This document shows positions 1 to 64,000 of a stretch of 64,000 bases of DNA, piece after piece; the first letter of the stretch is position 1, and each line of letters starts with the position of its first letter. The notes beneath the pieces were generated by a model. The model saw nothing but the letters and a program-made list of their open reading frames with translations. It ran no database searches and was not told where the DNA came from. The stretch comes from Opitutaceae bacterium (GTDB taxonomy: Bacteria; Verrucomicrobiota; Verrucomicrobiia; Opitutales; Opitutaceae), in the NCBI GenBank assembly GCA_015075305.1, contig JABTUS010000005.1, positions 124,001-188,000 of the forward strand, read 5' to 3'. Position numbers and translations under genes: made by a program.

Positions 1-1
1 C

Positions 2-745
2 TCAATCATCGCCGTGGGCACCGTCGTCATCGCACTCTGCCTGACTGCAGGCATGCCACCCGGCATTGCGGCGGTTTGCGGCATTGCAGCGTCGGCGCTT
101 TGTGGAGCGATCTCCGGCGCCTTGATAACAGGTCTGAGGCTTCTGCCCTTTGTCGTTACACTTGGCATGATGGGTGCCCTGCGCGGAGCGGCCAAGGGCA
201 TGGCGGCTGAGCAGCCCATCTACCCGGATGAAACGTGGTTGAGTGCATTCATGCGCCTGGGTGGAGTGGGATCGCTTCCCTTGGGCGTCTGGTTGATGCT
301 TGGGCTTGCCGTCATGGTGGCGATCCTCTTGAGGCGAACCCGTTTTGGTCGCCACGTCTACGCGGTCGGCTCGAACGAGATGACGGCCCGCCTTTGCGGG
401 GTTCCCGTCGAGCGGGTGAAATTCCTTGTCTATGTCATCGGAGCCGCCTTTGCAGGCGTGGCATCGGTTCTTCAATTCGGGTATCTGACAGGAGGGGACC
501 CCACGACGGCTGTGGGGCTCGAGTTGAACATTATTGCCGCGGTCGTCATCGGAGGCGCGAGCCTGTCCGGCGGGCAGGGCGGCGTGCTCGGCACGCTGGT
601 TGGCGCGGTCATCATGAGTGTCGTGGCAAATGGCTGCACAAAACTCGGACTGGCCAACTGGGTGCAGGAAATTGTCACCGGAATCATCATTGTCGCCGCG
701 GTCCTGCTCGACTCGCTGCGCCGGCGATCGGACAGGCAGGGGTGA
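2..745 (+). CDS. Sugar ABC transporter permease, RbsC type (5' end outside window)
   Basis: This is the C-terminal two thirds or so of an inner-membrane permease of the ribose/xylose ABC importer class. The frame is open from the first bases of the window, so the true start lies upstream. About 247 residues remain, with several hydrophobic segments, a G-R-H-V-Y-A-V-G-S-N-E stretch typical of RbsC-like permeases, and the family's C-terminal glycine-rich block (V-V-I-G-G-A-S-L-S-G-G). It should pair with an ATPase and a periplasmic sugar-binding protein encoded upstream. Family membership is clear; the substrate cannot be read from the fragment. Confidence 0.85.
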   Translation, partial: SIIAVGTVVIALCLTAGMPPGIAAVCGIAASALCGAISGALITGLRLLPFVVTLGMMGALRGAAKGMAAEQPIYPDETWLSAFMRLGGVGSLPLGVWLMLGLAVMVAILLRRTRFGRHVYAVGSNEMTARLCGVPVERVKFLVYVIGAAFAGVASVLQFGYLTGGDPTTAVGLELNIIAAVVIGGASLSGGQGGVLGTLVGAVIMSVVANGCTKLGLANWVQEIVTGIIIVAAVLLDSLRRRSDRQG

Positions 746-786
746 AGTGGGAATGGATTGGGCGGATGGATCCGCGGAGCGGGGCG

Positions 787-1464
787 CTAGCGTATTTGAA
801 CAGTCAATACATCCGGCTCCGCCGCCAGGATCGCCGCGATCTCCTGCGGAGTGGGGTGGTGCCGGTCCCTGAAGCGGATGTTCACCACACTGGTCTGCGT
901 CTCGCCCCGGTTGTCGTGAAGGACCTCCGTGAGCAGCGGACTCAGGTGTCTGGATTGGAGCTTTTCGAGGATCTGTTCGTGTACGGCGGCCCCCCTTTTT
1001 GTCACCACAGTGAGTGCAAAAGTCTGTTCATTGCGGATTCGGGATCCGATGAAAGGCAGCGCGTAAAGAACGACCGCCGCCACAAGCACGCTGCACATGC
1101 CCAGGAACATCTGTCCGCTGCCGAAGCAGAATCCGATGACTGTTGAAAACCACATCAGCGCCGCCGTGGTCACACCCTGGACGGAAGGACCGTGCCGGAT
1201 GATGACACCCGCCCCCAGGAATCCCATCCCGGTCAGAATTCCCGCACCGAGGCGACCCGGATCCGGACGCCAGCCCTGCGCAGGTCCACTGACGTGCGAG
1301 GTGTAGTAGATGTCGGAGAGGATCATGGTGATGGTTGCCGCCATGCAAACGAGGATGATGGTGCGAAGCCCCGCGGCGCGGCCCCGCCTCTCGCGTTCGA
1401 GACCGAGGAGAAGACCGGCGAGGAACGAGGCTGCAACGCGTTGAAGGATGTCGGCGATTTCCAT
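787..1464 (-). CDS. MgtC/SapB family membrane protein
   Basis: A 225-residue inner-membrane protein. Its N-terminus has the MgtC signature: a first helix followed by L-L-G-L-E-R-E-R-R-G-R-A-A-G-L-R-T, then three to four more hydrophobic helices up to about residue 145. The remaining C-terminal part is soluble and matches the ACT-like tail found in longer MgtC proteins. MgtC proteins are linked to survival at low magnesium and to control of membrane ATP synthase. The gene converges on the upstream permease and stands alone. No magnesium-responsive leader was recognised in the 207 bases upstream. Confidence 0.85.
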   Translation of the reverse strand: MEIADILQRVAASFLAGLLLGLERERRGRAAGLRTIILVCMAATITMILSDIYYTSHVSGPAQGWRPDPGRLGAGILTGMGFLGAGVIIRHGPSVQGVTTAALMWFSTVIGFCFGSGQMFLGMCSVLVAAVVLYALPFIGSRIRNEQTFALTVVTKRGAAVHEQILEKLQSRHLSPLLTEVLHDNRGETQTSVVNIRFRDRHHPTPQEIAAILAAEPDVLTVQIR

Positions 1465-1671
1465 GGCGAGACTGATCTGAAAGCGGGCCTGTACCTAGGA
1501 CGGACCCGTGACGGAGGCAAGCGCACCGGAGCCATGTGAGGACACTGCCTGTTTCATGGGGCGAAGTTTTTTTGGGAAAATCCTAGTCAATCCTCTTCGG
1601 AAAGACTACCGTCAAGGTTCGCGCGACCGCATGCTTGTGCCTCAAGAGCCCCGCTGGACTGCAAGAGGCGC

Positions 1672-4600
1672 ATGAAAAAAGTCGGCAGTCCCATTCAATC
1701 TATGAAACATGGCGCTATTCCAGGTTGGTTGCTGGCGGGATTCTTTGCAATGGCGGTGGCCACTCAGGCCGCGCCCATTTCCTCGGGCGAAAACAAGGAT
1801 GGCACCATCATCGCCGGTGGCACGGAATCCTGGACCTTCACCGTCGCGGTGAACCAGACCATCGATCTTGCCGTCGGCGAACTCAGTGGCGGCACGAGTT
1901 TCAGTCCGAAAGTGCAGTTGTTCGGTCCAACCAACAATCTCATCACCTACGATTCAGGGGGGACGAGTGCGCGCATCAACCCGTACAGGGCGACGGTTGC
2001 GGGCACGTACACGGCCACGGTTTCCGGCTCGACGACAGCGCAGGCGGGAACCTATCGCCTGCGTCTTTACGTGACGCCTGGGGCGTTCACGGTGCCGGCT
2101 GGTGATGAGGGAGGGGCGCTGACCCTCGGATCAAATCACGCGGGCGCAATCACGGTGGGAGACCTTGACGCCTGGACAGTGAATGCGACGGCAGGAGAAA
2201 CCATGGACTTCCGAATCGGCGAGGTATCGGGAGGCACGGCCTTCACGCCGCTCATCTATCTTTATGACCCGAATGGCGCGTCGGTGACCTACAACTACGG
2301 CGGCACCGATGCGCGGATAAATCACCGTGCGACGATCACAGGCACCTATACGCTGATCGTGGCCGGGTACAACGATGGTGACAATGGCACCTATGTCTTG
2401 AACGCGATCAAGAGCCCCGGAGCGTTTGTTGTTCCTGCTGGCGATGAAGGCGGACCGCTTGTATCCGGGCAGAATTACCCAGGCACAATCGCCGTGGGTG
2501 ACCTCGATCCATGGACGGTCAATGTGACGGCGGGGCAATTTTTGAATTTTCGCGTTGGAGAGGTTTCAGGAGGCACGGCCTTCACGCCGCTCATCTACCT
2601 TTACGATCCAAATGGCGCGCAGGTGACCTACAACTATGGTGGCACGGATGCGCGGATTGGAGTGCGGGCAAATTTGAGCGGCACATACACTTTTGTCGTT
2701 GCGGGCTACAATGACGGCGACAACGGCACGTATCGACTTACATTCTCACGGTCACCAGACACCCCGGTCGTTCCTGCCGGCGATGAAGGTGGGCCATTGA
2801 CCAACGGTCAGAACTATGCCGGGACGATTACGGTGGGCGACCTTGATATTTGGACAGTGAATGCGACTGCCGGCAACTATCTGCTCTTCCGAGTTGGGGA
2901 AGTGTCGGGTGGCACGGCGTTTTCACCCCTGGTCGCCCTGTATGACCCGAACGGTGCGCAGGTGACCTATGACTACGACAGCGTGGACGCACGGATCGCG
3001 CATCGTGCCAATCTGAGCGGGCTCTACACGTTCGTGGTCGCGGGTTACAACGATGGTGACCAAGGCACTTACAGGCTCACCTTCTTCCAGGCGCCGAATT
3101 CGCCTGTCGTGCCTGCGGGCGATGAAGGCGGGCCGCTGACCAATGGATTGAAACACACCGGCACGATCGCCGTTGGCGACCAGGACGCGTGGACGGTGAA
3201 AGCCAACGTGAATGACTACCTCTATTTTCGAGTGGGCGAAGCGTCGGGCGGCACCGCGTTCAGTCCCTTGCTCCATGTGTTCGATCCAAATGGTGCATTG
3301 GTGACCTACGACTACGATTCAGTCGACTCACGCATCGGCTTCCGCTGCAATATCGCCGGCACCTACACCGCGCTTGTGAGCGGATACAACGATGGCGATG
3401 CGGGCACCTACGACCTTCATTTTGTTCGCACACCTGTCACTCCACTTCAGGTGCCTGCCGGTGACGAAGGCGGAAACATTGGCAGCACGCCGGGAGTTGA
3501 TGGAACGATCACTGTTGGCGATGCCGATGCCTATGTCGTGCTCGGAACCGCTGGCACGACGATCAACGTGACCGCAACGGAACTTTCCGGTGGGACCGCG
3601 TTCACGCCGCAGGTCGCCATCCTGGACACAGGCGGAAATATTGTTCGAAACACTTGGAATGCAACGGCCGCCACCACCACCTACACGGTCACAACGACCG
3701 GTCTGCATGTTATACTGGTGGCTGGATACAATGATGGCGATGCCGGCACCTATCGCCTCGTGATTTCGGGAGCATCGGCACCCGTCCTGCCCTCGGTCGC
3801 GGTGCAGCCGCTCTCACAGGGAGCGCCCCTCGGAAGCAACGTCACGCTCTCGCCAACCGTGGCTGGTTCAGGGCCGTTTGCGTATCAATGGAAGCGCAAC
3901 GGCATCGAGATCCCTGGTGCTGAAAGTCTGAACTACACCCTCAGCAATCTCCAGCCCGCCAGCGCAGGCATCTACAGTCTGGTTGTCTACACGGAAGCCG
4001 GAACCACCGAAAGCGCGGGCGCGATTGTGGCACCGACGATCAGCACAAAGGTGACCGGGACCGCCTATGAGTTTGCCGGGGACATTCATCACCCCAACGG
4101 CAACGTCTACGATCAACTGCTGATAACCGGAACGGCGGCAACCTATACCTCCGATCCCGGGCAGATTGTGCGGGCTTCCTTCCTCGACTTGAATGACGAC
4201 ATCGTTCAACTTGAGTTCAGCGGACCTGGCTCTGTCACGGTCCAGATGGCGGGAGCCACCGGGCCTGCGACACCTGTCAAATACAACCAGCCTTCGGTGC
4301 AGTACATGCGCGGACAGGTGAGCATCTACCTTGTTGGTGCTACGGAGAACACGAATCTGGGCATCTATACCGTGGGGGTCATGACCAATCCCAACCCGGC
4401 GCTTTACGTCGCCGGTGCGAGTTTCGACGGATTTGCCGATCTTGGGTTGATCGCGATTCAAAGTCCTGACGGACGCTTCAGCGGCGTGCGCGTTGGCAGC
4501 ACGGAATTGTTCGGCGACACGGGATACACGGGGATCTATGCTCCGGGCATTCGATTTGCAGGGCCGCTCAATCTCCACAACGTCTCCGCGAGCGGCACCG

Positions 4601-4827
4601 CCGCGCCATTCCTGCTGACGGGAACGATCGACACCGGACGGATCTCCATCACGGGAGGGGACCTCTTTCAGCCCAATGGCCGCGCTATCACGTTTGGCGA
4701 TGTGTCCGACGTTTACATGGTCGCTGGAACCAACTCGCATGGAGTGCCGGCTCCGGCGCAGGTCAATCGCGGTGTGTTGATGCGGAACGGGGTAAACGTC
4801 ACCAGCCAGGTCATTCACAACCCATAG
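1672..4827 (+). CDS. Large secreted protein with about six pre-peptidase-type repeats and an Ig-like domain
   Basis: A 1051-residue exported protein. A signal peptide covers about residues 10-34 (A-T-Q-A-A-P cleavage region). I keep the start at 1672 because AGAGG lies just upstream; a second ATG at 1702 would also give a good signal peptide. Residues 37-700 are six beta-sandwich repeats of the pre-peptidase C-terminal type. Five of them begin V-P-A-G-D-E-G-G, and each ends near A-G-Y-N-D-G-D-x-G-T-Y. An Ig-like domain follows at about 705-790 (Y-Q-W-K-R-N-G). The last 260 residues have no domain I recognise. No catalytic domain is visible, so a surface or adhesive role is inference. It is monocistronic and ends at a strong hairpin. 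Confidence 0.85.
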   Translation: MKKVGSPIQSMKHGAIPGWLLAGFFAMAVATQAAPISSGENKDGTIIAGGTESWTFTVAVNQTIDLAVGELSGGTSFSPKVQLFGPTNNLITYDSGGTSARINPYRATVAGTYTATVSGSTTAQAGTYRLRLYVTPGAFTVPAGDEGGALTLGSNHAGAITVGDLDAWTVNATAGETMDFRIGEVSGGTAFTPLIYLYDPNGASVTYNYGGTDARINHRATITGTYTLIVAGYNDGDNGTYVLNAIKSPGAFVVPAGDEGGPLVSGQNYPGTIAVGDLDPWTVNVTAGQFLNFRVGEVSGGTAFTPLIYLYDPNGAQVTYNYGGTDARIGVRANLSGTYTFVVAGYNDGDNGTYRLTFSRSPDTPVVPAGDEGGPLTNGQNYAGTITVGDLDIWTVNATAGNYLLFRVGEVSGGTAFSPLVALYDPNGAQVTYDYDSVDARIAHRANLSGLYTFVVAGYNDGDQGTYRLTFFQAPNSPVVPAGDEGGPLTNGLKHTGTIAVGDQDAWTVKANVNDYLYFRVGEASGGTAFSPLLHVFDPNGALVTYDYDSVDSRIGFRCNIAGTYTALVSGYNDGDAGTYDLHFVRTPVTPLQVPAGDEGGNIGSTPGVDGTITVGDADAYVVLGTAGTTINVTATELSGGTAFTPQVAILDTGGNIVRNTWNATAATTTYTVTTTGLHVILVAGYNDGDAGTYRLVISGASAPVLPSVAVQPLSQGAPLGSNVTLSPTVAGSGPFAYQWKRNGIEIPGAESLNYTLSNLQPASAGIYSLVVYTEAGTTESAGAIVAPTISTKVTGTAYEFAGDIHHPNGNVYDQLLITGTAATYTSDPGQIVRASFLDLNDDIVQLEFSGPGSVTVQMAGATGPATPVKYNQPSVQYMRGQVSIYLVGATENTNLGIYTVGVMTNPNPALYVAGASFDGFADLGLIAIQSPDGRFSGVRVGSTELFGDTGYTGIYAPGIRFAGPLNLHNVSASGTAAPFLLTGTIDTGRISITGGDLFQPNGRAITFGDVSDVYMVAGTNSHGVPAPAQVNRGVLMRNGVNVTSQVIHNP
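2092..3765 (+). repeat. Tandem 339-bp coding repeats inside the large secreted protein
   Basis: The V-P-A-G-D-E-G-G codons recur at 2092, 2431, 2770, 3109 and 3451, giving unit lengths of 339, 339, 339 and 342 bases. Each unit encodes one 113-114 residue domain. A sixth, more divergent copy without the leading motif precedes them from about 1780. The nucleotide sequence stays close between units 2-5, which suggests duplication or gene conversion within the gene. Confidence 0.9.
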
Positions 4828-4837
4828 GAAGGAATTG

Positions 4838-4873
4838 GCAGGAGGCAACGGACCGAGCGTTGCCCCTGCTTTT
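4838..4873 (+). terminator. Rho-independent terminator after the secreted repeat protein
   Basis: GCAGG, a bulged A and GGCAACG pair with CGTTGCC and CCTGC across a 7-base loop, followed directly by TTTT. The 12 base pairs and T-run make it a convincing terminator. It sits in the 51-base gap between two convergent genes. Confidence 0.85.
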
Positions 4874-4878
4874 GGCCA

Positions 4879-6381
4879 CTATAGGAAAATCCTGTAGGCA
4901 GGATTGCGGGTCTCGTCGGAGTACGGATAACCGAGATCCCTCAGGAAGCGTGCAAGCTGCTTTTCTGCAGATGGCAGGATCTGAAGGCCTGCGAGCACTC
5001 GTCCATGATCCGCCCCATGATTGCGGTAGTGGAAGAGACTGATGTTCCACTCGGCAGGCATGGAGGTGAGGAAACGCACGAGCGCGCCTGGTCGTTCCGG
5101 AAACTCGAATCGAAAGAGTCGTTCATGCCCGGCGAGCTCGGAGCGTCCGCCGACGAGATGGCGGAGATGCAGCTTTGCCATTTCATTGTTCGTGAGATCC
5201 ATGGTTTTGAAACCCTGGCGGGAGAGATGGGCGGCCAGCTTGCTCCCCTCGCTCCGATCAGCCACCTGCACTCCGACAAAAATGTGCGCCAGGCGGGAGT
5301 CCGCGATCCTGTAGTTGAACTCGGTTACGTTTCTCCTGCCGAGTGTCTCACAAAAGCGCTTCAGGCTGCCAGGTGCTTCGGGAATGGTGACTGCGAACAG
5401 GGCTTCCCGATGCTCTCCCAGCTCGGCGCTTTCCGAGATGAACCGCAGGCGGTCGAAATTGAGATTGGCCCCCGACGCCACCGCGACAAGCGTCCTCCCC
5501 TTGATGCGGCGCTTTTCCACGTAGGCCTTGAGTCCGGCAATCGACAGCGCGCCAGCTGGTTCAAGGATGGCGCGACTGTCCTCAAAAACATCCTTGATTG
5601 CCGCGCATATGGCGTCCGTCCCAACGAGCACGATCTCATCGAGGTATCTTCGACAGAGGCGAAATGTTTCCCTTCCCACCTGTCTGACGGCGACCCCATC
5701 GGCAAAGAGTCCGACATGCTCCAACGCTTGTATCCGACCGGCCTGAATCGATCGGTGCATTGCATTGGAATCCGCGGGTTCGACGCCGATGACTCGAACC
5801 TCCGGCCTGACCTGCTTGACGTAGCTGGCGATGCCCGCCGCGAGGCCGCCACCGCCTATGGGAACAAAAATCGCATGCAGTTCATGCTGCAGCTGCTGGA
5901 GAATTTCCATGCCGATGGTTCCCTGGCCGGCGATCACATCCGGATCGTCGAAGGGATGAACCAGGGTCAGACGTTCGCGCAGCCGGATCCGCTCCGCCTC
6001 CGCGCTGGCATCGTCGAACGTGTCGCCGTGCAGGATGATCTCGGCGCCTCGTGCGCGCACGGCCCGGACTTTTACAGCCGGCGTTGTGACAGGCATGACA
6101 ACAACCGCCCGGGTGCCAGCCCGCTTTGCGGCAAGAGCGACACCCTGGGCGTGATTTCCCGCCGAGGCGCAGATCACGCCGCGCGCGAGAGCGCCCGGGG
6201 AAAGCCGCGAAATCCGATTGCAGGCTCCCCGCAGCTTGAACGAATGAACGCTCTGCAGGTCCTCGCGCTTGAGCAGTACTGCGTTGTTGAGTCTGGCTGA
6301 AAGGGCGGATGCCTTGTCCAACGGGCTTTCGACAGCCACATCATAGACACGGGCCGTCAGGATTCTTGAGAGATAGTCCAT
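4879..6381 (-). CDS. ilvA: Threonine ammonia-lyase, biosynthetic
   Basis: A PLP enzyme that deaminates threonine to 2-oxobutanoate, the first step of isoleucine synthesis. The ATG at 6381 gives 500 residues, matching the long, allosterically regulated form. The PLP lysine is K49 in V-H-S-F-K-L-R-G, and the phosphate-binding loop is G-G-G-G-L-A-A-G. Two ACT-like regulatory domains occupy about residues 330-500 (E-A-P-G-S-L-K-R-F and E-R-P-G-A-L-V-R-F). An upstream in-frame ATG at 6447 would overlap the preceding gene and adds an unlikely leader. It follows a LamG protein gene by 37 bases, with no functional link visible. Confidence 0.93.
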   Translation of the reverse strand: MDYLSRILTARVYDVAVESPLDKASALSARLNNAVLLKREDLQSVHSFKLRGACNRISRLSPGALARGVICASAGNHAQGVALAAKRAGTRAVVVMPVTTPAVKVRAVRARGAEIILHGDTFDDASAEAERIRLRERLTLVHPFDDPDVIAGQGTIGMEILQQLQHELHAIFVPIGGGGLAAGIASYVKQVRPEVRVIGVEPADSNAMHRSIQAGRIQALEHVGLFADGVAVRQVGRETFRLCRRYLDEIVLVGTDAICAAIKDVFEDSRAILEPAGALSIAGLKAYVEKRRIKGRTLVAVASGANLNFDRLRFISESAELGEHREALFAVTIPEAPGSLKRFCETLGRRNVTEFNYRIADSRLAHIFVGVQVADRSEGSKLAAHLSRQGFKTMDLTNNEMAKLHLRHLVGGRSELAGHERLFRFEFPERPGALVRFLTSMPAEWNISLFHYRNHGADHGRVLAGLQILPSAEKQLARFLRDLGYPYSDETRNPAYRIFL

Positions 6382-6418
6382 GGGCGCTGGCGAGGCAGTG
6401 TGGAACGGGCTGATTCGG

Positions 6419-7402
6419 TCACTGGGTTGCCGTGATGCCTGCGGCATCGTGCAACATTTTCATTTCCGTTTCGGCAAGTGCGCGATTGAAAACCGCCAGA
6501 CCGGCAAATCGGCCCATGGTGGCCTTGCCCTCGGGAAACATTGCACCGCCCGCATAACGGGCGCCGACGATGAAGTCCGAGCCACCCATCGGCTTTGAGC
6601 CGGCATGTTTGACCGGATCGTAGGAGAAAATCCCCCGCCCATGATAGTAGGGATTGAGGCCGCGGCTGCCGCCATCCGGACCTTCATGCAAAAAGTAGCG
6701 GTCGGTACGTTTGTGTTTCACTGGATCGAGCGTGCTTCGATCGAGCACACCATCGACGTAGGCGGAAAGCCACACGCCGTCATAGGTGAAACCGAGAGTG
6801 CACCAACGCTCCGTCGGAACATCGTGGGCGCTGACCGCATAGTCCGCGCACCAGGGGAAGGTGGATCCATCCGCCCGGCGCGTGACTCCGCCCTCGCTGG
6901 AGATGTGCGGGACGAGTTTGTTCGGACCGCCATAGGTTGGCATGTTGATCAGGAGCGCGTACTGGCGCGTACCGCTGTCGTCGGCGAACCCCTTTCCTTC
7001 GCTCCACATTCCGGCAATGGTCCGGCTGACAGCGAGATTCACCAGGCGCACGACAGCAAACATTGAAACCTGCGCCCGGGGTCCGCTGATGTTGAGGTCG
7101 CCGGTGTCCGCGTAGGCGATCTTGAGGAACTGATGTCCATTGAGTTGGGCGGAATAACCGGAAAATGCTCCGCCCTCCACGCGGGCGACCGGCCCGCCGA
7201 CCTCGACGAGCGGATGCGGAAATCTTGTGCCAGAGGACAGGCGTGGCTGGCCCGCGGGTTCGCCGAATGTCCAAAACGCAACCAGTCCGGGCATTTTTTC
7301 CACAACGGCGCGGCCCTCACCCGGCGCGGCGGAAAGCACAGATGTGACCAGCAGGAGTAGAAACGACAGGCGGGAATACGGCGTTGCCGGGACGTCGGGC
7401 AT
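6419..7402 (-). CDS. Secreted LamG/concanavalin A-like domain protein
   Basis: A 327-residue protein with an N-terminal signal peptide (hydrophobic run at about 11-25, ending V-L-S-A-A-P). The rest resembles LamG-type jelly-roll proteins common in Verrucomicrobia and Planctomycetes. It starts L-V-A-F-W-T-F-G, has [16 protein letters not shown] near the middle, and ends with [11 protein letters not shown]. Such domains bind carbohydrates or serve as accessory modules; no catalytic residues are recognisable. It lies between ilvA and the macAB-like operon on the same strand but is probably independent of both. Confidence 0.75.
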
Positions 7403-7474
7403 TGGGAGTGCGAATGGTTGAATCAGCCTCGATTGCTTTCGGGCGCTGACAGGAACCCGGTGCGCAAGGCCGGT

Positions 7475-8683
7475 TCACTCAAAGCGCAGGGCGTCGATCG
7501 GGTCAAGTTTGGCGGCCTTGTGCGCCGGATAGAATCCGAAGGCAATTCCAACGAAGGCTGAGAATGCGACCGCACCCGTGACAGATGCGGTGGAAATCAG
7601 GACGGGCATGCCCGTTTGGATTGAAACAATCTGCGATGCCGCGATGCCGATGAGCACACCGAGGATGCCTCCGAGCATGCTCAGTATCATGGCTTCGATC
7701 AGAAATTGAATCCTGACGTCCCTGTCATGCGCCCCGATCGCAAGGCGGATGCCAATCTCGCGTGTGCGTTCTGTCACGCTGACGAGCATGATGTTCATGA
7801 TGCCGATGCCGCCAACAATCAGGGACACTCCTGCTATCGAGCCGAGGAGAACCGTCATGGTTTTCGAGGTGGCAGTGGCGGCCTCGGCCAGTTCCAGCTG
7901 GTTGCGGACCGTGAAGTCGGGTTCCCGGTCTCCGCGACGCTGCTGCAGCAGGTCGGTGACATCCTGCTGGATGCGCGACATCATTTCCGGCGATTGTGCC
8001 TGGATGAGAATTGAACTCAAGTATTGCCGCCGCGCAATGCGACGCATGGCACTGGTGGTGGGCACTATGACTACATCGTCCTGATCCGAGCCAAAGAAGC
8101 TGAAGCCTTTCGACTTGAGAACCCCGAGAACCTTGAAAGGCAGGTTGCGGATGCGGATGGTCTGGCCAACCGGGTCGACGTCGGGATACAACTGCTGGGC
8201 GACTGTCTGGCCGATGACGGCAACCTTGCCGGTGCTGCGCATGTCGGCGTCGGTGAACATGTTTCCCTTGTCCAGATCCCAGGCCCGCACGCTGAGATAG
8301 CCTGGAGATTCGCCCATGACCGTTGTGTTCCAGTTGAGCCCGTTTGCGAGGATTTGCTGGCGGTCGCGCACTTCCGCGCTGATGGCGACAACGCCGAAGA
8401 TTTCGCGCTCAATCGCCTCGGCATCCTCAAGCGTGAGGGTGCTTGCCGCCCCGAAGCCTCCCCGCATGCCCCCTGTGTTGGTGGATCCGGGAAATACAGT
8501 GATGACATTCTGCCCGAGGCTCGCGATCTGCGACTCCACCTGGTTCTTGGCGCCATTGCCGATGCTCACGGTCGCAATGACGGCTCCGACTCCGATGATG
8601 ATGCCGAGCGCGGTCAGAATCGAGCGCATCTTGTTGCGACGAAGCGCCCGAAGCGCAATGACGGAGGTGGCGGTGATTCTCAT
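7475..8683 (-). CDS. MacB-type ABC transporter permease
   Basis: A 402-residue FtsX-like permease. One transmembrane helix (about 20-42) is followed by a large periplasmic MacB-PCD domain (about 45-235), then three helices, with the signature [16 protein letters not shown] between helices 2 and 3. It is the third gene of an adaptor-ATPase-permease operon, starting 9 bases after the ATPase gene. The ATPase and permease, fused in E. coli MacB, are separate here. A role in tripartite export with a TolC-like channel encoded elsewhere is inferred. Confidence 0.92.
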
Positions 8684-8692
8684 GTCTGAACC

Positions 8693-9460
8693 TCAGGATG
8701 CCTGCGTCAGTTTTGCCGCGGCCTCCGCCTGGCGGATTCGCTGCATTTCAAGGTCGGAAAGCGAACGGTTCTGCACAGGCTCGTCGCGCACCAGCCGGCC
8801 GTCGCGAACGATCAGGTTGCGTTTGCAGAATCGTGCAATGTCCAATTCGTGCGTGACCATGACTATGGTTATTCCGCGCTCATTGAGTCTTTGGAAAACC
8901 CCCATGACCTCCACGGAGGTCTTCGAGTCCAGATTGCCGGTGGGTTCATCGGCCAGAAGGATCTGTGGATTGTTCACCAAGGCTCGGGCAATGGCGACGC
9001 GCTGCTGCTGGCCTCCGGAGAGCTGGTTCGGCAGATGATCGGAGCGGTCGGCGAGACCGACGAGCTCCAGGGCATCCATTGCCCGCTTCCGTTTCTCGCG
9101 CGAGGGGATCCGCCGCGGATTGTAGAGCATGGGGAGTTCGACATTTTCAAGCGCGGTGGTGCGCGCCAGAAGATTGAAGCCCTGAAAGACGAACCCCAGT
9201 TTCTGGTTGCGAAGATCCGCCCGCTCATTGCGGTCGAGATCCGAGGTGTCCACTCCATCGAGGAGATAGCGTCCCTTGGTCGGCCGATCGAGGCAGCCCA
9301 GCACATTCATCAGGGTCGATTTTCCAGACCCCGATGAGCCCATGATTGCAACAAACTCACCGGGTTCGATGATGAGGCTGATGCCTCGCACGGCATGCAC
9401 CTCAACCTCGCCATTCGAGTAAGTCTTGTGAATGTCCTCGAGTTGAACGACGGCTTTCAT
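8693..9460 (-). CDS. MacB-type ABC transporter ATP-binding protein
   Basis: A 255-residue LolD/MacB-class ATPase. Walker A is G-S-S-G-S-G-K-S-T, the signature is [14 protein letters not shown], Walker B is I-L-L-A-D-E-P, and the H-loop histidine is in V-T-H-E. I place the start at 9460 ([10 protein letters not shown]), 17 bases after the adaptor stop; the longer ORF start at 9502 would overlap the adaptor gene. A C-terminal tail of about 30 residues follows the core. It powers the permease encoded next. Confidence 0.93.
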
Positions 9461-9476
9461 GTCGCGCGTCGTCGAG

Positions 9477-10904
9477 CTAGAAGCGCCTGCCATGACTGCC
9501 ACTGAAGGGATTGCTCGAGGGTCGGTTCGTATTGACTGGCGCCCCCCCCCCGTCGACGGTGATGCTTGTTATCAGGCGTTCGTTTTCCTCAAGTCCACTC
9601 AGAGCCTCCGTGTATGCGCCATCAGTAATGCCGACCCTGACCGAGACGGCCTCCGCCTTGGGGTGGTCTGCTGTTCCGGCGAGCTTGTAGACCGTGCGGG
9701 TGACGGCCTGGCCGCCACCGCGGCTGCCGAAGCGCTCGGGAAGTTCGATCCCGCGCTCCTTGGCCATCGCCTGCAGCCTGGCCATCGCATCAGCCGACGG
9801 AGGTCCGCTTCTAAAATCGACGCCTGCGTCAGCCATGAGCTGGCGCATCTGGTCGCGTCCACCGCCACCTCCCTTGGCTGCCCCGGCGGCCTTCTCGCCA
9901 CCTGTGCCGGCGTGCTCCCGGTTCTCAGTGCCTGTGCCGGATCCTGCTGCATGCCGGGGCGCGGCAATCACATACTCCTCGGGCACTCGCGCACGGAGGG
10001 CGGCATTGGGAATACGCAGGGCATTCGGTCTGCGCGCGATGATGATGGCCACGGTGGCGGTCATGCCGGGCTTGAGTTTGAGGTCATCATTGCGGACTTC
10101 GATGATCGTGGCGTAGGTCACCACATTCTGGGCGGTTGTCGGAAGGTTGCGCAGTTGGACCACTTCGCCGTGGAACTGGCGGTTGGGATAGGCATCCACG
10201 GTGAAAGAGACATCCTGTCCAACCTCAATGTTGCCGATGTCAGCTTCCGCGACGGCGGCCTTGATCTGCATCTTGGTCAGGTCATTGACAAGGGTGAACA
10301 GGGTGGGGGCATTCAGACTGGCGGCGACTGTCTTTCCAACTTCCGCCAGGCGGTCAATGACGATGCCATCGATGGGGGCATAGATGGTGCAGCGGGAGAG
10401 GTCCGTCTTTGCATTCTCGACCGCCGCAGACTGGATCTGCAGCTGGGCGTCCGCCTGCTGAATCTGCGCCTCCGCCTGATCCAGGTCCTGCTGCGAAACC
10501 AGATTTCGTTCAAAGAGCTGCTTGGTGCGCTCGAAATTGAGTTTTGCGAGCGTGTGATTTGCCCGTGTGTTCGCGAGCTGGGCCTGCGCCTGGCGAAGGC
10601 GGGAATCATATGTCGCCGTATCGAGTCGCGCCAGAACGTCGCCCTTCTTCACCTTCGAATTGTAGTCAACCGCGACCTCGGTGATCTGGCCTGAAATCTG
10701 CGAGCTCACATCCGTTGTGATCACGGGTTGGAGATCGCCCGTGGATGTGACGGTCTGAATGATTTCGCCCCGGGACACCACGGTGCTCGCAATCTCAGGC
10801 GGTCGATCGTTCTTGCTTTTCCAGTAGTAGAATCCACCAGCGCCGAGCCCGGCAATGAGCAGGATGAAAAGGAGGATGCCGCCGAAGCTGCGTGATTTTG
10901 CCAT
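9477..10904 (-). CDS. Efflux periplasmic adaptor (MacA/HlyD family)
   Basis: A 475-residue membrane-fusion protein. An N-terminal membrane anchor (about 8-27) is followed by a biotinyl-lipoyl half-domain, a coiled-coil hairpin rich in Q and A at about 100-165, and beta-barrel domains. The MacA hallmark A-P-I-D-G-I-V-I-D-R is present. An unusual insert rich in G, A and E at about 325-365 interrupts the membrane-proximal domain. First gene of the adaptor-ATPase-permease operon. The coding strand has a run of ten G residues at 9551-9542 near the 3' end (residues about 452-455); slippage there would change only the last 20 or so residues. Confidence 0.9.
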   Translation of the reverse strand: MAKSRSFGGILLFILLIAGLGAGGFYYWKSKNDRPPEIASTVVSRGEIIQTVTSTGDLQPVITTDVSSQISGQITEVAVDYNSKVKKGDVLARLDTATYDSRLRQAQAQLANTRANHTLAKLNFERTKQLFERNLVSQQDLDQAEAQIQQADAQLQIQSAAVENAKTDLSRCTIYAPIDGIVIDRLAEVGKTVAASLNAPTLFTLVNDLTKMQIKAAVAEADIGNIEVGQDVSFTVDAYPNRQFHGEVVQLRNLPTTAQNVVTYATIIEVRNDDLKLKPGMTATVAIIIARRPNALRIPNAALRARVPEEYVIAAPRHAAGSGTGTENREHAGTGGEKAAGAAKGGGGGRDQMRQLMADAGVDFRSGPPSADAMARLQAMAKERGIELPERFGSRGGGQAVTRTVYKLAGTADHPKAEAVSVRVGITDGAYTEALSGLEENERLITSITVDGGGAPVNTNRPSSNPFSGSHGRRF

Positions 10905-11135
10905 TTAGTGAGGGATGAGTAAGTTCGAAAAAAAGTAAAGCGGGCGACCGCACGCGCTCCAACAAGGTGGATGTGGAATACTGATCAAGTCCCAGGAGCC
11001 ATGCATGGAACCCGGCTGCTCCTGGCAAAAGAACATCGGTCCACGCCGTTTCAAACATGGACATCCGGTAGACGAGGATTCCCGCAGCGGGGTTACACAT
11101 TCTAAAAACTAATTCTGATTGGCGATCCCCGCCCG
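10905..11135. other. 231-bp intergenic region upstream of the efflux operon
   Basis: This gap lies between the end of coaD and the start of the adaptor gene, both on the minus strand. It must hold the efflux operon promoter. An open frame on the minus strand (10795-11100) runs through it into the adaptor gene but has no recognisable protein character. I see no convincing hairpin terminator or operator. Confidence 0.4.
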
Positions 11136-11630
11136 TCAGTGGTTCTGCCGCCTGTGCGAGAAGGCTTCACTCAGGGCGACGGCCACGTCCTTCGGGACGA
11201 AGTGCGAAACGTCGCCTCCATATCTCGCGACCTGCTTGACCAAGGTCGAACTGCAGTAACTGAACTGTTCATTCGGCATGACAAAGAGTGTCTCAATTTC
11301 ACTTTTCAAGTGCCTGTTCATCAGCGCCATATTGAATTCAAACTCGAAGTCCGAAAGCGCGCGGAGGCCGCGGATGATGGCATCGGCTCGTTGCGCGACG
11401 GCAAAATCGACCAGAAGTCCTCCGAAGGAGGTGACGCTGACATTCGCCATGCCGGCCAGATTTGGCCTGAGGAGCTCCAGGCGTTTCTCAACGCTGAAAA
11501 GAGGGCTCTTGCCTGGATTGTCGGCAACCGCGACTGTCACCCGATCAAAGAGCCTGGCAGCGCGGGCGAGGACGTCGAGATGCCCGTAGGTAATGGGATC
11601 GAATGTACCCGGATAGATGCAGTGTCGCAT
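11136..11630 (-). CDS. coaD: Pantetheine-phosphate adenylyltransferase
   Basis: A 164-residue nucleotidyltransferase, the normal length for CoaD. It transfers AMP to 4'-phosphopantetheine in coenzyme A synthesis. The N-terminus carries the (T/S)-x-G-H class motif as Y-P-G-T-F-D-P-I-T-Y-G-H, and the family's R-G-L-R-A-L-S-D-F-E-F-E block and S-S-T-L-V-K-Q motif are both present. It is transcribed divergently from pgsA. Confidence 0.96.
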   Translation of the reverse strand: MRHCIYPGTFDPITYGHLDVLARAARLFDRVTVAVADNPGKSPLFSVEKRLELLRPNLAGMANVSVTSFGGLLVDFAVAQRADAIIRGLRALSDFEFEFNMALMNRHLKSEIETLFVMPNEQFSYCSSTLVKQVARYGGDVSHFVPKDVAVALSEAFSHRRQNH

Positions 11631-11777
11631 GGGGAGTGGATGATTGGAGTCGGAATGGGGTGAGTGCGGGAACGTGCGGTCTTGAGCAACGACAAGAAGC
11701 TGAAGTCAGGCAATTGAATTGGAGGTTGCCCTTGCAATCATCGCCGGGGGTGGATGTCTTCCGTTGGCTCCGCCGCG

Positions 11778-12368
11778 ATGAACCTGCCCAATCTCATCAC
11801 GTTGTCACGAATTCCCGCAATGTTTGTCATTGTAGGGCTCATGTACTGCGACTTTTTGGGCGCGGCCTCGATGGCCTTCTGGTTGTTCATCATCTGCGCC
11901 GTCGGAGACTGGTATGATGGCCATCTGGCCAGAAAAACGAATGCAGTGTCCACCTTTGGAAAGCTCATGGATGCGCTTGCCGACAAGATCATGGTGATTG
12001 GTCTGGTGATCGCGTTTGTCGACAAGAATGAGATTCCGCTGATTCTCGCGCTCATCACGTTGTGCCGCGAGTTCCTGATCACCGGAATGCGCATGGTCGC
12101 TGCATCGAAAGGTGTGATTGTTTCTGCGGATCGCGGAGGGAAGACGAAGACACTCACGCAATTGATCGCGCTTGGATTCCTGCTGGGCGCCCCGATGGCG
12201 GAGCGTGACTGGGCCCATTTCGTTCCCTTCGATCTGGGCATGCTTGCAAACGTGGCATCAAGGATCGGCCTCATTGCTTTCATCGTGGGCACGGCTCTGG
12301 CTGTCTGGTCTGGCTACCGCTACGTGATGAAATATCGGACGATTGTCTTCAGTGATGCTGGTGCCTGA
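11778..12368 (+). CDS. pgsA: CDP-diacylglycerol-glycerol-3-phosphate 3-phosphatidyltransferase
   Basis: A 196-residue membrane enzyme that makes phosphatidylglycerophosphate. The CDP-alcohol phosphatidyltransferase motif is complete: D-W-Y-D-G-H-L-A-R, then G-K-L-M-D-A-L-A-D-K. The start at 11778 (M-N-L-P-N-L-I-T-L-S-R) is the family's usual N-terminus; an upstream ATG at 11754 is less likely. The next gene, 15 bases on, encodes the phosphatase acting on its product, so the two form a phosphatidylglycerol operon. Confidence 0.95.
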   Translation: MNLPNLITLSRIPAMFVIVGLMYCDFLGAASMAFWLFIICAVGDWYDGHLARKTNAVSTFGKLMDALADKIMVIGLVIAFVDKNEIPLILALITLCREFLITGMRMVAASKGVIVSADRGGKTKTLTQLIALGFLLGAPMAERDWAHFVPFDLGMLANVASRIGLIAFIVGTALAVWSGYRYVMKYRTIVFSDAGA

Positions 12369-12383
12369 GAATCGATTCATCTC

Positions 12384-12926
12384 GTGATCCTGAGGCCGCA
12401 GTCTCCCAAATGGATGCGAATCCTCCCGCGGTGGCTTGTACTTGGCGCGGCGAGGCTGGGCCCAATCGGCCTCATCAAACCGGCACCTGGGACCTGGGGT
12501 TCACTGCTCGGCCTCGCCTACTTCTACTTTGTCCTGGACAGGCTCGAAACGCCTGCGGCCATTGCAGCCAATATTATCGGCATAGTACTGGCCGTCTACC
12601 TCTGCGGGGAAGCGGAGGTGCGGCTGGACGAGCATGATCCTGGTGAGGTCGTGCTGGACGAGTTCGTCGCGATGCCGCTTTGCTTCATGGGCTGGACACG
12701 CGTGCAGGAGATTGCCGAGCCGTGGGGAATACTTCTGTGCGGATTCGCGGTGTTTCGCTTTCTTGACATCCTGAAGCCGTTTGGCATCCGGCGCCTGCAA
12801 ATGCTGCCGAGCGGCTGGGGAGTGGTGATGGACGACCTCGCCGCAGCGCTGGTTGCATGCGGATTCATGCACTTCATCCACTACATCTGGCCCGAGTTGC
12901 TCCTGGAACTGCGCCCGCCCGCCTAA
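12384..12926 (+). CDS. pgpA: Phosphatidylglycerophosphatase A
   Basis: A 180-residue membrane phosphatase that completes phosphatidylglycerol synthesis. It shows the PgpA pattern: G-P-I-G-L-I-K-P-A-P-G-T-W-G-S at about 26-40, then H-D-P-G-E-V-V-L-D-E-F-V-A and F-R-F-L-D-I-L-K-P-F-G-I. Start taken at the GTG at 12384. It follows pgsA at 15 bases and ends 18 bases from the convergent aroQ, with no terminator visible between them. Confidence 0.94.
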   Translation: MILRPQSPKWMRILPRWLVLGAARLGPIGLIKPAPGTWGSLLGLAYFYFVLDRLETPAAIAANIIGIVLAVYLCGEAEVRLDEHDPGEVVLDEFVAMPLCFMGWTRVQEIAEPWGILLCGFAVFRFLDILKPFGIRRLQMLPSGWGVVMDDLAAALVACGFMHFIHYIWPELLLELRPPA

Positions 12927-12943
12927 CAGCCAGTCGGTGCCGT

Positions 12944-13372
12944 TCAGCGGTTGAGAAGGAAGCGCACCGCGGCAAAGTAGCCTTCGATCCCCAGTCCCGT
13001 TATGACGCCGATGGAGGCTGGGGCAGTGAGGGACTTTTGCCGAAATTCCTCCCGGCGGTGGACGTTTGAGATATGCACCTCAACCACGGGAATTGCTGAG
13101 CCCAGCAGGGAATCCCGCAGTGCCACGCTCGTATGAGTCAACCCGCCTGGATTGATCACGAGTCCATCGATTCTGGCGTCAGCCCAGGCGGCGATGCGAT
13201 CAATGATTGCTCCCTCGTGATTGGATTGGAAAAATTCAAGGCTGGCCCGTGTGGCGAACTCCGAGCGCAGAGCCGTTTCGAGGTCTGCGAGAGTGGTGCG
13301 TCCATAGACATCAGGCTCACGCTTGCCCAGGCGATCCAGATTCGGACCATTGAGGATGGCGATGGTTTTCAT
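12944..13372 (-). CDS. aroQ: 3-dehydroquinate dehydratase, type II
   Basis: A 142-residue shikimate-pathway enzyme. The N-terminus I-L-N-G-P-N-L-D-R-L-G-K-R-E-P, the catalytic tyrosine in D-V-Y-G, Q-S-N-H-E-G and N-P-G-G-L-T-H-T-S-V are all present. The catalytic histidine lies in V-E-V-H-I-S-N. An upstream open frame reaches 13606 but overlaps the Nif3-like gene and has no homology, so the start is set at 13372, 67 bases after that gene. Confidence 0.96.
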   Translation of the reverse strand: MKTIAILNGPNLDRLGKREPDVYGRTTLADLETALRSEFATRASLEFFQSNHEGAIIDRIAAWADARIDGLVINPGGLTHTSVALRDSLLGSAIPVVEVHISNVHRREEFRQKSLTAPASIGVITGLGIEGYFAAVRFLLNR

Positions 13373-13439
13373 CGTGCAGGTGGGAGAAAACCCGCGAATG
13401 CCACCCGGGCGCAAACCTTTGTTGAGATCGCTGCCATGG

Positions 13440-14192
13440 CTAGAGTGGATTGTCGGTCGCGATGAACTCCCATGGCAGCCCGAACCTCGTCGCCACTTCG
13501 GCGGCGAGTGCCTGCACGGCATGGACTTCGGTGGCGTAGTGCCCGCACAGGTAGAGATTGAGGCGGTTTTCCTGCGCAACCGAATACCATTCCTCGCGCA
13601 ATTCACCCGTCACGAGCGTGTCGATGCCTTCCTTGATCATTTCGGGAATAGCGCTGTTTCCACTGCCGCTGCAAAAGGCGATTCTGCGTGGAGATGCCGA
13701 ACCATGCTCGATTGCAAGCACCCGGGCGTACTTCCTGCGGATCTCCGAGAGCAGATTGGTCCGATTCCGCCCGCAGGGTCCCGAGCAGCCGATCGGCTCT
13801 CCCTCACGAATCAGGAACGGCTGATCGGGCGTGATCCCCAGTTGCCGGGCAAGCAGGGCGTTGTTTCCTATCTCTGGATGCGCGTCGAGCGGCAGGTGAT
13901 TCGAGTAAAGCGCGCAGTTGCCCGCGAGCAGGGCATGCAGTCTGGCGTAGGTCGGACCGACAATCGGCCGCGGCATGTCCCAATACAGGCCATGATGCAC
14001 AATAAGGAAATCGACGCCCCTGCGAACTGCAGCGGTGAAGGGCTCGAGGCCGGAATCAACGGCCGCGCCGATTTTGGTGACGGCGCCCGGGTTTGCGACC
14101 TGCAATCCATTGAAGGCTCCGGGGGCATCCTTGAATGCACCCATGCGGGTGCGTTCATCACAATAGGCGACGACGGATTGCAGCGTGATCAT
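13440..14192 (-). CDS. Nif3-like dinuclear metal-centre protein
   Basis: A 250-residue protein of the YbgI/Nif3 family. It has the paired histidines in F-L-I-V-H-H-G-L-Y-W, the S-N-H-L-P-L-D segment, and H-Y-A-T-E-V near the C-terminus, which together build the two-metal site. Database entries often call this family GTP cyclohydrolase I type 2, but the cellular role is unsettled. The start at 14192 gives M-I-T-L-Q-S-V-V; a GTG at 14267 would add 25 residues without homology. It precedes aroQ in the same direction. Confidence 0.9.
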   Translation of the reverse strand: MITLQSVVAYCDERTRMGAFKDAPGAFNGLQVANPGAVTKIGAAVDSGLEPFTAAVRRGVDFLIVHHGLYWDMPRPIVGPTYARLHALLAGNCALYSNHLPLDAHPEIGNNALLARQLGITPDQPFLIREGEPIGCSGPCGRNRTNLLSEIRRKYARVLAIEHGSASPRRIAFCSGSGNSAIPEMIKEGIDTLVTGELREEWYSVAQENRLNLYLCGHYATEVHAVQALAAEVATRFGLPWEFIATDNPL

Positions 14193-14344
14193 GCCGCTGC
14201 CTAACGAATGCGCGGGCAAAGGCGAAAACAAAGTTGGGACCTCTCCGCCGAGCCTCGCGCAATGCACCGCTTGTCAAATCACGGAGCGTCCCGCACCGCG
14301 AGCCGGCTTGCAACGCGTGAAGGGACGGCTTTCCTGCGGGAGTG

Positions 14345-14890
14345 ATGGATGATCACTCGCCCGATTTGACCGACCCTGTCGACTTGATTGCCCATGCCGC
14401 CGCGCGCTTTGACGGACGGCCGACCTGGGATGAATATTTCATGGCCACCGCGGTGCTGCTTTCGACACGTTCCCCCTGTGAACGCCTTCATGTCGGATGC
14501 GTTGTTGTCAGTGGTGGAGACCGCCGGAACCGCATTGTTGCAGCCGGCTACAATGGATTCCTTCCGGGTGCGCCCCACTGCTCGCGTGTCCGCGATGGAC
14601 ATGAACAGGCCACGGTGCATGCCGAACAGAATGCCGTAGCGGACGCCGCACGCAGGGGCATCAGCGTCGAGGGGTGCACCGCCTACGTGACTCATTTTCC
14701 CTGCATCAATTGTGCCAAGATCCTCGCATCCGCCGGTATCGCTGAGGTGCGTTATCGGGCGGACTACCAGAACGACCCGTTGGTGGCCCCGCTGCTGGTT
14801 GAGGCGGGATTGAAGGTCACCCAGCTTGTCGGGCGTCCTCGACAGGACCTGATCGACAAGCCAGGAGCGGCGTTGAAAATTCAGGCCTGA
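14345..14890 (+). CDS. Deoxycytidylate/cytidine deaminase family protein
   Basis: A 181-residue zinc deaminase. The zinc site is H-A-E-Q-N-A plus P-C-I-N-C-A-K, and the N-terminal W-D-E-Y-F-M segment and Y-N-G-F-L-P-G-A-P-H-C are typical of dCMP deaminases and ComE-type proteins. It probably supplies dUMP for thymidylate synthesis. A GTG at 14342 directly precedes the ATG used here. Divergent from the Nif3-like gene, and 46 bases ahead of yqgE. Confidence 0.92.
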   Translation: MDDHSPDLTDPVDLIAHAAARFDGRPTWDEYFMATAVLLSTRSPCERLHVGCVVVSGGDRRNRIVAAGYNGFLPGAPHCSRVRDGHEQATVHAEQNAVADAARRGISVEGCTAYVTHFPCINCAKILASAGIAEVRYRADYQNDPLVAPLLVEAGLKVTQLVGRPRQDLIDKPGAALKIQA

Positions 14891-14936
14891 TGCAAGCAAT
14901 TCCGTATCCGCCATGCGATCTGGAGTGAAAAAGACA

Positions 14937-15479
14937 ATGCCTGAGAAGGAACTTGCGGGTTCCCTGCTGCTTGCGCATCCGTCGCTTCGAGAGCCGAGTT
15001 TTCGGCGCACGGTAATCCTATTGTCCTCCCATACGAGCGATGGAGCCATGGGAGTGGTCCTGAATCGCCCGCTGGGTCGGACTCTTGGCTCCCTCAATTC
15101 CTCCTTCGCATTGAGTTCCCTTGCTGACGTGCCCGTGTTTTCCGGTGGCCCCGTGCAGAAAGATCAGGTGATTCTCTGCGCGTGGCAGATCCAGCCGGAG
15201 GGCGAGGGGTTTCGGCTCTATTTCGGAATCGATGCAGAAAAGGCGGAGCATTTGCGCACAATGGGCGGCATGGAGCTTCGCGCCTTCCTGGGGTATTCCG
15301 GGTGGGGGGAAGGCCAGTTGGAGGGGGAACTCGAACACGAAAGCTGGGTCGTGGCCCCAATAGGCCCCAATCTTCTCGAATTGGAGGCCAATGAGGGCTT
15401 GTGGCGGGGACTGCTGTTTGCGCTGGATCCCGACTGGCGGATTCTTGCCGATGAGCCGGACGACCCCAGCGTCAACTGA
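14937..15479 (+). CDS. YqgE/AlgH family protein
   Basis: A 180-residue conserved protein. Family marks are F-R-R-T-V-I-L-L near the N-terminus, D-G-A-M-G-V-V-L-N-R-P-L-G, P-V-F-S-G-G-P-V, and F-L-G-Y-S-G-W-G-E-G-Q-L-E-G-E-L. YqgE/AlgH proteins have no firmly established biochemical function. ATG 14937 is preferred because GGAG lies 11 bases upstream; ATG 14913 is also in frame. It converges on gdhA. Confidence 0.92.
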   Translation: MPEKELAGSLLLAHPSLREPSFRRTVILLSSHTSDGAMGVVLNRPLGRTLGSLNSSFALSSLADVPVFSGGPVQKDQVILCAWQIQPEGEGFRLYFGIDAEKAEHLRTMGGMELRAFLGYSGWGEGQLEGELEHESWVVAPIGPNLLELEANEGLWRGLLFALDPDWRILADEPDDPSVN

Positions 15480-15557
15480 CTGCGGCCACGGGCGCTGAAT
15501 CAGGCGCTGATGTTGCGCCAGCGCTGGCGGCGATGGCTGTACGGACCAGGGGAGTAG

Positions 15558-17217
<1,660 letters not shown>

Positions 17218-18639
17218 ATGAGTGCGTCGACGGGAGCGGGCTCGTTCAAGAGGAGCACGGGCTGGAGGGCTGCCGCGTCCGTGTTCTCAGTCATCATGGC
17301 GGCACTGGCGTCATTTTGGGCGGGAAATTCCGGCGCACCCCGCGAAATCGCGTTCATGTCCGGAATCTTCGTGCTGGCGGCCAGCCTATGGACAACGCAG
17401 GCCGTGCCGTTGTTTGCCACGGCGTTGATTGTGATCGTGCTGGAAATTCTGACACTCGCCAATCCTGGCGGCTGGCCTGGACTGGGATTCGCCAGCGGAG
17501 AGTCCCCATCCTATCTGGAGATAATCCGTGTAGCGGCGGATCCGGCGTTGCTGCTGTTTTTCGGTGGATTCGTCCTTGCGGAAGCGGCGGTGAAGGAAGG
17601 AGTGGACCGCGTCGTTTCCGGCTGGTTGCTCAACCCCTTTGGCACCCGCCCCTCCCGCGTGCTGCTTGGAGTGATGCTTGTCACACTGACATTCGGCATG
17701 TGGATGAGCAATACCGCCACGGCCGCAATGATGCTCGCCCTGCTGACACCTGCGATTGCGGGCATGCCGCGACAGGAGCCATTCAGGAAGGCCCTCATCC
17801 TCGGCGTCGCCTTTTCGGCCAATCTCAGCGGACTGTGCACACCGATTGCCTCGCCTCCGAATGCGGTGGCAATTGGATTTCTTCGCAGCGCCGGTCATTC
17901 AGTCAACTTCCTGGCCTGGATGGGAGCGGCACTTCCTCTGGCATTGCTCTCATTGGTGTTGGCTTGGGCCCTGTTGCTCAACGCATTCCCTCCTCGATCA
18001 GGACATTTGAAGATTGGCACCGGCCACGACCGACTCGAGGCGAAGGGCGTGACTGTTGTGATTGTTTTTGCAATGACGGTCGTCCTGTGGATCAGCGAGC
18101 GCTGGCACGGGCTGCCCGCAGCCGTGTCGGCGATATTTCCAGTCATCGTCCTCGCCACATCCGGAATTTTTACAGCAAAGGATCTTCGCGCCATCAATTG
18201 GGAGGTGCTTGTCCTTGTAGCAGGAGGCATTGCCTTGGGCGCTGGGATGCTCCTGACCGGGTTCGACCGGGCGGTTGTTCAGTGGCTTCCGGAAGGGGAG
18301 GGCGAATTGTTCTGGCTCACTCTTCTGCTCGGCGCCTCAGGCCTGGTCGGCGCATTCATGTCCAACACCGCCGCGGCAAACCTGTTTATTCCGATCGGCA
18401 TGGCTATCGCGGCCACCGGCGCACTGACTCCGACTCACGCAGCCGTCAGCGTGGCGCTTGTCGCCTCCCTCACCATGCCACTGCCGGTCAGCACCCCGCC
18501 GAATGCAATGGCTTTCGCCCGGGAGGAATTCTCCCTGGGCGAAATGCTGCGGGTATCCCTGCCGCTGACCATTGCGTCCATTCTGCTTGTCCTGTTTGGA
18601 GGCAAATGGGTCATGCGCTTGTGGGGAATGATTCCCTAG
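17218..18639 (+). CDS. DASS-family (SLC13) anion/dicarboxylate:sodium symporter
   Basis: A 473-residue transporter with about 11 hydrophobic segments. Both family S-N-T motifs occur (M-S-N-T-A-T-A-A-M-M and M-S-N-T-A-A-A-N-L-F), each followed by a proline-rich hairpin (P-I-A-S-P-P-N-A and P-V-S-T-P-P-N-A). In VcINDY-like proteins these bind sodium and the carboxylate substrate. GGGAG precedes the ATG at 17218; a TTG at 17215 is the alternative start. Substrate probably a C4-dicarboxylate, but sulfate or others are possible. Confidence 0.92.
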   Translation: MSASTGAGSFKRSTGWRAAASVFSVIMAALASFWAGNSGAPREIAFMSGIFVLAASLWTTQAVPLFATALIVIVLEILTLANPGGWPGLGFASGESPSYLEIIRVAADPALLLFFGGFVLAEAAVKEGVDRVVSGWLLNPFGTRPSRVLLGVMLVTLTFGMWMSNTATAAMMLALLTPAIAGMPRQEPFRKALILGVAFSANLSGLCTPIASPPNAVAIGFLRSAGHSVNFLAWMGAALPLALLSLVLAWALLLNAFPPRSGHLKIGTGHDRLEAKGVTVVIVFAMTVVLWISERWHGLPAAVSAIFPVIVLATSGIFTAKDLRAINWEVLVLVAGGIALGAGMLLTGFDRAVVQWLPEGEGELFWLTLLLGASGLVGAFMSNTAAANLFIPIGMAIAATGALTPTHAAVSVALVASLTMPLPVSTPPNAMAFAREEFSLGEMLRVSLPLTIASILLVLFGGKWVMRLWGMIP

Positions 18640-18667
18640 CCGCCAAAGTGCCGGGCGTCCGGAGATC

Positions 18668-19768
18668 TCACCGGCTCTCCGGCCATCCGTAGGCGTCCAT
18701 CATGACATGGAAGATGCGGGTGTTGGGAATGAATCCATGCAGGCGTTCCGCACCCGGGCCCTGGCCGGCAACGAGAATTTCCTCTCCGGCATGCTCAGTG
18801 CCGACGGCAACAACCGGCTTTTCCAACGGCCTCCTTGTTTCCTTTGCAAGGTCGGCCTCCAGCTGAGCGGCAAACGGCTCGCCTTTCTTGGCGCTGACGA
18901 GTCGAAAATTGAAGGAGTGGTCCGCGGCAAACAGGATGAGCGTGTTTTTCGGAGCTGTTGCGGCTACCTTTCGAATCAGGTTGTCCATGACGATGGCCCG
19001 TTTGATGCCTTGCAATGTCGCCTTTGTGTGCATGTCCCATTCAACCATCAGAAAGAACCCCTTGGGGTTGCGGGCGAGGGACTTGATGATCCCGAGAACG
19101 ACGGGTTCAGGCTCGAAGTCGGGCCCGTCGTAAATGGCAGCGGCGCGACTGGTCCCATCGGGAATTTCGGAGGGATTGCCGAACACCTTGTATCCAGCCT
19201 TGCCGAGTGCCTGATCCAGGTTCCAGCCGGCCGCCTCCGTCGCTGCCGCCAGCTTTTTCCAATCCTTGCCGACAAGGAATTCAGGTCCGTTCCCAAAACG
19301 AGGATGCAGAGCCTGCTCGAAAATCTCGGCGCTCTTTTTCCGTGAATCGACATGCGCAAAGCATGCGGCGGGCGTGGCGTCCCATATCGGCATGTTGGTG
19401 ACAACGCCGGTTGAAAGACCGCGTTCCTCGGCATATTCAAGAATCGTCTTTGCAACCCGCCCGTCGCCACCGTCCGCCGCCGGCAGCAGTGAAAGCCAGC
19501 CATTGTTGGTCTTCTGGCCCGTCACTATCGCCGTCATCCCTGCAGCCGAATCAGTGACCCAGGAATTCAGCGATGACGTGTCCGACAGCGCGATATGGGG
19601 CATTTGCTGGATGAAGAGGCTCTGGGGCCGGTCGTTCTCATAGATGCCTGCGGCATTGAGAGTGGGAATGCCGCCAGCGTCCCCGAGAAAGAGAATCACG
19701 TTCTTTGCGTGATTTTTTGCCGCCAGGCCAAGGCTGGGGATCAACAGTAGGATCAGGTATTTTCTCAT
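18668..19768 (-). CDS. Secreted alkaline phosphatase
   Basis: A 366-residue PhoA-superfamily enzyme. The signal peptide is M-R-K-Y-L-I-L-L-L-I-P-S-L-G-L-A-A. The first metal site is I-L-F-L-G-D-A-G-G, and the nucleophile serine lies in W-V-T-D-S-A-A-G-M-T-A, followed by T-G-Q-K-T. Later metal ligands occur in V-E-W-D-M-H, A-A-D-H-S, and T-E-H-A-G-E-E. The start at 19768 gives a clean signal peptide; 19801 would bury it. Likely releases phosphate from organic esters in the periplasm. No Pho box was recognised. Confidence 0.9.
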   Translation of the reverse strand: MRKYLILLLIPSLGLAAKNHAKNVILFLGDAGGIPTLNAAGIYENDRPQSLFIQQMPHIALSDTSSLNSWVTDSAAGMTAIVTGQKTNNGWLSLLPAADGGDGRVAKTILEYAEERGLSTGVVTNMPIWDATPAACFAHVDSRKKSAEIFEQALHPRFGNGPEFLVGKDWKKLAAATEAAGWNLDQALGKAGYKVFGNPSEIPDGTSRAAAIYDGPDFEPEPVVLGIIKSLARNPKGFFLMVEWDMHTKATLQGIKRAIVMDNLIRKVAATAPKNTLILFAADHSFNFRLVSAKKGEPFAAQLEADLAKETRRPLEKPVVAVGTEHAGEEILVAGQGPGAERLHGFIPNTRIFHVMMDAYGWPESR

Positions 19769-20080
19769 GATGGAAATTTGGAATCGGCCGAAAATGCGCA
19801 TTCGGGCAGGTGCAGACTGACGGGCCGACAGCGGGTGGCAGTGTGCTTAGACGATTCAGCACCGCCGCAGGTTGCAGGGTTTCATCAGTCCATTTGATTG
19901 CGCTGCTTGCAAGATTCCATATCGGGGATGTTTCGAGATCTGACTGCGCGATAAGTCCGCCGATGGGTTGACAGTGCCTTTGTAAGCCAACTGTCTGCAG
20001 CGGCGGGAATTCAGCAGAACCGAATTGGAGCCGACAATCGAGTTGACACGAACGCCGATGACCGGTGTTTTGAACCTTTT
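19769..20080. other. Intergenic region upstream of rpmJ-rpmE2
   Basis: 312 bases between the divergent phosphatase and rpmJ. A TTGACA lies at 20043-20048, with TGTTTT 17 bases downstream, but that would put the transcript start almost at the rpmJ ATG, implying a nearly leaderless message. A second TTGACA at 19968 lacks a -10. I looked for a Zur-type palindrome because the genes encode zinc-free ribosomal proteins, and found none. Confidence 0.3.
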
Positions 20081-20206
20081 ATGAAAGTCGTTTCCTCTAT
20101 CAAATCCGCGAAGAAGCGTCACCCGGCGTGCCAGGTTGTTCGCCGTCGCGGCAAGATCTATGTGATCAACAAGGTCGAGCCGCGCTACAAGGCTCGCCAG
20201 GGCTGA
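20081..20206 (+). CDS. rpmJ: 50S ribosomal protein L36, zinc-free type
   Basis: A 41-residue protein beginning [13 protein letters not shown] and ending P-R-Y-K-A-R-Q-G, the standard L36 ends. The four zinc ligands of classic L36 (three Cys, one His) are not conserved: only one cysteine remains, and the C and H near the C-terminus are N and Y. This is the longer C-minus form. It is followed after 37 bases by zinc-free L31, so the pair is probably cotranscribed. No clear Shine-Dalgarno precedes the ATG. Confidence 0.95.
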
Positions 20207-20243
20207 GAAGGAACCACTCGCCGCATAACCTCCCATTTGTGTC

Positions 20244-20498
20244 ATGAAAGCTGAAGGCCATCCCACGCTCAACAATGTGTGCTTCCTCGATATCGGTACA
20301 GGCAAGCGCTTCCTCACCAAGTCGACCATGAAGTCGACGCGAAAGGAGAAGATCGACGGCACCGAGTACCACATCATCGTTCGTGACGTCACGATGGACT
20401 CGCATCCGGCCTACACCGGCGAAAAGCGCCTGGTCGACACCGCGGGTCGCGTCGAAAAGTTCACGCACAAGTTCAAGCGCGGCACCAGCAGGAAATAG
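20244..20498 (+). CDS. rpmE2: 50S ribosomal protein L31 type B
   Basis: An 84-residue type B L31. It has H-P-T-L-N-N-V-C-F-L-D-I, a T-K-S-T-M-K-S-T block, and E-Y-H-I-I-V-R-D-V-T-M-D-S-H-P-A-Y-T-G. The CxxC zinc ribbon of type A L31 is absent. Type B L31 normally replaces type A under zinc starvation when both genes exist. It follows rpmJ, and a strong terminator starts 28 bases after the stop. Confidence 0.95.
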   Translation: MKAEGHPTLNNVCFLDIGTGKRFLTKSTMKSTRKEKIDGTEYHIIVRDVTMDSHPAYTGEKRLVDTAGRVEKFTHKFKRGTSRK

Positions 20499-20525
20499 CC
20501 GGCGCCCCGCTCCGAAAGCTCCCAG

Positions 20526-20551
20526 GCCCTCCCGAAAGCGGAGGGCTTTTT
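20526..20551 (+). terminator. Rho-independent terminator after rpmE2
   Basis: GCCCTCC pairs perfectly with GGAGGGC around a 7-base loop, followed by TTTTT. It closes the rpmJ-rpmE2 operon 22 bases before the next gene. Confidence 0.92.
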
Positions 20552-20572
20552 CTTGGACAATTCTCAACCCCC

Positions 20573-21232
20573 ATGGATGCACGACTTCTCCTTCTCGATT
20601 GTGACAGCACCCTGTCCGCCATTGAGGGCATCGACGAGCTTGGACGGGTCAGGGGGGAGGCGGTCTTCAGGCAGGTGGAGCAGATGACCCACGATGCGAT
20701 GGAAGGCCGCGTTCCTGTTGAAGCCGTATTCGGGCGGCGCCTGCAGATCATCCAGCCTCGGATTCGTGATGTTCTTGAAGTGGGCCGGCGCTATGTGACC
20801 ACCGTTGAACCGACTGCAGAGGCCATGCTTCGAACAGTCCGTTCGGCGGGCTGGACTCCAATCATCGTCAGCGGAGGATTCCGCCAGGCGATTCGGCCTC
20901 TCGCAGATCTGCTCGGAATCTCAAGGATTGAGGCCGTCGATCTGCGCTTCGACGCCAAGGGCGACTACGCAGGCTATGACGAGACGTTTCCCACAACACG
21001 TTCCGGTGGGAAGCCCGAAGTCGTCGCTGCACTGCGGCGCGAACTGCAACCGTCGCGGGTTGTCAGTGTCGGCGACGGTGTGAGCGACCTCGAGACCAAA
21101 CCATTCGTCGATCGGTTTGTTGGATTCGGCCGGTACCTGCGTCGCGATCGAGTGGCCGGAGAGGCGCATGCCTTTGTCAGTTCCCTCGCCGACTTGCCAG
21201 CGATCCTGGAGCAGGTTGCCATCCCAGGCTAG
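20573..21232 (+). CDS. HAD-superfamily phosphatase, phosphoserine phosphatase-like
   Basis: A 219-residue HAD hydrolase. Motif I is L-D-C-D-S-T-L (nucleophile Asp, with S replacing the usual second aliphatic position as in SerB), motif II is I-V-S-G-G-F, motif III includes the lysine in G-G-K-P-E-V, and motif IV is V-G-D-G-V-S-D-L. Overall length and the E-G-I-D-E-L cap start fit SerB, which releases serine from phosphoserine. A different small-molecule phosphatase remains possible. It follows the rpmE2 terminator, so it needs its own promoter in about 20 bases or read-through. Confidence 0.82.
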   Translation: MDARLLLLDCDSTLSAIEGIDELGRVRGEAVFRQVEQMTHDAMEGRVPVEAVFGRRLQIIQPRIRDVLEVGRRYVTTVEPTAEAMLRTVRSAGWTPIIVSGGFRQAIRPLADLLGISRIEAVDLRFDAKGDYAGYDETFPTTRSGGKPEVVAALRRELQPSRVVSVGDGVSDLETKPFVDRFVGFGRYLRRDRVAGEAHAFVSSLADLPAILEQVAIPG

Positions 21233-21292
21233 CGCGCATTTCGCCGCATCGAACGTGATGATCGTGACTGATGCAGGAATGGATTTCAGCCG

Positions 21293-22102
21293 ATGATCGC
21301 GCTCGCACATAGGGATTTTGGCACGCAGGGCAGACCATCGCTGGTGATACTGCACGGCCTGCTGGGCTCGTCTCGAAACTGGCAGACCGTTGCACGCGAT
21401 CTTTCGCCGCACTTTCACGTCATGGCTCTCGATCTGCGGAATCACGGCTCGTCACCGCATGCTGACGACTGTTCGTTTGAAGCGATGGTGGGCGACGTCC
21501 TGGCGTGGATGGATCGCAAGAACATCCCGAGAACAACGCTGCTGGGGCACAGTCTGGGTGGGAAGGTGGCCATGCTCCTTGCCTGCCGGCATGTCGATCG
21601 CGTCGAGCGGTTGATAGTGGTGGATATCGCGCCGAAGGCCTATCTTTCGCACGCTCACCGGGCTGAATTTGCCGCCATGAACGAGCTGGATCTCGCAACA
21701 TTGAAATCGCGGGGTGAGGCGGAGCTACGCTTCGAGGCGCGCGTCCCCGACTGGGGCATGCGAAAGTTCCTGGCCACAAACTTGGAGCGAACGGAGGACG
21801 GATCCTGGAGATGGGCGGTGAATCTTCCAACCCTCACACGGGCGCTGCAAACCCTTGAGGACAACTCTCTCCTGAGTCGCGATCGCTATTGCGGCCCGGC
21901 TCGGTTTATTGTCGGAGGGAGGTCGCGTTATGTCTCAGCTTCGGACGAATCAGAGATTCGCCTCCATTTTCCGCATGCATCACTGAAGCGCATTGAGAAT
22001 TCCGGCCACAATCCCCATATGGAGGCGCGGGAGGAGTTTGTCGCGGAGGTGCTGGAATTTGCCCTGGAGGCCAATGCGGACGGACAGTTCCACCCGGGAT
22101 GA
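21293..22102 (+). CDS. Alpha/beta-fold hydrolase (YbfF-like)
   Basis: A 269-residue serine hydrolase. The oxyanion region is L-H-G-L-L-G-S-S-R-N-W, the nucleophile elbow G-H-S-L-G-G-K, and the terminal histidine N-S-G-H-N-P. M-A-L-D-L-R-N-H-G-S-S-P and G-G-K-V-A-M match YbfF/EPHX11-type esterases. Substrate unknown. It ends two bases from the convergent delta' gene. Confidence 0.85.
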   Translation: MIALAHRDFGTQGRPSLVILHGLLGSSRNWQTVARDLSPHFHVMALDLRNHGSSPHADDCSFEAMVGDVLAWMDRKNIPRTTLLGHSLGGKVAMLLACRHVDRVERLIVVDIAPKAYLSHAHRAEFAAMNELDLATLKSRGEAELRFEARVPDWGMRKFLATNLERTEDGSWRWAVNLPTLTRALQTLEDNSLLSRDRYCGPARFIVGGRSRYVSASDESEIRLHFPHASLKRIENSGHNPHMEAREEFVAEVLEFALEANADGQFHPG

Positions 22103-22104
22103 CG

Positions 22105-23097
22105 TCAGGTTGAACGCCGCGACCAGATTCGCAGGCTGCCAAGAAGGAACTGTTCGAGCGCTGCCGATTCGTTCAGATTGACCCGCAGGAGACCAGTCAC
22201 GTGTTCGAGCCGATCAATGGCCGCGACAATCGCCCGTCGAACACGCTCGTCTCCGGTTTCCAGCTGTGAAACGGCGAAATCACGCGTACTCCTCGCGATT
22301 TCCGCGAACAACCGCGTGCGCAGTCCGATCGAGATGCCAGCCTCAAAAGCCTCGCTTTCATCGTCATCCATGTCCGCTGGCAATTTCTCCTTCATGCGAC
22401 CCCATTCCTCTGAGGCGGCGGACTCGAGGATGGTGGCGAAGCGGGCAACCAGCCCGTAAAGGGAGAAAATGACATCGGCTGCGGATTTCTTGTCCGACGC
22501 CTGCACGACCGAGAGGCTTCCGATCCATGCGTGATAGTCCTTGATCCAGGCATCCCATCCCTCCGCCTTCACTCGCTCGGCTGACTGGGAAAAGCGGAAG
22601 TGCAGCACACGACTGCGGATCGTCGGAAGGAGTGCATAGGGCCGCCGTGTGAGAAGAAGCAGCGTGGTGTTGGCGGGCGGCTCCTCCAGGGTCTTCAGAA
22701 AGATGTTGGACGCCGCGGGATTCATGCGGTCGGCCTCATGGAGAATGGCGACCTTGTGCGGAGAAACACTGGCCGACACCTGGGTCCTGTTTATGAGCGC
22801 ACGTGCCGCCTCCGCACCGATGATGCGCATTTTTCCGGCAGGCCTCGTCTGGAAGCAGTCTGGATGCTGGTCGGGATGGAATCGGGCCGACGACTCCTTC
22901 ACATTCAGGATCCTATCCGCGATTCCAAGCGCCACATGTTCCAGTGTCGCGGGATCGTCGCCTGTCAGGAGAAGGCTGTGGGAAAGACGGTTCCGCCTGA
23001 TGGCCCGATCAATGACCGCGAGTGCGGAGGTGTTTGCCAGAGAATCGTGCCAGGGCAGAGGATGCGAGTCGGAGTCCATTGTCTGCGGGATTTTCAT
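22105..23097 (-). CDS. DNA polymerase III delta' subunit-like protein
   Basis: A 330-residue clamp-loader AAA+ subunit. It shows R-L-S-H-S-L-L-L-T-G, E-A-D-R-M-N-P-A-A-S-N-I-F-L-K-T-L-E-E-P-P (the sensor region shared by delta' and DnaX) and T-I-R-S-R. A canonical Walker A is missing, as in delta'. Immediately downstream of tmk, the usual holB neighbourhood. The start is uncertain between 23097 and 23079; the longer ORF start at 23181 would run into tmk. Confidence 0.85.
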   Translation of the reverse strand: MKIPQTMDSDSHPLPWHDSLANTSALAVIDRAIRRNRLSHSLLLTGDDPATLEHVALGIADRILNVKESSARFHPDQHPDCFQTRPAGKMRIIGAEAARALINRTQVSASVSPHKVAILHEADRMNPAASNIFLKTLEEPPANTTLLLLTRRPYALLPTIRSRVLHFRFSQSAERVKAEGWDAWIKDYHAWIGSLSVVQASDKKSAADVIFSLYGLVARFATILESAASEEWGRMKEKLPADMDDDESEAFEAGISIGLRTRLFAEIARSTRDFAVSQLETGDERVRRAIVAAIDRLEHVTGLLRVNLNESAALEQFLLGSLRIWSRRST

Positions 23098-23150
23098 CCG
23101 GGAGAAGAGACCGCTCAACTCTGCGGAACGGCCCACTCGCCACCATGCGT

Positions 23151-23798
23151 TCAGTCCAGGCGGTCCTTGATGGAGGCCCACACCTTCTTCTCGATCGCGT
23201 CCTCTGACTGGGTGCCGTCAATGATCACGAATCGCTCGGGAAGGCCTTTGGCGAGAACCAGGTAGCCTTCGCGCACCTTCGTGTAGAAGTCGATGTTTTC
23301 CCGCTCCATGCGATCCGGAAGATCGGACGCACGTCTGCGGATGCGCGCGAGGCTGACGTCCGGAGGCACATCCAGGACCACGGTGATGTCGGGAATGACC
23401 TGACCGACGGCAAAGAGGTTGATCTGGTTCACGGGGTCCATGGACAGATTGCGCGCCACGCCCTGGTACACTGTCGAGGAATCGAGGAATCGGTCGCTCA
23501 GCACGATGCACTTTCTGAGCAGGGCGGGAGCAATCACTTCTCGAACAAGCTGGGCCCGGGCTGCGGCGAATAGCAGAAGTTCCGTTTCCGCGCACATCTC
23601 CTCGCCCTTGGAATTGTGGACGATGATCGTGCGGATTTGCTCCCCAATCTCCGTTCCACCCGGTTCGCGAACCGTTACAACATCCCGCGAAAGAGACTGA
23701 AGATGCGCAGCCAGGCGCGCGATCTGGGTGGACTTTCCACTCCCCTCGGAGCCTTCAAAGGAAATGAGCTTTCCGGACCGGTTCTGTTTCGTGGGCAT
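23151..23798 (-). CDS. tmk: Thymidylate kinase
   Basis: A 215-residue dTMP kinase. The P-loop is F-E-G-S-E-G-S-G-K-S-T-Q, the DR(Y/F) motif is L-S-D-R-F-L-D-S-S, and the R-E-P-G-G-T-E-I-G-E block binds the nucleotide. A longer open frame to 23909 has no conserved sequence, so M-P-T-K-Q-N-R-S at 23798 is used. It precedes the delta' gene by 53 bases, and with the dCMP deaminase gene at 14.3 kb covers two steps toward dTTP. Confidence 0.95.
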   Translation of the reverse strand: MPTKQNRSGKLISFEGSEGSGKSTQIARLAAHLQSLSRDVVTVREPGGTEIGEQIRTIIVHNSKGEEMCAETELLLFAAARAQLVREVIAPALLRKCIVLSDRFLDSSTVYQGVARNLSMDPVNQINLFAVGQVIPDITVVLDVPPDVSLARIRRRASDLPDRMERENIDFYTKVREGYLVLAKGLPERFVIIDGTQSEDAIEKKVWASIKDRLD

Positions 23799-23998
23799 GA
23801 AGTTGAGATTGGCTTGGGTGAGGCGCCATGGCGAGGCACTGGGTAAAGCAGCCGCCTGGATGGACCTGAGATGAGCCATGAGCGAACTCAGCGCATTCGC
23901 CATCGGCAATCAGATTCGCAATCCATCCGATTTGCCATTGAATAGCCCGGACGGACCCCATCAGATGGCCGCCGTCCACGACATGTGGATTCCATTTG

Positions 23999-24694
23999 AT
24001 GACGCCTCCCGTTTTTGCCGCTGCCAATCTCATAGATGTTTTTCTGCGCTGCGATATCGTTGGCCAGGTTCTTACCGTAGGGCTGGCCGTCTCGAGCATG
24101 ATCGCATGGGCGGTGATGCTGGGAAAGCGCAACGAGCTTCACCAGTTGCGGGCCTACAATCTGGCCTTTGAGCAGCGACTTCGCGACGAACGCACGCTGC
24201 TCGACCTTCCTGAATCTTATCGCAACAAGAGAACCATTCCCTATGCGGATCTATTTGCAGACGCCGTGGAGTCGTACTGGCGGGCGGCGTCGATACTCAA
24301 GGAGAAGGGAGGCGATTCGAGTCAGGCCCGGCTTGAGCACACGGAGAATGCACTGCAGCGGGCCATAGCGAGGCAGACCCTGCGGTATGAAGCGTCCATG
24401 ATTTTTCTCGCAACAATCGTTTCCGGCGCGCCTTTTCTTGGCCTGCTGGGAACGGTCTGGGGAGTGATGGAGGCCTTTGATTCGATTGCTTCATCAGGTG
24501 CGCAAAGCGCCAGCATTCAGAATCTGGCTCCTGGCGTATCCGCCGCGCTGCTCACAACGATCGCCGGACTCGTTGTCGCGATTCCCTCCGTGTTCGGCTA
24601 CAATTTCCTGCTTTCGACGACGCGGCGCCTCATCACGGAGCTCGAAAACTTCGCAAGCTCGCTCGCCGACCGCATCGAACTGGAATCGAAGTAG
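23999..24694 (+). CDS. TolQ/ExbB-type proton channel protein
   Basis: A 231-residue MotA/TolQ/ExbB protein with three hydrophobic helices at about 20-40, 135-160 and 178-200. The conserved G-L-L-G-T-V-W-G-V-M and A-L-L-T-T-I-A-G-L-V-V-A-I-P segments are present. First of three adjacent genes (TolQ/ExbB, TolR/ExbD, TonB/TolA-like) separated by 2 and 16 bases. A TTG at 23996 precedes the ATG used. Confidence 0.92.
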   Translation: MTPPVFAAANLIDVFLRCDIVGQVLTVGLAVSSMIAWAVMLGKRNELHQLRAYNLAFEQRLRDERTLLDLPESYRNKRTIPYADLFADAVESYWRAASILKEKGGDSSQARLEHTENALQRAIARQTLRYEASMIFLATIVSGAPFLGLLGTVWGVMEAFDSIASSGAQSASIQNLAPGVSAALLTTIAGLVVAIPSVFGYNFLLSTTRRLITELENFASSLADRIELESK

Positions 24695-24696
24695 AC

Positions 24697-25131
24697 ATGG
24701 CCAGAACCTTCAAGCGGCAGCGCGCGGCGCACCCCCTGGCTGACTTGAACGTCACCAATCTGGTGGATCTCGCGTTTGTTCTTCTGCTGATCTTCATGAT
24801 GACAGCACCGCTCATGCAGCCCGAGCAGACAATGGCGGTGAACCTTCCCTTCGAATCGAAGAGCCCTCAGGCGCCCGTCGACAAGGATCAGCGCTATCAA
24901 GTTGTTGTCATCGACAAGGAGGGGAGGTTTTACCTTGGCAGCAATCTCGTCTCGTATGACGAGCTGGCAAGGCGACTGATGCTCCTCGGAGCCGAGCCCG
25001 AGAGCCGGAAGCTTGTCATACGCCTGCGCGCCGACCTCGGCCTTCAATTTCAACAAGTGGTCCGGGTCATGGATTTGCTGAAACAGGCAAACCTGCTTAG
25101 GTTCTGGATCGATACCCAGACCGAAAACTGA
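24697..25131 (+). CDS. ExbD/TolR-type biopolymer transport protein
   Basis: A 144-residue protein with one N-terminal helix. The conserved channel aspartate lies in N-V-T-N-L-V-D-L-A-F-V-L-L-L-I-F-M-M-T, followed by a periplasmic domain. It forms the energising complex with the preceding protein and starts 2 bases after it. Confidence 0.94.
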   Translation: MARTFKRQRAAHPLADLNVTNLVDLAFVLLLIFMMTAPLMQPEQTMAVNLPFESKSPQAPVDKDQRYQVVVIDKEGRFYLGSNLVSYDELARRLMLLGAEPESRKLVIRLRADLGLQFQQVVRVMDLLKQANLLRFWIDTQTEN

Positions 25132-25147
25132 CGACCTCTCCGCCGCA

Positions 25148-26089
25148 ATGACCGCACGTTCGCCCAGCGCATTCGCCGCTTCGCTAGGGATTCATGCGCT
25201 GGCTGTGGTGATCATGCTGCTGGTGGCGCACCTGCTTCATCGCAGCACCGAGGATGGACCGAAAATCTTCACCCTGGTCGGCGGCGAAGGCTCAAATTAC
25301 GCGGCAACGCAGGCGCCCGCCGCTGGCGAACCTGGGGCAACCGGGTCGGAACAGGTGGCGCTTCCTCCCATAGTCACTCCGGTTCGTCAGCCCGAACCCG
25401 AACCACCGCTAGCCGTTTCGCAGCAGGCCCCTGATCCGACAACCCTGAAGGCGGTCGAACCGGTCAAGCCTGCTCCGCCAGCAGTGACCAAGCCCGTGGA
25501 TTTTACCAGGAACATCGTGCGCCTGTCCGAAAAGCGGAAGGCCAACATCGAGAAGAAATTCAAGGCGGACCTCGCAAGGGAGGCGAAACTGCAGGCGGAA
25601 CGCGATCGGAAGGAGGCGGAGGCGAAGCGCGCGCAAATGACCAAAGCGGAGTTTGACAAGCTGAACAAGGCGGCAAAGGCGTCGACTTCGAAGGCCGCTG
25701 CAACCACGAAGATTCCGTCCGTCGCCGATGGCGTCCGCCGTGGCATGGCAGGAGCACCGCGCAGCTCGACGACGGAAGGAGCCGGAGGCACGGCTCAGGA
25801 GCGAGCCGATGCCGACATGATGTCCGCGTATATTTCGATGATCGTTGCACGGATCCGGCAGACGATGATGGCCGCCAACTTCAGCGCCATACTCTCCGTG
25901 GAGCTGCAGTTCAGCATTTCCTCAGGCGGGGTCATCACAGGTACACGCATACTTGGAGGAAGCGGCAGCAGCGACTTTGACCGTGCGGTTCTTGATGCGC
26001 TCAACACCGTCCCCAATCTTGGACCTCCACCCAATGGCAAAGGAGGCACTTTCAGCTTTCGGTTGAGCATGAAGGAGGATGGCGGATGA
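25148..26089 (+). CDS. TonB/TolA-type energy transducer
   Basis: A 313-residue periplasm-spanning protein. An N-terminal anchor (about 9-30) is followed by a proline-rich segment (about 75-115), an alanine/lysine/glutamate-rich helical region (about 120-185) typical of TolA, and a C-terminal TonB-C-like domain with V-I-T-G-T-R-I-L-G-G-S-G-S-S-D-F-D-R-A. The mixture of TolA-like middle and TonB-like end leaves its partner open: it could serve the Tol-Pal system or TonB receptors such as the one at 36.5 kb. Confidence 0.85.
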   Translation: MTARSPSAFAASLGIHALAVVIMLLVAHLLHRSTEDGPKIFTLVGGEGSNYAATQAPAAGEPGATGSEQVALPPIVTPVRQPEPEPPLAVSQQAPDPTTLKAVEPVKPAPPAVTKPVDFTRNIVRLSEKRKANIEKKFKADLAREAKLQAERDRKEAEAKRAQMTKAEFDKLNKAAKASTSKAAATTKIPSVADGVRRGMAGAPRSSTTEGAGGTAQERADADMMSAYISMIVARIRQTMMAANFSAILSVELQFSISSGGVITGTRILGGSGSSDFDRAVLDALNTVPNLGPPPNGKGGTFSFRLSMKEDGG

Positions 26090-26135
26090 GTCAGTCCATC
26101 TTCCACCCGACGTTCTACTCGCGGGGGGATTGCGC

Positions 26136-26211
26136 TGGTGGACCCGATCAGAATCGAACTGACGACCTCCTCAATGCCATTGAGGCGCTCTGCCAACTGA
26201 GCTACGAGCCC
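26136..26211 (-). tRNA. tRNA-Ala (GGC anticodon)
   Basis: A 76-base gene that folds as a full cloverleaf with encoded CCA. The acceptor stem pairs GGGCTCG with CGGGTCC and contains the G3-U70 wobble that identifies alanine tRNAs. The anticodon loop is ATGGCAT within a CCTCA/TGAGG stem, giving anticodon GGC. The T-loop is TTCGATT. It is transcribed toward the Tol/Exb operon. Confidence 0.97.
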
Positions 26212-26402
26212 GGAACCAACTGAACCCGGGGAAAATCAGTCTTCGGGAAACAAACGCAAGCGGTTTTTTGCGTGAGCGGACGATTCGACAATGCAGGCAT
26301 CACGCTTCCTCGCACGCCAAATGCAATCGAGGTATGTTTGGCCATGTCTTTTAGGACTTGGTTTTTCCAGGCGCAGCCGGTTTTCTTGCGGGTTTCATCG
26401 CC

Positions 26403-27317
26403 ATGGCCATAGCACTTCTATTTGCGGGGCAGGGAGCCCAGAAGATCGGAATGGGGAGGTCGCTTTACGAAGCGTCCGCATCCGCTCGTGCCCTCTACGA
26501 TGAAGCCGACATGACTCTTGGCTGGAAGCTGACGCAAATCAGCTTCGAGGGCCCGGAGGCCGCGCTCACCGAAACAAAAGTATGCCAGCCTGCCTTGTTT
26601 GTCCACGGGCTGGCACTTCTGGCGGCGCTCCGGGAGGCTGGAAAAGTCCCTCAAGGCGAACCTACGGCGGCATTGGGGCTTTCGCTTGGCGAGGTGACAG
26701 CCTATGCGGCTGCCGGTGTGTTTGATTTCGCAACCGGGCTCAGAATTGTCGCCGAACGAGGCCGGCTCATGCAGGCGGCTTGTGAAAAAACTTCCGGAGG
26801 CATGGCTGCGGTTATCGGCGAGGAACGCACCCGGGTGGCCGAGCTTTGCCACGAGTTTGATCTTGAGGCGGCGAATTTCAACGCACCGGGTCAGATCATC
26901 ATCTCCGGAGAAAAGGCGCGAATTGAGGCTGCAATTGCTGCCTGCAAGGAGCGCGGATGGAAACGCGTCATGGCTCTCAACGTCGCCGGCGCCTACCATT
27001 CCCGCCTGATGGAGCCGGCGCGCACGGAGTTTGCGGCCTTTCTCGAACCCATTCCCTTTGCCGCGCCGAAGCTGGCCGTGTACACCAACACGACCGGCGC
27101 TGCCATTCACGATCCTTCGGCCATCAAGGCTGCGCTCGTGAAACAAGTCGTGTCGTCGGTTTTGTGGGAGGACTGCATGCGCGCCGCGGCAGCGAGTGCA
27201 GTGGCGCAGTTCTGGGAACTCGGACCCGGCGGTGTGCTGGCGGGACTCGCCCGGCGCACGGACAAGGCCTGGCAGGTCAGGAGCTTTTCGGAGCACTCCG
27301 ACATCGCATCGCTCTGA
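26403..27317 (+). CDS. fabD: Malonyl-CoA:ACP transacylase
   Basis: A 304-residue enzyme that loads malonyl groups onto acyl carrier protein. The N-terminus is L-L-F-A-G-Q-G-A-Q, the catalytic serine is S94, and the catalytic histidine is in A-G-A-Y-H-S-R-L-M. The nucleophile elbow reads G-L-S-L-G-E rather than the usual G-H-S-L-G-E. The start at 26403 gives the standard N-terminus; 26358 would add a short hydrophobic leader. The next gene (lepA) starts 34 bases downstream. Confidence 0.94.
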   Translation: MAIALLFAGQGAQKIGMGRSLYEASASARALYDEADMTLGWKLTQISFEGPEAALTETKVCQPALFVHGLALLAALREAGKVPQGEPTAALGLSLGEVTAYAAAGVFDFATGLRIVAERGRLMQAACEKTSGGMAAVIGEERTRVAELCHEFDLEAANFNAPGQIIISGEKARIEAAIAACKERGWKRVMALNVAGAYHSRLMEPARTEFAAFLEPIPFAAPKLAVYTNTTGAAIHDPSAIKAALVKQVVSSVLWEDCMRAAAASAVAQFWELGPGGVLAGLARRTDKAWQVRSFSEHSDIASL

Positions 27318-27351
27318 ACCGTTCGCAATTTTCCCCCGGGAAGACAACATT

Positions 27352-29172
27352 TTGAGCCAAAACGAACCATCGCCTTCCGTGGACGTCCCGTTCACACGCA
27401 ACTTCTGCATCATCGCCCACGTCGATCACGGCAAGACGACGCTTTCCGACCGGCTGCTGGAGTACACCAACACCGTCCAGCAGCGGGTGATGACGGAGCA
27501 GCACCTGGATTCCATGGACCTGGAAAAGGAGCGGGGAATCACGATCAAGAGTCACCCCGTCACGATGTCCTATCGCGCCAAGGACGGACAGCTCTACAAG
27601 CTCAACCTGATGGACACTCCGGGGCACGTGGACTTCTCCTACGAAGTCTCGCGTTCTCTCGCCGCCTGCGAGGGCGTGCTGCTGTTGATCGATGCAGCCC
27701 AGGGCGTCGAGGCGCAGACGGTGGCGAACGCCCATCTGGCGGTTGGTCAGGGTCTCAAGATCATTCCGGTCATCAACAAGATCGATCTTCCGAGCGCGAA
27801 CCTCGAACTGTGCATGAAGCAGCTCGAGGACATCCTCACCATTCCCGCCGAGGAGGCGATTCTTGCGAGCGGCAAGTCGGGAATCGGCATTGAGGAGATC
27901 CTGGAGGCGGTCGTCACTCGCATTCCGCCGCCGCGGTGGGCGTCGTATCCGCAGGTTCGCGCCCTGGTCTTCGACTCGCTCTACGATTCCTACCGGGGCG
28001 TGATCGCCTACACGCGCGTGTTTTCCGGTGTGATCAAGGCCGGCGACATGATGAAGCTGATGAGCACGGACCAGCGCTCGGAAGTGAAGGAGGTCGGCGT
28101 GTTCACCCCGAAGATGTCGAAAACCGAGTCGCTTGAAGCGGGCGATGTCGGTTACGTGGTCTCCACCATCAAGGACACCGCCGACATCAAGATCGGCGAC
28201 ACGATCACTCTGGCGCGGCAGCCTGCCGGCGAAATGCTGCCGGGCTACAAGGAGGTTCGCCCGATGGTGTTCTGCGGACTCTACCCGCTGGACAGCTCGG
28301 ACTACGAGAAGCTCAAGGCGGCGCTCGGCCGCTTCCGCCTCAATGACGCCGCGTTCGTCTATCAGTCGGAAAGCTCCGTGGCGCTCGGCTTCGGATTCCG
28401 CTGCGGCTTCCTCGGACTGCTCCACATGGAGATCACCCAGGAGCGCATCCGCCGTGAGCATGATGTGGAGATAATTTCAACCTATCCCAGCGTCGTGTAC
28501 CAGGTCGTGAAACATGGCGGTGAGGTCATCGAGGTGGACAATCCCGTCAATCTCCCCGATCCGGGAACCATCACGGAGATCCGTGAGCCGACGATCCGCG
28601 CCTCCATTCACATCCCCAATGAAAACCTGGGCGACATCCTGGCGCTGGTGATGGAAAAGCGCGGCACCTGCGACCACACGGACACGCTCGACGCCAGCCG
28701 GGTGATGCTGACCTGCATGCTTCCGCTGAATGAAATTCTCGTGGACTTCAACGACCGCCTGAAGAGCATCACCCACGGCTATGGCTCGATGGACTACGAA
28801 CTCGGGGAATACCGTGCGAGCGATCTCGTGAAGATGGAGATCCTCATCAATGGCGATCCTGTCGATGCCTTTGCGAGCATCGTGCACCGTGACAAGGCCG
28901 AGGGGAAGGGGCGCCAGTTGTGCGAGAAGCTCGCGGAGATCATTCCTCCCCAGATGTTCAAGGTGGCGGTCCAGGCAGCCATCGGCGGCAAGATCATTGC
29001 GCGCGACAATGTGCGTGAAATGAGGAAGGACGTCACCGCGAAGTGCTACGGCGGCGACATTTCCCGCAAACGCAAGCTGCTCGACAAGCAGAAGGAAGGA
29101 AAGAAGAAGATGAAGCAGATCGGGCGGGTTTCGATTCCGCCGGATGCCTTCATACAGGTCCTGAAGAATTGA
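27352..29172 (+). CDS. lepA: Elongation factor 4 (LepA)
   Basis: A 606-residue translational GTPase that acts on stalled ribosomes. G1 is A-H-V-D-H-G-K-T-T, G2 includes R-G-I-T-I-K, G3 is D-T-P-G-H-V-D-F, and G4 is N-K-I-D. The LepA-specific C-terminal domain ends with G-G-D-I-S-R-K-R-K-L-L and K-M-K-Q-I-G. A TTG start at 27352 is preferred because GGGAAG lies 8 bases upstream and length matches E. coli LepA (599); the open frame extends to 27196 into fabD. It is followed by lepB, as in many bacteria. Confidence 0.96.
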   Translation: MSQNEPSPSVDVPFTRNFCIIAHVDHGKTTLSDRLLEYTNTVQQRVMTEQHLDSMDLEKERGITIKSHPVTMSYRAKDGQLYKLNLMDTPGHVDFSYEVSRSLAACEGVLLLIDAAQGVEAQTVANAHLAVGQGLKIIPVINKIDLPSANLELCMKQLEDILTIPAEEAILASGKSGIGIEEILEAVVTRIPPPRWASYPQVRALVFDSLYDSYRGVIAYTRVFSGVIKAGDMMKLMSTDQRSEVKEVGVFTPKMSKTESLEAGDVGYVVSTIKDTADIKIGDTITLARQPAGEMLPGYKEVRPMVFCGLYPLDSSDYEKLKAALGRFRLNDAAFVYQSESSVALGFGFRCGFLGLLHMEITQERIRREHDVEIISTYPSVVYQVVKHGGEVIEVDNPVNLPDPGTITEIREPTIRASIHIPNENLGDILALVMEKRGTCDHTDTLDASRVMLTCMLPLNEILVDFNDRLKSITHGYGSMDYELGEYRASDLVKMEILINGDPVDAFASIVHRDKAEGKGRQLCEKLAEIIPPQMFKVAVQAAIGGKIIARDNVREMRKDVTAKCYGGDISRKRKLLDKQKEGKKKMKQIGRVSIPPDAFIQVLKN

Positions 29173-29214
29173 CGCGCCGCAACCACGCCGACTTCCACAA
29201 TCGCACCCACTCCC

Positions 29215-30564
29215 GTGTTTGGCATATTCGCTTCCCCGCAAAAGAAACTGCGCAAACTTGCCGGCAACTGGCTGGAACTCTCGGACAAGGTCCGGAATTA
29301 CCGGCGCGACGTCATGCAGCCGGCGGAAATCGCCGAGCTTCAGTCCAAAGCCGCGACGGTGCGCGGACTGCTCAGGGAGCAGGCGGACTCCTCCAAGCTC
29401 AAGCTGAGTCTGGAGGCGCTGGAGGAGACGCTGCGGCGGCATGGTGGGAAGGTCTACCCCAAGTCATCGCTTGTGGAGAACGTGGAGTTCTTCCTCGTTG
29501 CGGCGATTGTCATCCTGGGAATCCGGACCTACTTCATCCAGCCCTTCAAGATTCCGACGAACTCGATGTGGCCGAGTTATCACGGCATGACGCCGGAGGT
29601 GTTTCGGCAGACTGGGGACGAGCCGAATGTTGCTCAGCGAGCGCTGCGTTTTCTCATGCTCGGCGCCCGCTCTCGCCGGATAGACGCTCCGGCGAGCGGA
29701 GAAGTTGAATTTACCTATGGCGGCGGGGAGGGGCGCGGCATCATTTCAAATCGCGTCGTCAACGGCCGCAGCTGGCTGGTCCTGCCGACCAAACTCAAGG
29801 AGTACACGCTGTTCGTTGGCGGCGCGCCCGTGTCATTCACGGTGCCGCTCGATTTCGATTTCGACTGGGCCCTGCGCGAAGCATTTTTCCCCGGAGAGCC
29901 CAACCTCGAGGTCGCACTGGAAAAACTGAACGCCCGCGGTCAGTCCCAGATTCGGACCGTGAGCATTGCAGGGCGCCCGCAGAACCTGAGATTTTTCAAG
30001 ACCGGCAGGATCGTGCAAAGCGGCGAGCGCATTCTTTCCTTCGACATACTGACCGGGGATCAGCTTTTCGTGGACCGGATGAGCTACCATTTCATCCAGC
30101 CCCCGATTGGCAGTGGATTTGTCTTCAGGACGGGAAACATTCCCGGCATTCGCGACACCCATGGCGACCAGTACTACATCAAGCGGCTGGTCGGCGGGCC
30201 TGGCGACGTGATCGAGATCCGCGAAGGCACGCTGGGCGCGCGCGGCAACAATTCAGCCATCGCGGCGGTGGCGCCAAACGACCGCGCAGGCGTCCTCATG
30301 CGCAATGGGAAGCCGATTGAAGGGGCGAAGGCATTCGAAAAAAACAACGAGCGCGACGGACTGTACGCCGGCTACATGCCTTATGGCGAACTTGCCCTGG
30401 GCAGACAGCTGACAGTGCCGAAGGGCAGCTTCTTCGCCTTGGGCGACAACTCCCGAAACTCCCTGGACGGCCGCTACTGGGGCTTTGTGCCAAGCCGCGA
30501 TGTGGTCGGCCGCCCGCTTTGGATCTACTATCCGTTCACCAGTCGCTGGGGCCCGGCAAGGTAG
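29215..30564 (+). CDS. lepB: Signal peptidase I with large insertion
   Basis: A 449-residue type I signal peptidase, longer than the usual 250-330. A 90-residue charged N-terminal region probably lies in the cytoplasm before a membrane helix (about 91-108). The catalytic serine is S117 in I-P-T-N-S-M-W-P, and the general-base lysine is K323 in Y-Y-I-K-R-L-V-G-G-P-G-D. Box E is G-D-N-S-R-N-S-L-D-G-R. The Ser-Lys interval is 206 residues, against about 55 in E. coli, so about 150 residues are inserted between boxes B and D. GTG start, 42 bases after lepA. Confidence 0.92.
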   Translation: MFGIFASPQKKLRKLAGNWLELSDKVRNYRRDVMQPAEIAELQSKAATVRGLLREQADSSKLKLSLEALEETLRRHGGKVYPKSSLVENVEFFLVAAIVILGIRTYFIQPFKIPTNSMWPSYHGMTPEVFRQTGDEPNVAQRALRFLMLGARSRRIDAPASGEVEFTYGGGEGRGIISNRVVNGRSWLVLPTKLKEYTLFVGGAPVSFTVPLDFDFDWALREAFFPGEPNLEVALEKLNARGQSQIRTVSIAGRPQNLRFFKTGRIVQSGERILSFDILTGDQLFVDRMSYHFIQPPIGSGFVFRTGNIPGIRDTHGDQYYIKRLVGGPGDVIEIREGTLGARGNNSAIAAVAPNDRAGVLMRNGKPIEGAKAFEKNNERDGLYAGYMPYGELALGRQLTVPKGSFFALGDNSRNSLDGRYWGFVPSRDVVGRPLWIYYPFTSRWGPAR

Positions 30565-30749
30565 TCCACAGGTCTGCGGAAGATCCCAGCCTGCCTCGAT
30601 TCTGGGCGATTTCCCACCGTTGGAGCCACCAGACGTTTCCCCGCACGAATGAGTCGATCAAGTTGAGCCCGCGCCTGCGGATGGAGGGCATCATTCCGGT
30701 CCAGGAGAGCATACAGCCCGGAGGTGTCCGCAAACACGTCACGCGCCAT
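30528..30749 (-). pseudogene. Truncated PIN-domain (VapC-like) toxin
   Basis: The first 45 or so residues match the start of a PIN-domain ribonuclease: F-A-D-T-S-G-L-Y-A-L-L-D-R-N-D with the first catalytic aspartate, then H-P-Q-A-R and a helix ending L-V-A-P-T. After that the sequence loses PIN character, and the frame stops inside the antisense end of lepB. PIN toxins are normally about 130 residues with three or four acidic residues, so the catalytic centre is incomplete. It overlaps the antitoxin gene by 11 bases, the normal toxin-antitoxin arrangement, which shows the pair was once functional. Confidence 0.75.
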
Positions 30750-30984
30750 AAAGCGTTTTGTCGATTTCCTCGTTGGAGATCCTGCCGCCGCGCCCGGCCA
30801 CGGCGAACGAGTCCAGGTTCAAGAGCGGGTCGTCGGGAGACAGCCCCGTTTGATTGACCTTGAGTGGAGGCCCGAGTTGGGCGACCGGCTTTCCGTCGCG
30901 AGCGATGGTAATTGATTCGCCGCGTTCTGCGCGCCTGACGAGCCGGGAGAGATTGGTTTTCGCCGCGTGGATGTTGACCGTCAT
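30739..30984 (-). CDS. Phd/YefM-type antitoxin
   Basis: An 81-residue protein that looks intact. The N-terminal DNA-binding half is V-N-I-H-A-A-K-T-N-L-S-R-L-V-R-R-A-E-R-G-E, with I-A-R-D-G-K-P-V-A-Q-L, typical of Phd antitoxins. The C-terminal part should bind the toxin. Its partner downstream is truncated, leaving an orphan antitoxin that may still act as a repressor. An 8-base palindrome, TTAGCTAA (30994-31001), lies just upstream and could be its operator, but it is short. Confidence 0.85.
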   Translation of the reverse strand: MTVNIHAAKTNLSRLVRRAERGESITIARDGKPVAQLGPPLKVNQTGLSPDDPLLNLDSFAVAGRGGRISNEEIDKTLYGA

Positions 30985-31068
30985 CAGACCAGTTTAGCTA
31001 ATCTATCGGACTAAGGAAAGTTTATGCAACTTGACTTCAAGTAAGACGCGATTAGAGATTGCGACACC

Positions 31069-31296
31069 ATGTTCCATCCGATCATCACCCGGCTGCGCGA
31101 ATTGCTTCACGCGCAGCCCTTTCAACCCTTTACGATCACGATGGTGAACGGGAAGTCCTTCCATGTGCCCCATGAGGATTTCATGTTTGTCGGTCGGAGC
31201 GGAAATGTCGTTTTCGACGACGGTGAGCAGATTAGAAACATCAACCCAACCCTGGTGTCAGTGATCCTCGAAAACGCCGCTCCGAGCGCACGATAG
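31069..31296 (+). CDS. Conserved small hypothetical protein
   Basis: A 75-residue acidic-basic mixed protein without signal peptide or membrane segment. The pattern L-R-E-L-L-H-A-Q-P-F-Q-P-F-T-I, then H-V-P-H-E-D-F-M-F-V, resembles small proteins I associate with Verrucomicrobia and Planctomycetes genomes, with no known function. The compact hydrophobic spacing suggests a small beta fold. It stands alone between the orphan antitoxin (divergent) and the MFS gene (convergent). Confidence 0.6.
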   Translation: MFHPIITRLRELLHAQPFQPFTITMVNGKSFHVPHEDFMFVGRSGNVVFDDGEQIRNINPTLVSVILENAAPSAR

Positions 31297-31376
31297 GAAT
31301 TCCTCAGCATGGGCTGGTTTCGCACAATAAACATTATGTTTAATAATCAGCCTTCGCACTCCTCCTAGCGACCACC

Positions 31377-32651
31377 TCATCCGGCTAACTGCGCGCGGGC
31401 AATGTCGGGCCGTATACAGAACTTGTAGCCCAGCAACAGCGCCATCCCCGCGATCACAAAGATTCCGGAGATTCCCGCGAAGATAGTGTCCAAGCCTATT
31501 TCACGCTTCAGATAACCAGCAATCAGCACACCTCCGCTCCCAGCAGCGGTTGAGACTGCGTTCATTATGCCGACACCACTTGCGCGAAATCGGGCCGGCA
31601 CAATTTCGCATTGCGTTGGGTTGTCATTCGATTGGCCCACACCTCGGAGGCAGGCAAACATCCCCATGCACAAAGCTAGCACAGGCGGATTGGGGCTGCC
31701 GACAAAGACCAACAAGAACGGCGCAGCGAGCAGATAAAAGACTCCATAGAGCAGGAGTCGCTTGTGAGTTTCCCGACCCGCAAAACGATCGGATATCCAT
31801 CCTCCAGCAGCGTTTCCCAACATGACCGAAAGTTGAAGGATGAACGCGCCGGCGAAGCCTGCTACCGTCAGGCTGACAGAATACTTTTCCCGAAAGTACA
31901 GTGGCAGCCAGCCAAAGAACACCCACATGCCAAAACCGGACAGCATGGATTCCAGGAGCAGGACATGGTACGTCCGCACACGAGCAAGGTACTTGACCGC
32001 TGTCAGGAATGTAACTTTTGCCGCAACAACTCCCGGGGGTGCCACATGAAATCCCTTCGCGGGAATCAGGAATTTCCTTCCTGAAAGCGCAAGCAGCAAC
32101 CCTCCGATGCCCAGCATCCAGAATCCGGCCCGCCAGCCTAGATTCTGCGCCATGAAACCCGCGAAGGTTCCGCCTATCACCAGTCCAAAATTAATTCCGA
32201 TGGTCAGCAAACTCATTGCCCTTCCTCGCGTTTCTGACGCATGAAAGTCGGCGATCAGCGCGACGGCTGCCGGCAGGAAAAGAGATTCTGTGATTCCCAG
32301 TGCGAACCGAAGCGCCAGAAGCACCGGCAGTCCTCCGGCCAGCCCGGTCAATGCAGTCACCCCGCTCCATGTTAGAATACTCCACATCACAAGTCGTGGC
32401 CGGGAGATCCGGTCTGCGAGCAGTCCCGCAAATGGGGAACCCAGCGCGTAGCTCGCCAGGAAGAGCGAATTGATCAGGCCAAGATCAACATCCGACAGCC
32501 CAAATTCGATCCTGAGCGATGCAAGAACCGCGGATATTGCGGCGCGATCACCAAAATTCAAGCTTGCGGCGACTGCAAGGAATCCGGCGAGTCTCCAGCG
32601 ATAGACCCGCTCGGCGGCGGCCTGCGAGCGATCCGACTCGTCAATGGTCAT
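31377..32651 (-). CDS. MFS transporter, probable sugar-acid or glycan-breakdown importer
   Basis: A 424-residue 12-helix transporter. The helix 2-3 motif is G-L-L-A-D-R-I-S-R-P-R, and the N-terminal L-N-F-G-D-R-A-A-I-S resembles the anion:cation symporter/Spinster group that imports hexuronates and similar acids. Last gene of the minus-strand arm, sharing an ATGA overlap with the small exported protein gene before it. The context with sulfatases and an FAD oxidoreductase suggests it imports a product of the locus; the substrate is inference. Confidence 0.85.
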   Translation of the reverse strand: MTIDESDRSQAAAERVYRWRLAGFLAVAASLNFGDRAAISAVLASLRIEFGLSDVDLGLINSLFLASYALGSPFAGLLADRISRPRLVMWSILTWSGVTALTGLAGGLPVLLALRFALGITESLFLPAAVALIADFHASETRGRAMSLLTIGINFGLVIGGTFAGFMAQNLGWRAGFWMLGIGGLLLALSGRKFLIPAKGFHVAPPGVVAAKVTFLTAVKYLARVRTYHVLLLESMLSGFGMWVFFGWLPLYFREKYSVSLTVAGFAGAFILQLSVMLGNAAGGWISDRFAGRETHKRLLLYGVFYLLAAPFLLVFVGSPNPPVLALCMGMFACLRGVGQSNDNPTQCEIVPARFRASGVGIMNAVSTAAGSGGVLIAGYLKREIGLDTIFAGISGIFVIAGMALLLGYKFCIRPDIARAQLAG

Positions 32652-33373
32652 CTCAGATCGCCGGAATAGCCGGCGAGCGTTTGATAGTGCGCTCGCAGCA
32701 TGCCATCACGCAAAGGCAGCATCAGAATGAGTTGGTGTCGAATTCGAACAAGCTGGTCGGCCAGCTCAAGCGAACACGGCGCGCCTTTCGGTATCTTGGC
32801 AATCTCTCCGCAAATCCTGGCAAGCAATGATTCTTCCGTAATCGCGGCCAGCTTGTCCCGGGACCGTTGAATTGCCTCCCTGTTCGCCGGGTTACGCGGC
32901 AGTCCGCCAAGAGACTTTGCAAGGACAATCTCCACTTGGTCCGACAGGGATGCGGGATCAACGTCTTTCCGGCCCGCACGAGCCTGCACTATGGCCTCGG
33001 TGATGAGCCCCGTCACGTTTCGGTCTCCGGGCGTCATCTGCAGTCCTTGGATTTGGCGCGCGGCATCGAGCGCGCGACTGTCGTCCGAAAAATGCAGGGC
33101 CAGGTGAACCTGCATTCCGAGCAGGAGCTTCAATCCGGACGCATCGTGCGCCGGAGTCACCTTCAACCGCTGCTCGACGGATGTCATCAGGTCCCGCGCC
33201 CACGGCGCGAAGGCGGATTCATTGAAGGCAATTTCGAGGCCGGAGTTGGGCAGGATGCCCGGCGAGAGATCCGTCCCGCGCCCGGCAGACACAGCGCCCA
33301 CTGCGGCTGCAAGCCACAAAATGGCACTGCGTGTCCGTGGGAACGCGGGAGAGCGACGAGATGGAGTTTTCAT
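32648..33373 (-). CDS. Exported protein of unknown function in the catabolic operon
   Basis: A 241-residue protein with a twin-arginine-poor signal peptide (R-S-A-I-L-W-L-A-A-A-V-G-A-V-S-A-G). The mature part is mostly predicted helical and cysteine-poor, with no family I recognise. It overlaps both neighbours by 4 bases (ATGA), so it is translationally coupled between the FAD oxidoreductase and the MFS importer. That position argues for a role in the same pathway, perhaps as a periplasmic partner, but nothing in the sequence shows activity. Confidence 0.7.
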   Translation of the reverse strand: MKTPSRRSPAFPRTRSAILWLAAAVGAVSAGRGTDLSPGILPNSGLEIAFNESAFAPWARDLMTSVEQRLKVTPAHDASGLKLLLGMQVHLALHFSDDSRALDAARQIQGLQMTPGDRNVTGLITEAIVQARAGRKDVDPASLSDQVEIVLAKSLGGLPRNPANREAIQRSRDKLAAITEESLLARICGEIAKIPKGAPCSLELADQLVRIRHQLILMLPLRDGMLRAHYQTLAGYSGDLR

Positions 33374-35244
33374 GGTGAATTCAGCGGCTGGCGTCTCTGT
33401 GATTCATCTGCTGCAGATGTCCAGCGTGCGAACCAGCGCTCACAGACTTCCCCCCGCGTGCGGTATCCGCCGGAATCTGCAAGCATGTCCTGCTCGGCGA
33501 CGCCAAGCCGGCGCCAATGTTTTGCGGTGTCATGATCCAGCGGATCGTTACCTCGCGCGTCGAATCCCCGGAAAAAACCATGCACGGCTGCAATCTGAAC
33601 CGCAAGAAGCCACGATTCCCTGCTCGCCATGTCGCAATCATTGAAGAATGAAATCATCACACCGTGTTGCACGAGTGTCCGCTGCAGAAGAGGAATCGAA
33701 ACGTTCGCGGGCGCACATCGTTGCCGCGCAGCGAGGACGATCGTCCAGGCTGCGGATTCGGCCAGATGCATAAGTGTGGGTGTCTGCCGTATTGTTCCCC
33801 ACCCCACATGGGTGGCTGACACCGTGCTCGCGACGAGGAGGTTGTTGATCCGCGGTGGAAGCAGGATTCCGAAAGAAACTTGACCAGGTCGGGAAACTTC
33901 CATCTGGAAGAACTGACCGTCGCAAAGCGCGCCTTTTCCCGGAAGTCTCATCGTGGTGCATGCCAGCGAATCGAGGGAGAACTCGGTGATAGCAATCGAG
34001 TCCGCATGCACCGGTGGTCGCTCCGCTCCGGGAGCCGCCAAAGCGTCATGTTCGCTGAAAACTGCGCGCCCGACAAGCCGTCTTGCCTCTCGAATGTACA
34101 ATTGAGGGGGGAGATTGTTGTGTTCAACAAATTCATCGCGGGCGAGGCCCCACCTCCCTGCTTCGCGTCGAATGGCCGCGGGCACTTCGGAATCGTTCTG
34201 GAGAAACCACATCAGCCCCAGGGCATGGGATCGGTGCTCCTCCTCAATCGCACGACGGCCGCTTGCATCAGCGTGCGCGTAGTGTTTCCCCCCGCCAGTG
34301 AGATTTGTCGCATTCCAGCTTCTTTTCCGGTTGGGCAGCGCGTGGCCATGGAACAGGTGGTCCTTTCTTGCCATCTCCTCCAGCGAATAAATGAGGAACC
34401 GGTGGTGAAACGGCAGCGGAAGCCGCTCCTTGAGTTCCGGCGGCAGAAGTATGGGGGCGAAGCGCGCACGGTCGTAGCCACGGGGGGGCGCATCGGAGAC
34501 TTCGCGATTGACGGGCTCATCCGTCAGACACAGTCGGTAACTGTAGCTCTGCACGTTGTCATCACCCTCGCCGGAGCTTTCCGGCAGGGGTGACGTCGTT
34601 GTTGCTCCGGCCGTGACGACATTCAATGCTCCCACGGTGGCGGCACTTGGAAACGATCCGTTGATCCAGCGCGTGAACAGACGGCCAGCGGATGGCTCTT
34701 GGCATTCGCTCCTGCTTTCCCTTCCCAGTCGGTATTTCACACCAAGCGCCGCCATGAGATCGCCTTCGTAGCTGGCTTCAACGAAGGAACGAGCCTCGAC
34801 TTGCAGTCGCTCGCCGCCCTCCTCCCGCACGAATGACGCCATGCGCACGCATCCAACGCGCTCCTCCGCGCTTTCAAGCCGGTATCCGGCCCACCAGCGG
34901 ACACGGGGTTCCGACTCAATCCACTCCCGGAGGACGCGTTCCGCGACATGGGGCTCAAAGGTTATCATCATTCCGGTCTGGCACGTACGCAGTTGTTCGG
35001 AATTTTGCCCGTAGCTATCACGATAGTGACCAACAATCCGTTCAATGAACTCCTGAAGCAGCGGCGCGCGGACTCCGCGATAGTGTGTTTCCACTGCACC
35101 CAGTGAAGGTAGCGTGCCACCCAGGAAGAGCGTGGGTGTGACCAGGTCCACGGTCAACCCCTCCCTCGCGCATCGCACTGCCGCGACGATTCCCGGGGCA
35201 GTACCGCCGTACACGACCACGTCAGTCTTGCGGCGGGTCGTCAT
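33370..35244 (-). CDS. FAD-dependent oxidoreductase (FAD_oxidored family)
   Basis: A 624-residue flavoprotein. The N-terminal dinucleotide fold is V-V-V-Y-G-G-T-A-P-G-I-V-A-A-V, then T-L-F-L-G-G-T-L-P-S, and the family's E-A-S-Y-E-G-D-L-M-A-A-L-G-V-K-Y-R motif occurs at about 172-188. A C-terminal region includes L-V-A-S-T-V-S-A-T-H-V-G, which closes the FAD site in this family. No signal peptide is evident. Many members sit in Planctomycetes and Verrucomicrobia glycan loci and may oxidise sugars, though few are characterised. It starts on the regulator's stop codon (TAATG). Confidence 0.85.
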   Translation of the reverse strand: MTTRRKTDVVVYGGTAPGIVAAVRCAREGLTVDLVTPTLFLGGTLPSLGAVETHYRGVRAPLLQEFIERIVGHYRDSYGQNSEQLRTCQTGMMITFEPHVAERVLREWIESEPRVRWWAGYRLESAEERVGCVRMASFVREEGGERLQVEARSFVEASYEGDLMAALGVKYRLGRESRSECQEPSAGRLFTRWINGSFPSAATVGALNVVTAGATTTSPLPESSGEGDDNVQSYSYRLCLTDEPVNREVSDAPPRGYDRARFAPILLPPELKERLPLPFHHRFLIYSLEEMARKDHLFHGHALPNRKRSWNATNLTGGGKHYAHADASGRRAIEEEHRSHALGLMWFLQNDSEVPAAIRREAGRWGLARDEFVEHNNLPPQLYIREARRLVGRAVFSEHDALAAPGAERPPVHADSIAITEFSLDSLACTTMRLPGKGALCDGQFFQMEVSRPGQVSFGILLPPRINNLLVASTVSATHVGWGTIRQTPTLMHLAESAAWTIVLAARQRCAPANVSIPLLQRTLVQHGVMISFFNDCDMASRESWLLAVQIAAVHGFFRGFDARGNDPLDHDTAKHWRRLGVAEQDMLADSGGYRTRGEVCERWFARWTSAADESQRRQPLNSP

Positions 35245-36392
35245 TATCTGGAATGCCTCGCCGGCCCGGGTCCGACGGTTTCACCCTGCACGTATTCGGG
35301 AACAAGCTGAACCGCGCCTCCCTGGCCTCGCCCCCCGCTCATCACTCTCTGCACCGCCTGAAACAGCCTGCGGGCGAGCAGTTCGATGTTTACCCGGTAA
35401 TGGGCCGGCGCCGGACAGAGGAAATGAAGGAAGGGGTCGTCACCCCGGCTCATCAGCGAAACTTCCTCTGGAATCCTCCAGCCCAGCGCGCTGAGGTGCG
35501 TCGCCACGGTCGCGTAGTGATGCGTGCGCGACACGATGAATGCCGTGGGGGGAGGCCGCATGCCCATGAGCCGGTCTATCTGGCGGCGAAGAGCCGTTAC
35601 ATCGTCGTCCGGGCGGGAGATCACCATCGCGTCCGCGGCCTCCGCCTTCTGCTTGTCCGCGCGAGATTCCGGGTTCCCCGGGCGCCTGCGGAGCCCTTCA
35701 TGGAATCCCGCCATGCTCTCCTGGTCGCCCGCCCGGTCTGAGTCGAAGTTCACGAGGACGATTCGCCTGTGCCCCCTTGCGAACAGTTGGGCCGCCGCAT
35801 GCCGCACCGTGGCGCGGTAGTCGATGCCGACGCACGGCAGGTCAACGCCGGGATACCGGTTGCCGTAAAGCACCGCGGGGGTTCGCGAGGCGTTGAGCCA
35901 CTCCTGAAGCCTGCGATCCGCCATGATAGCCACCCAGCACGCATCCGGACGTCCGCGCAGAATCCGCGGCATCACGAGTCTCGGGTGGGTGCGCGCAAAG
36001 CGCCTGCCTTCGAACGTTTCAACATGCAGCCCCGCTTCGGCGCTCAGACCACGGAGGATGTCCACAGTCTGGATCACATGCGGCGGCATGGAGTAGATGC
36101 GCTCCGGGCATACGATGCCGAGTTCGCCGCCCCGAACTGCCCTGGCAGCCCGCCTGACCCTGCCCGGCCGCCGGATCGCATATCCGTTTCTTGGGGAAAC
36201 CTCCAGTTCTTGGGCAGCGACGAGTTGCGTAAGCGCTGCGCGAAGAGTCGGGCGGCTGATGTTCAGCACTCGTGCGAGCGTGCGTTCGCCGGGCAGATGA
36301 TCCCTCCACCGACCCGCGGTTATCTCGCGACGAAGGAGGGTGGCGACCCGGTCGGGGAGAAATTCTCGCGAGGGCGGAGCAATCGGCTTCAT
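35244..36392 (-). CDS. GntR/LacI-type hybrid transcriptional regulator
   Basis: A 382-residue regulator. The N-terminal winged helix is GntR type (L-P-G-E-R-T-L-A-R-V-L-N-I-S-R-P-T-L-R-A-A-L). The C-terminal 280 residues form a LacI/ribose-binding-protein-like sensor, with G-I-D-Y-R-A-T-V-R-H-A-A and G-H-R-R-I-V-L-V-N-F. This is the AraR layout. First gene of the minus-strand arm and divergent from the TonB receptor gene, so it likely controls both arms in response to a sugar-like ligand. Confidence 0.88.
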   Translation of the reverse strand: MKPIAPPSREFLPDRVATLLRREITAGRWRDHLPGERTLARVLNISRPTLRAALTQLVAAQELEVSPRNGYAIRRPGRVRRAARAVRGGELGIVCPERIYSMPPHVIQTVDILRGLSAEAGLHVETFEGRRFARTHPRLVMPRILRGRPDACWVAIMADRRLQEWLNASRTPAVLYGNRYPGVDLPCVGIDYRATVRHAAAQLFARGHRRIVLVNFDSDRAGDQESMAGFHEGLRRRPGNPESRADKQKAEAADAMVISRPDDDVTALRRQIDRLMGMRPPPTAFIVSRTHHYATVATHLSALGWRIPEEVSLMSRGDDPFLHFLCPAPAHYRVNIELLARRLFQAVQRVMSGGRGQGGAVQLVPEYVQGETVGPGPARHSR

Positions 36393-36442
36393 GCGTCACG
36401 CCCCAGATTGGAGAGTTTGTGTTACCAGGCGAGATTGGGGTT

Positions 36443-36463
36443 CTGGTCAATCCAACTGACCAG
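36443..36463. promoter_or_regulatory. Candidate operator between regulator and TonB receptor genes
   Basis: CTGGTCA, 7 spacer bases, then TGACCAG: a perfect 7-base inverted repeat 51 bases upstream of the regulator start and 77 bases upstream of the receptor start. Its position in the 147-base divergent gap fits a GntR/LacI-type operator. Assignment to the adjacent regulator is inference. Confidence 0.5.
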
Positions 36464-36539
36464 CAATCGCGAATTTACCGACCGTGCCATCCAGCTATGC
36501 TCCGCCTGCCAGTCAGCCGCCTGCCGCACCCCAGTCCCC

Positions 36540-38891
36540 ATGAGAATCCTACACACTTCATTGGCTGTCCTCCTCCCTCTCCTTCTGTCCGGCGGACCCG
36601 CAATGCATGCACAGGCCACCTCGACGTCCTCCTCCACGCCAGCGCAGCAGGAGCCCGAACCAATTCAACTCTCGGTCTTCGAGGTTACTTCGCAGACCGA
36701 ACGCGGCTATGCAACAACCTCCTCTCTCTCGGGTTCGCGGGTCGCCGTTCCGGTCGTGGAGCTTCCCGCATCCGTGATCACGCTGAATCAGAAGCTCATC
36801 CAGGACACCGTTGCGATGACCAGCGACGAGGTGCTCAGCCTCGTGTCGGGGATATCCGTTGCGGCACGAACGACCAGCCAGAACCTGTTCTCCATGCGTG
36901 GATACACGGTTGCCAGCGCGCAGCGCGATGGGTTCCCCGACAGGATCATCACAGCTGCAGGCGGATTCGACTTTTCGTACATCGAGCGGATCGAGGTTGT
37001 GAAGGGACCCTCGGGAGTCCTGTACGGCACCCATAGTCCCGGCGGCATCGTGAATTTCGTGAGCAAGCGACCGCTTGCCCGTCCGCGCACATTCGTCAGC
37101 GCCACGATCGGATCGTATGACACCTGGCGGGGCGAGTTGGATCATTCGGGCTTTCTGGATGGTGCCCGCAAGTTCGGTTATCGGCTGGCGACTGCATTCT
37201 CAGACACGGCCGGTCCGATGCGTTTCCATGCGGAGCCTGACGGCGGGTATCAGGCGTACAACCCGAGTTTCTCCTATCACTTCAACAACGGCCTGCAGGT
37301 CTGGGCATGGGCCGCTGTTGTGCGCGACCGGATCAACCGACTGGCCCGCACCGTCCACGGGTTTGCCGAAGGTCCAGGTCACGGACGCGCGCTGCTCCGT
37401 GAGGCGGATCTTCCGGGAAACAACATCTTCAACAATCTGGTTCACCTGGAGTCGGACAACTTCGAGGTCGGGGCCATCAAGACGATCTCCCTCAATGGTC
37501 TCGAGGTGGACGTCCGTGCCATTGCCCGCCAGTATGATCTCAACAGCGATCCTAGCAGAATACGGGGCATCGGCCCGGGAACGGACGTGTTCCTTGACGC
37601 GAGCAATCAGGTCATAGGAATGGATTCGCGCAACGTGAGCTACAGCGATGCCGCCGGACGCCTTGCGAGCGTGGCGCGGCGCCAGGTGCGTTTCGACTCG
37701 CGGCTCAACTCAACCGATGGACGGGATTTCGCCCTCGACATAAATTTCCGATTTAGACTGGGGCCGACAAACCATCAGTTCCTTCTCTACGGGTCTTACG
37801 GCACGTCTGACGACCATTCGAAGGATGATGCCTACGACGTCACCAGCAATGCCATACTCACCTCGCTTGGCGCGAGTAAGTCGGGTAACATTCTCTACTT
37901 CATTGTCCGGCCTTCGCCCACCTTCAAACCGACCCCTCAGCAGATCCTTGACGTCGCCAATGTGCGCACGGTCCGGAACACCGTCGTCCGTGAGGACAAG
38001 TCCAGCGCCTTCGGTTTCATGGAGAGAATGTCGTTTCTTCGTGATCGAATTTTTCTGGTCGCTGGAATGCGGCGAAGCGAAATCGAAACCACGACTGCGC
38101 AGATCGTCGGCAACCAGACGCAGGATGCCGAGAACACCCGCGACAAGACCTGGACCGGAAGTTACGCCGCACTTGCAAAGGTCTACCAGGGAGGGCCCGG
38201 AACGGCCTCCCTCTTTTACAACAACAACGAGACATTCACTCCGGAATTCTCGATCGACCGGCGGCTTGCAACCTTTGGAAAGCGGTTTCCCAACCGCATC
38301 GCGTCCACTGACGAATTTGGCCTCAAGCTCGACATGTTCCGCTCCCGGGCGGTCGCAACAATCTCATGGTTCGACAACGAGGAGAACAACGGCCTGCTGA
38401 CATTCAACGACGAAACCGGCGCCATCACCGGGATTCCAATCAGCAGTTATCAGGCTCCCGCCGGCGTTCGCACAACGAAGGGATGGGAGATGGATTTGAA
38501 CGTGAACCCGCTGCCTGGCCTTGAGATGTTGATTTCCTACGGCAAGGTTGATCCTAAGCTGGAAAATGGCACCAAAGCCTCATCCATCGCGTTCGACACA
38601 CTTTCCCTTCTCGCCCGGTATGAGTTTTCCCGAAACGTCCTGCGGGGCCTGTCAGGCACTTGGATCTACCAGCAATGGGGCGATAGCATGCTCAATACGC
38701 GCACTGGCTGGCGGCTGCCCGGCGGCGAGATACACACCGCCGTTGTTGGATACGGCAGAGGACGATGGATCCTTCGTCTCAGGATTGAAAATGTTTTCGA
38801 CAACATATCCACCCTGCCAAGCGAGAATGAGACAGCGATCGGCGTGACACGCCATCGAAACTATCGACTCGGGCTGACTTTCAGCTATTGA
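36540..38891 (+). CDS. TonB-dependent outer-membrane receptor
   Basis: A 783-residue receptor. The signal peptide ends near M-H-A-Q-A. The mature N-terminus carries P-I-Q-L-S-V-F-E-V-T, the probable TonB-box region and a form common in Opitutaceae. The plug domain follows (L-P-A-S-V-I-T-L-N, then S-M-R-G-Y, and E-V-V-K-G-P-S-G-V-L-Y-G), and the barrel ends in L-G-L-T-F-S-Y with a terminal aromatic residue. The open frame runs further upstream, but ATG 36540 gives the signal peptide. It leads the plus-strand arm, and its stop overlaps the sulfatase start (TGATG). Glycan uptake is inferred from context; siderophore uptake is the alternative. Confidence 0.92.
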   Translation: MRILHTSLAVLLPLLLSGGPAMHAQATSTSSSTPAQQEPEPIQLSVFEVTSQTERGYATTSSLSGSRVAVPVVELPASVITLNQKLIQDTVAMTSDEVLSLVSGISVAARTTSQNLFSMRGYTVASAQRDGFPDRIITAAGGFDFSYIERIEVVKGPSGVLYGTHSPGGIVNFVSKRPLARPRTFVSATIGSYDTWRGELDHSGFLDGARKFGYRLATAFSDTAGPMRFHAEPDGGYQAYNPSFSYHFNNGLQVWAWAAVVRDRINRLARTVHGFAEGPGHGRALLREADLPGNNIFNNLVHLESDNFEVGAIKTISLNGLEVDVRAIARQYDLNSDPSRIRGIGPGTDVFLDASNQVIGMDSRNVSYSDAAGRLASVARRQVRFDSRLNSTDGRDFALDINFRFRLGPTNHQFLLYGSYGTSDDHSKDDAYDVTSNAILTSLGASKSGNILYFIVRPSPTFKPTPQQILDVANVRTVRNTVVREDKSSAFGFMERMSFLRDRIFLVAGMRRSEIETTTAQIVGNQTQDAENTRDKTWTGSYAALAKVYQGGPGTASLFYNNNETFTPEFSIDRRLATFGKRFPNRIASTDEFGLKLDMFRSRAVATISWFDNEENNGLLTFNDETGAITGIPISSYQAPAGVRTTKGWEMDLNVNPLPGLEMLISYGKVDPKLENGTKASSIAFDTLSLLARYEFSRNVLRGLSGTWIYQQWGDSMLNTRTGWRLPGGEIHTAVVGYGRGRWILRLRIENVFDNISTLPSENETAIGVTRHRNYRLGLTFSY

Positions 38892-40453
38892 TGCATGCCA
38901 CGGCGCGCCACCTTCAAATGCCGACGGTTTCCCATTTCGCAATCCTGCGCCTGATCCTTGCGTTTTCCGTCATGTTCACGCTCCTGGAGCCTGCGGCAGC
39001 ACTGGCGGAAGAGCGACGGCCCAATATTCTCCTGATTACGGCCGACGATCTCAATTGGAACTCGCTTGGCGCCTTCGGCTGCCCCGTTCGCGAAACAACT
39101 CCGCACCTCGATCGTCTTGCGGAGTCTGGAATTCGCTTTGCGAAGGCGCACGTCACCATCGCCCTTTGCGCTCCCAGTCGCGGCGTCATGATGACGGGAC
39201 GATATCCCCACGCATCTGGAGCGACAGGATTTGGTCCCATGCCGGCAAACGTGGCTACTGTACCCGAAATTCTGACAGATGCCGGATACCTTTGCGGCAT
39301 CATCGACAAGGTCGGTCACCTCAATCCCGCCGCGAAATACCGGTGGTCGGCGACTTACAGCGACACGGGCAACGGCCGAAATCCATCGCGCTTCGGCAAG
39401 TTTGCCGCAGAATTCATTTCGCGGGCGCGGGAGGCGGGCCGACCGTTCTTCCTGATGGCGAACTCACGTGATCCGCACCGCCCTTTCGCAGGAAGCAGGC
39501 AGGAACGGCAGTACATCGACGCCCCGCGAAACAATGACGAACGCAATTGGGCCAGTCCGAAAGCTGTCGCCCTCATGTCGCTTCCGTCGCGGACATACAC
39601 ACCGGATGAAGTGGTGGTCCCGGGATTTCTGCCCGACGTCCCTGACATCCGGGAGGAGGTGGCTGACTACTACAATTCGGTTCGGCGCTGTGACGACACC
39701 GTGGGAGCGTTGCTGAAGGCCCTGGACGATTCGGGCATGAGGGATCAAACGCTGGTGGTTTTTCTCTCTGACAATGGCATGCCCTTTCCATTCGCCAAGT
39801 TCAGTTGCTATCCAAACGGCACGCACACGCCTCTGATCGTCCGCTGGCCGGGCTCGGTCGGACCGCAGCAGACCAACGATGAGATGATCGCTGGAGTCGA
39901 CCTTGCACCAACGCTGCTGGAGGCAGCCGGCATCACGCCTCCCGCTGAAATGGACGGCCGGTCGTTTCTGCCGCTGCTCAAGGGAGAGCGGCAGTCGCGC
40001 CGCGATCGCGTCTTCACGGCATTCTACTCGACGCTGCTTCGTGAAATGGTGCCGACCCGCGCGGTCCAGACTCGTCGATACGTCTATATTTTCAATCGCT
40101 GGGCGGACGGGGCCACGCAGTGCCAGAATGAATTTTACAAGGGCCCCGCGTTGCCCGCCATGATTGCCTCAGCTCGCACCGATCCTGCAGTCGCCCAACG
40201 GGTGATTCACTTTCTCTTTCGGGCTCCGGAAGAGCTTTACGACGTAGATCGTGACCCCGACTCACTGCACAACTTGGCGGATAGTCTTGAACACCGGGAA
40301 ACGCTTGAACTCCTCCGTCGCGATCTGGAGGAGTGGATGCGGCGGACCAATGATCCGGTCCTGCCGGATTTTCGTGCAATGCTCGCGGGACGCCTTCCAC
40401 CGATGGGGGGACCGCCTGATCCCGGTGCCGGCAGGACTTCGTCAAGCCACTAG
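38891..40453 (+). CDS. Exported sulfatase, heparan N-sulfatase-like
   Basis: A 520-residue S1-family sulfatase with a signal peptide (L-I-L-A-F-S-V-M-F-T-L-L-E-P-A-A-A-L-A). The metal-binding A-D-D-L and the formylglycine motif C-A-P-S-R (C93) are intact, as are D-P-H-R and S-D-N-G. The segment S-D-N-G-M-P-F-P-F-A-K followed by T-P-L-I-V-R-W-P-G is characteristic of SGSH-like enzymes. A formylglycine-generating enzyme encoded elsewhere must activate it. Its stop TAG (40451-40453) is built from the IS630 target TA plus the first G of the element. Confidence 0.9.
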   Translation: MHATARHLQMPTVSHFAILRLILAFSVMFTLLEPAAALAEERRPNILLITADDLNWNSLGAFGCPVRETTPHLDRLAESGIRFAKAHVTIALCAPSRGVMMTGRYPHASGATGFGPMPANVATVPEILTDAGYLCGIIDKVGHLNPAAKYRWSATYSDTGNGRNPSRFGKFAAEFISRAREAGRPFFLMANSRDPHRPFAGSRQERQYIDAPRNNDERNWASPKAVALMSLPSRTYTPDEVVVPGFLPDVPDIREEVADYYNSVRRCDDTVGALLKALDDSGMRDQTLVVFLSDNGMPFPFAKFSCYPNGTHTPLIVRWPGSVGPQQTNDEMIAGVDLAPTLLEAAGITPPAEMDGRSFLPLLKGERQSRRDRVFTAFYSTLLREMVPTRAVQTRRYVYIFNRWADGATQCQNEFYKGPALPAMIASARTDPAVAQRVIHFLFRAPEELYDVDRDPDSLHNLADSLEHRETLELLRRDLEEWMRRTNDPVLPDFRAMLAGRLPPMGGPPDPGAGRTSSSH

Positions 40454-40478
40454 TGTTCTGTCGCGGAAATGACTATAC
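40453..40478 (+). repeat. IS630 left terminal inverted repeat
   Basis: It begins GTGTTCTGT and continues to GAAATGACTA. It matches the right end in reverse complement at 23 of 26 positions. Confidence 0.9.
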
Positions 40479-40483
40479 ATATA

Positions 40484-41599
40484 TCATGCGGCCTTCTTGC
40501 GCGGCTTTCGCCGGGTGCAACCGGGCTGGATGGCCTCGAGCCGGCGACGACAGCGTTCGATCCTGGCAAGGATGTCCTCCGCCTTGGCGGTCCAAACAAA
40601 TGGCGTGGGCTCCTGGTTCCATTGCTCGATGAAGCGGGTGATCGAGTTGATCAGATCGGGAACACTGGAGAAGCTGCCGCGACGCACCGCCTTGCCGGTG
40701 AGTTCGGCAAACCAGCGCTCCACCAGATTGAGCCAGCTCGAACTGGTGGGAATGAAGTGCAGTTTGAAGCGTGGACGCCGGGCGAGCCAGCGCTGCACCC
40801 GCTCGTGTTTGTGGGTGCCGTAATTGTCGACGATAAGATGGAGCTCGTCCGCCTCGGCATATTCCGCGTCGATTTGTCGCAGGAACTTCAGGAACTCGAT
40901 GTGCCGGTGGCGCGGGAAGCAGTGGCCGCTGATCTTGCCGGCGGCCACGTTCAATGCGGCAAACAGCGTGGTCGTGCCATGGCGCACGTAGTCGTGCGTC
41001 CAGGTGCCGCAGCGACCGCGCTTCAGCGGCAGGCCTGGTTGCGTGCGATCCAGCGCCTGAATCTGGCTTTTCTCGTCCACGCAGAGCACCACCGCGTTTT
41101 GCGGTGGGTTGAGGTAAACGCCCACCACATCGAGCAGTTTGGGCACAAACTGTGGATCGCGGGAGAGTTTGAACGTCTCCTGTCGGTGCGGCTGCAACCC
41201 ATGCTCCTGCCAGATACGCGCGACTGTGCTCGCATGCACGCCCTGCGCCTTCGCCAGGGTTCGCGCGCTCCAGTGCGTCCGCCCCGGCGGCTTCGTGTGC
41301 AGCGTCGCTTCGACGATCCTTTTCGCCAGCCCTCGGCGCGGCTTGCGCCCGCGGCCATTCGCCACGTCCCACAATCCTTGCGGACCTGCGGACACAAAGC
41401 GCTGGCGCCACAGCCGGCAGGTGTGCCGGTTCACCTCCAGCTCCTCCGCAATCGTGGCATCGTCCAGCCCTTCGGCCTTGCGCAAAATGATCCGGCAGCG
41501 CTTCACCACCTGCTGGGGCGTACCGTGCGCGCCCACCCAGCGCTCCAAAACGCCACGTTGGTCTGCCGTGACCGTCAGAATCGTCGGTTTCCTGCTCAT
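40484..41599 (-). CDS. IS630-family transposase
   Basis: A 371-residue transposase that looks intact. N-terminal helix-turn-helix segments (A-T-I-A-E-E-L-E-V-N-R-H-T and A-R-T-L-A-K-A-Q-G-V-H-A-S-T) precede a DDE domain with D175 (C-V-D-E-K), D258 (I-V-D-N-Y-G-T-H) and E294 (N-L-V-E-R-W-F). The D258-E294 spacing fits IS630. It is transcribed against the sulfatase operon. Full length and near-perfect ends suggest recent, possibly current, activity. Confidence 0.95.
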   Translation of the reverse strand: MSRKPTILTVTADQRGVLERWVGAHGTPQQVVKRCRIILRKAEGLDDATIAEELEVNRHTCRLWRQRFVSAGPQGLWDVANGRGRKPRRGLAKRIVEATLHTKPPGRTHWSARTLAKAQGVHASTVARIWQEHGLQPHRQETFKLSRDPQFVPKLLDVVGVYLNPPQNAVVLCVDEKSQIQALDRTQPGLPLKRGRCGTWTHDYVRHGTTTLFAALNVAAGKISGHCFPRHRHIEFLKFLRQIDAEYAEADELHLIVDNYGTHKHERVQRWLARRPRFKLHFIPTSSSWLNLVERWFAELTGKAVRRGSFSSVPDLINSITRFIEQWNQEPTPFVWTAKAEDILARIERCRRRLEAIQPGCTRRKPRKKAA

Positions 41600-41629
41600 G
41601 CTTGCAGGTTGAACGATAACGACTTTTAA

Positions 41630-41655
41630 GTCTAGTCATTTCAGCAACAGAACAC
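41630..41655 (-). repeat. IS630 right terminal inverted repeat
   Basis: Reads GTGTTCTGT inward from 41655 on the minus strand, then GAAATGACTA after mismatched positions. It is followed by the duplicated TA. Confidence 0.9.
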
Positions 41656-41662
41656 TAGCACC

Positions 41663-43189
41663 ATGACGCTTTTTTTCAAGCGAACAGCGCTTTCGATTCT
41701 CAGCCTCTGTGCGCTGTCTGCTGCCGCAGCCCACCTGCTCGCCTCGACTGATACCGCGCCCGCCACCGCGCGCCCAAACGTCCTCTTTGTCATCATCGAC
41801 GATCACGGTGCAAATCTTCACGATGTGTTCCAGCGCTCCCAAGTGCACACACCAAACCTGCAACGGCTCGCCCGGCGAAGCACCTGGTTCACGCACGCCT
41901 ATGTCGATGCTCCGGCATGCGGCCCCTCGCGCACGGCGTTCCTGACAGGGATGCACGCGTTTCGATCCGGCGTCTACTACAACGAACAGGCCTACAGACG
42001 AACCAAGGCACCGGTGTCACGGGTGACGACGCTTCCCGGCCAGTTCCTGGCCAATGGATATCTCACCGCCGGCTACGGCAAGATCGCTCACAACAGGTTT
42101 TTGGAGGACGATGTCGGCGACTATACGCCCGGTTACTACAAGATGCTCAACCGGCCGGCAGACGTCACATACACCGACAAGGCGCTGCTGCGGGAGGTCA
42201 TCCCAGGAACACTGGTCAAGGCTTGGGTTGACAATTGGTCGTGGGGCGTCCTGCCGGATGATTGGGATCGCGCAGACTCCACGAAGCTGCAGCAGGACAC
42301 GGAAGAAGCCAACCGAGTCATCGCCCTGCTGGGCCGGAAGAATGCTGCACCGTTTTTTGTCGCTCTTGGTTTCTGGAAACCGCATGTCTCGTGGACTGTC
42401 GCCCAGCGCTATTTCGACAAATATCCCCTCGACGCCATTGAGCTTCCGGCAGGATACCTCGAGAACGATCTTGACGATGTGCCAATGCCAGCTCGCTGGC
42501 TCGCCCTGCACAGAGGTGAGCATGAATTCATCCTGAGCCACGGCCTCTGGAAGAAGTGCCTGCAGGCCTACTATGCCTCCATCTCTTACGTGGATGAGCA
42601 GATCGGCCGGGTGCTCGATGCCCTTGATCGGAGCGCGTATCGCGACAACACCATCGTGGTCTTTCTTTCGGACAACGGCTGGCACAGCGGCGAAAAGAAC
42701 CACTGGTCAAAGTTCTATCTCTCCGAGCTGGCCTGCCGCGTCGCTCTTTCCATTCATGTCCCGGGTCGCCCCGCCCAGGTTTGCGACACGCCTGTGAGCG
42801 CGCTGGACCTGTACCCCACGCTTCTCAGCCTTGCCGGTCTTCCGCGGCCTAAGACACACAGGCTCGACGGAGTTGACCTGTCGTCGCTCCTTGCAGATGG
42901 CAGCCGTGAGCGGGGCAGTCCGGTGCTGTCGACATTCGGGCCTGGCTGCCACTCGGTGCGAAATGCTCGCTATCGCTATACGCGATACCGCAACGGTGAC
43001 GAAGAACTTTACGATCACAGCAACGATCCCAATGAATGGCACAATCTTGCCGCTGACAAGAGCCTGGCCGCGATCAGGCGCGCTCTCGCCGATTGGATAC
43101 CTGACAAGGATGCTCCGGAAATTGAGTTCGACGTTCCTCGCGGCTCCAAGCAGGCGATGAACGTGTGGTCCGAGGAGGCCTTTCGATGA
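41663..43189 (+). CDS. Exported sulfatase, iduronate-2-sulfatase-like
   Basis: A 508-residue sulfatase with a signal peptide. The formylglycine motif is C-G-P-S-R (C86), with I-D-D-H at the metal site. G-K-I-A-H, and F-F-V-A-L-G-F-W-K-P-H, match the iduronate-2-sulfatase branch rather than that of sulfatase 1. The ATG lies 5 bases beyond the IS630 right end; before the insertion it sat 4 bases after the sulfatase 1 stop. The element may now reduce its expression by polarity. Confidence 0.9.
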   Translation: MTLFFKRTALSILSLCALSAAAAHLLASTDTAPATARPNVLFVIIDDHGANLHDVFQRSQVHTPNLQRLARRSTWFTHAYVDAPACGPSRTAFLTGMHAFRSGVYYNEQAYRRTKAPVSRVTTLPGQFLANGYLTAGYGKIAHNRFLEDDVGDYTPGYYKMLNRPADVTYTDKALLREVIPGTLVKAWVDNWSWGVLPDDWDRADSTKLQQDTEEANRVIALLGRKNAAPFFVALGFWKPHVSWTVAQRYFDKYPLDAIELPAGYLENDLDDVPMPARWLALHRGEHEFILSHGLWKKCLQAYYASISYVDEQIGRVLDALDRSAYRDNTIVVFLSDNGWHSGEKNHWSKFYLSELACRVALSIHVPGRPAQVCDTPVSALDLYPTLLSLAGLPRPKTHRLDGVDLSSLLADGSRERGSPVLSTFGPGCHSVRNARYRYTRYRNGDEELYDHSNDPNEWHNLAADKSLAAIRRALADWIPDKDAPEIEFDVPRGSKQAMNVWSEEAFR

Positions 43190-44496
43190 TTCGGAGCATG
43201 CTTTTCTCCGCATTGCTGCTCGCTGTCGCATCGCACAAGGTCGCGGCGGCTATTCCACAGGATATTCTTTTCATTCAAGCCGACGACCTCGGCTGGAGCG
43301 ACCTTGGCTGCTATGGGAACGCTCATGTCCGCACGCCGGCGATAGATCATCTGGCGGCAACTGGCATGCGCTTCACTCAGGCGTATGCGGGAGCTCCGGT
43401 ATGCACGCCCTCCAGGGCCGCCACGATCACCGGATTGCATGCCGCGCGACTGCATTGCACGGGGCAGGCTTCCTATCGTGGAGACGACTCCCCGAGCCGA
43501 GTGTTCGCATCCCTAGACTTCAAGACCCACTTTCCAGCAGGCACTCCGACACTGGCACGCACTTTGCACGCCAGTGGCTACGATACCATCATTCTCGGCA
43601 AGTGGGGGTTCGACGACAACCCGACGGACCACGGGTTCTCAGAGATTTTTTCCGGCCCGGATCGAGTGTTGATGGAGCGCACCGTGGAGCTCCTGTCCCA
43701 CACGGCACAACGACCTCGCCTCATCTACCTCAATTTTTCCCGGCCGCACATCCCTTTGCGACCCGATCCAGCCTTGCTCGCAAAATATGAGAATGCAGCG
43801 GACAACGTCAGCCGGCGTGAAAGCAATCCAGCCTACGCCGCGGTCATTGAAGAAATCGATGGCGATGTTGGGCGGATTCTGGATGCCTTGGATCGCAAAT
43901 CCGCCGCAGCGCGCACTTTGGTCATCTTCACTTCGGACAATGGTGGATACCTTGGCACGGAAGAAGAAACCATCACGTCCAATGCGCCGTTGCGGGAAGG
44001 AAAGGCCAGCCTCTACGAAGGAGGAGTGCGCGTACCTCTGATCATGCGGTTTCCGGGAATGATAGCACCGGGGTCGTTGTGCACTGCGCCGGTTCATGCA
44101 GTGGAGTGGCACGCAACAATTGCTGAACTCGCTGGCCTCGGGATTCCGCCAGGGCTCGACGGAGGGAGTTTTGCCGGACTTCTCCAAGGGGGCGATCACG
44201 GCACCCGTCCAGCAATGTTCTGGCACTTTCCCCACTACCGGCGCACGCGCCCGGGAATCGCCGGGAGTCCTTCCTCCTCCATGCGCGAGGGAGATTGGAA
44301 ACTGATGCATTTTTACGAGGACGATCATGTCGAGTTGTACGATCTCGCCTCCGATCCATCCGAAACCCATGACCTCGCGTCTCGTTTTCCGATGCGGGCG
44401 GCTGCGCTCCGCGCGCGCCTAGACTCCTGGCGAACTCAGGTGGGTGCGCAACCCCCGGTGCGCAAGTCGCGAGGGACGCTGCCCATGGACCGGTAG
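43186..44496 (+). CDS. Exported arylsulfatase A-like sulfatase
   Basis: A 436-residue sulfatase with a short signal peptide. The metal-site A-D-D-L-G-W-S-D-L-G-C-Y-G and formylglycine motif C-T-P-S-R (C73) are intact. G-K-A-S-L-Y-E-G-G-V-R-V-P, and the C-terminal H-F-P-H-Y with E-G-D-W-K-L, point to the large arylsulfatase branch often assigned to exo-sulfatases on galactose. Start 43186 overlaps the preceding stop (ATGA); the longer frame from 43165 lacks support. Confidence 0.9.
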   Translation: MIRSMLFSALLLAVASHKVAAAIPQDILFIQADDLGWSDLGCYGNAHVRTPAIDHLAATGMRFTQAYAGAPVCTPSRAATITGLHAARLHCTGQASYRGDDSPSRVFASLDFKTHFPAGTPTLARTLHASGYDTIILGKWGFDDNPTDHGFSEIFSGPDRVLMERTVELLSHTAQRPRLIYLNFSRPHIPLRPDPALLAKYENAADNVSRRESNPAYAAVIEEIDGDVGRILDALDRKSAAARTLVIFTSDNGGYLGTEEETITSNAPLREGKASLYEGGVRVPLIMRFPGMIAPGSLCTAPVHAVEWHATIAELAGLGIPPGLDGGSFAGLLQGGDHGTRPAMFWHFPHYRRTRPGIAGSPSSSMREGDWKLMHFYEDDHVELYDLASDPSETHDLASRFPMRAAALRARLDSWRTQVGAQPPVRKSRGTLPMDR

Positions 44497-44516
44497 ATCC
44501 GGTCGTTTCCGCTTCA

Positions 44517-45752
44517 ATGATTCTGCTTCAGTCTCGAACCCTGTTGATCCTTGTCGCCGCAATCATTTCTTGCGGTGCCGTTCGATCTGCAGGCGAGCTG
44601 CCCGGCGCCCCCAGTCTCCTGGCGATTCCAGGCATTGAGAAACGAATCATTGTTGGTGCAACCAATGTCGCGCCGAAGAATGGTGAGCAAACGGTGATAC
44701 GGCTCAGAAACGGCCAGTTGCTGCTGCTTTGGTCGGAGTTTCTCCGCACGGACCTGCTTCCGCCCGCGGAACGTCCGCCGCCCTCGCCCCTGCGCCGCAG
44801 TCCGACCGGCGACGACGGTTATGCGCGCATCAGCGCAATGACTTCTGCGGATGGTGGAGGGTCCTGGTCGAGGCCCTGGGTGGCGGTCGATGACAAGGAT
44901 GCGCTTGTGAACTGCATTTCACCAGGCCTCACACGTCTCAGGGACGGTCGATTGCTCCTGGCCTATTCATGGAGGAGCGGCGGAACTGACAAAAGGAACT
45001 ACGGCAATTGCGCGAAGATGGTCCGCACTTCCTCTGACGAGGGAAAAACATGGTCGGAGTGCACTCGCATTACGCCGGACAATGGGGAATACAACACCGG
45101 TTGCCACGACCGTGCGGTCACCTTGGACAACGGACGTGTGATTGTCCAATGTCACACGATATTCCCACCAGCGATCGCGCGGCCGGGACCCGGCTACCGT
45201 TCGACATGCATGGGAACCTACTTCGCCTATTCCGACGATGACGGGAAAACTTGGGAGCGCAGTGCGGTCACCCTCGATCCAATCGCCGGTCATGGAGGCC
45301 GCTTTGAGGAGGCCGGATTCGTGCAGCGAGTGGATGGGTCCCTCGTCCAGTTCATCCGCAACTGGCACGGTCAGTCGTTCATCTCCGAATCAACTGACCG
45401 CGGCACAACATGGAGCGCACCCAGGCCTTCAGGCGTTTTCAGCGCGCTGGCGCCTACCATTGCCGTCCGTCTCCCCGACTCCTCCGATCTTCTCATGATC
45501 TGGAATCCCACTTGGAATCCCGAAGCCAGAATTGCGGGCATCCGATCTGTTCTGGCATGCGCAGTGAGCCGGGACGGCGGGCGAACATGGGGGCTGCCAA
45601 AAGCGCTTGAAACCAATCCGGATCAATGGGCCGAGTATCCGGGGGTTACATTCGACGGAGACGTCGCGTTGGTCCACTACCGGGTCTTCTCGCTTGATCG
45701 AAACCGATGCGACCTCGTTCAGGCCAGGGTTCCTGTATCCTGGTTCCGCTAA
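44517..45752 (+). CDS. Exported BNR-repeat (sialidase-like) protein
   Basis: A 411-residue exported protein with a signal peptide (L-L-I-L-V-A-A-I-I-S-C-G-A). Five Asp-box turns of the S-x-D-x-G-x-T-W type are visible (S-A-D-G-G-G-S-W, S-S-D-E-G-K-T-W, S-D-D-D-G-K-T-W, S-T-D-R-G-T-T-W, S-R-D-G-G-R-T-W), giving a six-bladed propeller of the exo-alpha-sialidase superfamily. I could not confirm the arginine triad and tyrosine of true sialidases, so the activity may be another hydrolase or lyase. It follows sulfatase 3 by 20 bases. Confidence 0.85.
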   Translation: MILLQSRTLLILVAAIISCGAVRSAGELPGAPSLLAIPGIEKRIIVGATNVAPKNGEQTVIRLRNGQLLLLWSEFLRTDLLPPAERPPPSPLRRSPTGDDGYARISAMTSADGGGSWSRPWVAVDDKDALVNCISPGLTRLRDGRLLLAYSWRSGGTDKRNYGNCAKMVRTSSDEGKTWSECTRITPDNGEYNTGCHDRAVTLDNGRVIVQCHTIFPPAIARPGPGYRSTCMGTYFAYSDDDGKTWERSAVTLDPIAGHGGRFEEAGFVQRVDGSLVQFIRNWHGQSFISESTDRGTTWSAPRPSGVFSALAPTIAVRLPDSSDLLMIWNPTWNPEARIAGIRSVLACAVSRDGGRTWGLPKALETNPDQWAEYPGVTFDGDVALVHYRVFSLDRNRCDLVQARVPVSWFR

Positions 45753-45838
45753 TTGCTCGGACAGGTCTGAACGAATGAATGCGCTCCGGCGAGCTTTGGA
45801 CAAAGCAAGACCGCACACCCCATAAGTGATTCAATTTC

Positions 45839-46600
45839 ATGAACGAATCATCCTGCACCCTTTCGCACAGCGAATTGCTGGAGCTCAAGCGTTGGAACAC
45901 ACCGACCATCTACAACGGTTGGGAGCAGATAACCCGCTGCAATGCCGCAAACGAAGGGTTCAATCGCGAGGAGACCCGCGATTTCATTCCACAGATGGGC
46001 CCGATGGTGGGTTACGCGATCACCGTCATTGTGGAGCCAAGCAAGGCCGAGCATCTCCGGGCAAGGCCCAACGCATGGAGTGAATACCGTCGCTATGTTG
46101 CAGATCAGCGGAAACCCGGAATAGTTGTGGTCCAGGACAGGGACAAACCCGCGGTGCACGGAGCCTTCTGGGGCGAGGTCAACAGCAACATCCATCGATC
46201 GCTTGGATGCGTCGGGACAATTTGCGATGGCGGAATCCGCGACCTTGATGAGATGAACAACGCTGGATTCAAGGCGATTGCGCGGCGCCTGTGCGTTGGG
46301 CATGCCTATTCGTGTCCAGTGGAATGGGGGGTGCCGGTGGATGTTTTTGGGACCAGGATTCTTCCGGGTCAGCTGATACATGCTGACAAGCACGGATTTC
46401 TGGCTGTTCCGTTCGGAGAGGAAGGCGCGCTGCTTGAGGCCGCTCGCTTCATGGACAGCAATGAATGTCGAACGCTCATTCCAGCAGCACGCGGTGAAGC
46501 AGGCCGGACTCTCCGCCAGATCTGTGACGACATCGATGCCGCCGGGGCGAAATTTGGCGCGAACGCGCGGGAAAAATTCAACCGCCGGGGGGAATGGTGA
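45839..46600 (+). CDS. RraA-fold protein (HMG/CHA aldolase-like)
   Basis: A 253-residue RraA-family protein. The metal and pyruvate-enolate site motif is D-G-G-I-R-D-L-D-E-M, and L-I-H-A-D-K-H-G-F-L-A-V-P follows, as in 4-hydroxy-4-methyl-2-oxoglutarate aldolases. Family members also include oxaloacetate decarboxylases and RNase E inhibitors. No signal peptide, so it acts in the cytoplasm. Last gene of the plus arm; an aldolase would fit breakdown of an oxidised sugar or aromatic acid made by the FAD enzyme, but that is inference. Confidence 0.85.
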   Translation: MNESSCTLSHSELLELKRWNTPTIYNGWEQITRCNAANEGFNREETRDFIPQMGPMVGYAITVIVEPSKAEHLRARPNAWSEYRRYVADQRKPGIVVVQDRDKPAVHGAFWGEVNSNIHRSLGCVGTICDGGIRDLDEMNNAGFKAIARRLCVGHAYSCPVEWGVPVDVFGTRILPGQLIHADKHGFLAVPFGEEGALLEAARFMDSNECRTLIPAARGEAGRTLRQICDDIDAAGAKFGANAREKFNRRGEW

Positions 46601-46637
46601 GAGCAAGCACCACCCGCCGACGCCATCGAGCTGGATG

Positions 46638-47564
46638 TCATGCTCCTCCGGTTGAGTCTCCTGTTTTCTGATCCGCAGGAATCAATCCTTCGATCAGGCG
46701 CTGGCTGGCGGCCTCACCTCCATCGTCCAAGACGTAATGTCCGGCATCCCGCAGCAACGTGACTCTGGCTTGCGGAAGGAATCCCTTCCATTCTTCCAGG
46801 AAGTGCCGGTTGAAGCAGAAATCCTTTCCTCCCCACACGATGCTCACGGAATGGGAACGGAACTGGGAAAGGCCGTTTTCGACCTCCTGAAGCGTGGAAT
46901 GGGAAACGTGGCCCCGTTCGAGCGGGATGTCCTTCACGAAGGCGTCCACCGCCACGCGATTGGCCCAGGAGTTGTACGGCAGGAGGTATCCCCGTCTTTC
47001 AGCGGCCGTCAGGCGCCGGGCGTGCATGGCCATGCTTGCGGCCGGGCCGGCGAAGCCGTTCAGGCCGCGGACCAGCCAGGTGCCAAAGGGTCGCGAGCGA
47101 CACAAGGCTATGCGCCTGGGAATGCGTTGCGAGCGGAACGCAGCTGTATTCAGAATCACAATACGGCCAATGCGCGCAGGGTTCTTCACCGCCAGCCCGA
47201 AACCGATCGCCCCGCCCCAGTCGTGAACGACCAGGTTGATTCGATTGATGCCCAGCCCATCCAAAAGCCCCTCAAGGTCGGCGATGCGGGTGGCGAGCGT
47301 GTAGGGATAGTCCTCCGGCTTGTCAGACAGGCCCATGCCGATGTGATCCGGCACCAGACAGCGCCAGCGCGATCGGAGCGCCACTACGGCATTGCGGTAG
47401 AAGAACGACCAGGTCGGATTCCCGTGCAGCATCACGACGGCCTCGTCGCCGCGGGGGCCTTCGTCCAGGTAGCTCATGCGCGCGCCATGAGGCGTGGTGA
47501 ACACGGAAGGCGTGAACGGGTACAGCGCGCGCACGTCCGGAGGAAGCGAATCGATCGTCACCAT
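46638..47564 (-). CDS. oleB: Alpha/beta hydrolase, OleB-like (beta-lactone decarboxylase)
   Basis: A 308-residue protein of the haloalkane-dehalogenase-like hydrolase group. The nucleophile aspartate is D115 in V-V-H-D-W-G-G, the halide-type residues N49 and W52 lie in H-G-N-P-T-W-S-F, and the catalytic histidine is H276 in D-A-G-H-Y. Because it directly follows an OleA homologue (7-base overlap), I assign it as OleB, which decarboxylates cis-beta-lactones to olefins, rather than as a dehalogenase. Last gene of a four-gene run; it converges on the RraA gene. Confidence 0.8.
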   Translation of the reverse strand: MVTIDSLPPDVRALYPFTPSVFTTPHGARMSYLDEGPRGDEAVVMLHGNPTWSFFYRNAVVALRSRWRCLVPDHIGMGLSDKPEDYPYTLATRIADLEGLLDGLGINRINLVVHDWGGAIGFGLAVKNPARIGRIVILNTAAFRSQRIPRRIALCRSRPFGTWLVRGLNGFAGPAASMAMHARRLTAAERRGYLLPYNSWANRVAVDAFVKDIPLERGHVSHSTLQEVENGLSQFRSHSVSIVWGGKDFCFNRHFLEEWKGFLPQARVTLLRDAGHYVLDDGGEAASQRLIEGLIPADQKTGDSTGGA

Positions 47565-48598
47565 TCGAGCGCGAGCATGAGGCAGTTCAGTCCGCTTCCG
47601 ATTCCCAGCAGTGCCACCCGCTGCCCCGGCCCGACTTCACCGGCTTCGATGGCCGCGGCGAGCGTCGCCGGAAGCGACACCGAGCCCATGTTGCCAAGGG
47701 TTTCAAAGGTGGAGAAATCTTTCGCCAGATCGAGGCCGAGCGTCTCGTACAGCCTGCGCCGGTGCGTGCTTCCCACCTGGTGGCAGATGTATCGCGAAAA
47801 ATCCGCGGGGTCTGTGTCCACGACCCGGCGGAATTCATCCCAGGTTTCCCTTGCCAGGGCCACGCCTGCGTCCAGCAGCCGCTCTGAATCCGTCTGCATG
47901 GCCAGCGAGTCGGCCCCATGAGTGTCGCCCTTGCAGAGTTCGCTGTGCGCCGTGGCCGCCCGGGCCACGCCCCCGACCAGACGGTGCGCACCGCGACCAC
48001 CAACCAGCAGCGACCGGTGGCAGACCACCGCCGCGACCGCACCCGAGCCGATCGTCAGGTTGGCGAAATACGGTTTTATTTCGTTTCGCGTCAGCGGACG
48101 TTCGAGCAGAGTGGCAAGAGTCTGCTCCACCAGCGGGCGTCCGTTCTCGCCGGCGACAATCAACGCGCAGCGGATCTGCCCCGCCTCGATCATGCTTCCC
48201 GCCACGGTGAGTGCGTTGAGAAAGCCCAGGCAGGCGTTGGAAAGATCAAAAATCTGAGTGTGTGCCGGAAGGCCGATCTTCCGATGAGCGAAAGAGGAGG
48301 TGGCCGGCTCGAGCATGTCGCGGCACACCGCACTGTGAATGAAGAGGTCGATCTGTTCGGGCCGCACACCCGAGCGCGCGAGCGCTGCGCGCCCCGCCTG
48401 TGCGCTGGCGTCGGAAGGCAGTGTTCCCTTTGCCCAGACTCTTCGCTCGCGTATGCCCGTCATCAGCTCGAGCCTTCCCTCGGGCAAATTGAGCCGCTGG
48501 TACAACGGCTGCAGGCGGCGCTCGATCTCCGCGGAGGTCAGCACCTCCGTCGGCAGGGCTGTCGCCAAAGACTCAATGCAGGTGTGTTCGAAGCGCAT
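47558..48598 (-). CDS. oleA: OleA-like head-to-head acyl-CoA condensing enzyme
   Basis: A 346-residue thiolase-fold enzyme. The catalytic cysteine is C123 in N-A-C-L-G-F, with H273 (C-H-Q-V) and N303 (L-G-N-M-G) completing the triad. OleA rather than FabH is indicated by E-R-R-L-Q-P-L-Y-Q-R-L near the N-terminus, by R-D-M-L-E-P-A-T, whose E97 corresponds to the second-monomer glutamate of OleA, and by the C-terminal L-L-G-I-G-S-G-L-N-C ending in W. OleA joins two fatty acyl-CoAs into a beta-keto acid that leads to long-chain olefins. It lies downstream of fabI by 12 bases. Confidence 0.85.
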   Translation of the reverse strand: MRFEHTCIESLATALPTEVLTSAEIERRLQPLYQRLNLPEGRLELMTGIRERRVWAKGTLPSDASAQAGRAALARSGVRPEQIDLFIHSAVCRDMLEPATSSFAHRKIGLPAHTQIFDLSNACLGFLNALTVAGSMIEAGQIRCALIVAGENGRPLVEQTLATLLERPLTRNEIKPYFANLTIGSGAVAAVVCHRSLLVGGRGAHRLVGGVARAATAHSELCKGDTHGADSLAMQTDSERLLDAGVALARETWDEFRRVVDTDPADFSRYICHQVGSTHRRRLYETLGLDLAKDFSTFETLGNMGSVSLPATLAAAIEAGEVGPGQRVALLGIGSGLNCLMLALEW

Positions 48599-48610
48599 GC
48601 CAGTATCGTG

Positions 48611-49441
48611 TCATTTCGCCTCGGGACGCATCGCCAGGCGGATCAGCTCCGCGTCGAATGCGTTCGATCCGAGCCCGGCATCAACCACGATTGTCGTGCC
48701 ATTCATCCCGCTGCTGCGCGGGCTGAGCAGAAAGAGAACCGCATTCGCGACCTCGTCTGTCGAGAGTGCCCGTTTGCGAAAGGTCAGCTTTTCGGCATAG
48801 AGGTAGCTCTCGAGGTATCCTGGAATGCCCGCAGAGGCGCTGGTCTTGAGCGGGCCCGCCCCCACCACATTGAAGCGGACGGCGCTGCTCGCACTGAAGG
48901 ACTTTGCCAGGAAGCGCGACGTGGATTCCAGCGCGGCCTTGATTGGCCCCATGTAACCATAGTTGTCGGGGGTGACCAGCAGTGATGAGATTCCAATCGA
49001 AACGACGGACGCATCCGGATCGAACAACGGCTTGAAGGCGCGCGCCAGTTCCACCAGCGAGAACGAGGAGATCGCCGTGGCTTCAAGGAAATCGCGGCGT
49101 TTCGTCTCGTCGAACGACTTGAACCCGTCGGTATAGTTCGCGAAGGCGATCGAGTGAACCAGCCCGTGCACCGCGGTTACACCCGCGGCAGCTATCGAGT
49201 CGGCCAGTCGCGCCGGCGCATCCTCGTCGCCAACATCACAGACGAAAACCCTGCGGTCCTTCAGCAATCCCTCCAGCGACGCCCGCCGCGCCTCGGACCG
49301 CACGCTGTAAATGACGCGGGCGCCCTGCTCCTCCAGCGCCCTGCCGACAAACCAGGCGACGCTTTTTCGATTGGCGACGCCCGTGACAACAATGGTCTTT
49401 CCGGCGAGTGCGAGGAAATCTGCCATGGCGGTTTCGTTCAT
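48611..49441 (-). CDS. fabI: Enoyl-ACP reductase, FabI type
   Basis: A 276-residue SDR enzyme that reduces enoyl-ACP. The N-terminal G-K-T-I-V-V-T-G-V-A-N-R-K-S matches the FabI cofactor loop, and the catalytic Y-x6-K is Y-G-Y-M-G-P-I-K. The V-V-D-A-G-L-G end is also FabI-like. Start 49441 overlaps the fabZ stop as ATGA; 49426 is an alternative. An OleD reductase is a different, extended SDR, so this gene does not replace it. Confidence 0.9.
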   Translation of the reverse strand: MNETAMADFLALAGKTIVVTGVANRKSVAWFVGRALEEQGARVIYSVRSEARRASLEGLLKDRRVFVCDVGDEDAPARLADSIAAAGVTAVHGLVHSIAFANYTDGFKSFDETKRRDFLEATAISSFSLVELARAFKPLFDPDASVVSIGISSLLVTPDNYGYMGPIKAALESTSRFLAKSFSASSAVRFNVVGAGPLKTSASAGIPGYLESYLYAEKLTFRKRALSTDEVANAVLFLLSPRSSGMNGTTIVVDAGLGSNAFDAELIRLAMRPEAK

Positions 49442-49914
49442 GCTGCGGGGGATTTGTCTGTCGCGTCGGCGCTCCCGTTCGGCACCTTCCATGCCACCGC
49501 GAATTCAACGCTCAGAATGCGCGTGTTGTCCGGTTTCCTTACCGCGCCCGTCATGATCGTGAATCCACCCATGACATCCTTCCGCTTGACCTCGATCAAA
49601 ACAGTGTCGCCCGGAAACACGGGATTCCGAAACCGCACGTCACTGATTTTTGCCAGAAGCGGCACGCCGGATCCGAGGTCGGTCCTCTGCGCCGAAGCCT
49701 GCCTCGACAGGTACACGGCGCCAGCCTGAAATACGGCCTCGCAGAGCAGGACGCCCGGGGTGATCGGCGCGCCCGGATAGTGGCCCCGGTAAAAATCCTC
49801 GTCCGCCCGCCAGGTGCGGCGGGCAACAAGGCCGTCCGGCGATTCTGAAACGATTTCATCGACAAAAAGGAAAGGAGGGCGATGAGGGATGGACTCGGTG
49901 ACCGTTGAGGGCAT
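49438..49914 (-). CDS. fabZ: 3-hydroxyacyl-ACP dehydratase, FabZ-like
   Basis: A 158-residue hot-dog dehydratase. The active-site histidine lies in I-P-H-R-P-P-F-L-F-V-D, and the glutamate in G-V-L-L-C-E-A-V-F-Q-A-G; H-Y-P-G-A-P-I-T-P-G joins them. First gene of the fabZ-fabI-oleA-oleB run, coupled to fabI by an ATGA overlap. ATG 49914 is chosen because the frame extending to 50073 runs through the divergent promoter region without conserved sequence. Confidence 0.88.
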   Translation of the reverse strand: MPSTVTESIPHRPPFLFVDEIVSESPDGLVARRTWRADEDFYRGHYPGAPITPGVLLCEAVFQAGAVYLSRQASAQRTDLGSGVPLLAKISDVRFRNPVFPGDTVLIEVKRKDVMGGFTIMTGAVRKPDNTRILSVEFAVAWKVPNGSADATDKSPAA

Positions 49915-50075
49915 GAGAATTGGGATGGAAAGGATTGGCTCGATTGAGGCGAAGGCGAAGCAAAAGCCGACTTCCCTGATGCTGCAAACTTCCCGCAGGA
50001 AGGCCCTGTATTTCTTATTCGCAACCTTGGCCGCTTTCGCGTGTTTTCCAACACAACCAAATTCATTCCTCAACC

Positions 50076-51158
50076 ATGGGCCTTCTCGATTATCTCAAGT
50101 CTCAGTTCATTGAAATCATCCAGTGGGAGGACGATTCCCGCGACACCCTTTCCTGGCGTTTTCCCGATGAGGACAAGGAAATCAAGCGTGGCGCGCAACT
50201 GATCGTCCGGGAATCGCAGACCGTCCAGTTTGTCTATCTTGGGCAGTTCGGAGACGCCTTTGGGCCGGGCAAACACACCCTCAACACGGACAACATTCCG
50301 ATTCTCTCCACCCTTAAGGGATGGAAGTACGGCTTCGAGAGCCCGTTCAAGGCCGACGTCTATTTCGTCAACACCCGCCTGTTCACCGGCAACAAGTGGG
50401 GCACGTCGAATCCCGTCATGCTGCGCGACGCCGATTTCGGGATCGTTCGCGTGCGGGCATTCGGCACCTACGATTTTCGAATCACCAATGTGCCCACGTT
50501 CCTGAAGGAGGTTGCAGGCACCGATCATCACTTCCGGATCGACGAGTTTGCGGACACAATGCGCTCGCGCCTGGTGAGCGTGTTTACGGACGCGCTCGCG
50601 AGCTCGAAACTGCCGGCGCTGGATGTCGCGTCGCGCTACGGCGAACTCGGCGAAGCGCTCCTCCCGCTGATCAATCCGACGCTGAAGGAGAAATACGGTC
50701 TGGAGCTGGGCAGTTTCATCATAGAGAACGTATCCGTACCTCCCGAAGTGGAGCAGGCCATCGACAAGCGCTCGAGCATGGCGGCCATCGGAAATCTCAA
50801 CGACTACATCAAGTTCAAGATGGCCGAGGGCATGGGCTCGGGTGGGGGCGGCGGCCCGGCCGGCACCGCGGCGGAACTGGCCATGGGTTTTGGTATGGCG
50901 CAGCAGATGATGAATCAACCCGGCGGCATGTTTGGCCCCCAGGGAACGCCTCCCGCGGGAGGTCCGCCTGTGGCGGTTGGAGCCGCGCCCGCAGCTGCGG
51001 CAATGGATCTTCTCGGCCCCGCGCAGGCGGCGCAAGCACTCGGCGTGTCCGAGGCTGATGTTTTGACGGAGCTGGAAAAGGGATCGCTCAAGGGAAAAAA
51101 GATCGGCTCTACGTGGCGCATCACCCGGGCGGCGCTCACCGAGTTCATGAACAGTTGA
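50076..51158 (+). CDS. SPFH-domain membrane-associated protein with C-terminal helix-turn-helix
   Basis: A 360-residue protein of the YdjI-type SPFH group. It starts M-G-L-L-D-Y-L-K-S-Q-F-I-E-I-I-Q-W and carries the SPFH domain over about 20-230. A glycine-, alanine- and methionine-rich linker follows (about 245-310). The last 50 residues form a MerR/excisionase-like helix-turn-helix (D-L-L-G-P-A-Q-A-A-Q-A-L-G-V-S and G-S-T-W-R-I-T-R). In B. subtilis YdjI works with zinc-ribbon YdjG and PspA in membrane stress; the zinc-ribbon partner is next door here but no PspA is. Whether the tail binds DNA or protein is unknown. Confidence 0.85.
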   Translation: MGLLDYLKSQFIEIIQWEDDSRDTLSWRFPDEDKEIKRGAQLIVRESQTVQFVYLGQFGDAFGPGKHTLNTDNIPILSTLKGWKYGFESPFKADVYFVNTRLFTGNKWGTSNPVMLRDADFGIVRVRAFGTYDFRITNVPTFLKEVAGTDHHFRIDEFADTMRSRLVSVFTDALASSKLPALDVASRYGELGEALLPLINPTLKEKYGLELGSFIIENVSVPPEVEQAIDKRSSMAAIGNLNDYIKFKMAEGMGSGGGGGPAGTAAELAMGFGMAQQMMNQPGGMFGPQGTPPAGGPPVAVGAAPAAAAMDLLGPAQAAQALGVSEADVLTELEKGSLKGKKIGSTWRITRAALTEFMNS

Positions 51159-51180
51159 GCGGTCGACAGCCGGATTGCGC

Positions 51181-52290
51181 ATGGAAGCCCAGGCTCGCTC
51201 AAAGTTTTCGTGTCCGTCGTGTGGCGCTGAGGCCACTTGGAATCCCGCGAAGAAGGCGCTGGTCTGCAGTTTCTGCGGAACGGTTTCCCCGGCGACGGTT
51301 GAACTGACCGGCTTCAGCCAGACGCCCAACGCGATCGTCGAGCACGAACTCGTGCAGGCTTTGCGCAATATTCCGGACTCGGCGCGGGGATGGCAGGCAA
51401 AGAAGATCCAGGTTAAATGCCAGTCCTGCCAGGCGATCTCGGTCTTCGACGAAAAGAATGTGGCCCAGCGCTGCGATTTTTGCGGATCGGCATCGCTGGT
51501 GCCCTACGAGGAGATCAAGGAGTCATTCCGCCCGGAGAGCCTTCTGCCGCTAAAACTCAGCAACGCCCAGGTGCGGGATTCGATCCGAAAATGGTATGGA
51601 TCGCGCTGGTTCGCGCCCAACCGGCTCAAACGCGGCGCGATGACCGATGTCGTCAAGGGCCTCTACATTCCCTACTGGACATTCGATGCGCAGGTTCACG
51701 CGGACTGGACTGCCATGTCGGGGGACTACTACTACGAAACGGAGTCCTTCACCGATGGGAAGGGACAGCGGCAGACCCGGCAGGTGCGAAAAGTGCGCTG
51801 GTATCCGTCATCCGGCGCTCTGGATCACTTCTTTGACGACGAGCTTGTCTCGGCCTCGCGCGGCGTTCATCCCGAGCTTATTCAGGGAGTGGAGCCCTTT
51901 CCGACCAAGGAACTGGTCCCCTACAATCCCAGTTTCATTTCCGGCTGGGTCGTTGAGCGCTATCAGATCGATCTGCCGAGCGCCGCACAGACTGCACGCA
52001 CCAAAATGGAGTCAAAAACCGTGAGCCTGTGCGCTTCCCAGGTGCCGGGCGACACTCATCGCGACCTGAACGTCCGCTCCGCGTTCTCAGCGCAGACCTT
52101 CAAGCACATTCTCGTTCCCATCTGGATGGTCAGCTACGATTTTCACGGCAAAAGTTTCCAGTGCGTGATAAATGGATACACCGGCTCAATCGCCGGTGAG
52201 TATCCCAAGAGCTGGATCAAGATTGCACTCGCTGTCCTTGGCGTCGCCGCAGTCGTCATCTTCTTCCTGTGGCTCGAAGGACGGCGCTAG
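51181..52290 (+). CDS. Double zinc-ribbon membrane protein (YdjG-like)
   Basis: A 369-residue protein. Two zinc ribbons occupy the N-terminus: C-P-S-C with C-S-F-C at about 12-33, and C-Q-S-C with C-D-F-C at about 78-100. A beta-rich central domain (about 110-335) contains Y-I-P-Y-W-T-F-D-A, and a single C-terminal helix (about 343-363) ends E-G-R-R. It starts 22 bases after the SPFH gene, so the pair is probably cotranscribed. The ATG at 51181 is preferred to TTG 51175. The role of the pair at the membrane is inferred from the YdjGHI/PspA system. Confidence 0.8.
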   Translation: MEAQARSKFSCPSCGAEATWNPAKKALVCSFCGTVSPATVELTGFSQTPNAIVEHELVQALRNIPDSARGWQAKKIQVKCQSCQAISVFDEKNVAQRCDFCGSASLVPYEEIKESFRPESLLPLKLSNAQVRDSIRKWYGSRWFAPNRLKRGAMTDVVKGLYIPYWTFDAQVHADWTAMSGDYYYETESFTDGKGQRQTRQVRKVRWYPSSGALDHFFDDELVSASRGVHPELIQGVEPFPTKELVPYNPSFISGWVVERYQIDLPSAAQTARTKMESKTVSLCASQVPGDTHRDLNVRSAFSAQTFKHILVPIWMVSYDFHGKSFQCVINGYTGSIAGEYPKSWIKIALAVLGVAAVVIFFLWLEGRR

Positions 52291-52319
52291 GCGCAGCCGT
52301 TTGAATTTGATCGGTTCGC

Positions 52320-53171
52320 TCATGCCGATGCCCCCACGGCAACGGGTCGCGCGGGATCGGCGACCCATTCGCTCCATGAGCCCACGTAGAGCCTTGAACC
52401 AGTGAGGCCCGCAAGCTCCATGGCAAAGAGATTGACGCACGATGTGATGCCCGAGCCGCACTGGTGAACCACCGAGGCGGGCGCGTGCGACTTGATCAGT
52501 TCTTCAAACTCCCGCCTGAGCTCATTGCGGGGCCTGAAGGTCAGATCCGCATTGAGGTTGGCCTTGAAGACCCGGCTGACCGCGCCGGGAATGTGCCCGG
52601 CGACGCGGTCCATGGGCTCCACTTCGCCACGATAGCGATCACCGGAGCGGGCATCCACGACAAGCAGTTTGCCGTCTCCGAGATGTGACACCAATTCATC
52701 AACCGACACGCTTGCGTCCGAATTCGCCGCTCGATCCATCGCTGGGTTCACCTTTGGCGAGGGGGCATCCATCGAGAGTTTTCTGTTTTGGGACTTCCAA
52801 CGAACAATACCGCCATCGAGAAGCCCAACCCGCTTGTGCCCCAGCCAGCGCGACAACATCCACCACAGCCGTGCGGCAAAAAAGCCGCCCGCGTCGTCAT
52901 AGGCGACGATCGTTGATGACGGCGTCACTCCGCACCGGGCAAGAAACGCGAGAAAGTCGCGCTTGTCCGGAAGGGGGTGTCGACCACCTCCCGGAACCTT
53001 CCTCCCGGAGAGATCCCTGTCGATTCCCGCAAGAAACGCTCCGGGAATGTGTCCCTCCCCGTAGACACGCTCGCCCTTGGCGGTGTCGATGAGGTCATGC
53101 CTGCAGTCGAAAACGACCCAGTCCGGGTCGTTCAAGTGCGCGTTCAATTCGTCGGTTGTGATTAGCATCAT
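52320..53171 (-). CDS. Sulfurtransferase with two rhodanese domains
   Basis: A 283-residue tandem rhodanese protein. The N-terminal domain is inactive (F-D-C-R-H-D), and the C-terminal domain has the active cysteine in H-Q-C-G-S-G-I-T-S-C. The C-G-S-G-(I/V)-T loop is that of 3-mercaptopyruvate/thiosulfate sulfurtransferases. The start is placed at 53171; upstream frame to 53228 reads into the divergent region. Cytoplasmic, single gene. Confidence 0.9.
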   Translation of the reverse strand: MMLITTDELNAHLNDPDWVVFDCRHDLIDTAKGERVYGEGHIPGAFLAGIDRDLSGRKVPGGGRHPLPDKRDFLAFLARCGVTPSSTIVAYDDAGGFFAARLWWMLSRWLGHKRVGLLDGGIVRWKSQNRKLSMDAPSPKVNPAMDRAANSDASVSVDELVSHLGDGKLLVVDARSGDRYRGEVEPMDRVAGHIPGAVSRVFKANLNADLTFRPRNELRREFEELIKSHAPASVVHQCGSGITSCVNLFAMELAGLTGSRLYVGSWSEWVADPARPVAVGASA

Positions 53172-53344
53172 GTGTCGCTGATTGTCCGGTTGGTGGATCA
53201 AGATGAGTGGAGCCGGCGGTTTAGGCAAATGACGATCGGGACGGGAGACGAAGGCGATGTCACCGCCATTCGTTCAGAATTTCATGTGACAGACCCGATT
53301 CGTCCTGACAGGAGTACCGGCACCCGGGTTGCACCCGCCAAATC

Positions 53345-53941
53345 ATGCGAACATTTCCACGACCAGGAACGCTCCTCTCGCTGTTGTGCCTTGCCGTTGT
53401 TGCGCCATGCGCCGGCGAAGGCGCGTTGCATCCGGCGGAGCAATCGGCCGTCGATGTGGAAACGGGCGCGATCTGGCAGGTTGGCACCGGCACTCCCCTG
53501 TCCTATCGGTTGTTTCCGACCCAGTTGTCGTGGAGATCGAAGGAAGCGTTCGGCTTGGAACTGGGAAACGGCTTTCGGGTGCGTTTTCGACATCGCCTCA
53601 CGCTTCAGGCGACGTGGATAGATCAGGGGCCTGAATCGCACTACGTCGCCGTTGGCGGATCGCCATCAATCGAGCTCTGGGATCGCATGGGGCGCTGGGC
53701 TCTGGCGGGTGGCGCAGGCGGTGGGCTCGGAATGCTCGACTCACGTGGTGTCAAGGGAGGACAGGGGCAGGATTTCACGTTTCACTGGTTTGCGCGGGGA
53801 GGCATCGAGCACGTGATCGCACCTGCACGCAGAATCATGGCAGGAGTGCTCTTCCAGCACATGTCGAACGGAGGACAGACAAAGCCCAACCCTGGGATTG
53901 ACGCCGTGGGCTTCACCTTCGGCTATTCCGCCAGCTACTGA
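53345..53941 (+). CDS. PagL-like lipid A 3-O-deacylase
   Basis: A 198-residue outer-membrane beta-barrel with a signal peptide (L-L-S-L-L-C-L-A-V-V-A-P-C-A-G). The PagL active-site pair H162 and S164 occurs in F-Q-H-M-S-N-G-G, followed by P-N-P-G-I-D. The third catalytic residue, glutamate in Pseudomonas PagL, aligns with D176 here if the spacing is the same. PagL removes the 3-O-linked acyl chain of lipid A and alters immune recognition and barrier properties. Terminal residue Y of S-A-S-Y is typical of barrels. Confidence 0.82.
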   Translation: MRTFPRPGTLLSLLCLAVVAPCAGEGALHPAEQSAVDVETGAIWQVGTGTPLSYRLFPTQLSWRSKEAFGLELGNGFRVRFRHRLTLQATWIDQGPESHYVAVGGSPSIELWDRMGRWALAGGAGGGLGMLDSRGVKGGQGQDFTFHWFARGGIEHVIAPARRIMAGVLFQHMSNGGQTKPNPGIDAVGFTFGYSASY

Positions 53942-54004
53942 CGCGCAGGAATGCGCGCTTGTCGGCTGGTTGGTCGGCTTGTCAGCATGCGCGACACCGA
54001 TTTC

Positions 54005-54838
54005 ATGTCGTCCATCGTTCACTTTTCCGGTTACAAGTTCACACCGCTCTCGAATCTGCCCGATCTGAAGGAGGAGCTTCTGGCATTCTGCCGTGAGAAG
54101 AGTCTGTGCGGAACGATTTTGCTTAGCCCGGAAGGCATCAATTTCTATGTCGCGGGCGCGGCGGAATCGGGCGAAGCCCTTCTTTTGAAACTGCGCACCT
54201 GCGCCGGCCTTGGGGATCTTGCCGCAAAGCGCAGCAGCAGCGCCCGGCGGCCGTACGACCGCATGATGGTCAAGATCAAGCGGGAGATCATTGCGTTTGG
54301 CGACGAACAGATCGATCCGGCTCGTCACACATCCCCGAAGCTCTCCGCAGGGGAACTGAAGCAGTGGCTGGACGAAGGACGGGATGTGACGCTGCTCGAC
54401 ACGCGAAACGACTACGAAGTCCATCTCGGGACATTCAGGAATGCGGTGCCTGCCGGCATCGATCATTTCCGTGATTTTCCAGAGGCGGTCCGCCGTCTGC
54501 CCGCTGAATGGAAGACGAAGCCAATCGTGATGTTCTGCACCGGTGGCATCCGCTGTGAAAAGGCCGGCCCCTGCATGGAGCGGGAGGGATTCCGACATGT
54601 ATTCCAGCTCGACGGAGGAATCCTGCGCTATTTCGAAGAATGCGGTGCCGCACATTTTGAAGGCGAATGCTTCGTGTTTGATCAGCGCGTCGGCCTCGAT
54701 CCTGCGTTGAAGGAAACACAGTCGATCCTGTGCGCACGGTGCCAGATGCCTCTTGCCTCAGAGGAGCAGGCTCATCCCCACTTTGTGGCCGGAAAGAGTT
54801 GTCCGCACTGTCATGGGCGCGTGACTTCGCCGGCTTGA
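54005..54838 (+). CDS. trhO: tRNA uridine-34 hydroxylase (TrhO/YceA)
   Basis: A 277-residue protein of the rhodanese-related TrhO family, which makes 5-hydroxyuridine at the tRNA wobble position using oxygen. The N-terminal part has [11 protein letters not shown], and the rhodanese domain has D-T-R-N-D-Y-E and the active loop [11 protein letters not shown] cysteine-rich end (C-A-R-C and C-P-H-C) follows. The start could be 53987 or 54005. It lies 64 bases after the PagL-like gene with no clear functional link. Confidence 0.92.
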
Positions 54839-54863
54839 CCCGGCATTGCCAATGCGGCGAATC

Positions 54864-55862
54864 CTACCGGCTGACAGCCTGCCGTGATTGATCTGCTTCC
54901 GAACCGTGTTGCGGGGGAATCTGCACGGGCGCGCGCCGTCCGGCCCAACGCACTATCAGGCCCTCCCGCGGACTGACAATCCACACAACCCCGAACAACA
55001 GCGCCCCGGCCACAACCATGGCGGCGGCGATGGAACAATCGAGCCACACTCCCAGGGTGACGCCGAGCCACGCGCTGATCGCCGCATGCAGCAGCGAAAG
55101 CAGATGCACACGCGACAGCCGTGTGGAGATCAGTGATGCAGTGGCGCCCGGGAGTATGAGCATGGCGATGACCAGAATTGCGCCGACGGACTCGAAGGCG
55201 CTCACGACCACAACCGACAAAGCGGCCATCAGGCCATAGTGCATGACCACCGGATTCGTGCCGAGGGACCGCGCCAGGCCGGGATCGAATGCGCTCACGA
55301 GAAGCTGCTTGTAGAAGGCAATGATCAGAAGCGAGATGACAAGCAGGACGGAAGCCATCCGGACAAACGGAACGGGGCCCAGAACGATGCCTCCAAGACT
55401 GACCATCGGCTCGAGGGGAACGAATGCAATTTCACCGTAGAGCACGCAGTCTGCGTCCAGGTCCACCTGTGCCGCGAAGATGCTTGTCATGACCACACCG
55501 ATCGCGAACAAGGTGGAGAATGTGATTCCAATGGCGGCGTCCTGCTTGACGCGCGTGAGCTTGTGAATCGTTTCAATCATCACCGAGGTGAATCCACCGG
55601 CGGCGAGCGCGCCGACAAACATCGGCAGCGTGCCACGGCTTCCGGAAATCAGAAAGGCGGCGACCAGTCCCGGCAGCACGCTGTGGCTCACGGCGTCGCC
55701 CATCAACGCCATGCGCCGCAGCATGAGGTAGTTTCCAATCAGGCCGCATGCTCCTGTCACGGCAAACCCCATCGCGGCAATCCACCCGAACAGGGAAAGA
55801 TTCTCCGTCCAAGGGGCGATCAGAACCGCATGAGGGTCGAAGTTTGGAATGATTTCAGTCAT
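54864..55862 (-). CDS. Metal ABC transporter permease (YtgD/TroD-like)
   Basis: A 332-residue ABC-3 family permease with about eight helices. Family motifs include L-R-R-M-A-L-M-G-D-A-V-S-H-S-V-L-P-G and L-I-L-P-G-A-T-A-S. It overlaps the YtgCR-like gene by 4 bases (55859-55862) and is the last gene of the operon. The two permeases probably form a heterodimer. Metal identity (Zn, Mn or Fe) is not settled by sequence. Confidence 0.92.
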   Translation of the reverse strand: MTEIIPNFDPHAVLIAPWTENLSLFGWIAAMGFAVTGACGLIGNYLMLRRMALMGDAVSHSVLPGLVAAFLISGSRGTLPMFVGALAAGGFTSVMIETIHKLTRVKQDAAIGITFSTLFAIGVVMTSIFAAQVDLDADCVLYGEIAFVPLEPMVSLGGIVLGPVPFVRMASVLLVISLLIIAFYKQLLVSAFDPGLARSLGTNPVVMHYGLMAALSVVVVSAFESVGAILVIAMLILPGATASLISTRLSRVHLLSLLHAAISAWLGVTLGVWLDCSIAAAMVVAGALLFGVVWIVSPREGLIVRWAGRRAPVQIPPQHGSEADQSRQAVSR

Positions 55863-57289
55863 TTTCCAGAGCCATTGCCCAGGTCGAGCCGTGGAGTTTC
55901 TCCGTGAATCGATCGCGTCGTGGGAATGGCGCGCCCATGGGGATCGAAGGTGGCATGACCCAGCCGCCGCTCCAGGTCGCGGACCACGGACTCACCCAGC
56001 ACGTGCTCGATTTTTTCAGCATCATCATGCACGTGATCAGCCGCGATGTTTGCGGATTGCGTCAGGTAGAGCTCCCATAGCCTGTGATTTCGAACAATCT
56101 CCCCCGCCCGCTTCCTTCCCGGCGGCGTAAAGTAGAGGGCGTCGCCGGAAATGCTGGCAAGACCATGGCGCACCAGATCCCGGCCAAGCCGCTGCACATC
56201 CTCAATGGTCTCCTTCCGGCGGATGGCCAGTTCGTGAAAGGTTACGCTTTCCGACTGGAAGTGCCCCGCCTCCATGACATGAAACATCGCCTTCAGCGTG
56301 TTTTCCCGCCGAGTGCGCGCCGCACCGCTGCGACGCAGGAGCCATCGCGCCACGACCCCATGGCGTGGACCGAAGAGAAAAGCGGTCGAGAAGATCGCAC
56401 TGGCACCCATCACCATGAGCGGGCCGGTCGGAAGGCTCGGACCGACAAAGGATAGAAAGGCACCGAGCACGCCGGCAGCCACGCCAAAGATGGCGGCGAG
56501 GATGAGCAGCCTGTGAAGTCGGTCGGTCAGCAGGTAGGCGGCCGACGCGGGCGTGATCAACATCGCCGAGACCAGCACGACTCCCACCGCCTGGAGTGCT
56601 ATGACCACGGATGCGGTGAGGAGGAGCATGAGGCCGTGGTGTATCCAGCGTGTTGGGATTCCGATCGAGCTTGAGAATCCGGGGTCGAAGCTGGATGCGA
56701 GGAGCTCCTTGTAGAACGACACGACGAGCACGATTGCCAGGGCGGTGATGATCGTCATCAGCACGATGTCACCCGAACTGAGCGCGGCGGCCTGACCGAA
56801 AAGGAACTTGTCCAGGCCGCTCTTGTTTCCCGTCGGCAGTCGCTGAATCATCGTCATGAGGCATATTCCCATGGCGAAGAATGTGGCCAGAACCAGGCCG
56901 AGTGCTGCATCCTCCTTGAGCCGCGTCGTGCGGGAGATCGCCGAAACCAGGGACGTTCCAAGCAGCCCGGCGATTGTCGCCCCGACAAGGATCGCGATGG
57001 GATCCTTTGTCATGTTCCAGAGGAAGCCGATGGCCACGCCCGGAAGCACGGCATGTGAAAGCGCGTCTCCGACCAGCGCCATTCTGCGCACAACGATGAA
57101 ACTTCCCAGGAGTCCGCATCCGAGCCCCAGAAGCACCGAGCCGAGAAGAGCATATCTCACGGACGCATCCTGCAGCGTCAGAAAACGGGCGATCTGACTG
57201 CTCCAGTCAGAATCGACGAAATCGCGCACGCCGCCGGCGTGTGCGAAGACGGCGGATCCAATGAAAAACAGCACACCCCTGCGCATCAA
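55859..57289 (-). CDS. Metal ABC permease fused to DtxR/MntR-type repressor (YtgCR-like)
   Basis: A 476-residue fusion. Residues about 40-315 are an ABC-3 permease (R-R-M-A-L-V-G-D-A-L-S-H-A-V-L-P-G). Residues 328-456 match a DtxR-family winged helix and dimerisation domain, with F-T-P-P-G-R, H402 and E406 in H-R-L-W-E-L-Y-L, H421, E425, E428 and H429 in H-D-D-A-E-K-I-E-H-V, and D-P-H-G-R-A-I-P. Glu at 425 corresponds to the MntR rather than the DtxR (Cys) metal ligand. The N-terminal ligand position (D in MntR) is Asn. In Chlamydia, YtgCR is cleaved to free the repressor YtgR; similar cleavage here is a hypothesis. Confidence 0.9.
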   Translation of the reverse strand: MMRRGVLFFIGSAVFAHAGGVRDFVDSDWSSQIARFLTLQDASVRYALLGSVLLGLGCGLLGSFIVVRRMALVGDALSHAVLPGVAIGFLWNMTKDPIAILVGATIAGLLGTSLVSAISRTTRLKEDAALGLVLATFFAMGICLMTMIQRLPTGNKSGLDKFLFGQAAALSSGDIVLMTIITALAIVLVVSFYKELLASSFDPGFSSSIGIPTRWIHHGLMLLLTASVVIALQAVGVVLVSAMLITPASAAYLLTDRLHRLLILAAIFGVAAGVLGAFLSFVGPSLPTGPLMVMGASAIFSTAFLFGPRHGVVARWLLRRSGAARTRRENTLKAMFHVMEAGHFQSESVTFHELAIRRKETIEDVQRLGRDLVRHGLASISGDALYFTPPGRKRAGEIVRNHRLWELYLTQSANIAADHVHDDAEKIEHVLGESVVRDLERRLGHATFDPHGRAIPTTRSIHGETPRLDLGNGSGK

Positions 57290-57294
57290 ACCTC

Positions 57295-58068
57295 CTATCG
57301 CGAACTCCCGTGCGCACCCAGCGCCTGGGCGACTTCGCTGAGTATCGTGAGCCTTCCGCCGTACGTCTTCTGGAGCAGCTCCGCTGTGAATACATCCTGG
57401 GTTTTTCCGAATGCGACGACATTCATGTTCAGTAGAAGCAGATCGTCGAAGTATTGTCGGGCTGTCGGAAGATCGTGATGGACCACGAGGAGCGTCTTTC
57501 CCTTGTCGCGCAGTTCCCTCAGCACGGTGATGATCGCCGCTTCGGTCGCGGCATCCACCCCGGCGAACGGTTCATCCATGAAATACAGATCAGCCTCCTG
57601 CGCCAGTGCGCGGGCGAGAAAAACGCGCTGCTGCTGTCCACCCGAAAGGTTTGCGATCTGCCGGTTGGCATAGGGCAGGAGGTGGACCTTGTCGAGGCAT
57701 GCACGGGCGATCGTCCGATCGACCTTTCCTGGTCGGTGGAGAAGACCGAGGCGTCCGTAACGCCCCATCAGGACGACATCCAGGACATTGACCGGGAAGT
57801 CCCAGTCGACGGATTCGCGCTGCGGCACATAGCCAACGCGACGCGCCATCCTGTGGAATGAATCGCCGAATACCTTCACCCAGCCGCTTTGCAAAGGCAG
57901 CAGGCCCATGCATGCCTTGATGAGAGTCGACTTGCCGGCGCCATTCGGACCCACGATCCCGATGAGCCGCCCTGGATCTATCGCGAGATCGACACCCCAG
58001 AGCACCGGTTTCTTGTGGTAGGCGACCGTCAGGTCGTGGATTTCCAAGGGTGGAGACTGCTGGATCAT
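57295..58068 (-). CDS. Metal ABC transporter ATPase (YtgB/TroB-like)
   Basis: A 257-residue ATPase. Walker A is G-P-N-G-A-G-K-S-T-L, the signature is L-S-G-G-Q-Q-Q-R-V, and Walker B is Y-F-M-D-E-P-F-A-G-V-D. W-G-V-D-L-A-I and L-L-V-V-H-H-D-L fit the zinc/manganese group. It starts 6 bases after the outer-membrane gene and precedes the permease fusion by 5 bases. Confidence 0.93.
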   Translation of the reverse strand: MIQQSPPLEIHDLTVAYHKKPVLWGVDLAIDPGRLIGIVGPNGAGKSTLIKACMGLLPLQSGWVKVFGDSFHRMARRVGYVPQRESVDWDFPVNVLDVVLMGRYGRLGLLHRPGKVDRTIARACLDKVHLLPYANRQIANLSGGQQQRVFLARALAQEADLYFMDEPFAGVDAATEAAIITVLRELRDKGKTLLVVHHDLPTARQYFDDLLLLNMNVVAFGKTQDVFTAELLQKTYGGRLTILSEVAQALGAHGSSR

Positions 58069-58074
58069 GGTCGG

Positions 58075-58899
58075 TCAGAAGCGTTGGGAGATGCCGAAAA
58101 ATACACCCAAGTCCGGTGCCGCGCGAGTGATTCCCACGCTCAGTCCCGCATCGAGCTGACAGTTGTCGTTCACGGCCAAGGTTAGACCCGTATTGAAGCC
58201 AAGGGACGGTTTTCCGACGCCTGTCTCCAGCGCGAGTTCCACGAATCCTCCCATGGCACCGGTGAGATCGCGACCGACCGTCATCGTGCCGACAGCTATC
58301 AAGTCGTATCCATCATCGCCCGAGTTTCTGACAACGTCCAATTCAACCATGGTGCCAAAGCTCGTGTCTTCACTCAACTTTGCGGCATAGGGAAATAGGA
58401 TGCCACCCTCGGCAAAGCGGTCGCCAAACTTGCCGGAGTGCGTGGGTAGCTTCACGAACGGCATTACGCCGAATGCGGATTCGCCAGCGTCGTTTCCCCA
58501 GAAGTTATGCTTCACCCTCAAGGTCGTGTCGCCGAAGCCGCGCTGCCGCATTCGAAAGCCAAGAGGACGATTCTCGGTTTTCACGTCGAGAAAACTGTCG
58601 AGCACAATCTGGATCTCCCAGGAGGAACTCAGGCCGATGCGAACGTTGACTGGCGCAATATTGAAAACCTTCGTGTGAGTGGCGTCGCGTTCGGTGTTAT
58701 GACGGTCGTCCATGAAGCTTGCGAAACTCAATTCGACCTGCAGCCGTCCGGGCTCAACGGTGAAGGGACTTTCGGTCGCGTCAGGGCGATCGGTGCTGAG
58801 TTCGCGAGCTGCGTCGGCGCCATTGCAGGCGATCAATGCGAAAACAAACGCGAAGGGATGAAGGAACTGGCGTGGCGACCGCGTGGATGGGCTGTTCAC
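58075..58899 (-). CDS. Outer-membrane protein in the metal operon (MetA-pathway family)
   Basis: A 274-residue exported protein with a signal peptide ending at I-A-C-N-G-A-D-A-A. The mature start L-S-T-D-R-P-D-A-T-E-S-P-F-T-V-E-P-G-R is the hallmark of the outer-membrane family filed as 'putative MetA-pathway of phenol degradation' or 'transporter'. Alternating strands and a terminal G-I-S-Q-R-F indicate a beta-barrel. It overlaps the binding-protein gene by 4 bases and sits directly before the ATPase gene, so it is a core operon member, perhaps the outer-membrane route for the metal or its chelate. Confidence 0.75.
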   Translation of the reverse strand: MNSPSTRSPRQFLHPFAFVFALIACNGADAARELSTDRPDATESPFTVEPGRLQVELSFASFMDDRHNTERDATHTKVFNIAPVNVRIGLSSSWEIQIVLDSFLDVKTENRPLGFRMRQRGFGDTTLRVKHNFWGNDAGESAFGVMPFVKLPTHSGKFGDRFAEGGILFPYAAKLSEDTSFGTMVELDVVRNSGDDGYDLIAVGTMTVGRDLTGAMGGFVELALETGVGKPSLGFNTGLTLAVNDNCQLDAGLSVGITRAAPDLGVFFGISQRF

Positions 58900-59807
58900 T
58901 TGAGGGAATTCACTATGGTCGTCAGGTTGTGCTTGATCATGCCCTCGTAGGTGCCGAGATCGTAGCCGTTTTCGATTGCGCCCGGCGTTCCCATGGCGTC
59001 GGAGAACAGTTCCCCGCCAATCCTGACTCCGGCATCAAGCGAGACTCGTTCAATGGTCGCATGCGGCACGCTCGACTCGACAAAGATGGCCTTCACGCGG
59101 TGCGATTTGATGAAGTCGACGAGCCTGGCCATGTCGGACAGCGCCGCCTCGCTCACAGTCGAGATGCCTTGGAGTCCGATGACCTGAAATCCGTAGGCGC
59201 GTCCGAAGTAGTTGTAGGCGTCGTGGCTGGTGACAAGAACGCGCTTCTCGACGGGCAATTCCTGCGCCTTGGCCTGCGCCCATTGATGAAGTGCGGAAAG
59301 CGACTCGCGCAGCCTGAATCCGCGGCTCGCATAATCGCCCTTGTGCGCGGGATCATTGGCGGCCAGCGTTTCAACCACGGGATGGATGCATTTCATCCAC
59401 AGCGAAACGTCGAACCAGACGTGCGGATCCGGATGGCCCTCGAACTTCGGCGGATGCAGCAGACGATCGCGGGGTATGTCGCGTGTCACGGCCACAACCG
59501 GCTTGTGCTTTTCAAGACGCCCAAAGAGCTCGGCCATTTTTCCCTCAAGCATCAAACCGCTGTAGAAAATGACATCCGCCTTCTGAAGTTCCAAGACATC
59601 GGAAGCGCGAGCCTTGTAAAGGTGCGGATCGACACCCGGTCCCATGAGGCCGGTGACGGTGACTGCATCTCCGCCGATCTGCCTGACGAGGTCGGTGATC
59701 ATCGTTGAGGTGGTCACAACCCGCAGCGGTCCGGCGATGGCAAGGCCTCCAATGAGGATTGAAAGCGAAATGCCTCTGACAAGATGGAGCAATGGCAGCG
59801 CGGTCAT
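58896..59807 (-). CDS. Metal-binding periplasmic protein (TroA/YtgA-like)
   Basis: A 303-residue cluster A-I binding protein with a signal peptide (G-I-S-L-S-I-L-I-G-G-L-A-I-A). Likely metal ligands are the histidines of V-D-P-H-L-Y, D-P-H-V-W-F-D and T-S-H-D-A-Y, and the aspartate of L-F-S-D-A-M-G. The stretch G-L-Q-G-I-S-T and E-S-S-V-P-H closely recall Treponema TroA, suggesting Zn/Mn rather than the glutamate-containing Mn-only set. First gene of the five-gene operon. Confidence 0.92.
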   Translation of the reverse strand: MTALPLLHLVRGISLSILIGGLAIAGPLRVVTTSTMITDLVRQIGGDAVTVTGLMGPGVDPHLYKARASDVLELQKADVIFYSGLMLEGKMAELFGRLEKHKPVVAVTRDIPRDRLLHPPKFEGHPDPHVWFDVSLWMKCIHPVVETLAANDPAHKGDYASRGFRLRESLSALHQWAQAKAQELPVEKRVLVTSHDAYNYFGRAYGFQVIGLQGISTVSEAALSDMARLVDFIKSHRVKAIFVESSVPHATIERVSLDAGVRIGGELFSDAMGTPGAIENGYDLGTYEGMIKHNLTTIVNSLK

Positions 59808-59851
59808 GGATCGATTGAACTCGGAGCACTAATTACAGCAAGCAAAAAAAG

Positions 59852-59865
59852 TTAGCCTAGTCTAA
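59852..59865. promoter_or_regulatory. Candidate DtxR-type operator between the metal operon and the iron permease
   Basis: TTAGCCTAGTCTAA is a 14-base palindrome with one mismatched pair and a CTAG centre. Read over 59847-59865 it fits the 19-base DtxR box, especially in its central and right parts. It lies 45 bases upstream of the binding-protein start and 62 upstream of the divergent permease start, and it contains TCTAAT, a possible -10 for the permease gene. The natural candidate to bind it is the DtxR domain encoded in the adjacent operon. Confidence 0.6.
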
Positions 59866-59926
59866 TTAATGCCTTGGACATCCTGCTCTTGCTCCCGGTG
59901 ACGGCTCACCCCCACTCTCTGGCAGC

Positions 59927-61621
59927 ATGTCCAAGTCCCTTGCCCGTATCGTATTTCTCGTTACGGCGCTCTTCTTTACGGCCTTCTTCCTCTGGCCAAT
60001 TCTTCAGATCCTCAAGGGCGGTTTTGTGGATGCGGACGGAAGACTCACCTTCGCCTACTTCTTCGCTCTCCTGGCGGATCCGCTCTACCGTGAGGGGCTG
60101 GCCAATTCGTTTCTGCTGGCCTGCCTGACGACGGGGCTGGCCTTGATCATCGCTGTGCCGCTGGCATTCATCAGCGACCGATACCTGTTCCCCGGCAAGT
60201 CGCTGCTCAGCTCGCTGGTCTTGATCCCGATGATACTGCCTCCCTTTGTCGGCGCCATCGGGATCAAGCAGATCTTCGGTCAGTACGGTGCGTTCAACTC
60301 ACTGCTCATCGGGCTTGGCGTGCGTCCTGAGGGATGGACCTACGACTGGTTCGCCCTGCATCAGTTCGGCGGCATTGCGATCGTCAACGCGCTCACCCTT
60401 TACCCAATTCTGTACCTGAATTGTGTGGCCGCACTGGCAAACATTGATCCAGCGATGGAGGAGGCCGCACAGAATCTGGGCTGCACCGGGTTTCGGCGCT
60501 TCCGACTGATCACCCTGCCGCTGATCAAACCGGGACTCTTTGCAGGAGGGACGATAGTTTTCATCTGGGCGTTCACCGAGCTGGGCACGCCGCTTGTGTT
60601 CGACTACTCTCGTCTGACGAGCGTGCAGATTTTTTATGGCCTGAAGGACATTGGCGGGAATCCATTTCCCTATGCGCTGGTCGCGGCCATGCTGGTGTCG
60701 ACGACACTGCTCTATGCCTTGGGCAAGGGACTTTTCGGACGCCAGAACTATGCGATGATGGCAAAGGCGACCACGAGCGGAGGACCGCGCAGGGCGGGAC
60801 GCCTGGTGTCGTGGCTTTGCGCCGGGGCCTTCGCTGGCATCACCTTCCTGGCGATACTTCCCCACCTGGGCGTGGTGCTTGTCGCATTCTCAGATGATTG
60901 GTACGCAACAATTCTGCCGCGCAGCTTTACGCTGAAAAATTTCGATATCGCGCTCGGGCACGATCTCACGGTACCCGCGATTGCGAACAGCCTCAAGTTC
61001 GCAAGCATTTCCACGATCCTTGATGTGATCCTGGGCATCGCGATCGCCTACGTTGTGGTTCGCTCAAAGGTCGCAGGCCGGCAGGTGCTTGATTTCCTGG
61101 CGATGCTTCCGCTTGCCGTACCCGGCTTGGTTCTGGCCTTTGGTTACCTGGCAATGTCGCAGGATGGGCGGTTCTTTTCGTTCCTCAATCCCACCCGGGA
61201 TCCCACGATCCTGCTGATCATCGCCTATTCGGTCCGGCGCCTTCCCTATGTCGTGCGTTCGGCGGCGGCCGGTTTTCAGCAGACGAGTGAAACTCTCGAG
61301 GAGGCGGCGCAGAACATGGGTGCATCACCACTTCGGGCATTGTACAAGGTGACCCTGCCCCTGATCACGGCAAATCTGATTGCCGGAGGGCTGCTCGCTT
61401 TCGCGTTCGCAATGCTCGAGGTCAGCGACTCGCTCATCCTCGCGCAAAAGCAGGCCTACTACCCGATCACAAAGGCGATTCTCGAGCTGCTGCAGTTGCT
61501 CGGTGACGGAAAATTCATAGCCAGCGCGCTGGGAGTCTGGGCGATGGTTTTCCTGGGCATCACCATTGCCGGCATGACCATCCTTCTTGGCCGAAAACTT
61601 GGGGCCATCTTCCGCGTTTGA
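59927..61621 (+). CDS. Ferric-iron-type ABC permease with two transport domains (FbpB-like)
   Basis: A 564-residue permease with two copies of the inner-membrane binding-protein-dependent domain and about 12 helices. Both EAA loops are visible (E-E-A-A-Q-N-L-G-C and E-E-A-A-Q-N-M-G-A), the arrangement of SfuB/FbpB. The matching ferric-binding protein and ATPase are not in the window; they could be elsewhere. It shares its upstream region, and perhaps the operator, with the metal operon. The next gene overlaps or abuts its stop. Confidence 0.9.
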   Translation: MSKSLARIVFLVTALFFTAFFLWPILQILKGGFVDADGRLTFAYFFALLADPLYREGLANSFLLACLTTGLALIIAVPLAFISDRYLFPGKSLLSSLVLIPMILPPFVGAIGIKQIFGQYGAFNSLLIGLGVRPEGWTYDWFALHQFGGIAIVNALTLYPILYLNCVAALANIDPAMEEAAQNLGCTGFRRFRLITLPLIKPGLFAGGTIVFIWAFTELGTPLVFDYSRLTSVQIFYGLKDIGGNPFPYALVAAMLVSTTLLYALGKGLFGRQNYAMMAKATTSGGPRRAGRLVSWLCAGAFAGITFLAILPHLGVVLVAFSDDWYATILPRSFTLKNFDIALGHDLTVPAIANSLKFASISTILDVILGIAIAYVVVRSKVAGRQVLDFLAMLPLAVPGLVLAFGYLAMSQDGRFFSFLNPTRDPTILLIIAYSVRRLPYVVRSAAAGFQQTSETLEEAAQNMGASPLRALYKVTLPLITANLIAGGLLAFAFAMLEVSDSLILAQKQAYYPITKAILELLQLLGDGKFIASALGVWAMVFLGITIAGMTILLGRKLGAIFRV

Positions 61622-61632
61622 TCGTTTCCGGC

Positions 61633-62505
61633 ATGCTCTGGCTGCTGCTCGTTTCATTCATCTGGGCATTCTCCTTTGGTCTGATCAATGGGCGCCAGAC
61701 CGACATCGATCCCGTGTTCGTGGCCTTCGTTCGCATGGCAATCGCCACGGCAGTGTTCCTGCCCTTCCTGAAACCACGTGCGTTGGGAGCAGCAATGGTC
61801 GCACGGCTGTTTGCAGTTGGAGCAATCCAATTTGGATTCATGTACATCCTGTACCTGCACGCGTTCAGGCACCTGCAGGCGCACGAAGTCGCACTTTTCA
61901 CGATCCTCACTCCCATTTACCTGACTCTCATTGACGCCATCATCGAAAGGCGATGGCGTGCGCGTTTTCTGATTGCGGGCGCGCTCGCGGTTGCTGGCGG
62001 GGCGGTTGTCACCTGGCGTCAGACGAACGCGGCGGATCTCGCGGCGGGATTTCTCCTGGTACAGTGCTCAAACCTCTGTTTTGCGACCGGTCAGGTGTTC
62101 TATCGTCGTTTGCGATCAACGATCCCTTCAGGGATCATGGACCATCAGTTGTTCGCCTGGCCTGCTGCCGGGGCGGCTGCGGTGACTGGGGTGATGTCAT
62201 CGGTGACCTCATCATGGGCGGATTTTGCGCCAACGACCGCGCAGATGCTGGTGCTTTTCTATCTGGGCGCGATCGCATCGGGATTGGGGTTTTTCCTCTG
62301 GAACCTGGGAGCGACGCGCGTAAACGCCGGAACTTTGAGCGTATTCAACAACCTGAAAATTCCCCTGGGCATCATCTGCTCGCTCGTGGTTTTTCATGAG
62401 CATTCGGACCCCATCAAGCTGATCTCCAGCCTGACGCTGCTGGCTCTGGCCATCTGGATTGTTGAATCCAAGCGCATGCAGGCGACACCGAGTGAACGTC
62501 ACTGA
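61633..62505 (+). CDS. EamA/DMT-family transporter
   Basis: A 290-residue protein with ten hydrophobic segments and two EamA repeats. F-S-F-G-L-I-N-G near the start and F-L-W-N-L-G-A-T-R-V-N-A near the end are family features. A TTG at 61618 overlapping the previous stop would add five residues. Substrate unknown; it follows the iron permease closely, which hints at cotranscription. Confidence 0.85.
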   Translation: MLWLLLVSFIWAFSFGLINGRQTDIDPVFVAFVRMAIATAVFLPFLKPRALGAAMVARLFAVGAIQFGFMYILYLHAFRHLQAHEVALFTILTPIYLTLIDAIIERRWRARFLIAGALAVAGGAVVTWRQTNAADLAAGFLLVQCSNLCFATGQVFYRRLRSTIPSGIMDHQLFAWPAAGAAAVTGVMSSVTSSWADFAPTTAQMLVLFYLGAIASGLGFFLWNLGATRVNAGTLSVFNNLKIPLGIICSLVVFHEHSDPIKLISSLTLLALAIWIVESKRMQATPSERH

Positions 62506-62544
62506 ATAATTTGCCGGCGATCGAAAGCTCGCTAATCAGGAGGA

Positions 62545-63765
62545 ATGTCCCGCGCCACCACCGCGCCAGCAATCGCCGCCAATTCTGCTGATTCCACCGC
62601 CATCGGCATACTGACCGCACTCAGTGTCTCCCACCTGCTCAATGATACGATCCAGGGAATGCTTCCGGCGATCTACCCGCTGCTGAAGCAGACTTTCTCC
62701 CTGAGTTTCGCCCAGGTCGGGCTCATCACCTTTGCCTTCCAGGGCACGGCATCGCTCCTGCAGCCGCTGATTGGTAGTGTGACGGATCGGCGGCCGTTCC
62801 CCTTCTCTCTCGGAATTGGAATGTCCGTCACCCTGCTGGGCATCGTGTGCCTGTCGCGCGCGCCCAGTTACTCCTATGTGCTTCTGAGCTCGGTCCTCAT
62901 CGGATTCGGGTCTGCGGTGTTTCATCCCGAGGCCTCGCGCCTGGCCCGGCTTGCTTCGGGCGGACGATTCGGACTTGCGCAGTCGCTTTTCCAGGTCGGA
63001 GGCAACCTGGGAAGCTCCCTCGGGCCGCTGCTTGCAGCGGTCCTGGTGATGTCGGGAGGCCAGTCCCGCACGCTTTGGTTCGCACCTCTCGCGATCCTGG
63101 CCATTGGCATCCTGCTTCGCGTGGGAGGATGGTATCGCGCTCATCTCGAGACGCTCCGGTCCTCGAGGTCACCGCGCGCATCCGGAGCCCGGATGCCTTT
63201 CGGCACGGGGGTGACCATACGCGCCTTGCTGGTGCTCATCGTGCTTGTATTTTCAAAATTCATCTACCTGAGCAGCCTCACGAGCTACTTCACCTTCTAC
63301 CTCATCGACAGGTTTCATGTGCAGCCGGCGAGTGCGCAGATCCTCCTCTTTCTGTTCCTGTTTGCCGTGGCGGCCGGCACCATCATCGGAGGTCCGGTGG
63401 GCGATCGGGTGGGTCGCAAGATCGTCATCTGGATCTCCATCCTCGGCATCGCCCCATTCACCCTGCTGCTCCCGCATGTCGGACTGCATGCGACGGTGTT
63501 TCTCAGCATGATTGTCGGCCTTGTGCTGGCCTCGGCGTTTTCCGCCATCATCGTTTACGCGCAGGAACTGGTGCCCGGAAAAGTCGGTCTTGTATCGGGC
63601 CTTTTCTTCGGCCTTTCCTTCGGCATGGCTGGAATAGGCTCCGCCGCCCTCGGACAGCTTGCCGATCACACCAGCATACAGTTCGTGTTCAGAGTCTGCG
63701 CCTACCTGCCGCTGCTCGGCCTTCTCACCATGTTTTTGCCAAGACTTCACCCGCGGGCGCGATAG
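62545..63765 (+). CDS. MFS efflux protein, fosmidomycin-resistance (Fsr)-like
   Basis: A 406-residue 12-helix transporter. S-H-L-L-N-D-T-I-Q-G-M-L-P-A-I-Y-P near the N-terminus, G-S-V-T-D-R-R-P, and F-H-P-E-A-S-R are signatures of the Fsr group of MFS exporters. A strong AGGAGGA lies just upstream of the ATG. It may follow the EamA gene in one operon (39-base gap). Drug range cannot be told from sequence. Confidence 0.88.
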   Translation: MSRATTAPAIAANSADSTAIGILTALSVSHLLNDTIQGMLPAIYPLLKQTFSLSFAQVGLITFAFQGTASLLQPLIGSVTDRRPFPFSLGIGMSVTLLGIVCLSRAPSYSYVLLSSVLIGFGSAVFHPEASRLARLASGGRFGLAQSLFQVGGNLGSSLGPLLAAVLVMSGGQSRTLWFAPLAILAIGILLRVGGWYRAHLETLRSSRSPRASGARMPFGTGVTIRALLVLIVLVFSKFIYLSSLTSYFTFYLIDRFHVQPASAQILLFLFLFAVAAGTIIGGPVGDRVGRKIVIWISILGIAPFTLLLPHVGLHATVFLSMIVGLVLASAFSAIIVYAQELVPGKVGLVSGLFFGLSFGMAGIGSAALGQLADHTSIQFVFRVCAYLPLLGLLTMFLPRLHPRAR

Positions 63766-63789
63766 GTGCCGGCACGCTGCCCGTCATGG

Positions 63790-63999
63790 CTAGCGAATGT
63801 CGAACGATGCCTGCAGGGGAAATATGGGGCGCCCAAGGCGGCGCGACGATCTGGCTTCAAATGACAGGGCCACCTTGTGATTGTGGGTCACAAAGCGGAT
63901 GAAATCGACGCGGGAGACGCACAGGCAGCGCGTCGGCGTCGCGGCAATTGCATCCGTGGTCGCCGCGCTGTTCTGCAGAAGCTCCGTTTCACCGAACGC
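63790..63999 (-). CDS. Cyclic-nucleotide-binding domain protein (C-terminal end only)
   Basis: The last 69 residues of a minus-strand gene whose start lies beyond the window. F-G-E-T-E-L-L, A-T-T-D-A-I-A-A-T-P-T-R-C-L and the following V-S-R-V-D-F form the phosphate-binding cassette and beta strands of a cNMP-binding domain. The serine and arginine before the strand, normally P-R-(S/T)-A, read S-A-A-T-T here, so nucleotide binding is doubtful. About 35 residues rich in R and F follow. Whether a DNA-binding or other domain precedes it is unknown. Confidence 0.75.
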   Translation of the reverse strand, partial: AFGETELLQNSAATTDAIAATPTRCLCVSRVDFIRFVTHNHKVALSFEARSSRRLGRPIFPLQASFDIR

Positions 64000-64000
64000 A

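Follow-up and report, generated by a model that had tools for sequence, protein, structure and literature searches.

An ABC-3 metal permease fused to a DtxR-type domain without the DNA-binding family signature in an Opitutaceae importer operon

The fusion gene and its operon

The window, which is the whole 64,000-nucleotide stretch of Opitutaceae DNA analysed here, contains an operon with the gene order binding protein, PF13557 barrel-like protein, ATPase, permease–tail fusion and second permease (Table 1), the tail being the C-terminal DtxR/MntR-type domain of the fusion. The fusion occupies a single open frame on the minus strand (55859–57289) of 476 codons from a TTG or 475 codons from the ATG at 57286, and the ATG is the likelier start because AGGAGG is read in the sequence at 57296–57291. 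PF00950 and PF02742 both match within this one frame and the modelled tail adopts the expected fold, which bears out an earlier note on this DNA that had described a metal permease joined in frame to a DtxR/MntR-type domain.

Table 1 Features of the importer operon (positions in the window)
Feature	Position	Strand	Remarks
Permease-DtxR fusion	55859..57286	-	alternative start TTG 57289
ABC-3 permease domain, residues ~42-305	56372..57163	-	PF00950 1.7e-68; PsaB fold
Winged-helix part of tail, residues 322-386	56129..56323	-	folded; without PF01325 signature
Metal-binding and dimerisation part of tail, residues ~387-456	55919..56128	-	PF02742 Fe_dep_repr_C 1.1e-22
Metal-binding protein (ZnuA family), ytgA/psaA-like	58896..59807	-	PF01297 1e-74
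Outer-membrane barrel-like protein, within operon	58075..58899	-	PF13557 9.2e-14
ABC ATPase	57295..58068	-	PF00005 2.8e-26
Second ABC-3 permease, no tail	54864..55862	-	PF00950 2.7e-46, no other family
Operator-like palindrome TTAGACTAGGCTAA	59852..59865	.	45-58 nt upstream of binding-protein ATG

The same note had equated the gene order with the chlamydial ytgA-B-CR-D arrangement. The four gene types do occur in that order, with the binding protein, ATPase and second permease that a YtgCR-type architecture requires, but the note had missed the extra PF13557 gene between the binding protein and the ATPase. Homologues of this gene are also present in other fused operons, and its product is possibly an outer-membrane metal channel. 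The binding protein (58896–59807) has an apparent H-H-E-D ligand set, as read from its sequence and as in Mn/Fe binders, which we take to resemble the set of PsaA. The top NCBIfam match of the ATPase is the manganese transporter MntA, below the family cut-off; overall, the ATPase and the binding protein score best against subunits of Mn and Zn importers, in no case reaching the family cut-off. A third ABC-3 permease is present elsewhere in the genome.

The fused state is conserved, with permease and tail in one frame in 79 of 80 titled loci (some frames being cut by contig ends), a count that is partly the result of selection because the query included the tail; at the remaining locus (L128) the contig begins inside the tail. 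The search that the note had proposed, for DtxR domains C-terminal to ABC-3 permeases, returned fusions from several phyla. Chance or an assembly artefact as the source of the fusion was rejected on the same query-selected count.

An AlphaFold2 model of the fusion, built with 61 aligned fusions, has a mean pLDDT of 85.9 and a pTM of 0.75. Its permease part superposes on PsaB of the pneumococcal Mn importer (Z 36.8, 270 residues, 36% identity), and its tail forms a full winged helix and a dimerisation domain in the DtxR/MntR metalloregulator fold. The tail superposes on the Mn repressor DR2539 (8pw0; Z 19.6, 135 residues aligned) and on DtxR (2qq9, Z 19.4; 1bi2, Z 19.3; 134–136 residues aligned), and DR2539 is also its best PDB match by sequence (6.6e-15). 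The folded winged helix on which the earlier proposal depended is therefore present in the model. The last membrane helix (residues 287–305) is followed by a five-residue turn and then by a single confident helix (residues 311–340) that runs into the tail, and the model contains no low-confidence stretch between permease and tail. Such a confident helix may all the same be compatible with cleavage.

A conserved metal site and an altered DNA-reading part

The residues at the metal positions of the tail are N329, H401, E405, H420, E424, E427 and H428 (numbered from the ATG). We take N329 to correspond to DtxR M10 and MntR D8, and E424 to DtxR Cys102 and MntR Glu99, in a DtxR and MntR numbering whose spacing was checked on the MntR of the same genome. 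The expected residue stands at six of the seven positions checked, the Asp/Met position of helix 1 being Asn, and the metal site is intact; E424 is the MntR-like Glu in place of the DtxR Cys that had been read from the sequence before. Among 93 fused C tails, the expected residue is found 93 times at H77, 93 at E81, 83 at H95, 82 at E99, 92 at E102 and 92 at H103, and all six ligands are present in 82 tails. Asp replaces H95 in nine and E99 in ten of the 93, and the C tails of loci that carry two tails differ among themselves in these same replacements. The ligands are retained in the 11 tails on second permeases, with a single exception, an Ala at E99. Trp at position 80 is invariant in the 93 C tails.

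The DNA-reading part presents a different picture. PF02742, the metal-domain family, matches 61/61 fused proteins and 44/44 free relatives, whereas PF01325, the DtxR DNA-binding family, matches 44/44 free relatives and just one of the 61 fused proteins (E 0.025); the window's fusion gives no PF01325 match at E values up to 1. The fused set comprises 60 of 67 listed fused proteins and that of the window, with near copies left out, and contains neither second-permease tails nor the nine double-tail loci of the window's phylum; the free set was hand-picked from the free proteins found, leaving out the FeoA-linked ones. In the recognition helix, which in the window's tail lies in the region RKETIEDVQRLGRDL, fused tails show acidic residues where free relatives show Gly/Ala and Thr/Ser. 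Ser/Thr at both recognition positions 38 and 40 occurs in none of the 93 C tails, and Asp/Glu at position 37 or 38 in 72 of them. The corresponding Ser/Thr count in the long free set ('freeL') is circular, because that set was filtered on the letters PGT; counts from the unfiltered alignment exist. Arg is present at position 32 in 87/93 C tails, and this conserved pattern on a folded winged helix means that another kind of DNA binding is possible.

Mean column entropies for the helix-turn-helix and the metal half are 2.37 and 0.83 in the fused C tails, 1.81 and 1.21 in long free regulators and 1.19 and 1.43 in short free regulators. Compared with free relatives, the 93 C tails thus have a more conserved metal half and a less conserved helix-turn-helix, and in long free regulators, too, the helix-turn-helix is the more variable of the two, though by a smaller margin. 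In the underlying alignment, free rows L049, L050, L017_196 and L042_9780 were dropped and the removal of identical rows reduced 166 rows to 160; the 45 'freeL' rows include the cut-off fused pieces L021_1 and L128_1 as well as FeoA-linked proteins, and the 'freeS' set (11 rows) includes one long regulator, L014, which a chance EHH brought in. The mean dN over 505 pairs follows the same pattern, with 0.551 for the winged helix, 0.241 for the metal half and 0.291 for the permease, values that are comparative only because most pairs are close to synonymous saturation.

We considered whether the tail is a decayed relic and find this unlikely, as its metal half is more conserved than that of free regulators and Arg 32 and Trp 80 are kept. 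A related reading would make the tail a metal buffer, or a part that serves the assembly or stability of the importer, with no signalling role. The metal half is indeed the most conserved part of the tail and tails occur on one or both permeases; however, the fold that is kept is that of an allosteric sensor, and the winged helix is still constrained (dN/dS about 0.4, with synonymous change near saturation). We regard this reading as rather improbable.

Free regulators and the upstream palindrome

Besides the fusion, the genome of the window contains exactly one PF02742 match, an unlinked MntR on contig C1. It is canonical, with 149 residues, a PF01325 match of 1.4e-17 and the expected D, E, H, E, E, H set. 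Upstream of the operon, the palindrome at 59852–59865 agrees with the type I consensus at 10/10 fixed positions, and a site of the same type precedes 26 further operons, each from a genome with a free short MntR. The pattern has one exact match in the 4.87-Mb genome and a reversed control pattern has three, so the single match means little by itself and its position means more. A promoter scan of 54700–60000 gave no sigma-70-like site near the palindrome (one elsewhere, 1.3 expected). A divergent two-domain BPD_transp_1 permease (59927–61621) begins ~120 bp from the binding protein, and the palindrome could therefore serve both genes.

The upstream region was readable in 69 operons, and in 19 of these a gene for a free DtxR/MntR protein lies no more than 400 bp from the first gene. 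Genomes were examined for 46 of the remaining 50, and 42 of them contain a free family member somewhere; the term unlinked is inexact for two of the 46, since the regulator of L080 overlaps the region of the first gene and that of L092 is encoded downstream of its operon. Operator I (TTAGNCNNGNCTAA, 9 or 10 of 10 positions) is present in 27 operons from genomes with short MntR and in none with long DtxR, and operator II (TTTGANTANTCAAA, 11 or 12 of 12 positions) in 18 operons from genomes with long DtxR and in none with short MntR, both consensuses having been drawn by eye from these upstream regions before the unlinked regulators were looked up. The remaining 21/69 operons fit neither operator. 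Regulator classes were typed by hand; L064 is unclassed, and L044, whose class is doubtful and which fits neither operator, enters no count. The short class was borne out in 33/33 operons to which an unlinked short MntR had been assigned. Base-shuffled sequence, in which base composition alone is kept, reached the threshold in 16/3450 cases for operator I and 3/3450 for operator II. On a permease tree of 45 operons the regulator class changes twice, once on supported branches, so that the agreement of operator and regulator is suggestive and no proof; because the class changed just two times, a Fisher value is unusable and counts only are given.

Sites of other kinds were also seen. TGTTTTA-type motifs or palindromes lie upstream of the fused operons of L096, L101, L111, L086 and L100, and TGTAGC-type ones upstream of those of L072 and L080, all in genomes with short MntR variants.

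These observations bear on the proposal of the earlier note that the tail is the membrane-tethered repressor of its own operon, a YtgR-type protein that, tethered or cut loose, would shut the operon when metal is plentiful. Its domain order is that of chlamydial YtgCR, for which promoter binding and a 28–30 kDa product are reported in the sources cited below; the winged helix is folded in the model, a palindrome lies upstream of the operon, and operator I occurs in three operons (L058, L077 and L084) of genomes in which the fusion was the only family member found, in assemblies that may be incomplete. In contrast, the PF01325 signature is present in 1/61 fused proteins, no C tail of 93 has Ser/Thr at both recognition positions, 42 of 46 genomes searched contain a free MntR/DtxR, the window's genome has a separate MntR, and the type of operator goes with the free regulator, albeit over one or two switches of class; the model also lacks a low-confidence linker. 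On this balance the proposal did not hold up well, and we think it unlikely that the tail is the repressor.

A second possibility is that the tail pairs with the free MntR/DtxR, or holds it at the membrane in one state of the pump, so that transport would tune transcription. The tail keeps the dimerisation and metal domain and is usually found in a genome that also has a free family member. However, the tails make up a lineage of their own, distinct from the two free groups, and occur alongside either of two free types, and a conserved mixed dimer is therefore not obvious; this arrangement seems to us rather improbable.

Distribution of the tail and a possible role at the importer

In the samples examined, 18 of 145 genomes from the phylum of the window have a C-type match over the last membrane helix and the tail (positions 1–2 to 177–178 of 182), one more match being cut. 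In the phylum to which the Planctomycetota-titled locus belongs, matches from positions 1–2 to 164–178 occur in 22 of 119 genomes, and there are further weaker ones. The 80 titled loci include one each titled Sumerlaeota, Planctomycetota, Poribacteria and Klebsiella, the others carrying verrucomicrobial titles. The contig titled Klebsiella pneumoniae (MAG; L091) has a typical verrucomicrobial fused operon, and the bin is evidently mis-titled. No relative turned up in a scan of viral contigs. The suggestion that the fusion is an old trait extending beyond Chlamydiae agrees with its presence in loci titled Verrucomicrobiota, Planctomycetota, Sumerlaeota and Poribacteria. Permease–DtxR fusions outside Chlamydiae are already known and are not new: according to a 2017 review (PMC5599777), Thompson et al. 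2012 found orthologous permease–repressor fusions across 11 bacterial phyla.

Tails are present on both permeases in 11 loci: nine of the window's phylum and those titled Planctomycetota and Poribacteria. A quick tree was built from 33 of the 93 C tails, with SH-aLRT as its sole support measure, and contains some long branches. In it the C tails form a supported group (96), a second group (80) holds 10/11 second-permease tails, and a branch (98) separates the tails, together with five FeoA-linked DtxR_C proteins, from the free regulators. These five proteins (L051:4654-5778, L052:4634-5680, L053:4787-5773, L054:4802-5794 and L055:4981-5973) consist of a DtxR metal domain and two FeoA stretches, and FeoB adjoins the fused protein in 5/5 of the loci fetched, all from the same phylum. 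None has a PF01325 match (E up to 0.01 for two and up to 0.001 for three). As all but one of the 61 fused proteins lack it too, signature-less DtxR-derived domains appear on two unrelated metal importers. At L052, a separate 221-residue free DtxR lies beside the FeoA-fused protein.

Because the DNA-reading parts are seemingly lost and the metal site is kept, sensing at the pump is likelier than a released gene repressor. We propose, giving it an even chance of being right, that the operon encodes a Mn2+/Fe2+ ABC importer whose tail is an importer-mounted metal sensor derived from DtxR, with transcription set by the free MntR/DtxR and uptake gated by the tail. In this scheme the tail would stay attached to the importer as a sensor of cytosolic metal, and the free regulator, which in the window's genome would be the unlinked MntR on C1, would act at the upstream palindrome. 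When cytosolic metal is plentiful, the tail would bind it and dimerise or change shape, and this change would be passed through helix 311–340 to slow uptake, as a feedback on transport. The tails on both permeases in some lineages and the FeoA-fused sister group beside feoB argue for the sensor. Against it stand the reported DNA binding and cleavage of YtgR, the one studied tail of the same design as far as the cited accounts describe it, the operons that have neither operator, the three operator-I operons in fusion-only genomes and, in single-tail systems, the want of an evident partner for tail pairing.

More broadly, and with somewhat less than even confidence, we suggest that a DtxR sensor free of DNA reading has been mounted on unrelated importers (ABC importers, on one or both permeases, and FeoA beside FeoB), where it throttles uptake, and that the cleaved chlamydial repressor is a special use of an older transport sensor. 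If so, one protein family would supply two layers of metal control in several phyla, with one member acting on DNA as a free DtxR/MntR and another fixed to the transporter, and Mn/Fe ABC importers would own a built-in feedback. The YtgCR story would then be reread, with the fusion old and the use as a released repressor possibly lineage-specific.

The closest described system is YtgCR (CT069) of Chlamydia trachomatis, which, compared by description, is likewise an ABC-3-type permease with a C-terminal DtxR-like domain in an operon with a binding protein, an ATPase and a second permease. In Chlamydia, YtgR is reported to bind its own promoter with Fe2+ and to be cleaved off (PMC5599777); YtgCR is reported to yield a 30-kDa cleavage product in E. 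coli and to have a regulatory WWW motif (PMC7755916), and the chlamydial product is given as 28–30 kDa (PMC7755916, PMC5599777). This is larger than the DtxR-like domain, and the ~17 kDa fragment expected in the earlier note calls for caution. Unlike YtgCR as described, the window's system has a free MntR in the genome, a tail without the PF01325 signature and a PF13557 gene that is absent from the described ytgABCD order; the YtgCR domain is reported to be released as a 28–30 kDa iron-dependent repressor, whereas we read the window's tail as staying on the importer. The permease domain resembles that of the PsaBC Mn importer of Streptococcus pneumoniae, but the alignment stops at model residue 314 and the PsaB chain has nothing that matches the tail. 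The tail in turn resembles DR2539, DtxR and IdeR, superposing over ~135 residues (Z ~19) with its metal ligands mostly kept, and differs from them in being attached to a membrane protein and in lacking both PF01325 and the Ser/Thr recognition pattern of free relatives. Its sister group, the DtxR_C–FeoA proteins beside feoB, shares with it PF02742 without PF01325 and a tie to a metal importer, although in L051–L055 the domain is fused to FeoA domains and not to an ABC permease.
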